DNA of 64,000 nucleotides. It comes from Oscillospiraceae bacterium. GTDB lineage: Bacteria; Bacillota; Clostridia; Monoglobales; Monoglobaceae. Below the pieces are notes generated by a model. It saw only the letters and a list, made by a program, of their open reading frames with translations, was not told where the DNA came from and searched no databases. Of this stretch, positions 1 through 64,000 are shown in pieces. A program made the position numbers and the translations under genes. Location of the stretch: positions 62,001 to 126,000 of the forward strand of contig SVKF01000003.1 of the NCBI GenBank assembly GCA_015068605.1, written 5' to 3'. Numbering within the stretch: position 1 is the stretch's first letter; each line of letters opens with the position of its first letter.

Positions 1-701
1 CCCTCCGTTTCAAAGGAAAATGGCGTAATCTTCTCATCGCCATACTGAACTTCAAGCTCGGAAAAATCAATGGAGTTTTTGGAAATTCTTTGGGGAGTTC
101 CCGTTTTAAATCGTACCAACTCAACACCAATGTCAAGGAGACTTTGTGAAAGCTCCGTTGCAGGGAAAACCCCGTCAGGTCCGCTTTCCTGAGAAAAGTC
201 ACCGATTATAATACGGGATTTCAGATATGTTCCCGTGCAGACGATTGCCGCCTTGCAGGGGAAACAAGCCCCTGTTCGGGTGTAGACTGCCTTAACACGA
301 TTGTTTTCGTCAAGCTCAACACGGACAACCTCGCCTTGACGAAGATGCAGATTTTCCTGCATTTCGATAGTGTGTTTCATAACCTCTTTATATTTATTTC
401 GGTCAATCTGGGCACGGAGAGAATAAACCGCAGGACCTTTGCCTCGGTTCAAAATTCTCGACTGGATAAAGGTTTTATCTGCCGCCTTACCCATTTCTCC
501 GCCCAAGGCGTCAATTTCACGGACAAGATGCCCCTTTGCCGTTCCGCCAATACTTGGGTTACAGGGCATATTTGCAACACCATCAAGACTTATGGAGAAA
601 AGACAGGTCTTTGCCCCAAGCCTTGCCGCCGCAAGAGCCGCCTCCGCACCTGCGTGTCCCGCACCGATAACGGCAACATCATATTCTTCAACAATAAACA
701 A
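1..701 (-). CDS. mnmG: tRNA uridine-5-carboxymethylaminomethyl(34) synthesis enzyme MnmG (GidA), N-terminal part, truncated by window edge
   Basis: Reverse-strand translation [30 protein letters not shown]...[24 protein letters not shown]...; FAD-binding GxGxxG; TTG start with AGGAGG upstream, so absent from the ORF track. Confidence 0.93.
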
Positions 702-836
702 AGGAATTCCTCCTTTAAATAATAAACTTATATAAGGCAGGGAAAATCGCACAGAATATTCAAACTCCACCCCAAGCTTAAAGGGTGGAGTTTGGGCATA
801 GCATAACTATATGCGATTTGTGTGGTTTTACTTGGC

Positions 837-1208
837 TTAGCCCGGTGGCCACTGCAAGTATCTGCCTGCCAAAAGGTGGAAATGAATATGCCCAACGGTT
901 TGTCCGCCGTCCATACCGCAGTTATTAACTATGCGGTAACCGTTGTCCGCAAAGCCTTCAATTCTCGCAATGGTTGCCGCCGCCGCATAAACATCACCTA
1001 TAAGAGCGGAGTTTTCTTCGTTAATTTCGTTAGTTGAAGAAATGTGCTCCTTCGGGATTATAATAATATGCTGTGGCGCTTGCGGTTCAATATCACGGAA
1101 TGCATAAACCGTTTCCGTTTCATAAACCTTAGTTGATGGTATATCGCCTTTTATAATTTTACAGAAAAGGCAGTTTTCGTCTGAATAATATGTCATTTTC
1201 TCCACCAT
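837..1208 (-). CDS. HIT family (histidine triad) nucleotide-binding protein
   Basis: CLFCKIIKGDIPS...; triad motif GHIHFHLL. Confidence 0.93.
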   Translation of the reverse strand: MVEKMTYYSDENCLFCKIIKGDIPSTKVYETETVYAFRDIEPQAPQHIIIIPKEHISSTNEINEENSALIGDVYAAAATIARIEGFADNGYRIVNNCGMDGGQTVGHIHFHLLAGRYLQWPPG

Positions 1209-1218
1209 CCTTATATAT

Positions 1219-3837
1219 TTAGATTAAAGTTTTAACAATGCTGAGTGCTTCGTCAATCTTTGAAGCGTCCTTTCCCCCTGCCTGAGCGCTGTCCGGCTTA
1301 CCGCCACCGCCACCGCCTGTCACTTTCGCAACCTCACGGATAATATTTCCGGCGTGAGCACCCTTCTCGATAGCCTCTTTTGTTGCCATTGCAACAATAT
1401 TAACCTTTCCGTCTGCATTTGATGCAAGAACGATAACGGAGCAAGGAGCTTTCTGCTTAAGGCTGTCACCTGCATTTCTCAGAGAGTTCATATCAAGACC
1501 GTCGTCCATTTTCTTGGTGATAATCTTAATACCGTTAACTTCTTCAGCTTCGTTTATAACATCACCGATGCTTCCCTGCGCCATTTTGCTCTTAAGGCTT
1601 TCGATTTCTCTTTTAGCCTCTTTAAGCTCTTCTGTGAGAGAAACTGCCTTTGAGGCAACCTCTGTAACATTTGATTTAAGAGCCTTTGCGGTTTCTATAA
1701 CTGTGTTTTCAGTCTTAGCTAAAAGTTCTAAAACGCCAAAGCCTGTAACCGCTTCAATTCGTCTAACACCTGCCGCAACACCGCTTTCGGAAACAATCTT
1801 GAAAAGACCGAGGTTTCCTGTGTTCTTAGCGTGTGTTCCGCCGCAGAACTCAATACTGTAATCATCTATTTTAACGATTCTTACCGTATCGCCGTATTTT
1901 TCACCAAAGAGAGCGGTTGCGCCGAGTTTTTTAGCCTCTTCAATCGGTGTTTCAAAATTTTCAACAGGGATGCAATTAAGAATTGCCATATTAACCTCTG
2001 CTTCAACCTTTTTGATTTCCTCGTCTGTCATAGCGCTGAAATGAGAGAAGTCAAATCTCATTCTGTCCTCAGAAACATAAGAGCCTGCCTGAGCAACATG
2101 GTTGCCGAGAGTGTTCTTAAGCGCCGCCTGAAGAAGGTGAGCCGCAGTATGGTTTCTTCTTATAGCATTTCTTCTGCAGGTCGCAATCTTTGTTGTTGCG
2201 CTGTCCCCGACCTTAACGGTTCCGCTCTTAACAACTGCCTTATGGAGGAACTTACCGTTCTGCTTCTTAACATCAGAAACCTCCAAAACAAAACCGTTTC
2301 CTTCGATGATACCGCTATCTCCAACCTGACCGCCGCTCTCGGCATAGAAAGTTGTCTTGTCAAGAACAACTGTTATTTCGTCGCCCTCTGTTGCATCGTC
2401 GCTTAATTCGTTACCCTTTGCGATTGCAAGGATTTTACCCTCTGCTTCGTCAGCTGTGTAGCCTTCAAAAATTGTCGCATCTTTAATGAACTTAAAGATG
2501 TCCTCTTCCCAAGCGGCATCTTCCATATCACCTCTTGCACTGCGGGCACGCTCTTTCTGCTCATTCATGAGAGCAGTAAAGCCGTCTTCGTCAACGATTA
2601 TTTCCTTCTCTTCTGCAATTTCTCTTGTTAAATCGATTGGGAAACCATAAGTGTCATAAAGCTTAAATGCCTTGTCGCCGCCGAGAGTTTTCTCTCCTGC
2701 GTCCTTAATTTCCTTTATATAGTCTTCAAGGATAACAAGTCCCTGGTCGATAGTTTCAGCAAAACGCTCTTCCTCGTTCTTGATAACCTTTTCGATATAT
2801 TCAAACTTTTCTTCAAGCTCAGGATAAGCACCCTTTGATTCTTCCATAACGGTTTTTGCAATTTTATAGAGGAATGAACCGCCTATTCCTAAAAGTCTTC
2901 CGTGTCTTGCGGCACGACGAAGAAGTCGACGGAGAACATAGCCTCTTCCCTCGTTTGACGGAAGAACACCGTCAGAAACCAAGAATACTGTACTTCTTAT
3001 ATGGTCGGTTATAACACGGAGAGAAACATCTGTTGTGTCGTCCTTTCCGTAGTCTTTTCCGGAAATTGCGATTGCGTGGTCTAAAACCTTGCGGATTGTG
3101 TCAACCTCAAAAATAGAGGTAACACCCTGCATAATGCAGGCAATTCTCTCAAGACCCATACCCGTGTCAATATTCGGATTCTGAAGTCTGTTATAAACAC
3201 CCTTGTCATCTTTATCAAACTGTGTAAAAACCAAGTTCCAGAACTCAACAAATCTGTCACATTCACAGCCAACCGCACAGTCAGGGCTTCCGCAACCGAA
3301 AGCCTCGCCACGGTCAAAGTAAATCTCCGAACAAGGACCGCAAGGACCTGTTCCGATTTCCCAGAAGTTGTCCTCTTTGCCAAGGTAAACAATTCTGTCA
3401 GGGCTAACGCCGACTTCCTTTGTCCAGATTTCAACAGCCTCGCTGTCTTCTTCGTAAACACTGACCCAAAGACGGTCAACAGGGATTTCCAAAACCTTTG
3501 TTATAAATTCCCAAGCCCACGCTGTTGCCTCGTGCTTAAAGTAATCCCCGAAAGAGAAGTTACCAAGCATTTCAAAGAATGTACCGTGTCTTGCGGTTTT
3601 ACCAACTCTCTCAATATCGGGAGTTCTGATACACTTCTGGCAAGTTGTAACCCTCTTTTTAGGAGGAGTTTCCTTTCCCGTAAAGTATGGCTTAAGAGGC
3701 GCCATACCTGCGTTGATTAAAAGCAGACTTGCATCATTTTGCGGAACAAGGGGGAAAGACGGAAGTCTTAAATGCTCCTTGGTTTCAAAAAATGCAAGGT
3801 ATTTTTCACGAATTTCGTTTAATCCTAATTTCTGCAT
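1219..3837 (-). CDS. alaS: Alanyl-tRNA synthetase
   Basis: Full-length 872 aa; GPCGPCSEIYFDRG, RNHTAAHLLQAAL, EFCGGTHAKNTG motifs. Confidence 0.98.
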   Translation of the reverse strand: MQKLGLNEIREKYLAFFETKEHLRLPSFPLVPQNDASLLLINAGMAPLKPYFTGKETPPKKRVTTCQKCIRTPDIERVGKTARHGTFFEMLGNFSFGDYFKHEATAWAWEFITKVLEIPVDRLWVSVYEEDSEAVEIWTKEVGVSPDRIVYLGKEDNFWEIGTGPCGPCSEIYFDRGEAFGCGSPDCAVGCECDRFVEFWNLVFTQFDKDDKGVYNRLQNPNIDTGMGLERIACIMQGVTSIFEVDTIRKVLDHAIAISGKDYGKDDTTDVSLRVITDHIRSTVFLVSDGVLPSNEGRGYVLRRLLRRAARHGRLLGIGGSFLYKIAKTVMEESKGAYPELEEKFEYIEKVIKNEEERFAETIDQGLVILEDYIKEIKDAGEKTLGGDKAFKLYDTYGFPIDLTREIAEEKEIIVDEDGFTALMNEQKERARSARGDMEDAAWEEDIFKFIKDATIFEGYTADEAEGKILAIAKGNELSDDATEGDEITVVLDKTTFYAESGGQVGDSGIIEGNGFVLEVSDVKKQNGKFLHKAVVKSGTVKVGDSATTKIATCRRNAIRRNHTAAHLLQAALKNTLGNHVAQAGSYVSEDRMRFDFSHFSAMTDEEIKKVEAEVNMAILNCIPVENFETPIEEAKKLGATALFGEKYGDTVRIVKIDDYSIEFCGGTHAKNTGNLGLFKIVSESGVAAGVRRIEAVTGFGVLELLAKTENTVIETAKALKSNVTEVASKAVSLTEELKEAKREIESLKSKMAQGSIGDVINEAEEVNGIKIITKKMDDGLDMNSLRNAGDSLKQKAPCSVIVLASNADGKVNIVAMATKEAIEKGAHAGNIIREVAKVTGGGGGGKPDSAQAGGKDASKIDEALSIVKTLI

Positions 3838-3995
3838 AATTACACCTTCATTTCAATTTATTTTAAAGTTAAGCTTTTGCATAATATATCAAATTACATT
3901 ATACCAATAAACCCCTCTTAAGTCAAGAAAATCACGATAATTTTTCATTAAATTTTTGTGACAAAAGCCCATTTCAAAAAATTTTTTAAAAAAGT

Positions 3996-4051
3996 CTTGA
4001 CTTTCTCTGACCTTCGTGCTATAATTTAGTTAAAGGTCAAAGAAAGTCAAA
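3996..4051 (+). promoter_or_regulatory. ctsR operon promoter (TTGACT-17-TATAAT) with two opposed CtsR heptad-repeat boxes
   Basis: GGTCAAAgaaAGTCAAA at 4035-4051 matches RGTCAAANNNRGTCAAA; inverted box CTTGACTttcTCTGACC at 3996-4012 overlaps the -35 (3997-4002); -10 at 4020-4025. Confidence 0.85.
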
Positions 4052-4069
4052 GTCAAAAAGGTGATGATT

Positions 4070-4519
4070 ATGAAGTTAAGTAATTTAATAGAAGAATTTA
4101 TAAAAGAGATGATAGAGGCGGAGAATGGCGTTATAGAGCTTCAGAGAAACGAGCTTGCAGGAAGATTTAACTGTGTTCCGTCGCAAATCAACTATGTTAT
4201 TTCGACAAGGTTTTCACCGGAAAGAGGTTATATTGTAGAGAGCAGACGAGGTGGTGGCGGTTATATTAAAATAAGTCGGGCAGTTTGCGACAGCGGAGAG
4301 AGCTATATGAAAAAGATGCTTTCCCTTATCGGGGACTATATTTCCCAGACAGATGCCAATGCCATAATTCAGAATTTATATGAGCTTGACATTATAAGTC
4401 AGAGAGAGGGCAAAATAATGGTTGCGGCAGTGAGGGATAATGCAATTCCCATAAATCCGCCGCAAAGGGATTTTGTCAGAGCAAAGCTGCTTAAAAACAT
4501 ACTGGTCAATATCTTATAA
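4070..4519 (+). CDS. ctsR: CtsR family transcriptional repressor of class III stress genes
   Basis: MKLSNLIEEFIKEMIEAENGVIELQRNELAGRFNCVPSQINYVISTRF...RGGGGYIKI; operon context. Confidence 0.95.
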   Translation: MKLSNLIEEFIKEMIEAENGVIELQRNELAGRFNCVPSQINYVISTRFSPERGYIVESRRGGGGYIKISRAVCDSGESYMKKMLSLIGDYISQTDANAIIQNLYELDIISQREGKIMVAAVRDNAIPINPPQRDFVRAKLLKNILVNIL

Positions 4520-4533
4520 GGAGGAGAATGATT

Positions 4534-5031
4534 ATGAAATGTCAAAAATGTAATGAGCGTGAAGCAAACACGCATATTCAAAAAATTGTAAACGGAAAAA
4601 AGACGGAATATTATCTTTGCAGTAAATGTGCCGCAGAGTCCGGGGAGCTTAAAATCAGCTTTGATGGAGATTTTGATAATTTCTTCGGCGGACTGTTCGG
4701 GAAGGGAACAAATCTGTTTTCCGCGCCGGCGGATAAGGTTTGCGGAGTCTGCAAAATGACCCTTTCGGAATTTTTGAAACACGGAAAGCTTGGGTGCAGT
4801 AAGTGTTATGAGGAATTTGAAGCATCGCTGTCAAAGCCCTTAAAGCAAATTCACGGTCAATCCACCCACACGGGCAAAATTCCCAAACGGAGCGAAAAGG
4901 AAATCAGCCGCGAGGCGAAAATAAGACGGCTTCAATCAGAGCTTGAGGCGGCAGTTTCAAATCAGGAGTTTGAAATGGCGGCAAAGCTTCGTGATGAAAT
5001 CAATGCTTTAAAAGAAGGAGGGGAAAAGTAA
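4534..5031 (+). CDS. mcsA: McsA-like protein (CXXC zinc fingers, UVR domain)
   Basis: MKCQKCNEREANTHI..., paired CxxC, C-terminal UVR motif LEAAVSNQEFEMAAKLRDEI; between ctsR and mcsB. Confidence 0.93.
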   Translation: MKCQKCNEREANTHIQKIVNGKKTEYYLCSKCAAESGELKISFDGDFDNFFGGLFGKGTNLFSAPADKVCGVCKMTLSEFLKHGKLGCSKCYEEFEASLSKPLKQIHGQSTHTGKIPKRSEKEISREAKIRRLQSELEAAVSNQEFEMAAKLRDEINALKEGGEK

Positions 5032-6032
5032 TGTGGTACACCAAATTCGGAAATATGGGTGATGTTGTTTTATCAACAAGGGTGAGACTTGCCAGGAATT
5101 TAAAGGATAAACCCTTCCCAAATCGTGCTGATAAATCTCAGCAGGAGGAAATTATAGACATATTAAAAGCGGCGGCGGAAAAAATAGAAAATACCAAATT
5201 CTTTGACCTTTCAAATATGCAGGAAAGAGAGAAAAAGGCACTTGCGGAGCGGCATATTATAAGCCCTCTTTTAACGGACAATAAAATTAAGCGCGGTTTG
5301 GTTTTATCTGATGACCAGAGAATAAGTGTAATGCTTATGGAGGAGGACCATTTAAGAATTCAGACTATGCACGAGGGATTTGCCATAGAAGAATGTTTAA
5401 ACTCCGCAATGGAGGTTGACGATATTTTAGAGGAAAGCTTAGACTATGCTTTTTCGGAGAAGCTTGGATATCTGACCTGCTGTCCGACCAATGTGGGAAC
5501 GGGATTGCGTATTTCGGTTATGGTATGCCTGCCGGGGATAACAATGGCAGGGAGAATTGATTCTCTGTCACGCACTCTTTCAAAAATGGGGATTGCGGTG
5601 AGAGGAATTTTTGGCGAAGGAAGTCAGAGCCTTGGGAATATATATCAAATTTCAAATCAGGTAACCCTTGGCATAAGCGAGGAAGAAACAGCCCAAAAGC
5701 TTTCGGAAATCGTCAGCGAAATTATTTCTCAGGAACGGTCGCTCCAACAGAAAATCTATCTTTCGGATAAGTTCAGAATAGAGGATAAGGTTATGCGTTC
5801 TCTGGGCACACTTAAATATTCAAGGGTTATGGGCTCGGAGGAGGCATTGGGACTTATATCGGATGTACGGTTTGGTATAAATCTGGGTATAATCAAGGAG
5901 ACGAACCTGGAAAAGCTGAATGAAATTTTGTATTCCATCCTGCCTGCAATACTTTCCGCAAGCTACAATGTTGAAACTGTGGCGGACAGAGATATAAAAA
6001 GGGCAGAGGTTATTCGTGAAAAACTAGGCTGA
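5031..6032 (+). CDS. mcsB: Protein arginine kinase McsB
   Basis: STRVRLARNL, CPTNVGTGLR phosphagen-kinase-like motifs; operon context. Confidence 0.96.
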   Translation: MWYTKFGNMGDVVLSTRVRLARNLKDKPFPNRADKSQQEEIIDILKAAAEKIENTKFFDLSNMQEREKKALAERHIISPLLTDNKIKRGLVLSDDQRISVMLMEEDHLRIQTMHEGFAIEECLNSAMEVDDILEESLDYAFSEKLGYLTCCPTNVGTGLRISVMVCLPGITMAGRIDSLSRTLSKMGIAVRGIFGEGSQSLGNIYQISNQVTLGISEEETAQKLSEIVSEIISQERSLQQKIYLSDKFRIEDKVMRSLGTLKYSRVMGSEEALGLISDVRFGINLGIIKETNLEKLNEILYSILPAILSASYNVETVADRDIKRAEVIREKLG

Positions 6033-6065
6033 TTTTAAATCGGCGGAAAGGACGGTAAAAATCTT

Positions 6066-8549
6066 ATGTTTGAACAGAAATTAACTGAAAGAGCAAGAGA
6101 AGCGATTATGCTTTCGGAAGATTGTGCCAAAGAAATGGGGCATAACTATATCGGAACGGAGCATCTTTTATGGGGGCTTATTTCCGAGGGCGAGGGCGTT
6201 GCGGCAAAAGCCCTTGAAACGAATGGCTTGACCGCAGATAAAGTCGAAAAGAAAATAGATGTGTTTGTTGGAACAGGCAAGCCTCTCGAAAAAATATCAA
6301 CAGGCTTCACACCAAGGACAAAATCCGTTTTAGAGCGAAGCTATGCAGAGGCGATGCGTCTTGGCCACGGCTATATCGGAACAGAGCATATTCTCATATC
6401 CCTTCTTCGTGAGGGGGAGAGCCTTGCTGTGAGAATTTTAAGCGACAGCGGAATTAATATTCAAAAGCTTTACAGAGATATTATAAAAGCGGTCAATGAG
6501 GAGGGGGAGGAGGAAGCACCTCAGTCTCCGCAGGAAAATCAAGCTCCGCAAAAGCCAAGAGGGAAAGCTAAAACGCCAACTCTTGAAAAATTTGGCAGAG
6601 ATTTGACGGATATGGCGAGAAATTTAAAACTTGACCCGGTTATCGGCAGAGATTTGGTTATTGAGAGAGTTGTTCAGATTCTGTCAAGACGAACAAAAAA
6701 TAATCCGTGTCTTATAGGTGAGCCCGGAGTTGGTAAAACCGCTGTGGCTGAAGGTTTGGCGCAGAAGATAGTAAACGGTGAAGTTCCCGAAATTTTAAGG
6801 GATAAAAAGGTTATAACCCTTGATTTATCTTCAATGGTTGCAGGGGCAAAATATCGTGGTGAGTTTGAGGAAAGACTCAAAGCCGCAATGGACGAAATAC
6901 GAAAAGCGGGGGATGTTATCCTCTTTATTGATGAAATCCATACCCTTGTGGGTGCAGGCGCGGCAGAGGGGGCAATAGATGCTGCAAATATTTTAAAGCC
7001 TGCACTGTCCCGTGGTGAAATTCAGGTTATCGGTGCAACAACGATAAATGAATACAGAAAATATATCGAAAAAGATGCGGCTTTGGAGAGAAGATTTCAG
7101 CCAATTCAGCTTGACGAGCCAACGCAGGAGGAGTGCGTTGAAATCCTGAAAGGGATAAGGGATAAATATGAAGCACACCACAAGGTTACAATAACCGACG
7201 GGGCGCTTACGGCGGCTGTTAAACTTTCGGTAAGATATATTCCGGACAGATTTCTCCCCGATAAAGCGATTGACTTAATTGATGAGGCGGCGTCAAAAAT
7301 CAGAATGAAAACTCTGACCGCTCCACCTGATTTAAAGGAAATTGAGGAAGAGATTGAGAAGGTTAAGAAGGAGAAAGAGGCGGCGATAACAACCCAGGAA
7401 TATGAAAAAGCCGCAAAACTCCGTGATAAGGAAAGAGAACTTTCGGAAAAACTCAAATCCACCAAGGAAAACTGGAAGAGCGAAAGCAATATGGCAACCA
7501 AAAAAGTAACCCCCGAAGAGATTGCGGAAGTTGTTTCAATTTGGACAGGCGTTCCCGTTAAGTCAATTTCGGGCGGCGAAGGAGAAAGACTTTTAAAGCT
7601 TGAAGAAACTCTTCATAACAGAGTTATCGGTCAGAATGAAGCGGTTGTGTCGGTTTCAAAGGCTATAAGACGAGGCAGAGTTGGGCTTAAAGACCCGAAA
7701 CGCCCGATTGGTTCATTTATCTTTTTAGGTCCGACGGGCGTGGGAAAAACGGAGCTTTCAAAGGCTCTTGCTGAAGCAATGTTCGGGGACGAAGATGCCC
7801 TTATCCGCTTTGATATGTCGGAATATATGGAAAAACACACCGTTTCAAGACTTGTGGGCTCACCTCCGGGTTATGTAGGTCACGAGGAGGGCGGTCAGCT
7901 TACGGAAAAGGTGAGAAGAAAGCCTTATAGCGTGGTGCTTTTTGATGAAATTGAAAAGGCACATCCCGATATTTTTAATATCCTGCTTCAGATTTTAGAT
8001 GACGGAATTTTAACGGATTCACAGGGCAGAAAAGTTGATTTCCGCAATACGGTTATAATTATGACATCGAATTTAGGCGCAAGAATGATAACTGAAAATA
8101 AGAGCCTCGGATTTTCTGCAGGAGACAGCGGGAAAACGGAGCGGGATTATGAACGGATTAAGTCGGATGTTATGAGCGAGGTTAAAAGAGCGTTCAGACC
8201 CGAATTTTTAAACCGTGTTGACGATATAATTGTGTTCCACCAGCTGACAGATGATGATATTAAGCAGATTGCGGTTAAGATGCTTGAAAACCTTTCAAAA
8301 AGGCTGTTGCAAAACGGCATTGAAGCCAGATTTACGGAAAAGGCAGTAAGTGCAATCGGCGGAAAAGGCTTTGATGCGATTTACGGAGCAAGACCTTTAA
8401 GACGGGCAATTCAGTCGGATATAGAAGACCTTATTGCAGAAGAAATGCTTGAAGGCAAAGTCAAAGACGGCGATAAAATAACCGTGGACTATGTGAAAGA
8501 CAAATTTACAGTTAAGCATCGCAAGGGCACAATTAAAATTGAAGAATAA
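6066..8549 (+). CDS. clpC: ATP-dependent Clp protease ATP-binding subunit ClpC
   Basis: Two AAA+ domains ([25 protein letters not shown]), N-terminal Clp repeats, UVR linker. Confidence 0.97.
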
Positions 8550-8642
8550 ATATGGCGGTGCAGAAAAATGTACCGACCGCACAAGGCGATATAAACTCAA
8601 TAAAGCCTTTTAAATGCACCGAAAACTTAAAATAAAGAGAAA

Positions 8643-8822
8643 TTTGTCCTTGATGAATACGCGGCTTATAACATGCAAAGACAGTTAGATGCATTAATGC
8701 CAACAATAAAACAATCTGCAGAATTAGCAAGTAAAGCATATGAGGTAGACGCATTTGAGATTCTTGCGGCATTTTTGCAAGATGAAATTGCAAAATTAAA
8801 ACAAAAATATAATATAAGATAA
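8643..8822 (+). pseudogene. Short orphan or decayed ORF downstream of clpC (FVLDEYAAYNMQRQLDALMPTIKQSAELASKAYEVDAFEILAAFLQDEIAKLKQKYNIR)
   Basis: Coding-like composition but preceded by in-frame stops; no clear RBS; family not recognised. Confidence 0.3.
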
Positions 8823-8850
8823 TATTATCTGTTTTTCAAAAAAGTTAAAC

Positions 8851-8972
8851 TTGACATATTTGATAAAATATGATAATATAAGTGTAGCAAGAGGGAACGA
8901 CATCAGTTGTTTCCGCAAAGTTAATAGTTTTTTACAAAACCGTCACTTGTGCAGAAGTGGCGGTTATTTCTG
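8851..8972 (+). ncRNA. Candidate antisense/partner small RNA of a convergent small-peptide locus
   Basis: TTGACA (8851-8856)-17-TAATAT (8874-8879) promoter; RNA would start TGTAGCAAGAG and end at hairpin 8938-8965. Confidence 0.5.
8938..8965. terminator. Bidirectional intrinsic terminator shared by convergent RNAs
   Basis: AACCGTCACTT-gtgcag-AAGTGGCGGTT stem, T-rich on both outer sides. Confidence 0.7.
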
Positions 8973-9026
8973 TATGTAAATAATAATTATCATTACCAAT
9001 AGAGTAAAAGAAATTATTTCTTCCAC
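8964..9026 (-). CDS. Candidate 20-aa hydrophobic peptide (MEEIISFTLLVMIIIIYIQK), type I toxin-like
   Basis: GTG start, strong AAAGGGGGTG RBS; upstream minus-strand promoter TTGACA (9115-9120)-18-TATAAT (9091-9096); stop codon inside shared terminator. Confidence 0.5.
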   Translation of the reverse strand: MEEIISFTLLVMIIIIYIQK

Positions 9027-9281
9027 ATTAACACCCCCTTTCATAGAGGTGTCGGAAACAACCGCCGCCGTTTCTCTTGCTACAAATGGTATTATAACAC
9101 AACAACGCAGGCGGTGTCAAATTGAAGTTGTCATAATAAAGCCACTTTTTCACTATTTTCATACATTTCTTGTCTTATCAAGGTAAACGGCAAATTCTTC
9201 TCTTACCTCCGGCAGTGAAACAATTTTAACTTTTTTACCAAATTTCAAAAACCAACTTAATTATTAAATTTGAAAAATATA

Positions 9282-9310
9282 TTGATTTAATAATCCAATA
9301 GTGGTATAAT
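9282..9310 (+). promoter_or_regulatory. Promoter of structured RNA copy R1
   Basis: TTGATT-17-TATAAT; predicted +1 coincides with closing helix at 9317. Confidence 0.6.
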
Positions 9311-9316
9311 ATATTC

Positions 9317-9537
9317 ACCACATACTATAATTTTAATAATAGATTTTAGATATTTTTATGAATATCTATTTTTGCTATCCTTTTGGGGTATCATAAAACA
9401 AATTTGTGTTTGTTAAAAACGCAGGCTGTGATATGGTATTTGTTTTGTGATATTCATATTTGGTTATAGTGTGTGGTAACATTGAAATCGAGCCGCGTTT
9501 TTATGCGTGGCAAGACTTCTGTTGCCACGCATTTTTT
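9317..9537 (+). ncRNA. Structured RNA family copy R1 (closing helix, inner helix, pseudoknot, terminator)
   Basis: 9317-9330 pairs 9464-9477 (14 bp); 9390-9403 pairs 9438-9451 (14 bp); apical 9414-9426 pairs 9492-9503; terminator 9504-9537. Confidence 0.65.
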
Positions 9538-9611
9538 ATTGCGTGAGAATTTAGAAAGGAGTAAAATTTTAAGGTCATACATAATAATAGTTTAGAAAAA
9601 GGAGAAAAATT

Positions 9612-10112
9612 ATGAAAAAAATTATTACAACTATTTTGTTAGGAGTTTTATGTTTATCGTTGTGTGCATGTAACACAAAAAATATCGTCTCTAACACTAT
9701 GGAAGATGTAACCAACAAAACATTTTCATTGGGAGAAAAAGCAGAAATAGACGATGTTGAGGTGACCATGGTTGATGTTTATGAAAGCACAGGTGAGGCG
9801 TTTTCAAAGCCTGCAGACGGAAATGTATATGTGATTTGCGAATTCAATATCGAGAATAATTCAAGCAAAGATTTGACTGTATCGTCCATGCTTAGTTTTG
9901 AAGCATATTGCGATGATTCTTCCTGTAATTTAAGTATTTCGGCAATGGCATCAAATAGCGAAAAAAAGCAATTAGATGGAAAAATCGCTCCCGGGAAAAA
10001 GCTTTCCGGTATTATAGGCTATGAGGTTCCTGCTGATTGGAGTAATATGGAAATAAGATACACACCCGATCCTTTAAAAGATGACGAAGTTGTATTTGTA
10101 GCAACCAAATAA
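9612..10112 (+). CDS. Lipoprotein with DUF4352-like Ig-fold domain
   Basis: Lipobox LSLCAC; EIDDVEVTMVDVYES...YVICEFNIENNSSKDL pattern. Confidence 0.7.
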   Translation: MKKIITTILLGVLCLSLCACNTKNIVSNTMEDVTNKTFSLGEKAEIDDVEVTMVDVYESTGEAFSKPADGNVYVICEFNIENNSSKDLTVSSMLSFEAYCDDSSCNLSISAMASNSEKKQLDGKIAPGKKLSGIIGYEVPADWSNMEIRYTPDPLKDDEVVFVATK

Positions 10113-10253
10113 TTTAATAAATTCGGAATACTTTTATAATGTATTAATAGATTTATATAGGTAAAACATAGTCCCATCATCGTGATTTTACTCAAAATGA
10201 TGGGACTAATCTTATTTTTAATTTATTCGAGTTTTAAAACTCCGAAAAGGCTC

Positions 10254-11252
10254 TTATTTACAAGCTTCTTCAATAGCAACAGCAACTGCAACAGTCATAC
10301 CAACCATTGGGTTGTTACCTGCGCCGATAAGTCCCATCATTTCAACATGAGCCGGAACTGATGAAGAACCTGCGAACTGAGCGTCTGAGTGCATTCTTCC
10401 CATTGTATCTGTCATACCGTAAGAAGCAGGACCTGCAGCCATGTTATCAGGATGGAGTGTTCTTCCTGTACCACCGCCGGATGCAACTGAGAAGTATTTC
10501 TTACCCTGTTCGATACATTCCTTCTTATATGTTCCTGCAACAGGATGCTGGAATCTTGTTGGGTTAGTGGAGTTACCTGTTATAGAAACATCAACGCCTT
10601 CTAAGTGCATGATTGCAACGCCTTCACGAACATCGTCGGAGCCGTAGCAACGAACTTTTGCTCTTTCGCCCTTTGAATAAGCTGTTTCCTTAACGATTTC
10701 AACCTTACCTGTGTAGTAATCAAACTTTGTCTGAACATAAGTGAAGCCGTTGATTCTTGAGATAATCTGAGCAGCGTCCTTACCGAGACCGTTTAAGATA
10801 ACACGGAGGTCTTCTTTTCTTGCCTTATTAGCTGATCTTGCAAGACCGATAGCACCTTCAGCAGCAGCGAATGATTCGTGACCTGCGAGGAATGCAAAGC
10901 ACTTTGTTTCGTCACGGAGGAGCATAGCGCCGAGGTTACCGTGACCGATACCAACTTTTCTGTCATCGGCAACAGAGCCGGGAATACAGAAAGACTGGAG
11001 ACCTACACCGATTTTTTCAGCAGCGTCAGCCGCTTTTGTTGCGCCGTCTTTGATAGCGATAGCTGCGCCAACAATATATGCCCAGCAAGCGTTTTCAAAG
11101 CAGATAGGCTGAATTCCTTTAATGATGTTATATACATCAATACCCTTATCATCACAGATTTGCTTAGCTTCTTCGATTGAAGCGATACCATGCTTATTAA
11201 GCTCTGCGTTGATTTGGTCTATTCTTCTTTCATAACTTTCAAATAAAGCCAT
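10254..11252 (-). CDS. GGGtGRT protein (uncharacterised conserved family)
   Basis: Family-defining motif SGGGTGRTLHPDN. Confidence 0.88.
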   Translation of the reverse strand: MALFESYERRIDQINAELNKHGIASIEEAKQICDDKGIDVYNIIKGIQPICFENACWAYIVGAAIAIKDGATKAADAAEKIGVGLQSFCIPGSVADDRKVGIGHGNLGAMLLRDETKCFAFLAGHESFAAAEGAIGLARSANKARKEDLRVILNGLGKDAAQIISRINGFTYVQTKFDYYTGKVEIVKETAYSKGERAKVRCYGSDDVREGVAIMHLEGVDVSITGNSTNPTRFQHPVAGTYKKECIEQGKKYFSVASGGGTGRTLHPDNMAAGPASYGMTDTMGRMHSDAQFAGSSSVPAHVEMMGLIGAGNNPMVGMTVAVAVAIEEACK

Positions 11253-11270
11253 AGTTATAACCTCCCTCTC

Positions 11271-11963
11271 TTATTCGTGTCTTGGGTCGAGAAGCTTTGC
11301 AGCATCATCAACTCGTCCGTACTGTCCGCTTGCTTTTTCCATAGCTTCGTTAGCGTCCATGCCTTTAGCGATCATTTCCATCATCTTGCCAAGGTGAACG
11401 AACTTATAACCGATAATTTCGTTGTTTTCGTCAACAGCAATCTTTGTGATATAACCTTCTGCAAGTTCAAGGTAACGAGGACCTTTGTCAAGAGTTGCAT
11501 AAGTTGTACCAACCTGGCTGCGGAGACCCTTACCAAGGTCTTCGAGGCCTGCGCCGATTGGGAGACCATCTTCAGAGAATGCAGTCTGAGTTCTTCCGTA
11601 AACAATCTGTAAGAAAAGCTCTCTCATAGCTGTGTTAATAGCGTCACAAACGAGGTCTGTGTTAAGAGCTTCAAGGATTGTCTTGCCAACAAGGATTTCA
11701 GAAGCCATAGCAGCAGAATGAGTCATACCGCTACAACCAACAGTTTCAACGAGAGCCTCCTGAATAATACCCTCTTTAACATTTAAAGTGAGCTTACAAG
11801 TACCCTGTTGCGGAGCACACCAGCCAATACCGTGAGTAAGACCGGAAATGTCCTTAATTTCTTTAGCCTGTGTCCATTTTCCTTCCTGAGGAATCGGTGC
11901 AGGACCGTGGTTAGCACCTTTAGCCAAAGGACACATCATTTCAACTTCAGCTGAATATTTCAT
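11271..11963 (-). CDS. Iron-sulfur cluster assembly scaffold-like (NifU-related) protein
   Basis: VETVGCSGMTHSAAMASEILVGKTILEAL resembles the NifU-type scaffold region; adjacent to GGGtGRT gene. Confidence 0.75.
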   Translation of the reverse strand: MKYSAEVEMMCPLAKGANHGPAPIPQEGKWTQAKEIKDISGLTHGIGWCAPQQGTCKLTLNVKEGIIQEALVETVGCSGMTHSAAMASEILVGKTILEALNTDLVCDAINTAMRELFLQIVYGRTQTAFSEDGLPIGAGLEDLGKGLRSQVGTTYATLDKGPRYLELAEGYITKIAVDENNEIIGYKFVHLGKMMEMIAKGMDANEAMEKASGQYGRVDDAAKLLDPRHE

Positions 11964-12070
11964 AATATTCCGCTCCTTTCAATAATGTATTTAAATTTTT
12001 AATTATATTACAAATTGACCATCGTTAATAATATCACAAAATCCCCATTTTGTCAACAATTTTCCCGAAT

Positions 12071-12167
12071 TTATGTAAGATTCCAGTCCACGGGGGCGAT
12101 GCCTTTGGATTTTAAAAATTCATTGGCTTTTGAAAAATGTTTGCACCCAAAAAATCCGCCGTATGCC
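12071..12167 (-). pseudogene. Partial duplicate of the ung 3' end
   Basis: 97 nt aligned without gaps to 13246-13342 with 8 mismatches; encodes [31 protein letters not shown]. Confidence 0.9.
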
Positions 12168-12236
12168 TGTTGTTGCTTCTATGAGATCATAGCTTTCTGT
12201 GTATTCTATGCCCTATTCCATTATCTTTGAAACAAT

Positions 12237-13202
12237 TCAATCGCCAAAAGAGGAATATGTATTGATAGATAGCACTTCGCCAGTTTGTTTACTTATAACA
12301 ACATAGGGCCTATAAAACTTACCACCAGCACTCCAACCCTTATTTTCATCCTTATACCTAAATGTTTGACAAATTCTCCATGCATTCTGTTGGTCTAAAT
12401 ATTCAACTTCAAGATAATAAATTTTATCTTCCGTTTCATGTTCCAAAGGCTTTTCTGTATATTTTTCCAAAATAGCTTTTCCAACAACTAAAGCAGTTTC
12501 TTCATCAGGAATTACTCCGCCGTTTTTCAATCTTTGATTGTGCATATCAATATAACTTATGGAACGCTCTTCATCAATCTTATGCCCGATACCATGCCAT
12601 GCTTCATAATATTTGCATCTCTTTTGTTGTAATAGTCTATCAAGCAAAATAGAAAAATCTCTTTGGTTTATCTTAGAGTCAAGATGTTCACTAAACACAT
12701 CTTCAGTCCTTAACAATCCATATTGATATGCTTTTTCAATAGCCATATCCAAATCAATTTCATCCTTTTCTAAACATCTAATCATAAAAGCCAACGCTTC
12801 GGTTATCGTAGCATCACGGTCAGAGAAGAAAAAATAATCTGTATTTTTCCCTGTATGCGAACTCCGATAAGTCGGAAAATCAACAATGCACTCTATTCCA
12901 TATGCAATTCTACTCTCCCATGCACACCCTATATATGTAAAAGGTCCCACATCTACAAAAGCATAGCAATCTGCTCCGTCCATCATATTAACATCATTGT
13001 CAGTCAAACCGATAACCCGCATAATTGCAATTAAACATTCTTCCCGAGTAATCGTATCATCATTCAAAAAGGAATCCTCATCCAAAATCCCAAATTTTAT
13101 TAGATCATGCTCGGTTACATCAGATTCGATTTCATCAGCACATATAGGTATTATGTTTAAAATACAACAAAAAAATAAAATTAAACTTATAATTTTCTTC
13201 AC
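12237..13202 (-). CDS. Secreted protein with SLH-like N-terminal region and C-terminal NTF2-fold immunity-like region
   Basis: Signal peptide MKKIISLILFFCCILNIIPICA; SLH-like repeats; GGVIPDEETALVVGKAILEKY...PYVVISKQTGEVLSI. Confidence 0.5.
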   Translation of the reverse strand: MKKIISLILFFCCILNIIPICADEIESDVTEHDLIKFGILDEDSFLNDDTITREECLIAIMRVIGLTDNDVNMMDGADCYAFVDVGPFTYIGCAWESRIAYGIECIVDFPTYRSSHTGKNTDYFFFSDRDATITEALAFMIRCLEKDEIDLDMAIEKAYQYGLLRTEDVFSEHLDSKINQRDFSILLDRLLQQKRCKYYEAWHGIGHKIDEERSISYIDMHNQRLKNGGVIPDEETALVVGKAILEKYTEKPLEHETEDKIYYLEVEYLDQQNAWRICQTFRYKDENKGWSAGGKFYRPYVVISKQTGEVLSINTYSSFGD

Positions 13203-13245
13203 ATATTCACCTCATTCATTAACAATAGCTATCGGGTTTGTCCCC

Positions 13246-13914
13246 TTATGTAAGATTCCAATTAACGGGGGCGATGCCTTTGGATTTCAGAAACTCATTG
13301 GCTTTTGAAAAATGTTTGCACCCGAAAAATCCACCGTATGCCGACAATGGGCTTGGGTGAACGGTTTCTAAAATTAAATGATTCGGGTTAGTTATAATTT
13401 TGGTTTTCGCTCTCGCATTTGACCCCCACAAAAGGAACACAAGCGGTTTTTCTCTTTCGTTAAGGTGTTTTATTATGCAATCGGTGAACTCTTCCCAGCC
13501 TTTCCCCTTATGGCTGTTGGGGGACGCTTCCCTAACTGTCAATACATTATTTAAAAGCAAAACGCCTTCCTTTGCCCATTTTGTGAGATTTCCGCTCTTC
13601 GGGATTTCAATTCCCAAATCGTCGTGGATTTCCTTAAAAATATTCACCAGTGACGGAGGCGGTTTAATCCCGTCCTGAACGGAAAAGCAGAGGCCGTGTG
13701 CCTGTTTCGGGCCGTGGTAGGGGTCCTGACCGATTATGACAACTTTCGCCCCACTGTATGATGTATACTTTAAAGCGTTGAATATGTCAAACATATCGGG
13801 GTAGATTGTGTGGTGAGCATACTCGGCTTTCAAAAAACTGCGGATTTTAAGATAATATTCTTTTTGGAACTCGTCTTTTAAGATTTCGTCCCAGTCATTT
13901 CCTATGTTTACCAT
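13246..13914 (-). CDS. ung: Uracil-DNA glycosylase
   Basis: [35 protein letters not shown]. Confidence 0.98.
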
Positions 13915-14148
13915 AATATTCTCCTTATGTTAAATATATTTTAATTCTACCATAAAAGGAGTGAAAAATAAAGAGAAAATAAAAAAATTTTAAAAACTAT
14001 TGAAAAAAGAGGGAAGATGTGCTATAATTATCCTAACATTATTTGAGCGGTTAATTTAATAAAGCACCATTTTGCCTTACCCGACGGGGGTTATGGCTCT
14101 TTTTTGGTGTTTTATCGGCACGAAAAATTTTAAAAATGGAGGTAAATT

Positions 14149-15813
14149 GTGCAAAAATCTAAAAAAATAAAAATTACTCCCCTTGGCGGTCTTCTGGAGA
14201 TTGGTAAGAATCTTACTGTTTTCGAGTATGGGAGCGACATTGTTATACTCGACTGCGGTCTTGCCTTTCCCGATGATGATATGCTTGGCGTTGATATGGT
14301 TATCCCCGACTGGACTTACCTTGTCAAGCATCAAAACCGCATAAAGGGTATCGTTTTAACCCATGGTCATGAGGACCATATAGGAGCAATTCCTTATTTC
14401 TTAAAGGAATTTAATGTTCCTGTTTACGGAACAAAGCTTACTCTCGGTATCTTAAAATACAAGCTTGAGGAACACGGGATTGTCAACTCGACAAAGACAA
14501 TCGTTGTCAACCCCGGCGAAACCTTTAAGCTTGGAGATTTTAAAATTGAATATATAAGGAGTAACCACAGCATTGCCGACGCAGTTGCTGTTGCGCTCCA
14601 CACTCCTGCAGGAGTTGTTCTTCATACGGGCGACTTTAAAATTGACCCGACCCCAATCGACGGGGAAATGATTGACCTTGCAAGAATCGGTCAGCTTGGA
14701 AATGAGGGTGTTTTAGCCCTTATGTCAGACAGCACCAACGCGGAGCGTAGTGGTTATACTATGAGCGAGCGGACGGTTGGCAAGACATTTGACAGTATTT
14801 TTGAAAACTGCGACAAGCGTATATTTGTTGCGACCTTTGCGTCAAATATTCACAGAGTTCAGCAGGTTATAAACGCCGCTGTTAAACACAAAAGAAAAGT
14901 TGCGGTTTCGGGGCGCAGTATGGAAAATGTGCTCTCTGCCGCAATCGAGCTTGGATATATGAAAATCCCGAAAAACACACTGATTTCTCTGGACGAGATT
15001 AACCGCTATCCGAAAAATCAGCTTGTTATAATCACAACGGGAAGCCAAGGCGAACCAATGGCTGCTCTTTCCCGTATGGCATTTTCGGGGCATAAAAAGG
15101 CGAACATTGAAAACGGGGATTTGGTTATTATTTCCGCAAGCCCTATTCCGGGCAACGAAAAGGCAATTTCCAATGTTATAAATGAGCTTTTAAAGCACGG
15201 AGCAGAGGTTGTCTATGAGGCACTTGCCGATGTTCATGTTTCAGGACACGCTTGTCAGGAGGAGCTTAAAATCATCCTCGCTCTTGCAAAACCGAAATAT
15301 TTCATTCCTGTTCACGGGGAATATAAGCACCTTTGCGCTCATCGTGAAATTGCTATGCAAATGGGGATTCCAAGCAAGAATATTATTATGATGGACAACG
15401 GAAAAATGCTTGAAATAACCAAAACAAGTGCCAAAATTGTGGATACTGTCCCTGCGGGAAAAATTCTTGTTGACGGGCTTGGTGTCGGCGATGTTGGAAA
15501 CATTGTTCTTCGCGACAGAAAACATCTTGCACAAGATGGTCTTATTGTTATCGTTCTCACTATCGACAAGGCGAGCAACACGGTTGTTGCAGGGCCGGAT
15601 ATTATTTCAAGAGGCTTTGTTTATGTTCGTGAGGCTGAAAATCTTATGGACGAAATGCGCTATGCCGCAATGGACGCTCTCGATGAATGTATGGATAAAA
15701 ATATAACAGACTGGTCAAGCATAAAGACCAATCTGAAAAACGCTGTGGGCGGATATATTTTCTCAAAAACCAAGAGAAAACCAATGATTCTCCCTGTTAT
15801 TATGGATATTTAA
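14149..15813 (+). CDS. rnj: Ribonuclease J
   Basis: Metallo-beta-lactamase HGHEDHIGAIPYF, beta-CASP domain; GTG start with GGAGGT. Confidence 0.95.
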   Translation: MQKSKKIKITPLGGLLEIGKNLTVFEYGSDIVILDCGLAFPDDDMLGVDMVIPDWTYLVKHQNRIKGIVLTHGHEDHIGAIPYFLKEFNVPVYGTKLTLGILKYKLEEHGIVNSTKTIVVNPGETFKLGDFKIEYIRSNHSIADAVAVALHTPAGVVLHTGDFKIDPTPIDGEMIDLARIGQLGNEGVLALMSDSTNAERSGYTMSERTVGKTFDSIFENCDKRIFVATFASNIHRVQQVINAAVKHKRKVAVSGRSMENVLSAAIELGYMKIPKNTLISLDEINRYPKNQLVIITTGSQGEPMAALSRMAFSGHKKANIENGDLVIISASPIPGNEKAISNVINELLKHGAEVVYEALADVHVSGHACQEELKIILALAKPKYFIPVHGEYKHLCAHREIAMQMGIPSKNIIMMDNGKMLEITKTSAKIVDTVPAGKILVDGLGVGDVGNIVLRDRKHLAQDGLIVIVLTIDKASNTVVAGPDIISRGFVYVREAENLMDEMRYAAMDALDECMDKNITDWSSIKTNLKNAVGGYIFSKTKRKPMILPVIMDI

Positions 15814-15825
15814 ACGGTGATATAA

Positions 15826-16302
15826 ATGGGTAAACAAGCGAAAACCAATGCAGTCAGGATTCTTGACTCAAACAAAATTTCATACGAGCTTATAAACTAT
15901 GACAGCGACGGATTTATGGACGGTGTTTCAATCGCAAACAAGCTTAATCAAAGGGTTGAGGAAACCTTTAAAACCCTTGTAACCAAAGGGAAAAGCGGAA
16001 ATTTCTTCGTTTTTGTTATCCCTGTCCATAAGGAGCTTGACTTGAAAGCGGCGGCAAAATCCGTTTCGGAAAAATCTGTTGAATTGATTGCTGTTGCTGA
16101 TATAAATAAGGTCACGGGCTATATCCGTGGGGGTTGCAGTCCTATCGGAATGAAAAAGCAGTTTATGACCGTTGTTGATGCCTCCGCAAAGGCTTATGAA
16201 AAAATAATGTTCAGCGGCGGCAGACTGGGGACACAGATTAAAATGTCCCCCTTTGAGCTTATAACCCTTATAAATGCAAAGTTTGAAAATATCACGATAT
16301 AA
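15826..16302 (+). CDS. ybaK: Cys-tRNA(Pro)/Cys-tRNA(Cys) deacylase YbaK
   Basis: YbaK/ProX fold sequence; TGYIRGGCSPIGMKKQFMTVVD. Confidence 0.92.
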   Translation: MGKQAKTNAVRILDSNKISYELINYDSDGFMDGVSIANKLNQRVEETFKTLVTKGKSGNFFVFVIPVHKELDLKAAAKSVSEKSVELIAVADINKVTGYIRGGCSPIGMKKQFMTVVDASAKAYEKIMFSGGRLGTQIKMSPFELITLINAKFENITI

Positions 16303-16430
16303 ATCAAAAATATTTCCGTCGGCAAAATAAATGCCGGCGGTTTCCACATTACTCTTTACTTTTCGACAATTTTATTGTATAATATGTTTGGATTATTATA
16401 TTATTTGAACTTTTTCGGAGGTAAAATCAG

Positions 16431-19400
16431 GTGAGTGGGTATCTTGCAGGTATTGACATTGGCTCAACAACTGTCAAGCTTGTCATTTTAAATGAAAATA
16501 AAAATATTATATACAGCAAATATCGTCGACATGGGGCACACACAAAGGAAACTTTGCTGGAGCTTCTTTTTGACGCAAAAAATACATTGGGCAGCTTTTC
16601 CGTTTCAGCATCAATAACGGGGTCCGGCGCTATTAATCTGGCTAAAAAGCTGGAGATTGATTTTGTTCAGGAGGTTGTTGCGACTGCCTCTGCAGTTGAA
16701 TTTACTGCGCCTCATACAGATGTTGCTATTGAGCTTGGCGGAGAAGACGCTAAAATTATATATTTTACGGGTGGTCTTGAGGAGAGAATGAACGGTGTCT
16801 GTGCCGGTGGAACAGGCTCTTTTATCGACCAAATGGCGGCTCTTTTGCAGACAGATGCCACGGGGCTTAACGACGAAGCGGTCAACTATACGGAGATATA
16901 TCCTATTGCCGCTCGTTGCGGTGTTTTCGCAAAAACGGACATTCAGCCTCTTATAAATGAGGGTGCAACAAAGGCAAACCTTGCCGCATCTATTTTTCAG
17001 GCGGTTGTCAATCAGACAATATCAGGACTTGCCTGCGGAAAGCCTATTCGCGGAAATGTTGCGTTTTTGGGTGGGCCTCTTCACTTCTTGCCTGAACTTA
17101 AGGCGGCGTTTATCCGCACATTAAATCTTACTCCCGAAACAACCGTTGACCCTGAAAATTCTCATTTGTTTGCGGCATTGGGCTCTGCCCTTGAATCGGA
17201 AAATTCCGCTTCTGTATCTGTTGACGATTTAATCGGAAAGCTTGAAACAGGGGACGAAATCACATTTGAAATGCCTCGTCTTGAGCCTTTATTCGGCTCC
17301 GAAGACGAATATAATGAATTTATCCGCAGGCATAAAAAGTCTGTTGTTCCGTCAACGGGGCTTGACCAATATGAGGGTGATTGCTTTTTGGGAATTGATG
17401 CAGGCTCAACAACAACAAAGCTTGTTTTAATAGGCGACGAGGGGCAACTGTTGTTTTCATACTATGCAAACAACAGCGGAAATCCCATAAAGACCGCTAT
17501 AAATGCCATTGATATTTTAAAGAAACAGCTTCCCGAAAATGCAAAAATTGTCCATTCCTGTTCAACGGGCTACGGAGAAGCTCTCCTTAAGGCGGCATTT
17601 TCTCTTGACGAGGGCGAGGTTGAAACCATCGCTCATACCACAGCGGCAAAATTTTTCTGCCCTGATCTTGACTGTGTTTTGGATATTGGCGGTCAGGATA
17701 TGAAATGTATAAAAATTAAGAATAATTCCGTTGATTCGGTTATTTTAAACGAAGCCTGCTCATCCGGTTGCGGCTCATTTATAGAAAACTTTGCAAACTC
17801 TCTTGGCTTTAATGTCAGCGACTTTGCAAACAAAGCTCTTTTTTCAGATGCTCCCGTTGACCTTGGAACAAGATGTACGGTTTTCATGAACTCCAATGTT
17901 AAGCAGGCGCAGAAGGAGGGGGCAAGTGTTTCTGATATTTCGGCAGGTCTTGCCTATTCAGTTATCAAAAATGCTCTCTTTAAGGTTATCAAGCTGACAA
18001 GCGGCAGTGAACTGGGCAAAAATATCGTTGTTCAAGGGGGAACATTCCTCAACCATGCCGTTTTGCGTGCCTTTGAAAAAATAACGGGAATTGAAGCCAT
18101 TTGTCCGGATATTTCAGGGCTTATGGGTGCTTTTGGTGCGGCGCTGATTGCTAAAGAGCGATATAGCGGTCAGGGGACGACAATGCTTTCTCTTGACGAA
18201 ATTTCAAGCCTTGAATATACCTCAACCTCCACCCGTTGCAAGGGTTGTTCCAACAACTGTATGCTGACCATTAACAAATTTTCGGGTAACAGACGCTACA
18301 TAAGCGGAAACAGATGTGAAAAAGGTCTCGGAAACGATTCTCCTCAGGAGAAAAATCCGAATATGTTTGAATATAAGCGAGAAAGACTGTTCTCGTATAC
18401 CCCACTTCCCGAAGAAGCTGCTGTCCGTGGAACGGTTGGTATTCCGAGAGTTCTTAATATGTATGAAAACTATCCGTTCTGGGCGGTTTTCTTTGAAAAG
18501 CTTAAAATCAGAGCGGTTTTATCCCCATATTCCGATAGAAAAATATATGAGCTTGGAATGGAATCCATCCCGTCTGAATCGGAATGTTATCCGGCTAAGC
18601 TCTCTCACGGTCATGTTCAATGGCTTATAAATCAGGGGATTACCACGATTTTCCACCCTTGCGTTTTCTATGAACACCAGGAAACACAAGATGCGCAAAA
18701 TCATTATAATTGTCCTATCGTTGTATCTTATGCAGAAAATCTTAAAAATAATGTTGAGGATGTTGCCTCGGGAAAGGTTAAATATATCCGTCCCTTTATT
18801 GCGTTTACAAATGAAAAAATATTGGCGAACCGCCTTTGTGCTGTATGTCGTGATAACTGGGGTATTCCCGAAAAGGAAGTCCGTATGGCGGTTAAATGTG
18901 CATGGGAAGAACAGCGAAGGGCGAAAGAAGATATTAAAAAAGAGGGAAAGCGAATCCTCGACCTTATGCGAAGTCAGGGGAAAAAAGGTATTGTCCTTGC
19001 AGGAAGACCTTATCATATTGACCCTGAAATCAACCACGGTATTCCCGAAATGATTGCATCTTACGGGTTTACTGTCTTTACAGAGGACTCCCTTCCCATA
19101 GACTTTGCTCCTCAAAGACCACTCCGTGTTGTTGACCAGTGGGTTTACCATTCCCGTTTATATTCTGCGGCGGAGTTTGTGACCAAATGCAATGACATTG
19201 AGCTTATCCAGCTTAACTCCTTCGGTTGCGGTCTTGATGCCATTACCACAGACCAGGTTTGCGAAATTCTGGAAAACAGCAATAAGCTTTACACTCTTTT
19301 AAAAATAGATGAGGTCAATAATTTAGGTGCTGTCCGTATCCGCATAAGAAGTCTTATTGCCGCTATAAAGCTGCGTGAAGCAAACGGAATTATTGCAAAA

Positions 19401-20711
19401 CCCGTATCTCCCGTTCATAATCGTGTTGAATTTACCAAAGAGATGCGTGATAGGGGTTACACTATAATCGCTCCGCAAATGAGCCCTATTCATTTTGATA
19501 TTATAGAGCCCGTTTTCAAAAAGCATGGTTATAATGTTGTTGTCCTGAGTAATGATAACAGAAGCGCCATAGACACGGGGCTAAAATATGTTAATAACGA
19601 TGCCTGCTTCCCGTCAATTACTGTTGTGGGGCAGATTATGGAGGCTGTTCTGTCCGGTGATTATGATACCGATAAGCTCGCCATTGTTATGGCTCAGACG
19701 GGCGGTTGCTGTCGTGCCAGCAACTATGTCAGCCTTATCCGTCGGGCTTTGGAAAAGGCTGAGCTTCCTCATATTCCCGTTTTGTCCCTCAATGCAAACG
19801 GAATGGAGAAAAACAGCGGTTTTTCACCGTCTCCTCTGTTTTTATTTGATATTGTCAAGGCGGCAATTTACGGAGACCTGCTGATGCGTTGTCTTTATCG
19901 TGTCCGTCCTTACGAGAAGGTAAGGGGTGCGGCAAATGCACTGCATCAGAAGTGGCAGGATATCTGCATTGACTCTCTCGTCAATAAAAAGAGTAAGTTT
20001 AAATATACCGATGTGTGCAGAGGCATTGTTGAGGCATTTGATAATTTCCCGATTAACGAGGAGCTTGTTAAACCAAGGGTTGGAATTGTCGGGGAAATTC
20101 TTGTTAAATATATGCCTCTTGCCAACAATCAAATCGTCAATCTTCTTGAAAAAGAGGGTGCTGAGGCTGTTGTTCCCGACCTTATCGACTTCTTCATTTA
20201 TTGCCTTTATAACAACGAATATAAAGCCACATACCTTGGAGATTCGCAAAAAAGCAACTATATCTCGAAAACTGCAATATCTGTTATAAATACTATCCGA
20301 AAGCCTGCTGTTGCGGCTCTTAAGAAGAGTCGCCGTTTCCATGCGCCTGTTCCCATGAACAAAATCGCAGACCTTGCAAAACCCATTTTATCCATAGGAA
20401 ACCAGTATGGAGAAGGCTGGTTTTTGACTGGCGAAATGGCGGAGCTGCTTTCCGTTGATGTTCCGAATATTGTATGTATTCAGCCTTTCGGCTGTCTTCC
20501 CAATCATGTTGTGGGCAAGGGGGTTATTAAAGCACTCAAGAAAAAATACCCCGATGCAAACATCACCGCTGTTGACTATGACCCGGGTGCAAGTGAGGTT
20601 AATCAGCTTAACAGAATTAAGCTTATGCTTCAGACCGCTAAAAAGCGTTTGCCGAAAGAATCGTCCATTCGACAGGAAGCGGCAGAAAATAAGCCGCCTG
20701 CTATAGTATAA
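16431..20711 (+). CDS. Acyl-CoA dehydratase activase-related protein (two BadF/BcrA-type ATPase domains + DUF2229)
   Basis: GIDIGSTTVKLV and GIDAGSTTTKLV repeats; GGQDMKCIKI; 1426 aa. Confidence 0.93.
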   Translation: MSGYLAGIDIGSTTVKLVILNENKNIIYSKYRRHGAHTKETLLELLFDAKNTLGSFSVSASITGSGAINLAKKLEIDFVQEVVATASAVEFTAPHTDVAIELGGEDAKIIYFTGGLEERMNGVCAGGTGSFIDQMAALLQTDATGLNDEAVNYTEIYPIAARCGVFAKTDIQPLINEGATKANLAASIFQAVVNQTISGLACGKPIRGNVAFLGGPLHFLPELKAAFIRTLNLTPETTVDPENSHLFAALGSALESENSASVSVDDLIGKLETGDEITFEMPRLEPLFGSEDEYNEFIRRHKKSVVPSTGLDQYEGDCFLGIDAGSTTTKLVLIGDEGQLLFSYYANNSGNPIKTAINAIDILKKQLPENAKIVHSCSTGYGEALLKAAFSLDEGEVETIAHTTAAKFFCPDLDCVLDIGGQDMKCIKIKNNSVDSVILNEACSSGCGSFIENFANSLGFNVSDFANKALFSDAPVDLGTRCTVFMNSNVKQAQKEGASVSDISAGLAYSVIKNALFKVIKLTSGSELGKNIVVQGGTFLNHAVLRAFEKITGIEAICPDISGLMGAFGAALIAKERYSGQGTTMLSLDEISSLEYTSTSTRCKGCSNNCMLTINKFSGNRRYISGNRCEKGLGNDSPQEKNPNMFEYKRERLFSYTPLPEEAAVRGTVGIPRVLNMYENYPFWAVFFEKLKIRAVLSPYSDRKIYELGMESIPSESECYPAKLSHGHVQWLINQGITTIFHPCVFYEHQETQDAQNHYNCPIVVSYAENLKNNVEDVASGKVKYIRPFIAFTNEKILANRLCAVCRDNWGIPEKEVRMAVKCAWEEQRRAKEDIKKEGKRILDLMRSQGKKGIVLAGRPYHIDPEINHGIPEMIASYGFTVFTEDSLPIDFAPQRPLRVVDQWVYHSRLYSAAEFVTKCNDIELIQLNSFGCGLDAITTDQVCEILENSNKLYTLLKIDEVNNLGAVRIRIRSLIAAIKLREANGIIAKPVSPVHNRVEFTKEMRDRGYTIIAPQMSPIHFDIIEPVFKKHGYNVVVLSNDNRSAIDTGLKYVNNDACFPSITVVGQIMEAVLSGDYDTDKLAIVMAQTGGCCRASNYVSLIRRALEKAELPHIPVLSLNANGMEKNSGFSPSPLFLFDIVKAAIYGDLLMRCLYRVRPYEKVRGAANALHQKWQDICIDSLVNKKSKFKYTDVCRGIVEAFDNFPINEELVKPRVGIVGEILVKYMPLANNQIVNLLEKEGAEAVVPDLIDFFIYCLYNNEYKATYLGDSQKSNYISKTAISVINTIRKPAVAALKKSRRFHAPVPMNKIADLAKPILSIGNQYGEGWFLTGEMAELLSVDVPNIVCIQPFGCLPNHVVGKGVIKALKKKYPDANITAVDYDPGASEVNQLNRIKLMLQTAKKRLPKESSIRQEAAENKPPAIV

Positions 20712-20752
20712 TAAAATTAAGGGACTCTCTTAAAAGTTAAAGGAGGAAAAAG

Positions 20753-22114
20753 ATGACAAAATCATATTCAGAAATTACGCCTTTGATTAAAAATCTTGCC
20801 GAAAAATCAAAAAGTAATAACCGGATAACCCGGGAAATGTATATAGAAAATAATGTTAAAAAGGGACTTCGTGATAACAACGGTAATGGGGTTATCACCG
20901 GTTTGACGGAAATATCAACTATTATTTCCAAAGAAAAGAATGAAGCAGGGGACACCATTCCGTGTCCGGGCAGGCTTTATTATCGTGGTATTAACATCAA
21001 AGACCTTGCAAACGGATTTTTGAAAGAGGGCAGATTCGGATTTGAAGAAACTGTTTATATCCTCTTGTTTTCGGAATTGCCAAATGAGGAACAGCTTAGA
21101 GAATTCAATGAGCTTTTAGCAAATTACAGAACTCTCCCGACCTCCTTTGTCAGGGATATGATTTTAAAAGCTCCCGGCAAGGATATGATGAATATTCTTT
21201 CAAGATGTGTTCTCGCCCTTTATCCTTATGACGATAATCCCGATGATATATCTTTGGAGAATGTTTTAAGGCAAAGCCTTCAGCTTATTTCCATGTTTCC
21301 CCTTCTGGCGGTATACGGATACCATAGCTACAGGCACTATCACCTGAATAAAACTCTGCATATCCGAAACCCGAAGCGTGAATTTTCCACCGCTGAAAAC
21401 CTTCTTCGTATTTTGAGAAAGAACGGTGAATTTTCAGACCTTGAAGCCCGTGTTTTAGACCTGGCTTTAGTTCTCCACGCAGAACACGGCGGAGGAAATA
21501 ACTCCAGCTTTACAACCCATGTTGTGACCTCGTCGGGGACAGATACATATTCATCTGTTGCGGCGGCTTTAGGCTCTTTGAAAGGTCCTCGTCATGGCGG
21601 AGCGAATATAAAAGTTGCCATGATGTTTGACAATATTATGAAAAATGTAAATATTAAAGATAAATCCGCCCTTAAGGACTATCTTGTTAAAATTCTCGAT
21701 AAAGAAGCCTTTGACAAAAGCGGTCTTATATACGGAATGGGACACGCGGTTTATTCCATATCCGACCCGAGAGCCGATATGCTAAAGATTTGTGCGAAGG
21801 ATTTATCCCGTGAAAAAAATTGCCTTGAGGAATTTGAGCTTTATGAAACTGTTGCAGCCCTTGCAACGGAGATAATAGCGGAAAAACGGAAGATATATAA
21901 AGGGGTCAGCCCTAATGTTGACTTCTATTCCGGTCTGGTTTACAGACTTCTCAACCTTCCTTATGAGCTTTTCACACCTATTTTTGCAATTTCAAGAATT
22001 GCAGGCTGGTCAGCCCACCGCATAGAAGAAATTGAAAATGCAGGGAAGATAATCCGCCCTGCTTATATCGGGGTTAAGCCTGAAAGAGACTATGTTCCGA
22101 TAGAAAAAAGGTAA
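20753..22114 (+). CDS. Citrate synthase (paralog 1)
   Basis: LHAEHGGGNNSSF, GPRHGGAN, YGMGHAVYSISDPRA, NVDFYSGLVY. Confidence 0.93.
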   Translation: MTKSYSEITPLIKNLAEKSKSNNRITREMYIENNVKKGLRDNNGNGVITGLTEISTIISKEKNEAGDTIPCPGRLYYRGINIKDLANGFLKEGRFGFEETVYILLFSELPNEEQLREFNELLANYRTLPTSFVRDMILKAPGKDMMNILSRCVLALYPYDDNPDDISLENVLRQSLQLISMFPLLAVYGYHSYRHYHLNKTLHIRNPKREFSTAENLLRILRKNGEFSDLEARVLDLALVLHAEHGGGNNSSFTTHVVTSSGTDTYSSVAAALGSLKGPRHGGANIKVAMMFDNIMKNVNIKDKSALKDYLVKILDKEAFDKSGLIYGMGHAVYSISDPRADMLKICAKDLSREKNCLEEFELYETVAALATEIIAEKRKIYKGVSPNVDFYSGLVYRLLNLPYELFTPIFAISRIAGWSAHRIEEIENAGKIIRPAYIGVKPERDYVPIEKR

Positions 22115-22127
22115 CAGAAGTTAATGT

Positions 22128-22178
22128 GCACCGCCCTCCAAAAGTTAGACCAAAATCTAACAATTAGAGGACGGTGTG
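22128..22178. terminator. Long imperfect palindrome between convergent genes
   Basis: caccgccctccaaaagttagaccaaaatctaacaattagaggacggtg. Confidence 0.5.
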
Positions 22179-22185
22179 TTTTGCG

Positions 22186-23646
22186 TTAGCTTTTTGATTT
22201 CTTGTAAAGCAGGGCATATAATGCCGTAACAGCCAAAATTGATGCGATTAAGTAGGCTCCGCTTAAGCTGTCGGGGATAAATATTTCCGAAAGCAAAATA
22301 ACAATCAAGCTGCAGAAGAACGCTCTTGTTATGCTTGACAGGGGAATAAAGCTTTCTGCCATTTTGTGTATCTTCCCTGCTGTCAATGTGCAGGTTAATG
22401 CATTGCTTGAAAAGAACATTAAAATAATTGCAAAATTCCCCAAATAGGGCAAAATAACCCAGACAATAAACAGCCTTAACGCCGAATCCCAAAGACTGTA
22501 TTTCAGTAGTTTTTTCTGTTCGCCCAATCCGCCGAGCATACTGCTTGAAAGGGAATCTATGACCATAAGAGGGCAAAGCAGGGCTAACGGGGCTATATAT
22601 TTTGCCCCTTCGGTTGTTCCGTATACCATAAGAGATAATTCTTCGGGGAAGGCGGAAAAAATAACAAAAACAAGAAACCCGAAAAATAAACCGATTTTTC
22701 CGATTCGTTTTGCAATCCCTGAAAATTTCCCTTTTTCCGTTGCTCTTGAAACCTCAGGGGATAAGAGTGCCATAAACGAGGAAATCAGATTTAGGGGGAA
22801 AACAATAAGAGGCATGGTCATTCCTTTAATTAAGCCATATTCTCCCACCGCATTTTCTTTTCCAAACCTCTCAAATCCGTCAATAATTTTAACATCCTCA
22901 ATCATGCGGAAAAATGAATTTCCCACAGCAGAGGCAGTCATTGGAATTGTCATATTTAGTATCCCTTTGACGGGACAGCCTTGGCTTTTCCTTCCTTTTG
23001 AGTGAAATTTATAGCGTATAAGAAGATAAACACAAGATGAAAATTCGCCGATTGTAAGCCCCGCCATAACTCCTGCACAGCCGTATTCTGTCCCAATATA
23101 TAAGCCTTTCCCGAGGAAATAGCTGATTGATGCAATCTTAACTGCCTGCTCAACAAATTCGGACTCTGCAGGGATGATGACCTTTCTTATTCCGTAAAAA
23201 TAGCCTTTTATGCAGTATGAAATTCCCATAAAAAGTGATGCCGGAGCAATGCATAAAAGTCCCGTCACGCATCTCATATCGTTTAAAATCGATTGGGACA
23301 GCCATTCCGCAAATAAAAATACAAATGAAACACACACAGCTCCAACGCAGAAAACGGTTTGCAAAGCAGACTTGACAACTCCAACGCTCCCCTCCCGATT
23401 TCCCTGCTCTTCTTTGATTGAAACCAGCCTTGAAACCGCAACTCCCATGCCTGCCGAGGATAGGCTTAAAATTATTCCGAACACACTCATTATCAGGGAA
23501 AAAATGCCCATTCCTTCTGCACCCAGTTGTTTTGAATAATAGGAACGAAAGGCAAAATCAATAGTTTTTGTTATAATCCCCGTAACGGTTAATATCATCA
23601 TATTGTAAGCAACAGGATTTCTTCTCACAAAATCACACACCCACAT
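22186..23646 (-). CDS. SpoVB-like polysaccharide biosynthesis protein / MOP-superfamily flippase
   Basis: Multi-TM; YYSKQLGAEGMGIFSLIMSVFGIILSLSSAGMGVAVSRLVS. Confidence 0.85.
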   Translation of the reverse strand: MWVCDFVRRNPVAYNMMILTVTGIITKTIDFAFRSYYSKQLGAEGMGIFSLIMSVFGIILSLSSAGMGVAVSRLVSIKEEQGNREGSVGVVKSALQTVFCVGAVCVSFVFLFAEWLSQSILNDMRCVTGLLCIAPASLFMGISYCIKGYFYGIRKVIIPAESEFVEQAVKIASISYFLGKGLYIGTEYGCAGVMAGLTIGEFSSCVYLLIRYKFHSKGRKSQGCPVKGILNMTIPMTASAVGNSFFRMIEDVKIIDGFERFGKENAVGEYGLIKGMTMPLIVFPLNLISSFMALLSPEVSRATEKGKFSGIAKRIGKIGLFFGFLVFVIFSAFPEELSLMVYGTTEGAKYIAPLALLCPLMVIDSLSSSMLGGLGEQKKLLKYSLWDSALRLFIVWVILPYLGNFAIILMFFSSNALTCTLTAGKIHKMAESFIPLSSITRAFFCSLIVILLSEIFIPDSLSGAYLIASILAVTALYALLYKKSKS

Positions 23647-23771
23647 AGCTTTATATTTATTTATATTAAGAATGTTTTGCTCTTATGAGAATAAATATAA
23701 TTTATAAAGCTATTGATTTTTACGGCAAAATGTGTATAATATATATTAAGCTATATTAAAAAAAAGGGGGA

Positions 23772-25505
23772 TTGCTTGTTATGTCAGAAAAATCCGGAGA
23801 AAAGGCAAAATCAAGCAATATTTTTTCAAAAATCAATAAAACAAGGCTTATTGTTTTAGTCTCGGTTTTGTCGGTCTGTCTTGTTCTCGGCATTTTTATG
23901 GTCTATGCAGGGAACTATGCCGATGTATACCCGAATACATACATAAACGGAGCTTCTATCAGCGGGATGACCGCCGATGAACTTAAGGCTTTCTGCGAGG
24001 AGTATTATGAGAAAAACAGTGTTCCCGAAACCTTGAATTTTGTTGTGGACGGGAAAACATTTTCCGTTAAATCTTCAGACATAGGCTTATGCTTTGATGC
24101 GGAGAGAACCCTTGCCCTGACCATAGGAAACAGAGCGGAAAACGGATTTTTTTCAAACCTTGCGAACTATACGAAAAGTATATTCAGCGACACGGTTTTA
24201 AACCCGTCGGTTAAGATTGATTCAAAAAAATTTGACGAGGTTATGGCTGAATACTTAAAGCCTTATGAAATCCGGCCAAATAACGCAAGCTATTCTGTTG
24301 AAAATAATAAGCTTATTATAAAAAAAGGTAACGACGGGAAAAAGCTTGACAAAGCCCTTTTAATTGCTGAGATTGAGAAAAATATTAACTCACCATCTTC
24401 ATCAATTCCCCTTGTGTTTGCGAAAGTTGAGGGAAAGACCTTTAATGTGGACTCCCTCTACAAGGAGCTGACGGGGGCGGCAAAGGATGCTTATTACGAA
24501 AAAACCTCGGACGGAAATGTTATTGTTATTGCGGATAAACCTCAAATCAAAGTCAATAAGGACACTTTGAAGAAGGCTGTTGAGTCAAAAAATTCATCCT
24601 CTTCTGTCGCTGTGACGGTTATTCCTGCTAATAGAACAAAAAAAGACCTTGAGGAGGCACTTTTCTCCGAGACAATAGGAACATGGACCAGTTATTTCTC
24701 AACAAGCAATGTTGCAAGGTCGGAAAATGTCCGGCTGTCCGCTTCCAGAATAAACAACACAATCCTTATGCCGGGGGAAAGCTTTTCCTATGATAAAACA
24801 GTCGGTCCGAGAACTGCTGAAAACGGCTTTAAGGTTGCCGGTGTGTATATAAACAACAAGGTGGAAAATGGTATAGGTGGTGGAATTTGTCAGACCTCGT
24901 CAACCCTATATTCTGCGGTTCTTTATTCAAATCTTGAAATAGTTTCAAGAACTTCGCATTCTCTGCCCGTTAGCTATATGCCTGCCGGACAGGATGCAAC
25001 TATCGCCGCAGGGGCTATTGATTTTGTGTTCAAAAATAACACGGAATATCCCATTAAAATCGAAACCTCCATAGAGGGTGGCGGTATCACCTGTTCAATT
25101 ATCGGAACTCCCGTCAAAGGTCAAAAGGTTGTTATAAGTAATGTGACAACCGCCTCATATACTCCTTCAACAGAGATTGAAACAGATGCAAGTATTCCAA
25201 AAGGCTTCAAAAAGACGGTGAAGGGCTCCGGTGGCTATGCGGTTTCATCAACAAGGTTGGTATATCAGGATGATGTTCTTGTTAAAACCGAGCCGCTCAC
25301 AAAGAGTGTATACCATGCCACACCTCATATTGTGACAGTAAATCCTGATGAGCGAGGTGTTGCAGTTGAAACACTTATTGAGCAAGGGAGTGTAACAGAT
25401 GCACCGTTGCCTGAGGATATTGAGTTAAACGGCAGTGAATCCGAGAACTTGGAGGAGGATAATCCTTCAATCGAGAATTCAGACGATGAAGTGATTGAAA
25501 TTTAA
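23772..25505 (+). CDS. VanW family protein with peptidoglycan-binding-like repeats
   Basis: N-terminal TM; MPGESFSYDKTVGPRTAENGFKVAGVYINN...GGGICQTSSTLYSAVLYSNL. Confidence 0.9.
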   Translation: MLVMSEKSGEKAKSSNIFSKINKTRLIVLVSVLSVCLVLGIFMVYAGNYADVYPNTYINGASISGMTADELKAFCEEYYEKNSVPETLNFVVDGKTFSVKSSDIGLCFDAERTLALTIGNRAENGFFSNLANYTKSIFSDTVLNPSVKIDSKKFDEVMAEYLKPYEIRPNNASYSVENNKLIIKKGNDGKKLDKALLIAEIEKNINSPSSSIPLVFAKVEGKTFNVDSLYKELTGAAKDAYYEKTSDGNVIVIADKPQIKVNKDTLKKAVESKNSSSSVAVTVIPANRTKKDLEEALFSETIGTWTSYFSTSNVARSENVRLSASRINNTILMPGESFSYDKTVGPRTAENGFKVAGVYINNKVENGIGGGICQTSSTLYSAVLYSNLEIVSRTSHSLPVSYMPAGQDATIAAGAIDFVFKNNTEYPIKIETSIEGGGITCSIIGTPVKGQKVVISNVTTASYTPSTEIETDASIPKGFKKTVKGSGGYAVSSTRLVYQDDVLVKTEPLTKSVYHATPHIVTVNPDERGVAVETLIEQGSVTDAPLPEDIELNGSESENLEEDNPSIENSDDEVIEI

Positions 25506-25529
25506 ATTTTTTGTGGAGCATAATTCTAA

Positions 25530-25591
25530 ATACCCCCGTTATGAGATAAAGCCTTTTTAAAGGTATTCATCATAACGAGGGTATTATATTA
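25530..25591. terminator. Bidirectional terminator hairpin
   Basis: AATACCCCCGTTATGA ... TCATAACGAGGGTATT. Confidence 0.75.
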
Positions 25592-25601
25592 TTGGGAAAG
25601 T

Positions 25602-26717
25602 TTATATATCTCGACTTTTTTGAGATATATCTTTTTGGATAATTTTATATATGGCGGAGAAAAGCGGAACGAAAAGGAGCATTCCCGTTATTCCGAAAAG
25701 TCCACCGCCTACGGTGATTGCCGTAAGCACATAAAATGAGGGTAAGCCGATTTTTTTGCCCACAACCTTGGGGTAGATAACATTTTCCTCAAATTGCTGT
25801 AAAACGATAATAAACAATATGAAAAATAGTGATTTTACGGGGGAAACCGTCAAAATCATAATTGCGCCGATTCCTGCCCCGATAAACGCACCTGCAACAG
25901 GGATTAAGGCTGTGAAACCGATTAAAGTTCCAATCATTGCGGCATAGGGGAAGCGGAAGATATACATTCCGATAATGCAGAGAAAACCGAGAATGACAGC
26001 CTCAAGACATTGTCCCACAATAAAACCGTGGAAGCTTTCGTTTAAAACGGAAGCCGCATAGAGTATTTTATCCGTAATTTTTTGAGGAAGATAATTGCGG
26101 AGAACTGCTTTAAACTGAAATGCAAGTTTTTCTTTTTTCAGCAGGATGTAGACGGAAAATACGATGCTTATAAGAAGGGATATAACCGATGAAATAAAGG
26201 CGCTGACGGCATAGAAAATTGTTTCTGCCGCAGTTCCGATGCCGCTGAACAGCTTTTCTGCAATTTTTCCTGTCAGTTCGGTCATATCAATCTCCGACAA
26301 AGCCGAGGAAATTGACTCGGGCATGGCGTTTAGCAGTTTTTCGTTTTCCATAATATCATCGATAATCAAAGGAATTTCGGAGACTAATAATTTTATGCAG
26401 GATATGAGCTCGGGGATAACGAGAATCATAACCAAGGTGATAATTCCGCACAGAGTCAGCAAAGAGGCGACAAGACACACGGGTCTGCGAGTTTTTTGGA
26501 TGATTGGCAGGTGATTTTTTGACGGGAAATACAGCTTTTCGTATCTGCTCATAAGAATATTTATTATATAAGCAATGAAAAATCCGATAAGGACGGGGTT
26601 TATTGCATTCCACAGCCTTATGATAAAATTTTCAAATATCCCCCGATAATAAATAATTAAGAGCGCCCCAAGAGCGGTTAAGGTTCCGAAAATAATGGTT
26701 TTTTTGACAGTATTCAT
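25602..26717 (-). CDS. AI-2E family transporter
   Basis: Multi-TM; GFTALIPVAGAFIGAGIGAIMILTVSP, VGKKIGLPSFYVLTAITVGGGLFGITGMLLFVP. Confidence 0.9.
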   Translation of the reverse strand: MNTVKKTIIFGTLTALGALLIIYYRGIFENFIIRLWNAINPVLIGFFIAYIINILMSRYEKLYFPSKNHLPIIQKTRRPVCLVASLLTLCGIITLVMILVIPELISCIKLLVSEIPLIIDDIMENEKLLNAMPESISSALSEIDMTELTGKIAEKLFSGIGTAAETIFYAVSAFISSVISLLISIVFSVYILLKKEKLAFQFKAVLRNYLPQKITDKILYAASVLNESFHGFIVGQCLEAVILGFLCIIGMYIFRFPYAAMIGTLIGFTALIPVAGAFIGAGIGAIMILTVSPVKSLFFILFIIVLQQFEENVIYPKVVGKKIGLPSFYVLTAITVGGGLFGITGMLLFVPLFSAIYKIIQKDISQKSRDI

Positions 26718-26842
26718 TTCATCCTCCGTATGGGTTTTATTAGATTATAAACTAAAAATACATAAAAAATAAGTCGGATTTTAAATTATGGTGGATTTAT
26801 ATTTTTTTCTGTGATATAATAAATAAAAAGGAGGCGGAAGAA

Positions 26843-28336
26843 GTGGATAAAAAACAGTATTTATGTATAGATTTAAAAAGCTTCTATGCCTCTGTTGAGT
26901 GTGTTGAACGAGAGCTTAATCCCATGACAACAAATCTTGTTGTTGCCGATTCGGAAAGAACGGAGAAAACCATTTGCCTTGCCGTAACTCCAAGCCTTAA
27001 GGAATACGGAATTCCCGGCAGAGCAAGACTTTTTGAAGTTGTTCAGAAGGTTAAGGAGATAAACCGAGAGAGAAAGCGGAAAATTAAGAATAAAGAATTT
27101 TCGGGCGAAAGCTATGATAAAACCGAGCTTTTGAAAAACCCTCATCTTGCGGTTTCATATATAATTGCACCGCCGAGGATGGCGCATTATATAAAACACA
27201 GTACGGGAATTTATAATATATACCTAAAGTATGTTGCGCCGGAGGATATTCATGTTTATTCCATTGACGAGGTTTTTATGGATATAACAAGCTACCTCAA
27301 AAACGGGAAAATGACCGCAAGAGAAATGGCGTCAAAAATAATAAAGGATGTCCTAAAAACAACGGGAATAACCGCAACGGCAGGGATTGGAACGAATATG
27401 TATCTTGCCAAGGTCGCCATGGATATTGTGGCAAAGAAAATTCCTGCAGACGAAGACGGTGTGCGAATTGCAGAGCTTGATGAAATGTCATACAGAAAAG
27501 AGCTTTGGGAGCATAAGCCGCTGAATGATTTTTGGCGGGTTGGCAGGGGTTACAGTAAAAAGCTTGAAGAACACAGGCTTTATACAATGGGAGACATAGC
27601 CAAGGCATCTCTTTCAACCTATGGCGAAAATCTTTTGTATCGCCTTTTCGGAGTGAACGCCGAGCTTTTGATTGACCATGCCTGGGGTGTCGAGCCTTGC
27701 ACTATTGAGGATGTTAAATCCTATAAACCTGAAAATAAAAGTATCGGAGCGGGGCAGGTTCTCCATTGTCCCTACGATTTTCATAAAGCAAGACTTATCG
27801 TTAAGGAAATGACCGAGCTTTTGGCTCTTGATTTGGTGGAAAAAGGAGTTGTTACCGACCAGATTGTGTTGACGGTGGGATACGATATTGAAAACCTGAA
27901 AGGCGGAAATAATGGCTATAAAGGTGAAATCACAACAGATTTTTACGGCAGACAAGTCCCCAAGCACGCCCACGGCACAGCCAATATCGGCAGACATACC
28001 GCATCTGCAACAACTATGAAAAAGGCGGTAACAGAGCTTTTTGACAAAATAGTTGATGAAAATTTGCTTATAAGACGAGTAAATCTTTCTGCAAATCATA
28101 TCTTGCGCAAGATAGAGGCGAAAAGCACGAAAACCTTTAAACAGCTTGATTTATTCACAAGCTATGACGAAATAGAGAAGGAGATAAGAGCTGAGGAAAG
28201 AGAGCTGAAAATTCAGGAAGCCACCGTGAATATCCGCAGAAAGTATGGAAAGAATGCGGTGCTTAAAGGAATAAATCTTCAGGAGGGAGCAACAACTGTC
28301 GACCGCAATAAGCAAATCGGCGGACACAAGGCGTAG
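26843..28336 (+). CDS. Y-family DNA polymerase (UmuC/UvrX-like)
   Basis: CIDLKSFYASVECVERELNP; YSIDEVFMDIT. Confidence 0.95.
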   Translation: MDKKQYLCIDLKSFYASVECVERELNPMTTNLVVADSERTEKTICLAVTPSLKEYGIPGRARLFEVVQKVKEINRERKRKIKNKEFSGESYDKTELLKNPHLAVSYIIAPPRMAHYIKHSTGIYNIYLKYVAPEDIHVYSIDEVFMDITSYLKNGKMTAREMASKIIKDVLKTTGITATAGIGTNMYLAKVAMDIVAKKIPADEDGVRIAELDEMSYRKELWEHKPLNDFWRVGRGYSKKLEEHRLYTMGDIAKASLSTYGENLLYRLFGVNAELLIDHAWGVEPCTIEDVKSYKPENKSIGAGQVLHCPYDFHKARLIVKEMTELLALDLVEKGVVTDQIVLTVGYDIENLKGGNNGYKGEITTDFYGRQVPKHAHGTANIGRHTASATTMKKAVTELFDKIVDENLLIRRVNLSANHILRKIEAKSTKTFKQLDLFTSYDEIEKEIRAEERELKIQEATVNIRRKYGKNAVLKGINLQEGATTVDRNKQIGGHKA

Positions 28337-28340
28337 AATT

Positions 28341-28736
28341 ATGGGAAATTATGATGATATAATAAACCTTGAATATAAAAAGTCAACAAGTCGGAAACAA
28401 ATGCCAAGAATTGATAGGGCGGCACAGTTTGCCCCATTTTCGGCTCTGACGGGCTATGACGGAGCGGTGAGAGAAACCGCAAGGCTGACGGACAGACGGA
28501 TTGAGCTTGATGAATATATGAAAGAGGAGATAAATGGGAAGCTTTTAAGTCTTTTGGAAAATGAAAATACGGAAGCGGAAATAACATATTTTGTCCCCGA
28601 TAAAAGAAAATCGGGCGGAAAATACGAAACAAAAATCGGCATTGCGAAAAAAGTTAATGAGGTAGAAAGAACTCTTGTTCTGACCGACAAAACCGAAATT
28701 TTTATTGATGACATATTAGAAATTGTGATAATATAA
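28341..28736 (+). CDS. YolD-like protein
   Basis: MPRIDRAAQFAPFSALTGYDGAVRETARLTD...; immediately downstream of the Y-family polymerase. Confidence 0.75.
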   Translation: MGNYDDIINLEYKKSTSRKQMPRIDRAAQFAPFSALTGYDGAVRETARLTDRRIELDEYMKEEINGKLLSLLENENTEAEITYFVPDKRKSGGKYETKIGIAKKVNEVERTLVLTDKTEIFIDDILEIVII

Positions 28737-28857
28737 ATAGGAATCAATTATCTTATCACATATATTTTAGTAACATTTTTTCTTACATTAACTAAGAAAA
28801 AAACAAAAAGCATATTAATTTTAAATGTTACAGCATAGCACCAATGATTTGTTGGGA

Positions 28858-29040
28858 AGTCGCCTTCTCCTCGAGGGGAAGGGGAACCGCTTGCGGTGGA
28901 TGAGGTGGTGCAGTAAAATGCAAGATAATTCAACAGTTACATCTGTATTTTACACCTCATCAGTCTCACTGCATACCCAGCTTCCCCTCAAGGGGAAGCC
29001 ATAAGGAGAGGTCGTAAGAGGAAGCCCTCAAGGGGAAGCC
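28858..29040. repeat. MITE/REP-like intergenic repeat
   Basis: Repeated CTTCCCCTCAAGGGGAAGCC blocks; inverted GATGAGGTG (28899-28907) / CACCTCATC (28953-28961). Confidence 0.6.
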
Positions 29041-29053
29041 TGAAAATAGTAAC

Positions 29054-29088
29054 CCATTTATGCGCTGACTTTGGTTGGCGCATTTTTT
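29054..29088 (+). ncRNA. Truncated 3' end (terminator only) of a structured RNA family unit, R0
   Basis: TTATGCGCTGACTTTGGTTGGCGCATTTTTTATTTTCGGG identical to the R3 terminator; left side abuts the repeat at 28858-29040. Confidence 0.55.
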
Positions 29089-29120
29089 ATTTTCGGGTGG
29101 GTATTTATTTTAAAAAACTA

Positions 29121-29149
29121 TTGATAAATCATAAGGTTTGTGTTATAAT
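29121..29149 (+). promoter_or_regulatory. Promoter of structured RNA copy R2
   Basis: TTGATA-17-TATAAT; the same 29-bp sequence precedes R3. Confidence 0.65.
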
Positions 29150-29154
29150 AGAAA

Positions 29155-29356
29155 ATGCCAAATGAATCAAATTTAATATATGAGGGTATTTGTAAGGGGA
29201 TAATTGTATCTTTTTTTAGGAATAACTACACCAAGGAATTTGATAAAAACGCAAATTCTAACGGTGTGGTTGTGATAAATATCCTCACGTTTGATTTGTT
29301 TGGCGACAATTGGAGTTTGCGTTTTTTATGCGTCGGCTTCGGTTGGCGCATTTTTT
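29155..29356 (+). ncRNA. Structured RNA family copy R2
   Basis: 29157-29171/29290-29304 (15 bp), 29182-29193/29275-29286 (12 bp), 29222-29232/29263-29273 (11 bp), pseudoknot 29245-29258/29313-29326, terminator 29328-29356. Confidence 0.7.
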
Positions 29357-29388
29357 AATTTTCGGGTGGGTATTTATTTTAAAAACTA

Positions 29389-29417
29389 TTGATAAATCAT
29401 AAGGTTTGTGTTATAAT
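29389..29417 (+). promoter_or_regulatory. Promoter of structured RNA copy R3
   Basis: TTGATA-17-TATAAT. Confidence 0.65.
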
Positions 29418-29422
29418 AGAAA

Positions 29423-29621
29423 ATGCCAAACGAAGTTAATAATATAAAGAGGAATATTTTGTAAGGAATATTTTTGTTATTTGAGTACAAATTTACAGTT
29501 AAAGAATTTGATAAAAATGCAAATTCCAAGGCTGTAGATTTGGATATTCCATTATTAGCTTTGTTTGGCGACAATCGGAGTTTGCGTTTTTTATGCGCTG
29601 ACTTTGGTTGGCGCATTTTTT
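29423..29621 (+). ncRNA. Structured RNA family copy R3 (tandem with R2)
   Basis: 29425-29443/29551-29569 (19 bp), 29451-29459/29542-29550, 29488-29498/29532-29542, pseudoknot 29513-29526/29578-29591, terminator 29593-29621. Confidence 0.7.
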
Positions 29622-29639
29622 ATTTTCGGGAGGATTTTG

Positions 29640-29936
29640 ATGAGGAAAATAGTTGCTTTTTTGATGTTAATTTTTTTATTGACGGGATGTTCACCAAAGG
29701 AAGCGGAAAAAACATCGGTAGAAGATTACTCTGATGTATGGGAAGCTGAAGAGGATGAAAGTGAAGAAGTTGAAGATGTTGAAGAAAACCAATATGTCGG
29801 GTCAATAAAATCCAATATATATCATATTCCTAATTGCAGCTGGGTTAAAAACATAAAAAAAGAGAATGAAATCCGGTTTGACTCCAAAGAGGAAGCAACA
29901 TCAAGAGGATACCGTGGATGTTATACCTGTATGTAA
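29640..29936 (+). CDS. Small lipoprotein with acidic linker and Ada-like zinc-binding Cys motif
   Basis: ATG at 29640 with GGGAGGA RBS; lipobox LLTGCS; YHIPNCSWVKNI...SRGYRGCYTCM. Confidence 0.75.
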   Translation: MRKIVAFLMLIFLLTGCSPKEAEKTSVEDYSDVWEAEEDESEEVEDVEENQYVGSIKSNIYHIPNCSWVKNIKKENEIRFDSKEEATSRGYRGCYTCM

Positions 29937-29954
29937 AAAATAGGCGCAAATAAG

Positions 29955-29990
29955 GGCTATGGCAAAATCGTTTTGCCATAGCCTTTATTG
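29955..29990 (+). terminator. Intrinsic terminator
   Basis: GGCTATGGCAAAATCGTTTTGCCATAGCC TTTATT. Confidence 0.75.
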
Positions 29991-30029
29991 TGTAACGAAA
30001 ACCATGTGACAGTCGTGAAAGTCAAGGGA

Positions 30030-31814
30030 TTAAAGAAGGTCTTTCATTCTGAAAATCATAACAGCGGTTTCTGCACGAGTTGCAGTTGCAGATGGTTTAA
30101 ATGAATCGTCTTCATAGCCGTTTATAATTCCTTCTCTTGACAAAGCTGAAACTGCTTCCCGGGCATAATCTTTTATTTCTTCGCTGTCTTTGAAGAGGGA
30201 GTCGTTCCACTCACCCTTTTTAATAAGCTTTTCCGACAACAGAAATCTGTATATAATAACGGCGATATCCTGGCGAGTAATATTTAAGCGGGGCATAAAT
30301 TGATTTTCGCCCAACCCGTTTACGAGGTTAAGCTTTTTAGCGATGCCGACTTCCTTATAAAAATAGTCGCCTTTCTTCACATCATCAAAATTTTCAGAGA
30401 AATCGGCTGACTTACCGGTTGCACGAATGAGCATAAGGGTGAAATCCGCTCTTGTTACGGTTTTTTCGCTGCCAAAGCTTTTGTCTTCATAGCCTTTAAC
30501 AATTCCGTCCTCATAGAGTCTTAATATTGCATTTTTAGCCCAGGGGAATTTATTAATATCCGTAAAAACCTCCGAAGGCTCATCCGATTTATTTATATTT
30601 TCAGACATTTTCATCAGATTGTCATTCGAGGTCAGGCTTCCGTAACGATAGAACGCATAACCGTCAATATCGCACATACGAAGGTATTCGATTTGGGCTG
30701 TAAGCTCGTTTATTCCGTTTTCCCCGTACCATGGGCTTGTTTGGTCGGTTGTGTCGGAGGCTCTGTATGCCGCAAGACCGGGGCAGAGCTTAACGGATGT
30801 ATTTTTTGTCACATTTTTCCACCAGTTTGCAAGAATGGTAAAATCTGCAATTTCAAAGCCTCGGTGCCAGTAAATCTGAGGCATTATCCAGTCGATAAGA
30901 TCTTCCTTAACCCAAAGCTTTGTGTCGGCATAGCAATTAAAATAAGTTTCAGAGCCGGAGGTTGCACTGCCGTCGGGGTGGTTTTTCTGATTTGCCCATA
31001 TTCCTGCAGGGCTGACACTGAAAATTAATTTTTCGTTTTCTTTATGGATTATAGTGGTTAGCTCTTTTATAAGGGCTGTGACATTATCTCTTCGCCATTC
31101 GTCAAGGTCTTTTCCGTTGCCATAGGCGGCATAGGCGTCGCCGTCCGAAAAGTTGCCGTCGGGATAGAAATAATCGTCAAGGTGAATTCCGTCCACGGCA
31201 TAGTTTTTAATTATTTCATCAATCCCGTCTGCAACAAGCTTGCGAACCTCAGGGAGACCGGGGTTATAATACATTTTTCCGTCTGTGTGGGTTATCACAT
31301 ATTCGGGATGCAACAGGGCAGGATTATCCGGAGAAAATCCGTTTTCATCCCCTGCGGAGACGGTCACACGATATGGATTTATCCATGCGTGGAGAGCTAA
31401 GTCTCTTTTATGGGCGGATTCGATTGCGTATTTAAGTGGGTCACATCCGTTTTCGGGAGCTTTCCCCTGAGTGCCGGTCAGATACCTTGACCATGGGAAT
31501 ATTTCCGATTTATAAAAGGCGTCGGAAGCAGGACGAACCTGAAAAAAGACTGTGTTAAGCCTTGCCTTTTTGCAGTTATCCATAATATCGTCAATTCTTT
31601 TCTTAATCTCTTTTTCAGAGGAGGTGTAACCCGACGGGAAGTCCAGTCCAAAGACCGTTGCAACCCAAACACCTCGGATTTCCGAGGTAGCGGTTTGGGC
31701 TGACGCAGGTTGCGGCGTTATGTATGTTATGAGAACAGACATCATTATACTGATGCTGATTAGGGCGGCAATTAGCCTGAAAAGGTTGATTTTTCTTGCC
31801 GTAATTTTCAACAT
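30030..31814 (-). CDS. Secreted family 10-like glycosyl hydrolase with C-terminal SLH domains
   Basis: EIRGVWVATVFGLDFPS..., VDGIHLDDYFYPDG, WIMPQIYW; SLH repeats at C-terminus. Confidence 0.88.
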   Translation of the reverse strand: MLKITARKINLFRLIAALISISIMMSVLITYITPQPASAQTATSEIRGVWVATVFGLDFPSGYTSSEKEIKKRIDDIMDNCKKARLNTVFFQVRPASDAFYKSEIFPWSRYLTGTQGKAPENGCDPLKYAIESAHKRDLALHAWINPYRVTVSAGDENGFSPDNPALLHPEYVITHTDGKMYYNPGLPEVRKLVADGIDEIIKNYAVDGIHLDDYFYPDGNFSDGDAYAAYGNGKDLDEWRRDNVTALIKELTTIIHKENEKLIFSVSPAGIWANQKNHPDGSATSGSETYFNCYADTKLWVKEDLIDWIMPQIYWHRGFEIADFTILANWWKNVTKNTSVKLCPGLAAYRASDTTDQTSPWYGENGINELTAQIEYLRMCDIDGYAFYRYGSLTSNDNLMKMSENINKSDEPSEVFTDINKFPWAKNAILRLYEDGIVKGYEDKSFGSEKTVTRADFTLMLIRATGKSADFSENFDDVKKGDYFYKEVGIAKKLNLVNGLGENQFMPRLNITRQDIAVIIYRFLLSEKLIKKGEWNDSLFKDSEEIKDYAREAVSALSREGIINGYEDDSFKPSATATRAETAVMIFRMKDLL

Positions 31815-31816
31815 AT

Positions 31817-31897
31817 TAATCTCCATTCCGCCGCTCTGCATCGGCTCAAATAGTAATAAATTTTCTCTTATCCGCAGAACAAAAATGATAAGAGATT
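31817..31897 (-). promoter_or_regulatory. Conserved leader copy L1 upstream of the glycosyl hydrolase gene
   Basis: Near-identical to 37251-37332; hairpin TCTCTTATC...GATAAGAGA and GCCG...CGGC. Confidence 0.6.
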
Positions 31898-31905
31898 ATT
31901 TTTGC

Positions 31906-33753
31906 TTACTGTCCTCCGCTTGCTTTAATCTTTGTCCATTGAGATGAATAGTATTCCTTGATTGACTGTGCCTGATAACGGAATACCTCATCTTTTTCGT
32001 AGCCCGTTCTTGGAGTGTAGGCATTTATTCCTTTATAATCCGTTTTTGTCATTTCGTCATAGGCTGACTGAATTGATGAACTGTAACCAACTGCAGTTGT
32101 GTTTCTCAGCGCATTGTCTTTATCCAGTATAAAATTGATAAAGCTGTGTGCCAAATCGGTGTTGGTGCAATCCTGTGTTATAACCATTCCGTCATACCAG
32201 ATGTTTGTCCCCTGTTGAGGCTCAAGATAAGCAAGATTTGGGTTCTCTGTTATAATATATGCGGCATCGCCGGAATATACAACCGCCATTGCCTTATTTC
32301 CGGAAATCATATTGTCTATAACATCATCACCGGCATAAACGGGAGCCATTGTTTGGCTTTGCTCCAACAGCCATTGATATGCTTCGTCAATTTCCGATTT
32401 TTTGTCCGTGTTGAGAGAATAGCCAAGGGCTTTCATTGCAATCATAAAGGAGTCACGCTCCGAGTCATACATATAAATATCGCCCTTATACTTGGTGTTT
32501 CGGAGAATATTCCAGCCTTCTTTAAGGTCGGCCTCGTCAACTTTGGTTTTATCATACAAAATTCCGACACTTCCCCAGAAATAAGGAACGGAATATTTGT
32601 TGCCCGGGTCATATTCTTTATTGAGAACGCTCGGGATAAGCCCCTTGGCATTAGGGATTTTTGAATAGTCAATTTCCCTGATTCGTTCCTCTTTTATGAG
32701 CCTTTCTATCATATAGTCGGAGGGGATTATTATATCGTAAACCTCGCCCGAATTTATCTTGGTATACATAGATTCATTGGAGTCAAAGGTTTCGTAAATT
32801 ACCCGACAACCGTATTTTTCCTCAAATTCGTGAATTAAGTCCTCGTCAATATATTCGCCTGCGTTATAAATCTTTAATGTCTTGGAATTTGTGCTGTTGC
32901 AGGAGAAAATGAGAACACTGATAAGCAAAACAATACCCAAAAATGCGGCAATCTTGCTTAAATGCCTTGAAAGACGGGTTTTCTTGATTTTTGGTGCAAG
33001 ATTGACAATCAATGTTATGGTGATAATCGCAACAATCAGTATGGTTGAAAGGGCATTCATCGTTGGGTTTGTTCGCTTTGTCATATTATAAACCACAATA
33101 GAAATGTTTTTAACACCGTTCCCCGATACAAAATATGAAATAACAAAGTCGTCAATGGACATGGTAAAGGCGAGGAGAACACCGGCATAAATTCCCGGTT
33201 TAATCATTGGAATAATAACCTTCCAAAGTGCCTGCCAGGGTGTTGCACCCAAATCGAGAGCGGCATTTGCAATATTGACATCAAGAGCTCTGACTTTAGG
33301 ATAAACACTTGTTATAACATAAGGAGTACAAAAACAGATATGGGCTAAAAGCATAGTCATATATCCCTTTTGAATTGAAAGGGCTGAAAACAAAATCATA
33401 AGCCCAACCGCCATAACAATATCGGGAATCATCATGGGAATATTGTTTATATTAAGTGTCCAGTCCCTTAAAACCTTGCGGCATTTTGAAAGACCGATTG
33501 CAGTCATTGTTCCGAGTATTGTTGAGATAACGGTTGAAATTATTGCGACTGTCAGGGAAACATAAACCGCAGACATAATTTCCGAGCTGTTAATCAGCTC
33601 GCTGTACCACCTCATTGAAAACCCCGTAAAATGTGTCAGGGATTTTGACTCGTTAAATGAAAATATAACGGTAACAAGGATTGGGAGATAGAAAAATGCA
33701 AAGCACAGGAAAATATAAAGTCCCGATGGAATTTTAGAGAGTTTTTTCATCAT
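31906..33753 (-). CDS. PotC-PotD fusion: polyamine ABC transporter permease fused to substrate-binding domain
   Basis: N-terminal BPD permease (GATPWQALWKVIIPMIKPG) continuous with extracellular solute-binding domain (LKIYNAGEYIDEDLIHEFEEKYGCRVIYETFDSNESMYTKINSG). Confidence 0.92.
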   Translation of the reverse strand: MMKKLSKIPSGLYIFLCFAFFYLPILVTVIFSFNESKSLTHFTGFSMRWYSELINSSEIMSAVYVSLTVAIISTVISTILGTMTAIGLSKCRKVLRDWTLNINNIPMMIPDIVMAVGLMILFSALSIQKGYMTMLLAHICFCTPYVITSVYPKVRALDVNIANAALDLGATPWQALWKVIIPMIKPGIYAGVLLAFTMSIDDFVISYFVSGNGVKNISIVVYNMTKRTNPTMNALSTILIVAIITITLIVNLAPKIKKTRLSRHLSKIAAFLGIVLLISVLIFSCNSTNSKTLKIYNAGEYIDEDLIHEFEEKYGCRVIYETFDSNESMYTKINSGEVYDIIIPSDYMIERLIKEERIREIDYSKIPNAKGLIPSVLNKEYDPGNKYSVPYFWGSVGILYDKTKVDEADLKEGWNILRNTKYKGDIYMYDSERDSFMIAMKALGYSLNTDKKSEIDEAYQWLLEQSQTMAPVYAGDDVIDNMISGNKAMAVVYSGDAAYIITENPNLAYLEPQQGTNIWYDGMVITQDCTNTDLAHSFINFILDKDNALRNTTAVGYSSSIQSAYDEMTKTDYKGINAYTPRTGYEKDEVFRYQAQSIKEYYSSQWTKIKASGGQ

Positions 33754-33774
33754 AATTGCTTGCTCCTTTCTATA

Positions 33775-34602
33775 TTATTCGTCTGTTTTGTCAAATTTTT
33801 CGGTCAGCTTTATGGCAATAAGCATAATTGCGGCAAGAACAAAGGATATTGCTCCACCGAAATTCCAGTCACCCACATGAACAAACTGACTTTCTATGAG
33901 ATTTCCCACCATCATATAGCTTCCGCCGCCTAAAAGCTTCGGGATAACGAAGCTTGAAATGGAAAGAAGGAAAACCATAATAATACCGTTTATAACGCCC
34001 GGAAGAGACAGCTTGAAAATAACCTTTTTAAAGGTCTGAAATTTGTTTGCCCCTAAATCATAGGACGCCTCGATAAGGGATTTATCCATTTTTGAGAGAC
34101 TGGTGTGGATAGGAATAATCATAAAGGGTAAAAAATTACAAACAAGCCCCAAAATTACCGCAAAATCCGTATACATAAGAGTCATTGGCTCTATGCCGAA
34201 AAAGCCCAAAAACGAGTTGAAAAGCCCATTATCCGAAAGAATACTAATCCACGCATAGGTGCGAAGAAGCATATTAATCCACATGGGAATGGTTACCATA
34301 AGAATTAAAATAGACTGCACCTGCTCCGAGAAACGGGAAATAAGATATGCCATTATGTAACCTAAAGCAAGGCAGATTAAAACCGTTATAATGCCGACTT
34401 TAAGCGAAGCCCAGAAAACGGATACATATGCCTGACTCAATATGTTTTTAAAATTATCAAAAGTGAAGGAAACGGTAAGAACCGAGTTTCCGTCGGTTGT
34501 GAAGGCATAAATCAAAATCATTATAAGCGGAATTACTATAAGAAGTGCCGCCCAAATGAGATAAGGGAGGATAAAATTCTTGTAAATTTTCATATTGCCC
34601 AC
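33775..34602 (-). CDS. potB: Spermidine/putrescine ABC transporter permease PotB
   Basis: Multi-[32 protein letters not shown]. Confidence 0.92.
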
Positions 34603-35657
34603 CCCATTGTATACATAACATGAATATCCTCAGGGCCGAAAGAAAGACCAACCTTAAGTCCCGGCTCAAAATAGTCGGTTGTGTGGATTTTATAGGTTCT
34701 TATATCGGTCTTAACAAGAATTTCATAGTGAACTCCCTTGAAAACAACTGATTCAACAACGCCTTGAAGCTTGGTTTTGTTTATATAGTCATCGGCTATT
34801 ATGTCAATATCTTCAGGGCGGAGAACCACCTCAACCTCCTCGTTTTCATTAAAGCCTCTGTCAACACAAGGAAACTCAAAACCGTCAAACTTAACAAGAC
34901 AGTCCTTGAGCATATTCCCCTCAATTATGTTCGATTCACCGATAAATGATGCAACAAAACGGTTTTCAGGCTCGTTGTAAATATCGATTGGAGTGCCGAT
35001 TTGCTGAATTTCCCCGTCCTTCATAACAACAACCGTATCGGACATGGAAAGAGCCTCTTCCTGGTCGTGGGTAACATAAATAAAGGTTATGCCAACCTCC
35101 TGCTGAATTTTTTTAAGCTCGCTCTGCATTTCCTTACGGAGTCGTGCGTCAAGAGCGCCCAAAGGCTCATCCAAAAGCAAAACCTTCGGCTCATTAACAA
35201 GTGCGCGGGCGATTGCAATTCGCTGTTGCTGTCCACCCGAAAGAGAGGTAACATCTCTGTTTTCATAGCCCGAAAGACCAACTAAAGACAGCATCTTTTT
35301 AACCTTTTGCTCAATAACATCTTTTGGCATTTTCTTAAGGTGAAGTCCAAAGGCAACATTTCCGAAAACATCAAGATGCGGAAAAAGGGCATATTTCTGA
35401 AAAACCGTGTTGACCTCACGCTTATAAGGGGGAACATTGGAAATATCAATCCCGTTGAATAAAACTTCACCCTTGTCAGGGTCCTCAAAGCCGGCAATTA
35501 TGCGAAGAGTCGTAGTTTTTCCGCACCCGGACGGTCCGAGAAGAGTTAAAAACTCATTTTCATATATTTTAAGGTCAAGACCCTTTAAAACCTGCTGTTC
35601 ATCAAAAGTCTTGGTCAGTCCTTTAAGTTCAATTATGCAAACATCATTATTTTTCAT
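34590..35657 (-). CDS. potA: Spermidine/putrescine ABC transporter ATP-binding protein PotA
   Basis: Walker [36 protein letters not shown] domain. Confidence 0.95.
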
Positions 35658-35675
35658 AGCTAAATTGTCCTTTCC

Positions 35676-36215
35676 TTAAAAATACGGTGGTGAGGAAACC
35701 CAAAGAAGCTTTGCCTCTTTTATCCCACCGTTATATAAATAGTAGTTTTCATTACAGTATATATAGAAGGAATCTCCGGTCTTTGCCAAAATCTTTTCCT
35801 CACCATAGCAAATGGTGATTTCTCCTTCTAAAACGAAGCCGAAATCCTCCCCGTCATGAGGGGGAACATCCTCCGATTTACCCTTTGGCATAAGGGTAAG
35901 ATGAATAGGCTCCATAAGATTTTTTTGTGCATTTGGGACAAGATACAAAATCTTATATTCCTCCTGCTCATTCTCAAAATAGTCGTCATTGGTGCAAACA
36001 ATAACATTTTCTTCCGGCTCGTCTGCCTTGAAAAAATCCGAAAGAGATGAACCAAGCACTTCCAGAATATCCTCTAAAGTTGCAATAGAGGGGGAAGATA
36101 AGTTATTCTCCACCTGCGATAAAAAACCTTTTGAAAGCTCACAGCGATTTGCAACATCCTCAAGGGTAAGCTGATTTTTAAGCCTTAGGCTTTTTATTTT
36201 ACTGCCAATATCCAT
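35676..36215 (-). CDS. XRE family regulator with cupin domain
   Basis: HTH LTLEDVANRCELSKGFLSQVENNLSSPSIATLEDI; cupin PPHDGEDFGFVLEGEITICYG. Confidence 0.93.
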   Translation of the reverse strand: MDIGSKIKSLRLKNQLTLEDVANRCELSKGFLSQVENNLSSPSIATLEDILEVLGSSLSDFFKADEPEENVIVCTNDDYFENEQEEYKILYLVPNAQKNLMEPIHLTLMPKGKSEDVPPHDGEDFGFVLEGEITICYGEEKILAKTGDSFYIYCNENYYLYNGGIKEAKLLWVSSPPYF

Positions 36216-36243
36216 AAAAAATCACTCCTTCTGTTTAGGGCGG

Positions 36244-37248
36244 TTACATCAGGTCACTTATAAGCTTTTGTATCGGTTCATCATCCTTGAAAAATTCGTG
36301 CTTTCCTTCAAAAACTTTGAATTCCACCCACTTCGTTCCGACTTCCTTGCACATATCCTTTATCCTGTCGAAAGAGTCTATGCCATATTTGAAATTGAAC
36401 AATTCGTCATTATCTCCGATTTCAATATGAAGCTTTCGGGGATAAGCCAGACAGGCAACCTCGGCATCGTCAAACTTTTCCGCAGATTTATTCCATACCC
36501 AATCCTGCCAACCCACAGCATCTCGCTTATTGAAGAAAGAACAGGATATTGCAGATTTAATACGGGTATCGATAGCAGTTGTGTATAAAGTATAAAATCC
36601 GCCATAAGACAGCCCAACCATACCGAAGCTTGAAACATAGTCTTTTTTCTCGAAATAGTCAAGTATTCTCATAATGCCAAAAATCTCAATAGCAGTTATC
36701 GAACTGCCAACACGTTTAAGTTGTCCGTCAATAAGCTGTCTGTTAAACTCCACACCATATTCATCGCTCCACAGTAAAAGCTGTGGCGCAAAAATATGAA
36801 CATTGTTTTGCCGTACTCTCTGAAGCATATCGTTGTAATTCGTTGTATCTCCGTATATTCCCGAAATCAGCTCGGGAGTGCCGAGTCCGCCGTGTTGCAC
36901 AATGATGAGCGGTTTTTCCCCGTCGCCTTCCTGCTTGAAAAACAAGCCGCCAAGCTTTAGTCCCTCAAGGATTTCAAATTGCATACGATAAATTTCAAAT
37001 CCGTCTTCTTTGGAAAGCAATATTGTTTCAACTTCGGGAAGCTTATCCGCTACATAATCAACAAGGGGCCAGCCCAGCATTTTCTTTAAATCCTGACGAT
37101 ATTTTTCCTGATTTGAGAAAATATTTTGGGCGTAGTCTTTCCTGATTGCTTCAGCCGCTTTTTGGCGTTTCTCAATTATATTTTTAATTCCGCCAACATA
37201 GTCTTCTTTATATTTTTTTGTAATATCTCTTTCTTCACGATAGTTCAT
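36244..37248 (-). CDS. Alpha/beta hydrolase (dienelactone hydrolase/acyl-peptidase-like)
   Basis: Nucleophile elbow GLSYGGF; GDNDELF; GKHEFF. Confidence 0.8.
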   Translation of the reverse strand: MNYREERDITKKYKEDYVGGIKNIIEKRQKAAEAIRKDYAQNIFSNQEKYRQDLKKMLGWPLVDYVADKLPEVETILLSKEDGFEIYRMQFEILEGLKLGGLFFKQEGDGEKPLIIVQHGGLGTPELISGIYGDTTNYNDMLQRVRQNNVHIFAPQLLLWSDEYGVEFNRQLIDGQLKRVGSSITAIEIFGIMRILDYFEKKDYVSSFGMVGLSYGGFYTLYTTAIDTRIKSAISCSFFNKRDAVGWQDWVWNKSAEKFDDAEVACLAYPRKLHIEIGDNDELFNFKYGIDSFDRIKDMCKEVGTKWVEFKVFEGKHEFFKDDEPIQKLISDLM

Positions 37249-37250
37249 AA

Positions 37251-37332
37251 TAATCTCCATTTCGCCGCTCTGCATCGGCACAAACAGTAATGAATTTTCT
37301 CTTATCCGCAGAGAAAGGAATGATAAGAGATT
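37251..37332 (-). promoter_or_regulatory. Conserved leader copy L2 upstream of the alpha/beta hydrolase gene
   Basis: Near-identical to L1 (31817-31897). Confidence 0.6.
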
Positions 37333-37404
37333 GTTGTTTTAACAATCAAATACAGCTTTTTAAGTCTGCTTATGTCAAGAGATTGCATTGACATCTCTCT
37401 GTTT

Positions 37405-37451
37405 TTTAGTATTACTAAACTTTGTTTTAGATAGGTTTAGCGATACTAAAC
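37405..37451. promoter_or_regulatory. Pair of palindromic operator-like sites
   Basis: TTTAGTATTACTAAA (37405-37419) and GTTTAGCGATACTAAAC (37435-37451), centres about 31 bp apart. Confidence 0.55.
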
Positions 37452-37673
37452 ATTAAATTTGATTAAATCAAACAAGTGAGTTTATTATAAGGCATAACGA
37501 CAGAAAATGCAATAGTTTTCATTAAAATTATTAAAAAATATCCAAAAAGCATATATAAGGTTGGCTTTATTGCCAAAAATGAGGAGAGACAGCTTCAAAA
37601 ACTTGACATTTTTCTTAAAATAGTGTATCATTTAAGCTAATGTATATATGACGATTGAGGAAAGGAGCGTAAT

Positions 37674-39029
37674 TTGATGCAGGAAAAGTTTAATGAATAT
37701 TTGACGATGGTTTTTGAAGGACAAAAACACTTTGAAGGCATTCCGTCCCATTGGTATAGTGACTATAATGTTAAAAGAGGACTGCGTAATGCTGACGGAA
37801 CAGGCGTTCTTGCAGGGCTTACGGCAATAGGCGAAGTTCACGGATATCTTGTTGACGAAGGAAACCGTGTTCCCATTGAAGGAAGCTTGAGGTATCGTGG
37901 GATAAGCATAAAGGATATTGTTGATAACTGTCTGAAGGAAGACCGTTTCGGATTTGAGGAGGTCGCATTTCTTTTGACCTTCGGTTATCTTCCGAACAGA
38001 GAACAGCTTGACTATTTCACAAAGCTTTTGGCAAACAACAGAAAGCTGCCGGACGGTTTTGCGGAAGATATGATTTTGAAAGCACCGAGTAAGAACATTA
38101 TGAATAAACTGGAAAGAAGCGTTCTTGCCCTTTATTCATATGATGATAACCCTGATGATATATCCGTTTCAAACCTTTTAAGGCAAAGTCTTGAGCTTAT
38201 TTCAAGATTTCCAATGATGATTGCATACGGTTATGCGGCAAAAATGCATTATTTCAACGGAACAAGTCTGGTTTTGCATAATTCAAATCCGGAACTGTCA
38301 ACAGCGGAAAACTTTTTGTATGTAACTCGTGCGAATCATAAATTTAAGCCGATTGAGGCGAAAATTCTTGACCTTGCATTAATGCTTCACGCAGAGCATG
38401 GCGGCGGAAATAACTCCGCATTCGCAATTCGTGTTCTGTCATCATCAAATACGGATACATATTCAGCGATTGCGGCAGGTGTTGGTTCTCTCAAAGGTCC
38501 GAAACATGGTGGCGCAAATCAGAGTATGATGCGTCAAATGGAAGAAGTTAAGGCGGCTGTTTCAAACTGGGAGGACGAGGAAGAGGTTAAGGAATACCTC
38601 TGCAAGGTTCTTCGCAAGGAAGCCGGTGACGGAAGCGGTCTTATATATGGTGTCGGTCATGCGATTTATTCCCTTTCTGACCCGAGAGCGATTGTCCTTG
38701 GTGAGTGTGCAAAAACTCTTGCCGAAGAGACGGATAATATGAAGGAATATAAGCTTTATGAAGCTGTTGCAAAAATGGCACCCGTTGCCTTTAAAGAGGT
38801 TAAGGGAATAACGGCGGCAATGCCGATAAATGTTGACTTTTATTCAGGTCTTATTTATAAAATGCTTGGTATTCCGGAAGACTTGTATACACCGATATTC
38901 GCAATGGCAAGAGTTGTCGGCTGGTGTGCACACAGAATTGAGGAAATTATGACAGGCGGAAAAATAATCCGTCCGGCTTATAAGAGCGTGGTTGAGAGAA
39001 GCGGATATATTCCGATTGATGAAAGATAA
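37674..39029 (+). CDS. Citrate synthase (paralog 2)
   Basis: LHAEHGGGNNSAF, GPKHGGANQSM, YGVGHAIYSLSDPRA, NVDFYSGLIY. Confidence 0.94.
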   Translation: MMQEKFNEYLTMVFEGQKHFEGIPSHWYSDYNVKRGLRNADGTGVLAGLTAIGEVHGYLVDEGNRVPIEGSLRYRGISIKDIVDNCLKEDRFGFEEVAFLLTFGYLPNREQLDYFTKLLANNRKLPDGFAEDMILKAPSKNIMNKLERSVLALYSYDDNPDDISVSNLLRQSLELISRFPMMIAYGYAAKMHYFNGTSLVLHNSNPELSTAENFLYVTRANHKFKPIEAKILDLALMLHAEHGGGNNSAFAIRVLSSSNTDTYSAIAAGVGSLKGPKHGGANQSMMRQMEEVKAAVSNWEDEEEVKEYLCKVLRKEAGDGSGLIYGVGHAIYSLSDPRAIVLGECAKTLAEETDNMKEYKLYEAVAKMAPVAFKEVKGITAAMPINVDFYSGLIYKMLGIPEDLYTPIFAMARVVGWCAHRIEEIMTGGKIIRPAYKSVVERSGYIPIDER

Positions 39030-39037
39030 AATTTAAA

Positions 39038-39148
39038 ACTTCAGGGATTGGTGAAATTCCATACCGGTGGTAAAGCCCACGAGCCTTATTAAAGGTTGAT
39101 TTGGTGAAATTCCAAAGCCGACGGTATAGTCCGGATGAAAGAAGAAAG
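39038..39148 (+). promoter_or_regulatory. FMN riboswitch (RFN element)
   Basis: GGTGAAATTCCATACCGGTGGTAAAGCCCACGAGC...TTGGTGAAATTCCAAAGCCGACGGTATAGTCCGGATGAAAGAAG. Confidence 0.95.
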
Positions 39149-39159
39149 CAGATTTTCTG

Positions 39160-39189
39160 TACCCCGTGGAGTTTTCTGCGGGGTTTTCA
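39160..39189 (+). terminator. Riboswitch expression-platform terminator
   Basis: ACCCCGTGGAGTTTTCTGCGGGGTTTTC. Confidence 0.75.
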
Positions 39190-39212
39190 TATATAAAGAA
39201 AGGAATGATTTT

Positions 39213-39740
39213 ATGAAAAATAATTTTTATGCTAAGAAAATAACAAGAATTGCGGTTTTGGTTGCGATTTCGGTGCTGCTTCAACATCTTGTGCCATATA
39301 AAGTTGCAGGCTTTCTTGATATAGAACTATCGGATTTTCCTGCAATAATCGGAAGCCTTGCAATGGGGCCTGTTGAAGGGGTTTTAATTGAGCTTTTGAA
39401 AAATATTTTTCATCTTCCCGTTTCCGGAACGGGATTTGTGGGCGAGTTTGCGAATTTTGTCGTAAACGGAACCTTTGTTTTTGTTATCGGAATTGTTTAC
39501 AGATTTATGAAAACGAAAAAAGGTGCACTTTTATCATTGATATTAGGCACGATTGTTATGACCCTTGCGGCAATCCTGACAAACAGATATATTATGCTTC
39601 CGATGTATATGGAAGATGCTCCTGTCAGTGTTTACTGGAACATGATTTTTGTATTTATAACTCCGTTTAATTTTGCAAGAGGTATTGTGCTTTCGCTCTT
39701 GACATTTTTCTCATATAAGAAATTGCGCACACTCCTTTAA
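39213..39740 (+). CDS. ribU: ECF transporter S component, riboflavin transporter RibU
   Basis: Multi-TM; downstream of FMN riboswitch; LPVSGTGFVGEFANFVVNGTFVFVIGIVYR. Confidence 0.9.
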   Translation: MKNNFYAKKITRIAVLVAISVLLQHLVPYKVAGFLDIELSDFPAIIGSLAMGPVEGVLIELLKNIFHLPVSGTGFVGEFANFVVNGTFVFVIGIVYRFMKTKKGALLSLILGTIVMTLAAILTNRYIMLPMYMEDAPVSVYWNMIFVFITPFNFARGIVLSLLTFFSYKKLRTLL

Positions 39741-39747
39741 AAAATAC

Positions 39748-39776
39748 TTTACATTTTTGGGAAAATATGATATAAT
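39748..39776 (+). promoter_or_regulatory. Promoter of structured RNA copy R4
   Basis: TTTACA-17-TATAAT. Confidence 0.65.
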
Positions 39777-39782
39777 GACAAT

Positions 39783-39921
39783 GCGAAACAATTAAAAAAG
39801 CACACCGGTGTTTTTTGCTTTTAGGCAAAAACGCACGTTTATTTTCTATGCCTGTGTGCTGATAATAAAATTGTTTCGCAGCAAGTGCGTTTTTCGGGCG
39901 CAGCTTGTCTGCGCTTTTTTT
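39783..39921 (+). ncRNA. Structured RNA family copy R4 (compact form)
   Basis: GCGAAACAATT (39783-39793)/AATTGTTTCGC (39869-39879); AGCACAC (39799-39805)/GTGTGCT (39854-39860); pseudoknot AAAAACGCAC (39827-39836)/GTGCGTTTTT (39885-39894); terminator GCGCAG-cttgt-CTGCGC-T7. Confidence 0.65.
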
Positions 39922-39973
39922 AGTTAAACGCACTTAAACGCCAATCGTCGCGAAACAAAGCTGGCATAACAAA

Positions 39974-40004
39974 AAGACGGCTTTTGCCGTCTTTTTGTTA
40001 TGCA
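39974..40004 (-). terminator. murA terminator
   Basis: AAAAAGACGGCTTTTGCCGTCTTTTT. Confidence 0.8.
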
Positions 40005-41284
40005 ATAATTTGTTTTTCGTTTTTATCTTCCACAGTTCTTCTTGTAATCTGTGCTCCAAGTCCTTTAAGTTTTTGAACAAAGTTTTCATAACCACGGTCA
40101 ATATATTTAAGATTAAACACCTCGGTAACTCCGTCAGCCATCAGCCCTGCAATAACCATTGCGGCACCGGCTCTTAAATCCGTTGAAGAAACGGGTGAAC
40201 CTTTAAGCTTTTCAACACCCTCGATAACTGCAACTCTGCCGTCAACAGTAATCTGAGCCCCCATCAAGGTGAGCTGACTTATGTACTGAAATCTGTTGTC
40301 CCACACGTTTTCGGTGACAATACTTGTTCCGTTTGCAACAGACAAAAGGGCAACAATCTGAGGCTGGAGGTCTGTTGGATAGCCGGGATAGGGCATCGTG
40401 TTGACCTTGACCTTCTTAAGAGGCTTGTCTGCAATAATCCGCACACAATCATCGCCTTCAACAACCGTAACACCCATTTCGATAAGCTTTGCCGAAAGGG
40501 AATCAAGGTGTTTGGGAATAACATTGTTTATAACAACATCTCCGCCCGTTGCGGCGGCGGCAATCATAAATGTTCCTGCCTCAATCTGGTCAGGGATAAC
40601 GGAATATGAGCCTCCGTGAAGCTCGCTCACACCTTTAATTTTAATAACATCGGTTCCGGCACCCTTGATGTTTGCTCCCATAGAGTTAAGGAAGTTGGCA
40701 ACATCAACAATATGAGGCTCTTTCGCGGCATTTTCAATAATGGTCGTTCCCTCTGCCAAAGAAGCGGCAAGCATAGCGTTTATTGTTGCGCCAACGCTGA
40801 CCTGGTCCATATATATAGGACTGCCCACAAGGGATTCCGCCTGAATATCAACCAGTCCACGGTCAACAGAATGGGTTGCGCCAAGAGCGGTGAAGGCTTT
40901 AAGGTGGAGATTTATAGGACGAACGCCGAAATCACAGCCACCGGGCAGAGCAACCTTTGCGTGTTTAAATCTGCCAAGCAAAGCTCCCATAAGATATGAG
41001 GAAGCCCTGATTTTCCCGACCATTTCGTATGACGCTTCAAAGCAATCAAGATTAGTACAGTCAATAGTTATAACGCCTTTATCGGTAAATTCCGCCTTTC
41101 CGCCAAGCTTATTTATAATCTCGGCAAGAACATAGGTATCGGAAACTTCAGGAACATTGTCAATAACGCAAACGCCTTTAACCATAATTGCGGCAACGAT
41201 AAGAGCAACAGCGGAATTCTTTGCACCGCTGATATTAACCTCGCCACAAAGCTTTGCGCCCCCAAGTATTACAAATTTTTCCAT
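39998..41284 (-). CDS. murA: UDP-N-acetylglucosamine 1-carboxyvinyltransferase
   Basis: ISGAKNSAVALIVA; LPGGCDFGVRPINLHLKA; PYPGYPTDLQPQ. Confidence 0.97.
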   Translation of the reverse strand: MEKFVILGGAKLCGEVNISGAKNSAVALIVAAIMVKGVCVIDNVPEVSDTYVLAEIINKLGGKAEFTDKGVITIDCTNLDCFEASYEMVGKIRASSYLMGALLGRFKHAKVALPGGCDFGVRPINLHLKAFTALGATHSVDRGLVDIQAESLVGSPIYMDQVSVGATINAMLAASLAEGTTIIENAAKEPHIVDVANFLNSMGANIKGAGTDVIKIKGVSELHGGSYSVIPDQIEAGTFMIAAAATGGDVVINNVIPKHLDSLSAKLIEMGVTVVEGDDCVRIIADKPLKKVKVNTMPYPGYPTDLQPQIVALLSVANGTSIVTENVWDNRFQYISQLTLMGAQITVDGRVAVIEGVEKLKGSPVSSTDLRAGAAMVIAGLMADGVTEVFNLKYIDRGYENFVQKLKGLGAQITRRTVEDKNEKQIIA

Positions 41285-41457
41285 TAAAACACCAGCTTTT
41301 CTTTAGCTATTTATATAAAAATACCGTAAAATTCAACAGAATATATACATACACCGTAAATTGTATCATAAAATTATTAGCATTACAATAGTTTTTTGAA
41401 AAATTTATGATGTGGTGCGTATTTTTTTATTTTATCATAAGTTAGTTGAGAATTATG

Positions 41458-42018
41458 TCAGTTATTCTGCCCGGGTTCGATTATTGATAAATCGGGCAAA
41501 AGGGGCTCGGATAAATCGAAATGTCCGCCAAAATCGGGATTTTCGTTACCGCCAATATTAATTTTAACTTTTTCAATACCGTCAATTCCGCAAAGAGTGT
41601 TGACAATGGAATAAACCGCCATGGTCTCTTTTGTTGAGCCGCCCGTGTTGTGTTTTGCAAATTCTTCGGATAAATCAACTGTGCATATATTATCCTCCAA
41701 AGTTGCGGACAAAACGTTGACTTTTCCCGAAATTGATGGGTTAAGCTCCTCGGAAACGGGTCCGTTTATAAGAGTATGAACGATTGTTTCCAGAAATTCG
41801 GTTTCACGGGTGCTTACCGTAAGTGTCTCCGGGCAAAGATACATAACCGCATCGTCAGGATAGTAAAATGAAACCTCCTGATTTATTGTTTTTTCCTCCT
41901 GCTTTGACGGAGGAGTGGTTTGCGTTGCGGTTGGTTTCTTTTCTGCAGGGTCATCTTTGCAACCCGAAAACACTATAAGAGATAAAACGGAAATTAAAAC
42001 CAATAAAAATTTTTTCAT
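41458..42018 (-). CDS. GerMN domain lipoprotein
   Basis: Lipobox IVFSGC; VSFYYPDDAVMYLCPETLTV...ETIVHTLINGPVSEELNPSI...VDLSEEF. Confidence 0.85.
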   Translation of the reverse strand: MKKFLLVLISVLSLIVFSGCKDDPAEKKPTATQTTPPSKQEEKTINQEVSFYYPDDAVMYLCPETLTVSTRETEFLETIVHTLINGPVSEELNPSISGKVNVLSATLEDNICTVDLSEEFAKHNTGGSTKETMAVYSIVNTLCGIDGIEKVKINIGGNENPDFGGHFDLSEPLLPDLSIIEPGQNN

Positions 42019-42073
42019 AAAAACATCTCCTTTGGGAAATTTGTGTTAAGTCGCATGGTATACAGCTTTTGTT

Positions 42074-42424
42074 TTAAGTATATAAAACTGTATTTCCGTC
42101 CGGGTCGGTTACTATCAATTCTACGCCACCCCAAGATGTTTTAACCGGCTCAGGACAATCAACTCCCGCTGATTTCAATTTTTCATAAATTTCGTATACT
42201 TGACCATTTGTCGTAAAATACAAGTTGTTACAACAAGGTTGATTTTCTCCCTCAGGGATTGACCATATCCACAAAAGAGGCTCTTTCTCATTTGTGAGAG
42301 CAAGTGCTGCCCCGAAATAATCATCGGATTCCTTTTCCTGATGAACTTTAAAACCTAATAATTTATAAAAATCAAATATCTTTTGAGGTTGTTTAGAATA
42401 GTAATTAAGTCCGTGAAATTGCAT
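42074..42424 (-). CDS. VOC (glyoxalase/bleomycin resistance) family protein
   Basis: YYSKQPQKIFDFYKLLGFKVH...GGVELIVTDPDGNTVLY. Confidence 0.88.
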   Translation of the reverse strand: MQFHGLNYYSKQPQKIFDFYKLLGFKVHQEKESDDYFGAALALTNEKEPLLWIWSIPEGENQPCCNNLYFTTNGQVYEIYEKLKSAGVDCPEPVKTSWGGVELIVTDPDGNTVLYT

Positions 42425-42532
42425 AAAAACATCTCCTTACATATTCATTATACCACATTTTATGAAAATTTCAACACAAAAAAACGGCAAAGCCATATAT
42501 TATATAGCCTTGCCGCAATTTTTTAAACAAGA

Positions 42533-42712
42533 TTAAGCTTCAACCTTAACAACTTCCTTGCCTTTGTAGAAGCCACAAGCCTTACAAGCTCTGTGAGGCA
42601 TTTTGAACGCACCGCACTGTGGGCAGGCAATCATACCCGGAATGCTGAGCTTCCAATTTGCTCTTCTCTTATCTCTTCTTGCTTTAGATGTTTTTCTCTT
42701 TGGAACTGCCAT
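42533..42712 (-). CDS. rpmF: 50S ribosomal protein L32
   Basis: [59 protein letters not shown]; not in the ORF track because of short length. Confidence 0.97.
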
Positions 42713-42770
42713 TTTCTTACACCTCTCTCCAAAATGATATATCCAACAGATAAGCTAATATCTGCATAAT

Positions 42771-43274
42771 CTACTCAAAAAATTTATCAAGAACATCAAA
42801 CCTCGGGTCGGTCTCCCTTGTATCGCAGGAACACTCGCCTTCGTTAAGATTCTTTCCGCACTTAATGCAAAGTCCTTTGCAGTCATCCTTGCACAGCTTT
42901 TTCGAGGGAAGATTCATATAAATATTATTATAAACAATCTCGTCAAGCTCAACGGAATTTCCCGTATAGAAAATTATATCGGGATTTTTGTTTTCGTTGT
43001 CATCAAAAGGGGTTTCTTTTTTCAGAACTTCGGAAAATTCAATTTCCAAAGTATCTTCAAAAGGGGCAAGACATCTGTCGCAAATATACTCAATCACGGC
43101 ACTTGCCTTGCAGGAAAGATTGATTGAACCGCCCAAAGACACGAACTTGGCACTAACCTTAACAGGCTGTTTAAAGCGAAAATCAAATCCGTCAAGAGCT
43201 GAAAGGTCAACAACATCTTCTATGTTTAAAGCCTTTCCCTCAATGTTTGCGATTGACAATAAATCGACCGTCAT
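42771..43274 (-). CDS. DUF177 / YceD family protein
   Basis: CDRCLAPFEDTLEIEFSE, CKDDCKGLCIKCGKNLNEGECSC; upstream of rpmF. Track ORF extension to 43490 runs through tRNA genes. Confidence 0.93.
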   Translation of the reverse strand: MTVDLLSIANIEGKALNIEDVVDLSALDGFDFRFKQPVKVSAKFVSLGGSINLSCKASAVIEYICDRCLAPFEDTLEIEFSEVLKKETPFDDNENKNPDIIFYTGNSVELDEIVYNNIYMNLPSKKLCKDDCKGLCIKCGKNLNEGECSCDTRETDPRFDVLDKFFE

Positions 43275-43299
43275 AATAACACCCTTTGTTAAAACAAAA

Positions 43300-43375
43300 T
43301 GGTGGGCACAATAGGGCTCGAATCTATGACCCTCTGCTTGTAAGGCAGATGCTCTCCCAGCTGAGCTATGCGCCC
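43300..43375 (-). tRNA. tRNA-Val(UAC), CCA encoded; 53-61 mismatch
   Basis: GGGCGCATAGCTCAGCTGGGAGAGCATCTGCCTTACAAGCAGAGGGTCATAGATTCGAGCCCTATTGTGCCCACCA. Confidence 0.93.
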
Positions 43376-43399
43376 GTGTAACAACGCTTGAAAAAAGTG

Positions 43400-43475
43400 T
43401 GGTGGGCACAATAGGGCTCGAACCTATGACCCTCTGCTTGTAAGGCAGATGCTCTCCCAGCTGAGCTATGCGCCC
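43400..43475 (-). tRNA. tRNA-Val(UAC), CCA encoded
   Basis: Same as the 43300 copy but T-stem ATAGG/CCTAT fully paired. Confidence 0.96.
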
Positions 43476-43681
43476 GCACCGATTTAACATTCGCAGGATT
43501 ACCCACGAAAAGCGTCAGCAATTATTATACTGTAAACTTCTGAATTTGTCAAGCGATTTCGCAAAATTTCTTGAAAAATATTATTTTTTTCGCCAAATCG
43601 GAGTTAAAACAAAATAAGCTATGGCATAATGAAAACATTTCACCATAGCTTCATGTCTGTTTCTCGTCTTATGAAAATTGA

Positions 43682-43891
43682 TTATTCACCTTTTGATTCA
43701 AGATAAGCGTTAATCTTTTCAACAAGAGCGTCAGCGTCTGTTCCGTGAACCATACAAGCCTGTTCAATGCTTTCTCCGCTTGCGGAAGGGCATCCGAGAC
43801 AGTGCATTCCGATTTCAAGGAAAAATGGCGCTGTTCCTGCATCAAGCTTCAAAACATCCATTATAATAGTGTCTTTTGTAACTTTAGCCAT
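43682..43891 (-). CDS. DUF1858 domain protein
   Basis: ITKDTIIMDVLKLDAGTAPFFLEIGMHCLGCPSASGESIEQACMVHG pattern. Confidence 0.92.
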   Translation of the reverse strand: MAKVTKDTIIMDVLKLDAGTAPFFLEIGMHCLGCPSASGESIEQACMVHGTDADALVEKINAYLESKGE

Positions 43892-44043
43892 AATTTTCTC
43901 TCCTTATATATTTAGTAAAAATAAAATTCACAAATCATATTATACTACATTATGACAATTTTATCAAGAGGAAAAAATAAATTTATTGTTTTTTTATGGA
44001 CAAAAAGAGATTTCTGTATTAAAATAGAAGTATATACTGATTA

Positions 44044-45408
44044 TTGGAGAATAGAAATATGAAGCAAAAAACAGTTTTTGTATGTACTGAATGTGGGAAT
44101 AAATCCCCGAAATGGATGGGGAAATGCACTATGTGCGGAAAATGGAACACCATGGAGGAGGAAGTTATTTCGCCTGCGCCGTCGGGTGGTTTTTCTCTTG
44201 CACCAACCGAATCTCCCAAAAAAATCAAAGAGATTGACGAAACGAATGAAAGTCGTCAATCAACGGGAATGAGCGAGTTTGACCGTGTTTTGGGCGGCGG
44301 ACTTGTTAAAGGCTCTTTTGTTCTGGTTGGGGGAGACCCGGGAATAGGAAAATCCACCATTCTTCTTCAAATATGCGAATTTTTGGGGAAAACCTCGAAA
44401 ATTCTTTATGTTTCGGGCGAGGAATCCCCAACTCAGATAAAGCTTCGTGCCGAAAGACTTAAAATAAAGACGGAAAATCTGAAAATCTATTCGGAAACGA
44501 ATATGAACTATGTTAAAAATGCCATAGCTGCGGAAAAGCCTGATATTATCATTGTTGATTCCGTTCAGACAATGGTAAGCCCTGAAATTGGCTCTTCGCC
44601 GGGAAATGTGTCCCAGATAAAAGAGGTAACGGCAACCCTTATGCGAATTGCCAAGGATAACAATATCTCCATATTTCTCGTTGGACACGTGACTAAAGAC
44701 GGGGCGATTGCAGGCCCTAAAATCCTTGAACACATGGTGGATACTGTTCTTTATTTCGAGGGTGATAATCAGCAGGTTTACCGAATTTTAAGAGCGGTTA
44801 AAAATCGTTTTGGCTCAACCAACGAAATTGGGGTTTTTGAAATGGAGTCAAGCGGACTTCGGCAGGTTGCAAACCCGTCGGAGGCATTGCTTTCGGGCAG
44901 ACCTGATGACAGCCCGGGCTCTTGCATAACCTGCACAATGGAGGGAACTCGTCCTGTTCTTGCGGAAATTCAGGCGCTTGTTTCTCCAACCAACTTCGGA
45001 AACCCAAGGCGAATGACCCAAGGACCGGATTTAAACCGTGTTTTAATGCTCCTTGCCGTAATGGAAAAGCAGTCGGGGCTTCACATTTCGTCTTATGATT
45101 CCTATGTCAATATAGTCGGAGGCTTTAAGATTTCGGAAACGGCGTCGGATTTGGGGATTGTTTTATCTCTTGCCTCCAGCTTTCGCAATCGAGCGCTCGA
45201 CAGCGGAATTGTTGCAATCGGAGAGGTGGGCTTAACGGGAGAGACACGAAGCGTCAGCCTTTTGGAAGCCAGAATTTCCGAGGCGGAGAAAATGGGGTTT
45301 AAAACCTGTATTATTCCATACATAAATTCCAAAAGGTTAAAAAAGTTTAACGGCATAGATGTTATTCCTGTTCGAAACATACGGGACGCAATTAATAAAT
45401 TTTTGTAA
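44044..45408 (+). CDS. radA: DNA repair protein RadA
   Basis: CxxC zinc finger, GGDPGIGKSTILLQ, KNRFGSTNEIGVFEM. Confidence 0.97.
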   Translation: MENRNMKQKTVFVCTECGNKSPKWMGKCTMCGKWNTMEEEVISPAPSGGFSLAPTESPKKIKEIDETNESRQSTGMSEFDRVLGGGLVKGSFVLVGGDPGIGKSTILLQICEFLGKTSKILYVSGEESPTQIKLRAERLKIKTENLKIYSETNMNYVKNAIAAEKPDIIIVDSVQTMVSPEIGSSPGNVSQIKEVTATLMRIAKDNNISIFLVGHVTKDGAIAGPKILEHMVDTVLYFEGDNQQVYRILRAVKNRFGSTNEIGVFEMESSGLRQVANPSEALLSGRPDDSPGSCITCTMEGTRPVLAEIQALVSPTNFGNPRRMTQGPDLNRVLMLLAVMEKQSGLHISSYDSYVNIVGGFKISETASDLGIVLSLASSFRNRALDSGIVAIGEVGLTGETRSVSLLEARISEAEKMGFKTCIIPYINSKRLKKFNGIDVIPVRNIRDAINKFL

Positions 45409-45604
45409 TATTTAACAAAAATTGAAAATTTATGAATTTTTGCTTCAAATATGTTTGAAATTTTTAGAAATTGTGGTATAATATAAATAGTAAATTCTTA
45501 ACATTTTATCATAACGACCCAAGGCTTTATCGGGCGGTTAGATAAATGTAAATACTTCTTTATGACAAACAACAACTGACATACACTGAAAGGAGTGGAT
45601 ACAT

Positions 45605-46072
45605 TTGTTTGAAATAGGGGACAAGGTTGTTTATCCTATGCATGGGGCAGGCATTATAGTAGGAACTGAAAGTAAAGAAATATTGGGTGAAATGCGTGAA
45701 TATTTTGTTCTGCAGGTCACCAAGAAAAATATTAAGGTTCTTCTTCCTGTTGATAATCTGGAAAACACAGGTCTTCGCAGTATAGTTTCCGAGAAAGAGG
45801 CAGATGAGGCAATAAGCTTTTTTTCAGAAGTTGGCGAGGATGATAATAACAACTGGAACAAACGCTACCGTGACAATATGGACAAGCTTAAATCGGGGCA
45901 GATTAAAGAGGTTTGTTATGTTGTCAAGACTTTGCTTCTTCGTGATAAGAAAAAGGCACTTTCCAATGCAGAAAGAAAAGTTTTAAGCAACGCTAAAAGT
46001 GTGCTTTTGTCGGAAATAGAAACTGTTAAAAATATAACAACTCCCGAGGCGGAAAAGCTCTTGGGGTTATAA
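45605..46072 (+). CDS. CarD family transcriptional regulator
   Basis: MFEIGDKVVYPMHGAGIIVGTESKEILGEMREYFVL. Confidence 0.95.
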   Translation: MFEIGDKVVYPMHGAGIIVGTESKEILGEMREYFVLQVTKKNIKVLLPVDNLENTGLRSIVSEKEADEAISFFSEVGEDDNNNWNKRYRDNMDKLKSGQIKEVCYVVKTLLLRDKKKALSNAERKVLSNAKSVLLSEIETVKNITTPEAEKLLGL

Positions 46073-46087
46073 GCTTAAGGGATATTT

Positions 46088-47251
46088 ATGAAGGATTATA
46101 CTTGTACCGCTTTAATCGTTGCGGCAGGAAACAGCACAAGAATGAGCACTCTTGGAAACAAGCAGTTTCTGAGTCTTTTGGGTGTGCCGACTCTTGCAAG
46201 AACTGTTATGGCGTTTAATGATGCTGTGCAGGTTGATGATATAATTATAGTAACTAAAAAAGAATTAATAGGAGAGGTTAATGCTCTTTGCGTAAAATAT
46301 TCTCTGGATAAGGTCAGCCATATTATCTGTGGCGGGGAGTCCCGACAGGATTCTGTCAAGCGTGGGCTGGACGTTATCAGGAAGGAATGTTTTGTTGCAG
46401 TACACGACGGGGCAAGACCTCTTATTTTATCGTCCAAAATTGATGAGGCTATTCAGTTTGCAAAGGAAAACGGCTCGGCGGCATTGGGGATACCCCTGTC
46501 AGATACCGCAAAGGTTGTTGACGAGAATGAAAACATAACCGGAACTCCCGACCGAAGCACTCTCCGTCTTATTCAGACGCCGCAGATTTTCCCTCATTCT
46601 CTGCTGAAAAGAGCCTATGAACAAGCGGAAAATGATAGTTATACGGGGACTGATGATTGTTCGCTGGTTGAACATCTTGGTGAAAAGCCTAAATATATTT
46701 TTGGGGATTATAACAATATAAAAATAACAACTCCCGAGGATATTTTAAAGGCTGAAGCAATATTAAACGGAGGGAAAAAGACTATGCGAACAGGCTTTGG
46801 ATATGATGTTCACGCACTCAAAGAGGGCAGGGATTTGATTCTCGGCGGTGTTAAAATTCCTCACGAAAAAGGTCTCGATGGTCACTCCGACGCAGATGTT
46901 TTAATCCATGCCTTAATGGACGCCCTTTTGGGGGCGGCGGCGCTTGGGGATATAGGAAAGCTTTTCCCCGACAGCGATAATTCATTTAAGGGTATTGACA
47001 GCCGTATCCTCCTCCGAAAGGTCAGAGAGGTTTTAAATATAAATAATTTCGGGATTGGGAATGTTGATATAACTGTTGCGGCTCAAGCCCCAAAGCTTGC
47101 ACCGTTTATAGATGAGATGCGAGATAATTTAAGCGAAGATTTAGGGATTGACAAATCTTTTGTTTCCGTCAAGGCGACAACAACGGAGCATCTTGGCTTT
47201 GAGGGCAGAAAAGAAGGAATTTCCGCCTATGCAATTTGTACTATTTTATGA
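46088..47251 (+). CDS. ispDF: Bifunctional IspD-IspF
   Basis: N-term IspD ([21 protein letters not shown]), C-term IspF ([39 protein letters not shown]). Confidence 0.96.
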
Positions 47252-47357
47252 TTTTGGAAGAAAAATGAAGAAAAGTGGAATATAATTAACAATAATTGAC
47301 TATAATTAGCTGTAATCACAGTTGAATTTTAGTCTCTTATTATGTAATATATAAGCA

Positions 47358-47384
47358 TTAGCACTCATTGATTTAGAGTGCTAA
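47358..47384. promoter_or_regulatory. CIRCE element (HrcA operator)
   Basis: TTAGCACTC-N9-GAGTGCTAA perfect. Confidence 0.97.
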
Positions 47385-47711
<327 letters not shown>

Positions 47712-47725
47712 TATATTGGAGGTAA

Positions 47726-49366
<1,641 letters not shown>

Positions 49367-49411
49367 GATAAATGAAATATCTCCGTTGTGATACGGGATG
49401 ATACAGACCAA

Positions 49412-49458
49412 GGCGATGTTTAAAAGTCTCTTTGACCTTTAAACATCGCCTTATTGTA
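49412..49458 (+). terminator. groESL terminator
   Basis: AAGGCGATGTTTAAA...TTTAAACATCGCCTTATT. Confidence 0.8.
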
Positions 49459-49511
49459 TCGAAGACACATTTTCTGAATTTCTTTTTCGTTTTTGGAGTT
49501 TTAATCTCTAT

Positions 49512-50303
49512 TTACATATATATGATATTTCCGTTCCTTGCATCATAATACAAATAGCTTTTATCCTCAAAGGATACCTTCCAAACGGGCAACGAAAGGA
49601 CGCTTTCATAAACTCCGGCACTCTTTCCGAGATAGTATCCGAATTTAATTTCTGTTATTTTCAGAGGCTTATCCGTTATTTTATCTCCGCGGATTGCAAC
49701 AAGAATCCCCTCAAGAGGCATTAATTTTTCTTTATACACGCTTATATTATCTTCTTTTATTATATTTCTGCCTCTGATTTCATCTATTCCCTTTTCCGAT
49801 ATATCAAATTCAATAAAGCTGTCAAAAAACTCTCGATTGTCATAAACAAGATTAAACCGAGCCACCGCCTTCTTTCCCGAGATGCTTACATAATCCTTGC
49901 GATACATTTCGGCATTTATCCTGTGTTCCTTCATATATTTCTCGCAAGCACTCAAAATATCTGCTTCGTTTAGTCCGATTTTTTGCTTTTCATTGGGTTT
50001 TATGACAAAAAGCTCATCATTCTCCGAAATCGTCCCATTCTTCCCCGTCAGCTTTTTCGCAAAGGGTGATTCGGAGGAAATCAGTCTTGACACATAACAC
50101 GCCGAATATTCCTCTATATTTTCAGGGAACATATCCGCTTCAAGAATGATATTTCCCTTTTCCAACACGGTTATAACATCCTTGCGTGTTTCGTCGTTAA
50201 TCCGCATATCCGACCTTTTTATTTGAATGTAATATATCAGGAAGAATATATTTATCACAACCAGAACAACGATTACTATTTTTTTAAATCGCTTCCAATC
50301 CAT
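49512..50303 (-). CDS. YycI-like two-component regulatory protein
   Basis: MDWKRFKKIVIVVLVVINIFFL N-terminus, single TM; paired with YycH-like gene. Confidence 0.55.
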   Translation of the reverse strand: MDWKRFKKIVIVVLVVINIFFLIYYIQIKRSDMRINDETRKDVITVLEKGNIILEADMFPENIEEYSACYVSRLISSESPFAKKLTGKNGTISENDELFVIKPNEKQKIGLNEADILSACEKYMKEHRINAEMYRKDYVSISGKKAVARFNLVYDNREFFDSFIEFDISEKGIDEIRGRNIIKEDNISVYKEKLMPLEGILVAIRGDKITDKPLKITEIKFGYYLGKSAGVYESVLSLPVWKVSFEDKSYLYYDARNGNIIYM

Positions 50304-50313
50304 ATTTTCCTCC

Positions 50314-51777
50314 TTAATTGACCGCCCATTCCGTTATCATCTTTTCGTTATTCTTTTTATAGCCGTAGTATAAATGGCAGTCATAGATATAAATATTTCC
50401 CGAATTTTTGTTTTTACTGCAATATTCGTCTATTGCCGTTATCATCTGTCTGTTTGATATTTTCTCACCGGTTTTTACAAAATTTTTAAGCTCCATTTTG
50501 AAGCTGAGTAGCTTACCGTTTGATATAACAGCTTCGACCGCATGAGAATCTTTATTCTCCGCATATTCCATAATATGCCCGTTGATATAATAATCAAAGC
50601 ACAGCTTAATATCGCTTTGTTTGTCCTCGGAACATTCCATTTTCGTAAGTTTTATCTCGTAATCCGCATTTTTAATATCCGTGCCGGTTATTTCAAACAT
50701 TCCCAGTATTCTTTTTAGGGTAGCGGATACTGCAACATAAAGGGCGTTTGACTCTGTTTGAACAGTTCCTCCTGTTATATCTATCCCGTTTTCGGGTCCG
50801 TTTGCGTAAAATTCTATAATACCATCGGCGTTTAAAACAATGCGGCGGTCATCTGCAAGTAAAATTCTGGATTTTTCCGTATCACCATAGCTTCGCACCT
50901 CTCTTGAATCACAGCCGAAAATACTCATAACATTTCTCGACAATTCATTCTGCCCCACCTCCATCAGCTTATCCGAATAGCTTTCAGGCACCTTTGCCAG
51001 AAGAACCGGAGTTTCGATATTTACCATCGGAATTGTCAGCATAGAGCTAATCATAGTCGAGTTCCCCGTATAATTGTCAAGCTTTAGCTCATAGCCAAAG
51101 GCATAGTTTTTATCAACAACGTTTTCCAGAGAATTTATGGCTTCGTTAAGAGAATCTATGGGCATTGATGTATCGAAGCGCACTATCTTTTCGGTTTTAA
51201 TCTCTTTAACATAAATAATAGCTGTTTTCTGTTCGGGAAGCCCCGTAACAATCAGAACATCGGAAAACTCCGTAATGAAGTCACTGACCGGATTTTCGTT
51301 TATTTCCAGAAACTGCACCTGGAACAAAGGGTTTATATCTGCCGGAAAATGCAGAAGAACTGAATTTACGGAAAGCATATTTTTCCAAACGCTCACATCT
51401 GTTACAACTGACCCAGCCGTTGTCTTCCCATACATATTCTTAACAATCTCCATTGCAAAGGAGTTGACCTTAAGATAACGCTCCGTTGACGAATATAAGA
51501 TGTCTCTGTCCCCTTCTTTATTAACAACTATATATTCGGGGCTCATATATTCCCAGAAGGTCTTGGTTATATTTTCATCATCAATATCCGAGGGGTTTTG
51601 AAAAACTTCCTCTATGGTTGCTCCGCCAACTTCTTCTTTCTCAACACCGATATTCTGTGCACGAAAAACCACAGAGAACATCACAGCGGTTATCGCCAAA
51701 AGAATAAAAATCAATGCAGTCGACAAAATGTTCTGTCTTTTATCCGTTTTTGTCAAAAAAGAAAATATTTTTTTCAC
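50314..51777 (-). CDS. YycH-like protein
   Basis: Single N-terminal TM; position directly before the YycI-like gene; low-complexity similarity only. Confidence 0.45.
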   Translation of the reverse strand: MKKIFSFLTKTDKRQNILSTALIFILLAITAVMFSVVFRAQNIGVEKEEVGGATIEEVFQNPSDIDDENITKTFWEYMSPEYIVVNKEGDRDILYSSTERYLKVNSFAMEIVKNMYGKTTAGSVVTDVSVWKNMLSVNSVLLHFPADINPLFQVQFLEINENPVSDFITEFSDVLIVTGLPEQKTAIIYVKEIKTEKIVRFDTSMPIDSLNEAINSLENVVDKNYAFGYELKLDNYTGNSTMISSMLTIPMVNIETPVLLAKVPESYSDKLMEVGQNELSRNVMSIFGCDSREVRSYGDTEKSRILLADDRRIVLNADGIIEFYANGPENGIDITGGTVQTESNALYVAVSATLKRILGMFEITGTDIKNADYEIKLTKMECSEDKQSDIKLCFDYYINGHIMEYAENKDSHAVEAVISNGKLLSFKMELKNFVKTGEKISNRQMITAIDEYCSKNKNSGNIYIYDCHLYYGYKKNNEKMITEWAVN

Positions 51778-51846
51778 GCAACCGCTCCTCTCTTTATAAG
51801 ATTAAAAAGGACGACTCAAAAGCCGTCCTCTCAATTTCCGTTTATT

Positions 51847-52335
51847 TTAATATGCGCCCCAAGAACGTATAACATCTATAATGTTATAGTTATGCTTTAC
51901 AATGAAAAATTTTCCAATTTGAATCATATCATCTTTCTCGGCATAAATCATAAAGCTGTTTGCACCCTGCTCGAGATTAACCGTATTAAAAAATAATGTG
52001 GATTCCCCAATAGCACAGGACACACTCTGCTGCTGTGTTGCAACAACACCGTCTTCGCCAACCGTCGTAACCGTCTTATAAAGTTTCTCGTAAAGACCTG
52101 TATCAGCATTAAAATAGTATATGGTGACAACAGTCCCAACTTCGCCATAGCCGGAAATAACATAAGAATTGTCAAAAGTCAAATCCGTCGTTCCTTCAGG
52201 ATTTGTAACCGTTATTAACGCTTTCGTATTTCCAATCTCGTCCGGTGCCAAGCTATCAGGTGCAGCCGACACACTTATTCCGAATATTCCGATTATGGCG
52301 GCAAGTATTATTAAGCAACTTATCGTTTTCTTCAT
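51847..52335 (-). CDS. Secreted hypothetical protein
   Basis: Signal peptide MKKTISCLIILAAIIGIFGISVSAA; beta-rich domain. Confidence 0.7.
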   Translation of the reverse strand: MKKTISCLIILAAIIGIFGISVSAAPDSLAPDEIGNTKALITVTNPEGTTDLTFDNSYVISGYGEVGTVVTIYYFNADTGLYEKLYKTVTTVGEDGVVATQQQSVSCAIGESTLFFNTVNLEQGANSFMIYAEKDDMIQIGKFFIVKHNYNIIDVIRSWGAY

Positions 52336-52482
52336 AACATTACCTCCTTATTTATTATAAGCAATTCCCTCATAACAGGACACTACTCATCTTTCGTAAC
52401 AACAGTATACCACACTTATGTTACACAAATATTACAGGTATCTTACATTTATATAAATTATTCCAAATGTGGGAATTTAGCT

Positions 52483-53289
52483 TTATTTATCCTCTTTTTT
52501 ATCTTCTTCCAGTATTTTTTTGTGGGTATCGTAAATCTCTTCAACCCTCTCTCTTGAAAGCGTGGAGAGAAAACTGAAATTCTTTTCCAGGGATTCTCCG
52601 ATATATTCTATCCCTTCCTCGTATTGCCCGTTTTCCATAAGCAAAAGCCCATAACCGTAATATGGCTCCGGAAATGCCGGGTCCCTGTCTATAAGCTCTT
52701 CGTATAGCTCTGTCGCCTTCTCGGTTTCACCGCACAGAGCATAAGCCTCCGCTAAATTATCAACTATAACATCATCGTCGGAATTATATTCATATGCCTC
52801 AAGACAAAGCTTTAATGCCTTTTCCTTGTCCTTTTTTATTATGTAATAAAGACCCAGTGTCTCATATACAACAGATGTTTTATAGCCTTCCCCCATAATT
52901 TCCTCAAGTGCCTCAATCGCCTCATCTAATTGTCCGTCTTTCCACATAATAAGAGAATTTATGGACTTAAGCCTCTGTTTTTTCAGCTTATCGAGCTTTC
53001 CGCCCATGGAAGCCTTGTTCAAAATAACTCTCGCATCTTCAATATATCCGTTTTTTATGAAAAAATATCCGCAATTCAAAGTCGCATCAAAATTCATTTT
53101 TTCCATTTTCGCAGCTTTGCGATATAACCGTTCCGCCTTAGCCTTATCTCCTTTTGCCAAGGCGTTTGCCGCCATTCCAACAAGAATAGTCCCTCTTTTC
53201 AAAAACGAAAATACGGCAATAAATAAAATAACTAAAACAAATATAATTCTCAATATTTTCACCTCATGCTTGTTTCTTAATAAACGCAA
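52483..53289 (-). CDS. TPR repeat protein
   Basis: Repeated TPR-like units (AKAERLYRKAAKMEKMNFDATLNCGYFF, EKATELYEELIDRDPAFPEPYYGYGLLL). Confidence 0.85.
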   Translation of the reverse strand: MRLLRNKHEVKILRIIFVLVILFIAVFSFLKRGTILVGMAANALAKGDKAKAERLYRKAAKMEKMNFDATLNCGYFFIKNGYIEDARVILNKASMGGKLDKLKKQRLKSINSLIMWKDGQLDEAIEALEEIMGEGYKTSVVYETLGLYYIIKKDKEKALKLCLEAYEYNSDDDVIVDNLAEAYALCGETEKATELYEELIDRDPAFPEPYYGYGLLLMENGQYEEGIEYIGESLEKNFSFLSTLSRERVEEIYDTHKKILEEDKKEDK

Positions 53290-53404
53290 TATTTATATTA
53301 TAGTATAATTTTAAAATAAAATCAACCGCTTTTATGATTATTTTTCAAAAAAGGGTTGAAATCGAGAAAAATTTGTGTTATAATTATCAGGAAATTTTTA
53401 TTTC

Positions 53405-53480
53405 GCTGGTGTAGCACAGTTGGTAGTGCATTCGATTCGTAATCGAAAGGTCACGTGTTCAAGTCACGCCACCAGCTCCA
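53405..53480 (+). tRNA. tRNA-Thr(CGU), CCA encoded
   Basis: GCTGGTGTAGCACAGTTGGTAGTGCATTCGATTCGTAATCGAAAGGTCACGTGTTCAAGTCACGCCACCAGCTCCA. Confidence 0.96.
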
Positions 53481-53672
53481 AAAGCCCTGAGGTTTTCCTC
53501 GGGGCTTTTTATGTCGTGACGTGACGGAAGGAAAAAACGCTTTGCGTTTTATTGAATACCAAAATGCTGTTGCATTTTGCAATCCTTCGCTACCGACAAT
53601 TCACCGAATTGTCGGCTTAACACTCCGACGCCACCAGCTCCAAAAGCCTTGAGGTTTTCCTCGGGGCTTTTT
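53466..53672. repeat. 45-bp direct repeat of tRNA-Thr 3' end plus terminator flanking a 117-bp hairpin-rich insert
   Basis: 53466-53510 vs 53628-53672, one mismatch. Confidence 0.85.
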
Positions 53673-54044
53673 GTTGCCCAAATCTTATTTTATTTTGACA
53701 AGGTTTTAGTGGTGGAGTGGAAGTTAAACTTGAAAAAAGTAAAAAAATAATATTTCCCAAAAACAAACAAAGTTCATTTTTGGGAAATAGAAATCGGGTA
53801 ACTATGCTTATTGCGGAAATTATCAAAAAAATTTATTTTTTCTTAAAATTGACTTTTGGTTGAAATCTCAACCAAAACATTAAATTGAGTATATTTTCCC
53901 TGAAAAAAACTTTTTTTCTGGTTATTGACATACGTAAAAAAATCAATTATAATAGGTTATGTAATAAAGATTGCTTATGCAATCCGGCACAAATCTTATG
54001 GTAAAAATATAAGGTTGGTGGTCGAATGGTTAAAATTAAATAAA

Positions 54045-54132
54045 AACGGGAGCTTGTATTACAGGCTGAGAGGAAGGTGTGACCTTCGACCGAGAACCTG
54101 ATTTGGATAATGCCAACGTAGGGATGCCGAAA
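54045..54132 (+). promoter_or_regulatory. TPP riboswitch (THI-box)
   Basis: GGCTGAGAGGAAGGTGTGACCTTCGACCGAGAACCTGATTTGGATAATGCCAACGTAGGGA. Confidence 0.97.
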
Positions 54133-54162
54133 CATTTTGTTTTAGGAAAACTTAAGTTTACT

Positions 54163-54193
54163 TAGGAGTTACCAAATCGGTAGCTCTTTTTTT
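54163..54193 (+). terminator. TPP riboswitch terminator
   Basis: GAGTTACC-aaatc-GGTAGCTC-T7. Confidence 0.8.
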
Positions 54194-54316
54194 CTTATGG
54201 GAAAGACACAGTTTGGTTTCCTATAAGAAGATTTAATTATAGTTTCGGGAGGTGAATTTTGCATCCGATAAAATCGGACGGATATTTGGCGAGCGCCTTT
54301 TGTCTTGTATTTTGCG

Positions 54317-54392
54317 ATGGGAACCCGTGTTTCGGGGTGAGAGGAGAAAATTAATTCTCGACCGAGCAAGGCATTTGCCTTGTATAATAACA
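54317..54392 (+). promoter_or_regulatory. Half-TPP-like second aptamer candidate (possible HMP-PP/thiS-type or riboswitch remnant)
   Basis: GGGAACCCGTGTTTCGGGGTGAGAGGAGAAAATTAATTCTCGACCGAG matches TPP 5' half including re-formed P3; 3' sensor arm absent. Confidence 0.5.
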
Positions 54393-54411
54393 AGAAAAGA
54401 GGAATTTAAAA

Positions 54412-55122
54412 ATGACTGATTCAAAAAACATACTTAAAATGATTGTACTTTCAATGCTTATAGCTCTCGGTGTGGTTATATCCCCAATACTTCGAGTTGA
54501 GGGAATGTGCCCAATGGCGCACTTTATCAATATCGTATGCTCCGTTTTTTTAGGACCGTGGTATTCACTTTTGTGTGCAACACTTATCGGAATTATCCGT
54601 ATGTCCATAATGGGAATCCCACCGATTGCGTTGACCGGGGCAATATTTGGTGCATTTTTGTCAGGTGCTTTTTACCGCATATCCAAGGGTAAAATTATCT
54701 TTGCCGTAATTGGTGAAATCATCGGAACGGGGATTATCGGAGCTGTTGTTTCATATCCCGTTATGAATTTCATCTGGGGAAAAGAAGGGCTTGGCTGGTT
54801 ATTTTATGTTCCGTCCTTTATATGCGGAACACTTATCGGCGGCAGCATCGCCTATGTCTTTTTGCGAAAACTCGCTGATACCGGAGTCCTCCCCCAAATA
54901 CAAAATATGCTTCTTTCAAAAAGCTATCAGGACAAAAGCGGTTTGCTCTCAAACACATTGGTGATTGCGTCCTTTGGAGGGATACTTTTTGTTGTAACAG
55001 GGATTTCTTCGGGAATATTTAACCTCACAGCCCCCGTGTTTGATGTGTTGCCTTATGTGTCTCTCACCGTTTGTGCAGGCACAGCAATTATTTATTATAT
55101 TTTGAAGAAGGTGAAAAAATGA
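54412..55122 (+). CDS. thiW: ECF transporter S component ThiW
   Basis: Multi-TM; TPP riboswitch; thi operon; RVEGMCPMAHFINIVCSVFLGPWYSLLCATLIG. Confidence 0.93.
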   Translation: MTDSKNILKMIVLSMLIALGVVISPILRVEGMCPMAHFINIVCSVFLGPWYSLLCATLIGIIRMSIMGIPPIALTGAIFGAFLSGAFYRISKGKIIFAVIGEIIGTGIIGAVVSYPVMNFIWGKEGLGWLFYVPSFICGTLIGGSIAYVFLRKLADTGVLPQIQNMLLSKSYQDKSGLLSNTLVIASFGGILFVVTGISSGIFNLTAPVFDVLPYVSLTVCAGTAIIYYILKKVKK

Positions 55123-55916
55123 CAGATAAAGCTTGTGAAATACTTAATCTTGTCAGAACACAAAAGCCGCTTATTCATTGTATAACAAACCCCATATCCA
55201 TAAACCAATGCGCAAATGCAATACTTGCAGTCGGAGCGAAACCAATTATGGCAGAACACCCGAAAGAGGTATGCGAAATAACCGCCTCATCTGATGCTCT
55301 GATGCTTAATATTGGCAATATTACGGATGCAAGACAGCGCTCTGTTTTGCTCTCTATGAAAACAGCGGAAGAAAAAAACATCCCTGTTTTGTTAGATGTT
55401 GTGGGAGTAGCCTGTTCAAAATTCAGACGAGAATACACATTAAACCTTCTTAATAGGTTTACGCCCTCTGTAATAAAAGGAAATTATTCGGAAATTAAGG
55501 CGTTGTATGACGAGGGATATTCTTCCTTGGGAGTTGATGCCGAGCCTTCAATTAGAGCGGATAATATTTTAAAGGTAGCTATAAAACTTGCAAATAATTA
55601 TAAAGCTGTTATTCTCGCCACCGGGGAAATTGATGTGATAACAAACGGGGAGAGAGCTGTTTTTATAAGGAACGGAACACCTCATCTTGCAGCTGTCACA
55701 GGAACGGGATGTATGCTGGGGAGTCTGTGTGCCGCTTTTATGACGAACGCAACTCCTATGGAGGCAAGTGTTTTTGCTTGTTGCTATCTGGGGATTTGCG
55801 GAGAGCTTTCCAAAACCGATAAGGGGAGCGGAAGCTTTATGGTGAATTTGATGGACAGACTCTCAACCCTTGACGGAAAAGAAATATTAAAATATTCAGA
55901 TATTGAGGAAAAATAA
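55119..55916 (+). CDS. thiM: Hydroxyethylthiazole kinase
   Basis: HCITNPISINQCANAILAVGAKPIMAEHP; GTGCMLGSL; ATGA overlap with thiW. Confidence 0.96.
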   Translation: MTDKACEILNLVRTQKPLIHCITNPISINQCANAILAVGAKPIMAEHPKEVCEITASSDALMLNIGNITDARQRSVLLSMKTAEEKNIPVLLDVVGVACSKFRREYTLNLLNRFTPSVIKGNYSEIKALYDEGYSSLGVDAEPSIRADNILKVAIKLANNYKAVILATGEIDVITNGERAVFIRNGTPHLAAVTGTGCMLGSLCAAFMTNATPMEASVFACCYLGICGELSKTDKGSGSFMVNLMDRLSTLDGKEILKYSDIEEK

Positions 55917-55917
55917 A

Positions 55918-56550
55918 ATGAACTTAAATACAAAACTATATTTTATAACCGACAGCACCGGATTTTCGGAAGAGGAATTTTTATATCGCATAGAAGAAGC
56001 TATAAAAGGCGGTGCAACCATTTTGCAACTTCGTGAAAAGGTGAAAACCACATGGGAATATATAGACCTTGCCGAAAATGTGCATAAGCTTACAAAAAAG
56101 TATAATGTTCCGCTTATAATTGATGACCGTGTGGATGTTGCTCTGGCTGTAGGGGCGGAGGGGGTTCATGTGGGACAAAGTGATATGCCTGTTTGGTTAG
56201 CAAGAAAACTTATGGGTAACGATAAAATTATAGGTGCGACCGCAAAGACGGTTCTCAGGGCAAAAGAAGCTTATGAACAAGGGGCAGACTACCTCGGTGT
56301 CGGTGCAATTTATCCCACTTTGACAAAGGTTAAAACGGTATTGACCTCAAGGGAAACTCTTATGGATATTTGCAAAGCCGTGCCAATTCCCGTAAACGCT
56401 ATCGGAGGCATAAACAAGGATAATATCAATGCTTTAAAAGGAGTCCCGATTGCAGGGATTTGCGTTGTATCTGCAATTATGAAAGCTGATAATCCAAAAC
56501 TGGCAACATTGGAGCTTATTAAAAGAGAAAAGGAGCTTGGATTATGGTGA
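55918..56550 (+). CDS. thiE: Thiamine phosphate synthase
   Basis: GATILQLREK, GVHVGQSDMP, GVGAIYPTLTK. Confidence 0.96.
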   Translation: MNLNTKLYFITDSTGFSEEEFLYRIEEAIKGGATILQLREKVKTTWEYIDLAENVHKLTKKYNVPLIIDDRVDVALAVGAEGVHVGQSDMPVWLARKLMGNDKIIGATAKTVLRAKEAYEQGADYLGVGAIYPTLTKVKTVLTSRETLMDICKAVPIPVNAIGGINKDNINALKGVPIAGICVVSAIMKADNPKLATLELIKREKELGLW

Positions 56551-57347
56551 AAATCAGAAAAATGAAAACAGCATTAACTATCGCAGGGAGCGACTCGAGC
56601 GGTGGCGCAGGTATTCAGGCGGATATTAAAACCATGACAATGAATGGGGTTTATGCTATGAGTGTCATAACGGCACTTACCGCCCAAAACACTCTTGGAG
56701 TCAAAGCAATCCGGGAAACCGACCCCGAATTTTTGGAAGAGCAAATTGATGCCGTATTTGAGGATATTTTTCCCGACAGTGTGAAAATCGGAATGGTTGC
56801 AACCGCCGAACTCGTCAGAGTAATAGCAGACAGATTGAAATTTTACGGTGCAAAAAACATTGTTATAGACCCCGTAATGGTTGCAACAAGCGGTTCGTCG
56901 CTTATAAAAAATGATGCAGTAAAGACCTTGTGTGAAGAGCTTTTGCCCTTGGCAACACTTGTCACGCCAAACATACCGGAGGCAGAAATTATGTCCGGCT
57001 TTAAAATCTCCTCAGAAGAAGATATGCTTAAGGCGGCAAAGTATATCGGGGACAGATATGGGTGCAATGTTCTTTTGAAAGGCGGACATAATATAAATGA
57101 TGCAAACGACCTTTTATATGAAGCCGGTAAGCTTATATGGTTTGACGGGAGAAGAATTGACAACCCGAACACCCACGGAACGGGATGCACCTTATCCTCT
57201 GCCATAGCCTCCAATCTTGCCAAGGGGTTTAACCTTTCCGACTCGGTAAAATATGCAAAAGAATATATATCCGCCGCCCTTTCAAAAGGTCTTGATTTAG
57301 GTAGCGGCTCAGGACCTTTAATGCATAACTTTGCGTTAATCAAATGA
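56544..57347 (+). CDS. thiD: Hydroxymethylpyrimidine/phosphomethylpyrimidine kinase
   Basis: TIAGSDSSGGAGIQADIKT; NTHGTGCTLSSAIAS. Confidence 0.97.
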   Translation: MVKIRKMKTALTIAGSDSSGGAGIQADIKTMTMNGVYAMSVITALTAQNTLGVKAIRETDPEFLEEQIDAVFEDIFPDSVKIGMVATAELVRVIADRLKFYGAKNIVIDPVMVATSGSSLIKNDAVKTLCEELLPLATLVTPNIPEAEIMSGFKISSEEDMLKAAKYIGDRYGCNVLLKGGHNINDANDLLYEAGKLIWFDGRRIDNPNTHGTGCTLSSAIASNLAKGFNLSDSVKYAKEYISAALSKGLDLGSGSGPLMHNFALIK

Positions 57348-57536
57348 TGATAACGCAAGCTGTCAGGCTGTGTAGGTTTATGGGACAGGTCAGTATGGAA
57401 CAAAAGATATCCACCCCAAAAACGCCGATGATTAGGATTTGTTAAAAAATAACTAATTTATAATAAAACTATTGCAAAATGGAAAAAATTATGTTATAAT
57501 TAATCCAAATTGAAAATTTTTAAGGAGGTTATATAT

Positions 57537-59303
57537 ATGACAAACAATAAGAAAGTTTTGGCATGGCTTGACGAGATGGCAAAAATGTGTCAGCCTGACC
57601 AAATCGTATGGATTGACGGAAGCGAAGAACAGCTTGAAGATCTCCGCGCAGAAGCAGTTGCTTCAGGTGAAATGATAAAGCTTAACCAGGAGAAGCTTCC
57701 GGGCTGTTATTATCACAGAACTGCTGAAAATGATGTTGCACGTGTTGAGGACAGAACATTTATCTGTACTCCTACAAAGGAAGAAGCCGGTCCAATCAAT
57801 AACTGGATGGACCCTCAGGAAATGTATGCAAAGCTTTCAAAGCTTTATGAAGGCTCAATGAAGGGCAGAACAATGTATGTTATCCCATATTCAATGGGTC
57901 CTGTTGGCTCTCCGTTCTCAAAGATTGGGGTTGAGCTTACAGACAGCATCTATGTTGTTCTTAATATGGCTATAATGACAAGAATCGGTAAGGCTGTTAT
58001 CGATGCTCTCGGTGATGGCGATTTCGTTAAGTGTCTCCATGCTAAAAAAGATGTAAATCCTGAAGAAAGATATATCGTTCATTTTCCACAGGATGACACA
58101 ATCTGGTCAATTAACTCAGCTTATGGCGGAAACGTTCTTCTCGGTAAGAAATGTTTTGCGCTCCGTATCGCATCTTACCTCGGTAAGAACGAAGGCTGGA
58201 TGGCTGAACATATGCTTATCCTCGGTCTTGAAAATCCAAAGGGTGAAGTTAAATATATCTGTGCCGCATTCCCATCAGCTTGCGGTAAGACAAATCTTGC
58301 TATGCTTATTCCGCCGGAAGGTCTTAAGGCTCAGGGATATAAGGTTTGGACAGTTGGCGATGATATAGCTTGGATAAGAGTTGGTGAGGACGGCAGACTT
58401 TATGCTGTTAACCCTGAAGCAGGTTTCTTCGGTGTTGCTCCGGGAACAAGTGTTAAGACAAACTTTAACGCATTAGAATCAACAAAGAAGAATACAATTT
58501 TTACAAATGTTGCAATTAATAACGATGATATGACTGTTTGGTGGGAAGGTCTTGATAAGAATCCGCCTGAAAACGCAACAGACTGGCTCGGTAATAAGTG
58601 TAACGGTAAGGAATATATGGCTGAAGGCAAGAAGCTTGCTCATCCAAACTCAAGATTTACAGCTCCGGCTATCAACTGCCCATGTATTTCTTCTGAATTT
58701 GAAAATCCGAACGGTGTTCCGATTTCTGCTATCGTATTCGGCGGAAGAAGAGCAAAGACTGCTCCGCTGGTATACCAGGCTCGTGACTGGAACCACGGTG
58801 TATTCGTTGGTGCAACAATGGCATCTGAAACAACAGCGGCTGCGGCAGGTACTGTGGGCGTTGTAAGACGTGACCCAATGGCTATGCGTCCGTTTGTTGG
58901 CTATAATATGGCTGATTACTTCCAGCATTGGTATGATATGGGTAAGAAGATTTCCAACCCACCGCAGATATTCAATGTAAACTGGTTCAGACTTGATGAC
59001 GAAGGCAACTTTATGTGGCCGGGATTTGGTGACAATATGCGTGTTCTTAACTGGATTATCGACAGATGTGAAGGTAAGGTTGACGCTGTTGAAACCCCAA
59101 TCGGTTTTGTTCCAAACAAGGAAGACCTTGACCTTGACGGTCTTGATATTGATGATGCAGCTTTAACAGAGCTTCTTTCAATCGACAAGGATGTTTGGAA
59201 GGACGAGGTTAAGCAGCAGAGAGAATTCTTTGCTCAGTTCGGCGACAGACTTCCGAAGGAAATCGTTGACAGCATGAATGACCTCGAAAACAGACTTGGT
59301 TAA
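57537..59303 (+). CDS. pckG: Phosphoenolpyruvate carboxykinase (GTP)
   Basis: AAFPSACGKTNLAML kinase-1a; ATG at 57537 after AAGGAGG. Confidence 0.97.
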   Translation: MTNNKKVLAWLDEMAKMCQPDQIVWIDGSEEQLEDLRAEAVASGEMIKLNQEKLPGCYYHRTAENDVARVEDRTFICTPTKEEAGPINNWMDPQEMYAKLSKLYEGSMKGRTMYVIPYSMGPVGSPFSKIGVELTDSIYVVLNMAIMTRIGKAVIDALGDGDFVKCLHAKKDVNPEERYIVHFPQDDTIWSINSAYGGNVLLGKKCFALRIASYLGKNEGWMAEHMLILGLENPKGEVKYICAAFPSACGKTNLAMLIPPEGLKAQGYKVWTVGDDIAWIRVGEDGRLYAVNPEAGFFGVAPGTSVKTNFNALESTKKNTIFTNVAINNDDMTVWWEGLDKNPPENATDWLGNKCNGKEYMAEGKKLAHPNSRFTAPAINCPCISSEFENPNGVPISAIVFGGRRAKTAPLVYQARDWNHGVFVGATMASETTAAAAGTVGVVRRDPMAMRPFVGYNMADYFQHWYDMGKKISNPPQIFNVNWFRLDDEGNFMWPGFGDNMRVLNWIIDRCEGKVDAVETPIGFVPNKEDLDLDGLDIDDAALTELLSIDKDVWKDEVKQQREFFAQFGDRLPKEIVDSMNDLENRLG

Positions 59304-59411
59304 TTTTAATAGAATAAAGCAGACGTCTAAAAACGCAGGTATATTTTGCGAAATCGTTTTTGTCGGCGTACGGTGGTACGGTAGAGAACGATTTCACGAA
59401 AAGCAAGCAAC

Positions 59412-59448
59412 AGCAAGGAAAACTCGATGTTTTCTTTGCTGTTTTAAT
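59412..59448 (+). terminator. Intrinsic terminator
   Basis: AACAGCAAGGAAAAC-tcgat-GTTTTCTTTGCTGTT-TT. Confidence 0.75.
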
Positions 59449-59543
59449 GTAATTTTATGCGGAAAGTCAAGAATATCTGCCTTTTCAATTTTCCTTTTGT
59501 ATATTTTTTGCTTGCGGTAGAACAAGTTTTTCGACAGTCTGAA

Positions 59544-59580
59544 ACGGTGCAGTTTTGAAATGAACTGCACCGTTTTTATC
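59544..59580 (+). terminator. Intrinsic terminator
   Basis: AACGGTGCAGTT-ttgaaatg-AACTGCACCGTT-TTTAT. Confidence 0.8.
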
Positions 59581-59674
59581 TTTGTGCATAAGAAAATTGA
59601 CATAATTTTTAATTTGCTTGATTTTTCCAATGTATTGTGATATTATCAATATTAAGATATAAAAAGGAGGAAAA

Positions 59675-61306
59675 ATGATGGTAAATCTTGATATAAAGTC
59701 AATTTCGTCGCTTGAAAAGGTGCTTCCCTTGCAGGAGGTTAGCTTTTCGGAAGTGAAAAAAGGGAGTGCTCTTAAAAATGAGGAATATTCTTATCAGCTC
59801 GCTTTTAAAGCAACGGAAAATATCCATGGGATAAAAGAGCTGAAGCTTGAAGTGGTGTCTGATATTGCGGAAAATATTTCTCTTTATAATGTCAGATGTG
59901 TGCCTGTTCTCAATCCCATGTTCTACGATGAGCCTGATGAAAATTATATGCTCAAAGGTCCGGGAATGATGCCTGATGTCCTTGATGAATACACCGATTA
60001 TGTTATGGTTTCGTCAAATTATTACGGTGCTGTTTGGGTAAGCATTAAGGTTGACGAAAAAGTGAAAGCCGGAAACCATAATATTAAGATGCAGTTTAAA
60101 GATGAAGAGGGGGTCTGGGGTGAAAGTGATTTTATCCTTGAGGTTTTGGAGGAAACACTTCCAAAGCTCCATATTCCTTATACGAACTGGTTCCATTGTG
60201 ACTGTGTTGCTTCTTATTATGAGGTTGAACCTCTGTCCGAAAAGCATTGGGAACTTATGGAGGATTATATAAAAATGGCGGCAGACCACGGGATGAATAT
60301 GATATTGACCCCTGTGTTTACACCACCTCTTGACACAAAGGTTGGGCTTGAAAGACCGACAGTTCAGCTTGTTGATGTTAAGTTTGCAGACGGGAAATAT
60401 ACCTTTGGTTTTGAAAAACTTTCAAGATGGCTGGAGCTTTGTGCAAAATACGGAATCGAATATCTTGAAATTTCTCATTTATACAGCCAGTGGGGGGCGG
60501 AACATACTCCGAAAATTGAGGTTTTGGAAAATGGAGAGCTTGTTAAAAAGTTTGGTTGGCATACAGATTCTTTGGGGGACGAATATAAGGCGTTTATTTC
60601 CCAATTTATCCCTGCGCTTAAGGAGTTTTTGGACGGAAAATGGGATGAGGATAAAGTGTATTTCCATATTTCCGATGAGCCAAACGAGAAACATCTTGAG
60701 ACCTACAACAAAATCCACGATTTTATAAAGCCGCTTCTTGGAGATATGAAACACATGGACGCAATGTCTCATATTGAGTATTATGAAAACGGATTAGTCG
60801 ATGTTCCGGTTATCGCAACAACTTCGATTTATGATTTTCTGAATAAGGATATAGCGCATTTGTGGGCTTATTACTGTTGCGGTCAGGGTAAGTTTAATTT
60901 GAGCAACCGCTTTTTGGGAATGTCGTCCCAAAGAAACAGAGTTATGGGAATTCAGCTTTATAAGTTTGATATGAAAGGCTTTTTGCAGTGGGGCTATAAC
61001 TTCTATTACAGTCAGCTTTCCACCCACCTTATAAATCCGTATCTGACAACCGAGTCAGACGGAGGATTCCCGGCAGGGGATGCCTTTGTGGTTTATCCGG
61101 GAAGACATGGCGCTGTTCCGTCAATCAGACTCAAGGTGTTTAACGAAGCTCTTCAGGATTTGAGAGCGCTGAAGCTTCTTGAAGAAAAAATCGGAAAAGC
61201 TGCGGTTTTGGAAATGATTAAAGAGGTTGAAGACTTTAATAAATATCCTGAAAACGGAGAATATTTCATTGCTTTAAGAGAAGCTGTTAACGAAAAACTT
61301 AAATAG
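59675..61306 (+). CDS. DUF4091 domain protein (glycoside hydrolase-like)
   Basis: WFHCDCVASYYEVEPLSEKHWELMEDYIKMAADHGMNMILTPVFTPPLDT; VYFHISDEPNEKHLETY. Confidence 0.85.
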   Translation: MMVNLDIKSISSLEKVLPLQEVSFSEVKKGSALKNEEYSYQLAFKATENIHGIKELKLEVVSDIAENISLYNVRCVPVLNPMFYDEPDENYMLKGPGMMPDVLDEYTDYVMVSSNYYGAVWVSIKVDEKVKAGNHNIKMQFKDEEGVWGESDFILEVLEETLPKLHIPYTNWFHCDCVASYYEVEPLSEKHWELMEDYIKMAADHGMNMILTPVFTPPLDTKVGLERPTVQLVDVKFADGKYTFGFEKLSRWLELCAKYGIEYLEISHLYSQWGAEHTPKIEVLENGELVKKFGWHTDSLGDEYKAFISQFIPALKEFLDGKWDEDKVYFHISDEPNEKHLETYNKIHDFIKPLLGDMKHMDAMSHIEYYENGLVDVPVIATTSIYDFLNKDIAHLWAYYCCGQGKFNLSNRFLGMSSQRNRVMGIQLYKFDMKGFLQWGYNFYYSQLSTHLINPYLTTESDGGFPAGDAFVVYPGRHGAVPSIRLKVFNEALQDLRALKLLEEKIGKAAVLEMIKEVEDFNKYPENGEYFIALREAVNEKLK

Positions 61307-61316
61307 AATTTTAAAA

Positions 61317-61350
61317 GGCTGTAGCAAAATTTGCTACAGCCATATTATTT
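61317..61350. terminator. Bidirectional terminator
   Basis: GGCTGTAGCAAAATTTGCTACAGCC. Confidence 0.75.
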
Positions 61351-62190
61351 GTTGGCTCTGAATTTGCCGGGGGTTATACCTCGATGCCGCTTGAAAAATG
61401 TTATAAAGCTGCATTCGTTTTCAAAGCCCAGTAAATAGCCGATTTCCTTAATGTTTTTTTCCTTACCTGCAAGAAGTTTTTCAGCCTTGTTGATTTTTGA
61501 TTTGACTATATAATCGTAAAGAGAACAGCTTGTCTGATTTTTGAAAATGCGATTAAGCTGTTTTGAAGAAAGACAACATTCCTTGGCAACATCTTCAACG
61601 GAAATCGAAAGGTGAATGTTATTTTCTATAAACTGTTTGGCGATGATGAAACGGGGGTCAATGCTTTTGTCTTCCGGCAGGGCAGGGCTCATATTAACGG
61701 TCTTTATTAGGTTATAGATAATCTCAAATATTCTTCCCCCGACAAGAGAAGGGGTGAAAATATCCGTGTTATCGCAGTATTTGAGAATATGGTCTATGTT
61801 TAGAAGAATGTTTTGGGAAAGCCTGATTTTTTTAATCTCTGTATTTTCCGGCATAAGAGTTTTGTTGCAGGAAAATGCAAGGGAGGTCTTTAGAATATCT
61901 GCGTCGCATCCGAGATATTTATGATTGACTCTGCAGGGAATAAACAAAGCCTCATTTTCCCCTATTTCATACTCATTCCCATCACATTCGTACCTGCATT
62001 TCCCCGAAAATGCCAGGTGGATTTCGTAAAAGGAGTGGCTGTGGCTTCCGATTAAGACGGGCGCAATAATGCTGTCGGCATTTAATATATCCATCCATAA
62101 AATTTGCAAATTCAACGGAAATTCCATATCAAAAAAGTTCATAATATTCAGTTTTTTGGCACGACTTAATGTGTATTCCGATATAATCAT
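61345..62190 (-). CDS. AraC family transcriptional regulator
   Basis: Cupin N-term; C-terminal HTH (ISVEDVAKECCLSSKQLNRIFKNQTSCSLYDYIVKSKINKAEKLL). Confidence 0.94.
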   Translation of the reverse strand: MIISEYTLSRAKKLNIMNFFDMEFPLNLQILWMDILNADSIIAPVLIGSHSHSFYEIHLAFSGKCRYECDGNEYEIGENEALFIPCRVNHKYLGCDADILKTSLAFSCNKTLMPENTEIKKIRLSQNILLNIDHILKYCDNTDIFTPSLVGGRIFEIIYNLIKTVNMSPALPEDKSIDPRFIIAKQFIENNIHLSISVEDVAKECCLSSKQLNRIFKNQTSCSLYDYIVKSKINKAEKLLAGKEKNIKEIGYLLGFENECSFITFFKRHRGITPGKFRANK

Positions 62191-62327
62191 ATCCGTCTCC
62201 TTTTCGGTTTAATAGAAGTATTATATCAATGGATATGTTATCTGTCAAGAAAATGTCCTAATTTGAAAATATAATGTCCTTATTTGTAATTGACAAGGGG
62301 CAAATTTATTGATAGCATTTTGTTGAG

Positions 62328-63104
62328 GTGTTGAAAATGAGAAATAAAATTAAAAACAAAGAAAAAACTGTCGGAATGTATGTTCAGCTTTGCGATATAA
62401 CAAATTCGAGAATAGCAGGACTTGTGGGCTATGACTTTGTGTGGGTTGACACGGAACACAGCTTTATGTCCTATGAAACTTTGCTGAATCACATAATCGC
62501 TCTTAAAAGCACCGGAACTCCCGTCATTGTCAGAGCTCCTCAAAATGACCTGACCGCAACAAAGAAAATTCTTGAGATTGGGGTTGACGGCATAATTTTC
62601 CCTATGATTAAGAGTGCCAAGGAGGCAAATAAGGCTATCGCATCAACCCTTTATCCTCCATACGGCAACAGAGGTTTCGGGCCCATGAATGCGGTGGATT
62701 ACGGGCTTAAAGATGTGGGGGAATACATAAAAAATACAAAAAGTGAGCTTATGAGATTTATTCAGATTGAGCATAAGGATGCCATAGAGGATTTGGACGA
62801 AATTATGAAAAATCCTTATATTGACGGCTATATCTTCGGAGCAAATGATTTGTCGGGCTCTTATGATATGCTTGGTGATATCTATTCGGAAAAGATAGTT
62901 AATGTTATGAAGGACACAATAAAAAGGCTTCATGACAACGGTAAATATGTGGGAATTGCATCCGGCGGATGTACAGAAAAAATAATTAAACATTGGGCCG
63001 ATATGGGAACGGATATGATTATTGCCGGAGCTGACTTTGACTTTATAAGAGAAGGAGCAAGACAAAACCTTGCAAACCTGAAAAGAATACATCTCGGTAA
63101 GTAA
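62328..63104 (+). CDS. HpcH/HpaI aldolase/citrate lyase family protein
   Basis: GYDFVWVDTEHSFMSYETL; GVDGIIFPMIKSAKEA; PPYGNRGFGP. Confidence 0.92.
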   Translation: MLKMRNKIKNKEKTVGMYVQLCDITNSRIAGLVGYDFVWVDTEHSFMSYETLLNHIIALKSTGTPVIVRAPQNDLTATKKILEIGVDGIIFPMIKSAKEANKAIASTLYPPYGNRGFGPMNAVDYGLKDVGEYIKNTKSELMRFIQIEHKDAIEDLDEIMKNPYIDGYIFGANDLSGSYDMLGDIYSEKIVNVMKDTIKRLHDNGKYVGIASGGCTEKIIKHWADMGTDMIIAGADFDFIREGARQNLANLKRIHLGK

Positions 63105-63131
63105 ATAAGTCTAATAATGAAATGGCAGGGA

Positions 63132-63171
63132 AATAAGGTGTTTTCTCTGCCATTTCTGTTTAAAAACCTAT
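63132..63171 (+). terminator. Intrinsic terminator
   Basis: AAATGGCAG...CTGCCATTT. Confidence 0.6.
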
Positions 63172-63276
63172 TTTGAATAAAAAGGCATGAAGTTTTGTCA
63201 AAATACTTGCAATTATCAGAAAATTGTTATATAATATATCCGTATGTATAAAAAAATCAGAAAGGGTGTTATACAT

Positions 63277-64000
63277 TTGAAAAATCAAGAAAAAACAATG
63301 GAAAAAATCGTTGCCCTTTGTAAAGGCAGAGGCTTCGTTTATCCGGGTTCCGAAATATACGGCGGATTGGCAAATACATGGGATTATGGCCCACTTGGTG
63401 TTGAGCTTAAGAACAATGTTAAAAGAGCTTGGTGGAAAAAGTTTATCCAGGAAAGCCCATACAATGTTGGGCTTGATGCCGCAATCTTAATGAACCCTGA
63501 AACATGGGTGGCTTCCGGTCATGTGGGCGGATTTTCTGACCCGCTTATGGACTGTAAGGAATGTAAGGCGAGATTCCGTGCCGATAAGCTTATTGAAGAT
63601 GCTGCAGGGGTTAGCGCTGACGGTTGGTCTGACGAGAAAATGATGGAATATATCAAGGAAAATCAACTTCCTTGTCCTGAATGCGGAAAGCATAATTTCA
63701 CGGATATTAGAAAGTTTAACCTTATGTTTAAAACTTTCCAGGGCGTTACGGAGGACTCAAAGAACGAAATCTTCTTAAGACCTGAAACTGCACAGGGTAT
63801 CTTCGTTAACTTTAAAAATGTTCAGAGAACATCAAGAAAGAAAGTTCCGTTTGGTATCGGTCAGATTGGTAAGTCCTTCAGAAACGAAATAACACCGGGT
63901 AACTTCACATTCAGAACCCGTGAGTTTGAACAGATGGAGCTTGAATTCTTCTGCAAGCCGGGCACAGACCTTGACTGGTTTATGTATTGGAAGGATTACT
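63277..64000 (+). CDS. glyQS: Glycyl-tRNA synthetase (alpha2 type), N-terminal part truncated by window edge
   Basis: [49 protein letters not shown]...[16 protein letters not shown] start at 63277 or ATG at 63298. Confidence 0.96.

Follow-up and report, generated by a model that had tools for sequence, protein, structure and literature searches.

A Candidate Transcription Attenuator of a Riboswitch-like Class Recurring in Clostridia Genomes

R1, an RNA element encoded at positions 9317–9537 of the 64-kb window (the whole stretch of DNA that was analyzed), probably attenuates transcription in cis and belongs to a riboswitch-like class that has not been described before, as judged from its own sequence and those of its relatives. 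It is read as a termination/antitermination switch because most copies are located upstream of a same-strand gene and because the strand that forms the 3′ side of a pseudoknot also builds an antiterminator. Indeed, the two hallmarks of an attenuator, i.e., an intrinsic terminator upstream of a gene and a conserved, mutually exclusive antiterminator helix, were both found, and a conserved structured domain lies ahead of this expression platform, as in riboswitches. The four pairings, their covariation, the placement of promoter and terminator, and the downstream genes are well supported by sequence.

Overall Structure of R1 and Its Copies in the Window

According to the original prediction, R1 is a structured RNA that recurs in the window, is transcribed from a promoter of its own, and consists of a closing helix starting at +1, an inner helix, an apical-loop pseudoknot, and a terminator. 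All of these pairings are present (Table 1). The minimum free energy of the predicted fold is −71.8 kcal/mol, against −43.4 ± 4.2 kcal/mol in shuffled sequences (z = −6.8), and 0 of 200 shuffles were as stable. Judged by the promoter position, transcription begins at about 9317, where the closing helix (P1) has its first base. The helix itself was predicted correctly; its length is 16 bp and not 14 bp. Among family members, the gap between the −10 box and the first base of P1 is most often 5 nt (48/111). Strand b, AAAAACGCAGGC, is complementary to strand c, GCCGCGTTTTT, with one bulged A. The loop of the antiterminator hairpin consists mostly of the U tract of c, and the 3′ region of R1, when isolated, has the antiterminator rather than the terminator as its predicted fold; this model fits a switch but falls short of proof.

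The prediction that there is no ORF holds for the interior of R1, where no credible ORF was found and all frames are of 40 aa or less. It is not supported in the sense of a free-standing RNA: an ORF preceded by a Shine-Dalgarno (SD) site starts at 9612. Besides this ORF, the second partner of c, namely the terminator, and the second partner of b, namely strand a in a local hairpin, are additions to what had been predicted. The same topology had been noted at 29 and 39 kb, and copies were located there, two in tandem at 29156 and 29424 (R2 and R3) and one at 39782 (R4).

Table 1. Features of R1, its copies, and their neighboring genes in the window.
Feature	Position	Strand	Description
R1 promoter	9282–9310	+	Sigma-70-type; −35 TTGATT, 17 nt spacing, extended −10 TGGTATAAT (TATAAT); +1 at ~9317
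R1 closing helix P1	9317–9477	+	9317–9332 pairs with 9462–9477, 16 bp; encloses the inner domain; covaries across the family
R1 inner helix	9390–9451	+	9390–9403 with 9438–9451
R1 strand a	9403–9412	+	Local partner of b (apical hairpin); excludes the pseudoknot; family tests in support
R1 strand b	9415–9426	+	Pseudoknot 5′ strand
R1 strand c	9492–9502	+	Pseudoknot 3′ strand, 3′ of P1; also antiterminator core and its U loop
R1 antiterminator hairpin	9476–9525	+	Linker and c against terminator 5′ arm and loop; predicted fold and duplex; family covariation
R1 intrinsic terminator	9503–9538	+	Stem-loop 9503–9532, then U tract; family covariation
R1 downstream gene	9612–10112	+	DUF4352 lipoprotein; SD site; starts ~75 nt behind the terminator; probable R1 target
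Copy R2	29156–29357	+	First of the tandem pair; own promoter and terminator
Copy R3	29424–29620	+	Second of the tandem pair; small lipoprotein gene directly downstream
R2/R3 probable target	29640–29936	+	Small lipoprotein with Ada-type metal-binding domain
Copy R4	39782–39922	+	Short form that retains the antiterminator; follows an ECF transporter gene and is convergent with a gene of the EPSP-synthase family

R2 and R3 share 98% identity in the promoter, 92% in the b core, and 96% in the c region. Their inner stems share 68–71%, with a shuffled expectation of 56–61%. Such drift of the inner stems beside a kept promoter, b, and c is as expected if the stems count only as stems.

Other sequences were noticed around these copies. 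Upstream of R2 (28819–29050) lies a repetitive palindromic stretch of the CTTCCCCTCGAGGGGAAG type, possibly a MITE-like repeat. An inverted 3′ half of the element directly follows the terminator at 39900–39960 of the window and also in the loci L001, L003, L012, L013, L156, L169, L183, and L196. These inverted 3′ halves (e.g., AAACGCAC..GTCGC.AAACAA), found behind several stand-alone copies, resemble a decayed second copy in tail-to-tail orientation; the tandem copies of L003 have it in common.

Family Members and Distribution

Neither of the outcomes named as refuting the original prediction was seen: comparison with Rfam, 6S RNA included, gave no match to a known family, and an expanded alignment revealed strong covariation, as described below.

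A loose b/c pattern gave 21 strand-matches in the host genome and none in the reversed control, and it recurs across relatives. The short b/c pattern was dropped for viral contigs, where its specificity was too low. Members were then defined by a descriptor consisting of the pseudoknot, P1, and, in nearly all cases, a −10 box and a terminator, and were drawn from loci of the host, its relatives, and further genomes named in GTDB. This descriptor had 130 raw matches in the real loci and 0 in reversed or 3× dinucleotide-shuffled copies of the same DNA, and 113 distinct family members were collected. Since P1, the −10 box, and the terminator all belonged to the descriptor, selection accounts in part for their occurrence in these members. 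The carriers named in GTDB are almost all Clostridia MAGs, many of them from ruminant or rabbit gut.

When the host genome was searched with a covariance model built from the 3′ region alone, with no P1 or b upstream, 27 matches were obtained at E ≤ 0.01, 24 of these at ≤ 6e-4. The host, an uncultured member of the Clostridia with a small genome of 1.6 Mb (draft assembly, 83% complete), carries about 24 copies of the element. The 3′ model brought in 25 loci from the host and other genomes, nearly all of which have P1 and b partners upstream; in two of them, L321 and L338, no convincing P1 was seen. The mean P1 score of the 25 loci was 31.0 with their own and 17.8 with foreign upstream sequence, and the corresponding pseudoknot scores were 23.6 and 19.5. 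Matches were present in 97 of the 392 Clostridia genomes of the class sample and in 24 of 39 relatives, the host counted in. None was obtained in the 398 other genomes of a phylum sample, which contained a few Clostridia and was searched with stricter filters.

Covariation of P1, the Pseudoknot, and the Apical Hairpin

Covariation was analyzed in MAFFT (not structural) alignments of 44 short-form members, 39 long-form members, and 86 3′ ends. Among the short-form members, 12 of the 12 pairs of P1 have changed on both sides, with 97.9% of cells paired. The structure composed of P1 and the pseudoknot contains 112 doubly changed cells, compared with 31.4 ± 3.9 in shuffles, and pairing falls to 38–53% if all partners in this structure are shifted by 1–3 columns. 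The long-form alignment agrees with this result.

The pseudoknot b:c is paired in 99% of cells. Its outer positions (A5/U5) are nearly invariant, and this part is outside the covariation test because the positions hardly vary. A compensated pseudoknot core, AAAAACAC/GTGTTTTT, occurs in two host copies found by the 3′ model; in other copies AAAAATGC stands opposite GCATTTTT, so that only one side differs from AAAAATGC/GCGTTTTT. The local hairpin between a (GAATTTG) and b (CAAATTC), which is mutually exclusive with the pseudoknot, is kept in 92.7% of cells of the long-form alignment. For both a:b and b:c, each copy’s own pairing is stronger than pairing swapped between copies, also when one representative per cluster is used. 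None of 5,000–10,000 permutations was as good for a:b, b:c, or the pairing of c with the terminator 5′ arm (c:T5′), where the permutations only partly remove shared descent.

Within the 45 nt on the 5′ side of b, 75% of members have a run of at least five T, compared with 26% of shuffles. A U·A–U triple helix of this U tract with the A5–U5 stem is only a thought; the T run could simply be strand a.

Antiterminator and Terminator

Across the family, the linker and c can form a duplex with the 5′ arm and loop of the terminator, to which they are complementary. For 111 members, the mean energy of this antiterminator duplex is −15.7 kcal/mol with the own terminator and −11.7 kcal/mol with swapped terminators, and 0 of 5,000 permutations reach the own mean; two control segments gave almost no difference between own and swapped. 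The difference persists when each of 33 linker clusters is represented only once, with values of −15.2 and −11.9 (0 of 10,000 permutations). The antiterminator played no part in member selection. In an unguided search for paired columns among the 86 3′ ends, the terminator ranked first and the two halves of the antiterminator ranked second and third. The antiterminator has 47 doubly changed cells (12.8 ± 4.6 when shuffled), and the terminator has 97 (24.9 ± 4.1). Collectively, these observations support a termination/antitermination switch in which each pairing excludes the next, in the order a:b, b:c, c:T5′, and T5′:T3′.

Downstream Genes

An ORF with an SD site lies behind the terminator in 63 of the 113 members. 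The start codon is located 40–69 nt behind c in 46 of the 113, and there is therefore little room for another promoter. Lipoproteins account for 15 of 52 downstream proteins, compared with 10 of 253 (p = 4e-7), and proteins with Cys4 motifs for 12 of 52, compared with 14 of 253 (p = 3e-4). BspA-type LRR proteins, AbrB-type regulators, and zinc ribbons are also found among them. In the genome G003, close relatives of R1 (L135 and L164) show the same layout before exported proteins with, by eye, apparent LRR-type repeats.

Another 48 members have the terminator and no SD-preceded ORF; they face a convergent gene (24), a more distant same-strand gene (18), or a contig end (6). In five convergent copies of the host, the antiterminator is weak (−6 to −10 kcal/mol), perhaps because these copies are in decay or have been put to another use. 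The convergent copies speak against the attenuator reading. As a separate observation, the element is arranged tail-to-tail with a 180-aa gene in four relatives (L138, L169, L174, and L183); by eye, this gene resembles the ribosome hibernation factor HPF/RaiA.

Comparison with Known Systems

At the gathering score, no family of Rfam 15 (4227 families) matches the element in the window and 20 loci, most of which hold members. A permissive search of nine loci produced no credible match on the element and chance-level scores only; the weak scores at R1 (freshwater-2, preQ1-II, and others; 16–18 bits) were likewise rejected as chance. FMN and TPP riboswitches at 39033–39150 and 54036–54141 of the window exceeded the Rfam gathering score and are useful as positive controls for the scan. 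In the literature, as far as it was covered, no title or abstract describing the element was found.

In riboswitches that terminate transcription, a strand of the aptamer can be shared with the antiterminator. The element resembles them in its 5′ aptamer-like leader domain, shared strand, opposition of antiterminator and terminator, tandem copies, and high number of copies per genome. It differs from them in that it has no Rfam match, the shared strand is the 3′ strand of a pseudoknot, the U5 of this strand is the antiterminator loop, and P1 begins at +1. The c-di-GMP-I riboswitch (RF01051) occurs in many copies per genome and in tandem, and has surface protein and lipoprotein genes as targets. 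The element shares all these traits. However, the c-di-GMP (GEMM) covariance models do not match the element, and the c-di-GMP-I matches of locus L180 lie beside it, not on top of it. As a signal, c-di-GMP is unlikely: a search of the host assembly (83% complete) yielded no GGDEF protein, and the same search gave a match in 8 of 14 control genomes. The L180 matches (118–581, minus strand) are three c-di-GMP-I riboswitches in tandem; the family member, ~1 kb away from them, stands ahead of an AbrB/zinc-ribbon gene.

The attenuators of amino-acid biosynthesis of the trp type follow a 1:2, 2:3, 3:4 pairing logic, and in the element, too, a series of pairings that exclude one another leads up to a terminator. 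Unlike them, it has no leader peptide: transcription starts within P1, and all frames in the RNA are of 40 aa or less. For T-box and leader-peptide attenuators, the search gave no Rfam T-box match and no ORF of more than 40 aa inside R1. 6S RNA (RF00013) is similar to the element in its long closing stem and comparable length, but it is not known to have an antiterminator leader architecture. Its covariance model has no match at R1, and the host genome contains a 6S gene elsewhere (C9:62369–62556, 83.6 bits).

Proposed Mechanism and Alternative Explanations

In the proposed switch, RNA polymerase would start at or beside the first base of P1. Within the emerging RNA, b would pair first with a to form the apical hairpin, P1 would close, and c would then be made. 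In the OFF state, c would pair with b in the pseudoknot, leaving the terminator free to fold, and the RNA would end at ~220 nt. In the ON state, b would stay with a, and c and the linker would pair with the 5′ arm of the terminator in an antiterminator with a U5 loop, permitting read-through into the gene. A cue would tip this balance, most likely a small molecule that binds the P1/pseudoknot domain. We infer the co-transcriptional order, the binding of a ligand, and the state that the ligand favors; a small-molecule riboswitch is suggested by the missing leader peptide, the compact conserved core, and the freely varying stems.

The full reading goes further: an undescribed riboswitch class, present in about one-quarter of the sampled Clostridia genomes, each with as many as some two dozen copies, would sense a signal other than c-di-GMP and control a regulon that comprises surface lipoproteins, LRR proteins, and regulators of the AbrB/zinc-ribbon kind via a pseudoknot strand shared with the antiterminator. 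We give it an even chance. If it is true, one RNA class absent from Rfam would govern up to ~20 transcription units in a genome of 1.6 Mb, and it would be shared by numerous families within the Clostridia; among the named genomes, many are assemblies from gut or rumen. When a riboswitch has so many copies and often precedes genes for surface proteins and lipoproteins, the signal is usually a global one. From the anatomy of four strands, an ON and an OFF state can be predicted for almost all copies.

The cue may instead be an RNA-binding protein acting on the same attenuator, either a LicT/HutP-like protein or a processive antitermination factor, with the convergent copies without antiterminators serving as sponges. 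The stand-alone copies with weak antiterminators and the many copies per genome would be consistent with such a protein. However, the sequences of P1 and of the inner helices vary from copy to copy, those of the inner helices even within tandem pairs, and little sequence-specific docking surface is therefore left beyond b, c, and the linker; we regard this possibility as real but rather unlikely. Another view, which we consider improbable, takes the terminated RNA of ~220 nt as the product itself, i.e., a stand-alone trans-acting or decoy sRNA next to genes that are incidental. It would account for the promoter at P1, the stable fold, and convergent copies such as R4. The SD site and ORF behind so many terminators, the conserved antiterminator, and the enrichment of lipoproteins and Cys4 motifs downstream argue against it, and the reading as a free-standing noncoding RNA was abandoned after the antiterminator and the placement of the SD-preceded ORFs were found.

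Membership in a known family appears very improbable. A long closing stem is also a feature of 6S RNA, and pseudoknotted riboswitches are known, so that R1 might be a divergent member of either; the absence of a match at the Rfam gathering threshold, the chance-level scores at permissive ones, and the separate 6S gene of the host stand against this assignment. Least probable of all is a mobile palindromic element or a decorated terminator that spreads without a regulatory function. The numerous copies, the tandem copies, and the relics of inverted 3′ halves behind several terminators are reminiscent of such an element, but four helices, some of them mutually exclusive, are kept by compensatory change and placed between promoter and gene, which would be unexpected under neutrality.

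Neighboring Locus Upstream of R1

At 8851–9140 of the window, a locus that by eye resembles a type I toxin–antitoxin system of the Fst/Ldr kind was noticed. It has two convergent promoters, whose transcripts begin with a similar TGTAGCAAGAG, and a terminator-like hairpin between them. On its minus strand, a hydrophobic ORF of ~20 codons is located behind a GGGGG site.

Follow-up and report, generated by a model that had tools for sequence, protein, structure and literature searches.

Tandem pseudoknotted RNAs with their own promoters and terminators as candidate transcription attenuators in gut and rumen Clostridia

Pseudoknotted aptamers occur in riboswitches such as SAM-II, and regulatory systems of the ANTAR/EutV type include decoy RNAs. 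The preQ1 riboswitch classes combine a pseudoknotted aptamer with a terminator/antiterminator platform (PMC11625349), an adenine/T-box arrangement is an earlier case of tandem elements with a promoter between them (PMC9481103), and attenuation of the ANTAR/EutV type works through dual small hairpins (PMC8934654, PMC5821096). Here, we analysed a stretch of 64,000 nt of bacterial DNA (the window), in which two copies of one structured RNA, R2 (29157–29356) and R3 (29425–29621), follow each other on the plus strand, each with its own promoter and its own terminator. We consider it probable, at about 0.78, that R2 and R3 represent a family of cis-acting transcription attenuators and riboswitch candidates, built as portable promoter–leader–terminator cassettes.

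Like the preQ1-type riboswitches, these RNAs are 5′ leaders in which a pseudoknot strand is shared with the putative platform and terminator and antiterminator exclude each other; unlike them, they have a much longer pseudoknot (10–14 bp) that closes outside P1, match no Rfam family, and also exist in a stand-alone form and in many copies per genome. Two complete putative switches upstream of one ORF recall the tandem riboswitches (PMC9481103), although here the copies are of the same class and each brings its own promoter and terminator. With the ANTAR/EutV systems the family would share attenuator leaders accompanied by separate RNAs that could answer to the same regulator, but the RNA fold is unrelated. 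Multicopy leaders and surface-protein targets are also features of the c-di-GMP-I riboswitch (RF01051), from which the present RNA differs by the lack of an Rfam match and by a distribution that does not follow GGDEF proteins. If our reading is correct, a regulatory RNA class that is widespread among uncultured Clostridia of gut and rumen (38 of the 224 sampled genera) has so far gone unnamed and controls surface proteins, lipoproteins and regulators in these bacteria; the occurrence of both leader and stand-alone forms would then join riboswitch and decoy biology, and the unusually clear covariation of the platform allows the switching mechanism to be tested directly.

Anatomy of the array and of the RNA family

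The R2 cassette opens with the promoter TTGATA-N17-TATAAT, which has an extended −10 element (TGTG; 29121–29149) and is followed by the start of P1 8 nt past the −10 end, a distance of 7–8 nt being usual among the copies. The 5′ strand of P1 (GCCAAATGAATCAAA, 29157–29171) pairs with 29290–29304, as supported by covariation, and encloses P2 (29181–29193 with 29275–29287), a P3 hairpin followed by a conserved U-run (29194–29217) and the inner helix P4 (29222–29232 with 29263–29273); P2 and P3 are based on folding, P3 additionally on conservation, and P4 on folding and a crossed control. Within P4 lies the P5 hairpin, GAATTTG-ATAAAAACG-CAAATTC (29236–29258), whose positions 29245–29258 constitute the pseudoknot strand B5. 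Its partner B3 (GAGTTTGCGTTTTT, 29313–29326) overlaps the antiterminator 5′ strand CAATTGGAGT (29307–29316, facing 29336–29345) and precedes the terminator, a ATGCGTCGGC-TTCG-GTTGGCGCAT hairpin with a T-run (29328–29356).

The R3 promoter (29389–29417) is identical to that of R2 over all 29 nt, as the first-pass annotation had noticed, and the promoter pattern found no chance match in 100 shuffles. In R3, the RNA up to the end of B3 spans 29425–29591, with P1 at 29425–29443/29551–29569, P4 at 29488–29498/29532–29542, the P5 hairpin at 29504–29526, the pseudoknot formed by B5 (29513–29526) and B3 (29578–29591), and the terminator with its T-run at 29593–29621. It is followed by an RBS (GGGAGG, 29628–29633) and an ORF on the same strand (29640–29936) encoding a predicted lipoprotein of 98 aa that has an Ada-type metal-binding domain. 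R2 itself, like several other copies, has no gene directly behind it, the R3 cassette coming next. Both copies score highly in the covariance model (R2, 132.6 bits, E 1.9e-25; R3, 125.4 bits, E 5.8e-24), being training members of it.

All helices that the annotation had quoted are present letter for letter, and the local GAATTTG/CAAATTC hairpin exists in R2 as well as in R3. Its statement that every helix carries compensatory changes holds, when R2 is compared with R3, for P1, P2 and P4; the pseudoknots of the two copies are a single C/T apart (G–C to G–U), and double changes there appear only among relatives. Likewise, R0, described as a truncated copy, retains a leftover terminator on the plus strand (hairpin and T-run, about 29060–29088, the hairpin having the letters of R3; repeat families D3/D4; BLAST remnant C13:91057–91092) and nothing beyond it. 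A palindromic repeat, CTTCCCCTCAAGGGGAAG, adjoins the array at 28864–29040; similar letters are found near the copies L007 and L183, and the repeat seems to be dispersed and to have no relation to the RNA.

Across the family, the elements are arranged in the order promoter, P1, three-way junction of P2, P3 and P4, P5, P1 3′ strand, linker, B3 and terminator, with U-runs flanking P3 in the junction, P5 capping P4 with a conserved RUAAAAAYGCA loop, and a linker reading ACWAUCG. Of the 122 copies that have a −10 box, 104 carry it 6–7 nt ahead of P1, and the −35/−10 spacing is 17 nt in 79/86 copies with a −35 box. P4 is kept at 9 bp or more in 117/123 copies, vs 70/608 crossed controls, in which the 5′ and 3′ flanks were taken from different copies, and the interior folds with a mean z of −5.8 (41 copies tested).

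The RNA thus far described has a conserved, covarying structured putative sensor domain. Ranking of column pairs by APC-corrected G (89 blocks, 99 columns), a score that includes sequence relatedness, placed all of the ten top pairs in P1, the terminator or the antiterminator; the antiterminator pair 58:92 (TA 36, AT 28, TG 20) ranked 6th of all column pairs. On the best tree, computed without the trait columns, each linked position changed at least 18–21 times, and the sign test is powerless because only 2–3 independent pairs fall on supported branches. Pair 47:58, which joins the P1 3′ strand to the linker, ranked 12th and is suggestive of an alternative hairpin in a strand-exchange chain P1 5′–P1 3′–linker–T3–T5 (T5 and T3 being the terminator strands), a pattern not separable from two sequence types on this tree.

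In the block alignment, the long-form pseudoknot is near-invariant because the search pattern fixed it, and we therefore tested it on 65 divergent copies found by the covariance model R1 (36 copies), which was given P1 and P5 as its only structure, with the pseudoknot left out. Beyond A5:U5, the own-pair score was 12.4, the crossed mean 9.3 and the highest of 200 crossings 9.98, with a mild bias favouring own pairs from taking the best-pairing A-run as the B5 window. The first reading was right in proposing an interleaved pseudoknot and two exclusive states.

The family appears to be new. No covariance-model match to any Rfam 15 family was found, known riboswitches, T-box, 6S, raiA and ROOL included: at E≤5, the array region gave sub-threshold, chance-level matches only; 20 homologous loci searched at E≤0.01 returned only unrelated RNase P, and the third copy in the window returned nothing at E≤0.1. 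We found no earlier description among the open-access papers searched. At Rfam gathering thresholds, the window contains only FMN, TPP and tRNAs, all located elsewhere than the array; the FMN riboswitch (39033–39150) lies upstream of a membrane-protein ORF, and the TPP riboswitch occupies 54036–54141.

Copies, distribution and downstream genes

The covariance model recovered copies in the window, in the source genome and in its relatives, in agreement with the first-pass view of a multicopy structured RNA family. Besides R2 and R3, the window holds two further copies. One is a leader form on the plus strand (9282–9532), with its promoter at 9282–9310, RNA at 9317–9502, a pseudoknot between B5 (9415–9427) and B3 (9490–9502), and a terminator at about 9503–9532, after which a lipoprotein ORF follows (9612–10112); the other is the short form discussed below. 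The source genome, 82.6% complete, contains about 18–20 copies (R1 gives 18 matches at E≤0.1, including one that runs antisense to a copy, and 14 at E≤1e-4), dispersed copies being visible already with R2 alone as the query.

By BLAST, 29 of 60 relatives have a match; with R1, matches were obtained in 33/38 genomes at family level and in 52/394 at the level of the class Clostridia, representing 38/224 genera. Outside this class, no genome matched in a 400-genome sample of the phylum (strict filters, bias to complete genomes). A search for the 3′ core with a degenerate pattern identified at least 118 stretches from named genomes, almost exclusively MAGs of gut or rumen Clostridia, with Pumilibacter intestinalis (strain CLA-AA-M10; L121, one copy) as the one cultured species among the stretches listed; because the pattern demands GGAG and the B3 strand, the copy set derived from it is biased to the long form. 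Plasmids gave no match and phages one partial 3′ match, in an unannotated record (MT835503.1:468-536). A viral contig from IMG/VR (L161) has one full copy, and judged by these sequences, phages carry the RNA occasionally.

In 76/114 copies, the terminator is followed within 60 nt by an RBS and gene start, mostly at 15–35 nt (median about 22), vs 9.2% for random positions and 5/122 on the divergent side; a gene was counted when a start codon had an RBS and the ORF reached 40 codons, shorter ORFs being accepted where a contig end truncated them. Of the other copies, many are followed by a second tandem copy or by a gene that starts at a somewhat greater distance. As the intervening stretch is too short for a second promoter, the gene must be read through the terminator, and with transcription set to start at P1 and the terminator lying 15–35 nt before the RBS and start codon, the element would act as an attenuator of the downstream gene. 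By position, that is, by gene placement and by the promoter at P1, the copies are 5′ leaders. The annotation had taken separate promoters and terminators as an argument against a riboswitch; for R2, R3 and most copies this is mistaken, given the distance from terminator to RBS or start codon and the matching antiterminator. R2 and R3 stand as two complete cassettes ahead of the one ORF at 29640, and more tandem arrays exist in relatives (e.g. L207, L236 and L218).

The 118 downstream proteins examined include 21 BspA-type LRR proteins, six AbrB-type proteins and two acyl-CoA ligases, together with zinc ribbons, dockerins, Cu-amine-oxidase N domains, SHOCT and numerous uncharacterized lipoproteins. 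A small protein with the pattern M.DYKKLY...LFN..TD.I recurs behind L015, L023, L101, L147, L225, L227, L231, L233 and L235. Such a diverse spectrum gives no pointer to one metabolite and suggests a global signal.

Exclusive pairings and the proposed mechanism

Three mutually exclusive pairings can be drawn for the 3′ part of the RNA: the B3:B5 pseudoknot, an antiterminator made by the linker and B3 with the loop and 3′ stem of the terminator, and the T5:T3 terminator. When the segment from the linker to the T-run was folded unconstrained, the MFE structure was the antiterminator in 74/107 copies and, after shuffling of the linker, in 1/107. Only this unconstrained fold counts as evidence, because the energy of the forced antiterminator is little different with a shuffled linker (−17.6). 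The energies, estimated at −15.8 for the terminator, −18.1 for the alternative fold and −13.2 kcal/mol for the pseudoknot duplex, suggest that the three are balanced. Sequence and folding thus describe an expression platform with mutually exclusive structures, from which we infer the following mechanism.

A σA-type promoter would start the transcript at P1, and the RNA would fold into P1 around the P2/P3/P4 junction and its U-runs, with the P5 hairpin as a cap. As it emerges, the 3′ strand B3 would face two possible partners. If it pairs with B5 of the P5 hairpin, a long pseudoknot would form, in which a junction U-run may brace the A5:U5 end as a U–A–U triple helix; the terminator could then fold and the gene would be off. 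If B3 and the linker instead engage the terminator loop and stem, the resulting antiterminator would let the polymerase read through, and the gene would be on. A signal, be it a metabolite or a protein, would shift the balance by stabilizing or opening the pseudoknot. The lipoprotein gene at 29640 would be under R3, with R2 as a second cassette upstream in tandem.

The stand-alone form and competing explanations

The fourth copy in the window (39748–39921, plus strand) belongs to a short form, also seen at L169, L170, L171, L172, L174, L176 and L177, that recurs in the source genome and in relatives. It comprises a promoter (39748–39776), an RNA (39783–39894) and a terminator (39898–39921), with a pseudoknot between B5 (AAAAACGCAC, 39827–39836) and B3 (GTGCGTTTTT, 39885–39894). 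The form is characterized by an AAAAAYGCAC:GTGCGTTTTT pseudoknot and a plain terminator, and has neither the GGAG linker nor a same-strand gene after it; a role in trans or as a decoy is possible for it.

That leader and stand-alone forms of the same fold coexist in one genome, and that the target genes are diverse, would fit attenuation by an RNA-binding protein instead of a small molecule; the stand-alone copies would then titrate this protein. This sub-case overlaps the cis-acting attenuator reading and is offered tentatively, with a partner protein that is hypothetical. Equally speculative is the idea that one sensor fold might have two uses in the same cell, as cis leaders for many accessory genes and as gene-free RNAs sensing, buffering or titrating the same signal or protein, which would amount to an RNA-centred regulon of portable cassettes.

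A family consisting wholly of discrete 200-nt trans-acting or decoy RNAs, which bind a protein or other RNAs and leave the neighbouring gene unaffected, is improbable. Every copy does have its own promoter and terminator, and the gene-free short form, which keeps the pseudoknot and lacks the GGAG linker, is repeated in the source genome and in relatives; yet in most copies a gene follows so closely that another promoter would not fit in between, and neither this placement nor the matching antiterminator would be expected of a purely trans-acting RNA. The first-pass preference for trans-acting or decoy RNAs does not fit R3 and most long-form copies, which lead genes, and would be compatible, by anatomy, with the stand-alone form.

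Passive spread of a repetitive, MITE-like mobile element with a hairpin is less plausible still. The many dispersed copies, the tandem arrays, the decayed remnants (R0 and L005) and the inverted partial copy behind some stand-alone copies are what such an element might leave, but diverged copies keep their helices and pseudoknot through compensatory change, and promoter spacing and gene placement are kept as well.

A new c-di-GMP riboswitch class is hardly credible even though surface proteins, dockerins and Cu-amine-oxidase N-domains are frequent among the targets, which resemble known c-di-GMP regulons, because within a comparison limited by incomplete genomes the RNA does not follow the GGDEF proteins: the source genome (14 matches, 82.6% complete) and G029 (13 matches, 94% complete) carry copies and show no GGDEF hit, and G021 has 14 GGDEF domains and no RNA match (a search with RF01786, which found no match anywhere, controls included, is uninformative).

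Two minor observations concern the surroundings of stand-alone copies. Past the terminator of the window copy (39926–39961) and of L171, L174 and L176, the P1 3′ strand, linker and B3 recur as an inverted partial copy (e.g. AAACGCAC..CGTCGCGAAACAAA); as this exceeds z 4 in only 5 of the 24 copies lacking a following gene, we rejected it as a general trait of the stand-alone form and regard it as a lineage feature. At L171/L175 (G000:C25:52911-53320), one leader copy and one stand-alone copy are arranged back to back, in divergent orientation and about 160 nt apart.

Follow-up and report, generated by a model that had tools for sequence, protein, structure and literature searches.

Between ribU and murA, the window (the whole stretch of 64,000 nt that was analysed) carries a compact RNA unit, R4, in otherwise ordinary surroundings: an FMN riboswitch (39033–39150) and ribU lie upstream, and murA (39998–41284) converges on the unit, with a strong hairpin terminator on the murA side at 39967–40000. 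A TPP riboswitch is also present in the window (54036–54141). The TTTACA-17-TATAAT promoter, the P1 and P2 (inner) helices, the pseudoknot and the GC-rich terminator that the earlier note had described for R4 can all be read directly in the sequence, as follows (P3, the antiterminator and the tail are additional).

39748–39776, + strand: promoter, TTTACA at 39748–39753, 17-nt spacer, TATAAT at 39771–39776; extended −10, TGATATAAT
39782–39921, + strand: R4 RNA, starting near +1 and running through the terminator T-run (covariance model match within the window, 121.1 bits, E 5.8e-19)
39782–39793 with 39869–39880, + strand: P1, 5′ and 3′ strands, 12 perfect pairs
39799–39805 with 39854–39860, + strand: P2, 5′ and 3′ strands
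39812–39831, + strand: P3 hairpin, U-run at 39812–39819 with GGCAAAAA at 39824–39831
39827–39836 with 39885–39894, + strand: pseudoknot, 5′ strand AAAAACGCAC and 3′ strand GTGCGTTTTT, 10 perfect pairs
39877–39913, + strand: antiterminator, 39877–39892 with 39896–39913, which excludes the pseudoknot and the terminator alike
39898–39921, + strand: intrinsic terminator GCGCAG-CUUGU-CUGCGC + U7, hairpin at 39898–39914 and T-run at 39915–39921
39924–39957, + strand: tail beyond the terminator, present in most of the eight R4-type copies described below

The fold of the R4 strand is better than that of 199 of 200 dinucleotide shuffles (z −2.64). Two covariance models (CMs), the first built from nine copies and the second from 50, contain the P1 and terminator pairs only. 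CM matches with E < 0.01 in the window number exactly four, R1–R4. The analysis supports the proposal that R4 is the fourth copy of a family of structured RNAs, which have a covarying pseudoknot and a promoter and terminator of their own. The other three members, and the gene behind the third, are:

9373–9537, + strand: R1 (46.9 bits); the ATG of a lipoprotein-like gene is at 9612
29156–29356, + strand: R2, first of a tandem pair (71.7 bits)
29424–29621, + strand: R3, second of the tandem pair (65.3 bits)
29640–29936, + strand: lipoprotein gene (MRKIVAFLMLIFLLTGCSPK...) behind R3, starting 18 nt past the T-run

R2 and R3 (29130–29640) represent a tandem duplication of the whole unit including the promoter, and many genomes contain tandem pairs of this kind (e.g., L021, L044, and L070).

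Extent of the RNA family

A BLAST search with R4 as query finds seven places in the genome, R4 among them. The genome-wide covariance search that the earlier note had proposed, in which an absence of further copies was to speak against the family, recovers 20 copies (E ≤ 1e-4) in this genome, which is an 83%-complete MAG; the other sequences analysed are also mostly MAGs. Within the bacterial family the CM matches 35 of 38 genomes, at up to 36 copies per genome, and it matches once in another family of the same order. At class scale, 95 of 392 Clostridia genomes (55 of 223 genera) carry matches; seven candidates per genome were scored in this search, so that copy numbers there are lower bounds. 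A draw of 399 genomes from the phylum, used as a chance control, gives zero CM matches at E ≤ 1e-6 besides those in the genome of R4 itself.

A search by pseudoknot pattern finds at least 119 loci in named genomes, and those among the matches listed are nearly all in MAGs of gut or rumen Clostridia/Oscillospiraceae or similar. Viral contigs, by comparison, give two loci, phages one partial match and plasmids none. A phage or plasmid element was considered and rejected, the family being near absent from those collections. In Rfam 15, searched at strict and loose thresholds with R1–R4 and consensus-like members, no family reaches its gathering score, and the sub-threshold matches are unrelated. 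The RNA family was not found described in the open-access literature; it may correspond to an unnamed entry among the thousands of unnamed human-microbiome candidates in PMC8040213.

Length varies throughout the family. The earlier note took a missing middle helix in R4 to define a "minimal core," but the extra helix is a feature of the long members R2 and R3; because members usually measure ~140–200 nt, R4 is a normal compact one. What sets R4 apart is the absence of a downstream gene and an altered antiterminator/terminator region.

Competing helices

The consensus promoter, from a landmark alignment, is TTGAnn-17-TGnTATAAT followed by 5 nt before P1, with the TG of the extended −10 present at 90% across the family. 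In 130 of the 177 copies with a recognisable −10, this element ends exactly 5 nt ahead of the start of the RNA model (spacer 17); because the −10 is locked to the model in this way, the RNA is predicted to begin at P1. The consensus RNA consists, in order, of UGCGACACAAnUU (P1), a variable P2, U-run–UUU–GGUAAAAAUGCAUGCUCU–U-run, P2′, P1′, (A)ACAAUCGGAGCUAUGCGUUUUUCG, and the terminator. The 16 nt preceding UUUUU, here termed X, have two possible partners: the apical strand on the upstream side, which gives the pseudoknot, and the 5′ arm and loop of the terminator on the downstream side, which gives an antiterminator hairpin with the loop UUUUUCG. Examples of the alternative pairing are GGCAGTG/CACTGCC in L043, CAACATGAGC/GCTTATGTTG in L123, and TTAAATCAAAGCGGCG/CGCGGCTGTGATTTAA in L074. 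The pseudoknot strand is near-invariant, whereas P1 and P2 change freely, which suggests that this strand may be read by a ligand or protein; such conservation, far beyond the needs of pairing, would suit a binding site and equally a trans-acting role.

Co-evolution of the helices was assessed by a swap test, in which the pairing energy of a strand with its own partner is compared with that for partners from other loci; the test cancels composition, although not all relatedness. Across 192 sequences, with energies as nearest-neighbour estimates that exclude pseudoknot loop costs, own partners pair better than swapped ones in P1 (−18.4 vs. −8.8 kcal/mol), the terminator (−16.1 vs. −11.2), the antiterminator (−13.9 vs. 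−11.1 kcal/mol) and the pseudoknot minus its U-run (−11.6 vs. −10.1). Controls on the same 192 sequences are flat (reversed strand −7.7 vs. −7.4; unrelated segments with no clear difference), which argues against relatedness as the cause. About two thirds of the sequences had been fetched by a pattern in which part of the pseudoknot is fixed, and the test was therefore also run separately on the other 68, which were selected by CM, giving z −10.8 for the pseudoknot, −8.9 for the antiterminator and −14.3 for the terminator. The P3 hairpin (U-run with GGYAAAAA) is weakly supported by the sequences (matched −4.4 vs. swapped −3.1); P3 and the pseudoknot would compete for the A-run of the AAAAA strand. 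A U·A-U triple helix that would join the apical-loop U-run to the AAAAA strand was considered and dropped, because the A-run sits on the strand antiparallel to this loop; it is simpler to suppose that P3 and the pseudoknot compete.

Changes on both sides of antiterminator pairs number 34 cells in the largest group of equal length, compared with a mean of 18 and a maximum of 30 in 300 shuffles; double changes in the two smaller equal-length groups are no higher than in their shuffles. Counts in fixed register include, for example, both G-C and A-U at one antiterminator position. In folding calculations, the median advantage of the antiterminator over the terminator is 2.1 kcal/mol when X is free, and the terminator forms when X is blocked. 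Terminator and antiterminator are thus mutually exclusive, as in an attenuator, and covariation backs this relationship; both the alternative helices and their co-evolution are established at the level of sequence.

Downstream genes and the gene-less subgroup

A gene start on the same strand, with a purine-rich ribosome-binding site (RBS), lies 8–45 nt past the T-run in 104 of 183 copies (57%), compared with 82 of 940 random points (8.7%); the distance is mostly 15–23 nt, with a mode at 18–20. A position 5′ of a gene at fixed spacing, as for a leader, is therefore a property of the family, but not of R4 itself. The ~40% of copies without a detected adjacent gene start include all eight R4-type copies; some of the gene-less copies resemble missed weak-RBS or GTG starts, and others are the first of a tandem pair. 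In the CM-selected set minus the R4 subgroup, 25 of 58 copies have an attached gene.

By a hydropathy rule made for this analysis, an N-terminal signal or transmembrane (TM) segment is called in 78% of downstream genes of ≥150 aa vs. 20% of other ORFs at the same loci (odds ratio 14, p 7e-17). Pfam assigns 21 of 91 downstream proteins to BspA-like leucine-rich repeats (LRR), with XRE-type HTH, SLH, EcoRI-type methylase, AMP-binding and many families found once each among the remainder. The themes are cell surface or secretion and small regulators, diverse and spread over more than one pathway, with no metabolic theme from which a ligand could be named. Clustering of the neighbouring proteins yields no common family; the downstream signal is one of spacing and secretion rather than of a single protein family.

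More than one family of small ORFs is found repeatedly downstream. One of ~50–60 aa, M(P/E)xYKxxYHxMFNxVTDVIExLQ, stands directly behind the RNA in several genera (L040, L042, L052, L107, L070, and L072), with a decayed remnant, MPYHP*, in L041; it has no confident Pfam or PHROG match. EcoRI-type adenine methyltransferase genes follow straight behind the leader in L122 and L175 (EcoRI_methylase, 2 of 91 downstream proteins), and small HTH regulators do so elsewhere. Some of the genes headed by the leader are defence-like cargo.

Eight copies in the genome, R4 included, form a subgroup with a gene behind none of them (0 of 8), with X lacking GGAGCUA and with short terminators; these are classed as a lineage-specific, gene-less subgroup. 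The tail that most of them share (39924–39957 in R4) repeats parts of the pseudoknot 3′ strand and of the P1 3′ strand in inverted orientation. In copy C25a the tail tracks a change in P1 (GTTTGG/CCAAAC), and read-through RNA of an R4-type copy would fold the tail into a long hairpin around the terminator. An initial view that antitermination had been lost in this subgroup through a weak X was revised: by using the end of P1, R4 forms an antiterminator of 16 bp (−19.1 kcal/mol by folding, vs. −8.2 for the terminator alone), and half of the eight copies have the antiterminator as their minimum-energy fold. In a genome of the same genus (G001), a plain hairpin and then another gene follow ribU, and R4 is absent; the position of R4 is therefore not conserved. 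Because murA converges and no gene lies behind R4, the unit would yield only a terminated short RNA, or is a relic; R4 is best seen as a gene-less copy of one or the other kind.

Possible function and alternative readings

R4 probably belongs to a class of Clostridia RNAs that attenuate transcription in a riboswitch-like manner, and the family appears to switch genes for secreted and surface proteins on or off via a pseudoknot that competes with the terminator. The antiterminator, the gene ~20 nt 3′ of the terminator (in most copies outside the R4 subgroup) and the distribution across the class Clostridia go beyond the earlier note. Under this proposal, the unit would comprise a sigma-A promoter with an extended −10, an RNA from +1 and a terminator, to which most copies outside the R4 subgroup would add an RBS and a gene ~20 nt on, and it is predicted to be expressed. 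P1 and P2 would hold up the apical strand GGYAAAAAYGCAYGCUC, which would pair at a distance with GGAGCUAUGCGUUUUU just past P1, giving the pseudoknot; the GGAGCUAUGCGUUUUU stretch would double as the 5′ arm of the antiterminator, with the 5′ arm and loop of the terminator as partner. With the pseudoknot formed, X would be held and the antiterminator blocked, so that the terminator would form and the gene would be off; with the pseudoknot open (e.g., when the A-strand is kept in P3), the antiterminator would form and the gene would be transcribed. We infer this direction of switching from which strands are shared. The balance would be set by a putative signal, whether a small molecule, a protein or other.

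Some of the same features would suit free-standing small RNAs that work in trans, either on other mRNAs or through protein binding, with the downstream genes incidental: each copy has a promoter and a terminator to itself, the transcript begins at P1, the family is multi-copy, the R4-type copies are gene-less and the pseudoknot strand is strongly conserved. We consider this unlikely for the family, since an antiterminator that co-evolves with the terminator loop would be needless in a stand-alone RNA, most copies with a gene keep the narrow gene-start spacing of 15–25 nt, and secreted proteins are enriched. LhrC of Listeria (PMC4132741) is likewise a small RNA in several copies, with a link to a surface adhesin; in contrast, the RNA described here abuts a gene and carries an antiterminator. 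Amplification rather than regulation might also account for the abundance, if the unit were a dispersed mobile or repeat (MITE-like) element with a promoter and terminator; up to 36 copies per genome, tandem duplicates, eight similar copies with a common tail and the lack of R4 behind ribU in a same-genus genome are consistent with such an element. It is nevertheless very improbable, given compensatory changes across several separate helices, fixed orientation and gene spacing, near absence from phages, plasmids and viral contigs, and an alignment of the R4-type copies that shows neither a target-site duplication nor a transposase.

The order promoter, structured RNA, terminator and gene matches that of the AbiF/RCd22 RNA-antitoxin leader (PMC12373285), which is also found in Clostridia and also involves read-through to the gene, and some of the downstream proteins are small and of unknown function. 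The family could on this basis be the RNA antitoxin of a type III-like toxin–antitoxin pair, but we give this scarcely any credence and rejected it on the diversity of the downstream genes: these are mutually unrelated, encode mostly signal-peptide, LRR, lipoprotein or HTH proteins, and share no common toxin. The 25 Pfam or NCBIfam families with the most matches include none of ToxN/AbiF type, and PADLOC matches are scattered. The fold differs from that of AbiF/RCd22, a CM search of family members with the abiF motif (RF03085) gives no match, and tandem antitoxin repeats inside a single transcript are absent.

The attenuator reading has parallels among riboswitches. In the preQ1 class, the 3′ strand of an H-type pseudoknot is also used by the antiterminator, and the terminator lies near the start codon. 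The present family resembles this arrangement in both respects, but differs in sequence, size and regulon, with a long P1/P2 stalk at +1 and with secreted-protein rather than queuosine genes; preQ1-type pseudoknot riboswitches that control a terminator are reviewed in PMC11625349. Among the candidate attenuators and riboswitches of Narunsky et al. (2024; PMC11109978), the trpB motif, for example, similarly has a covarying leader with an intrinsic terminator, and the right shoulder of its P1 carries an antiterminator strand; by cmscan, however, the present RNA is a separate family, and it occurs in tens of copies per genome ahead of unrelated genes.

With up to 36 copies per genome, a presence in about a quarter of the sampled Clostridia genomes and no entry in Rfam, the family would be one of the most abundant regulatory RNAs without an assignment in gut bacteria. 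Direct tests in vitro could draw on its consensus, on the three helices that compete and on the natural copies without a gene. The downstream genes direct attention to the cell surface (BspA-like adhesins, lipoproteins, and S-layer domains), and so the putative signal would be a handle on surface remodelling in uncultured gut and rumen Clostridia. Tentatively, and with less confidence than for attenuation itself, the family may constitute a new riboswitch class of gut Clostridia that responds to one common intracellular signal and controls dozens of secreted-protein genes per genome, and hence cell-surface make-up; gene-less copies, R4 among them, would then be decoys or trans-acting partners of that signal. 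A Gut-1 RNA (RF01706) lies ~250 nt upstream of one family member (L202, 1905–1976, − strand), a single case that may reflect chance.
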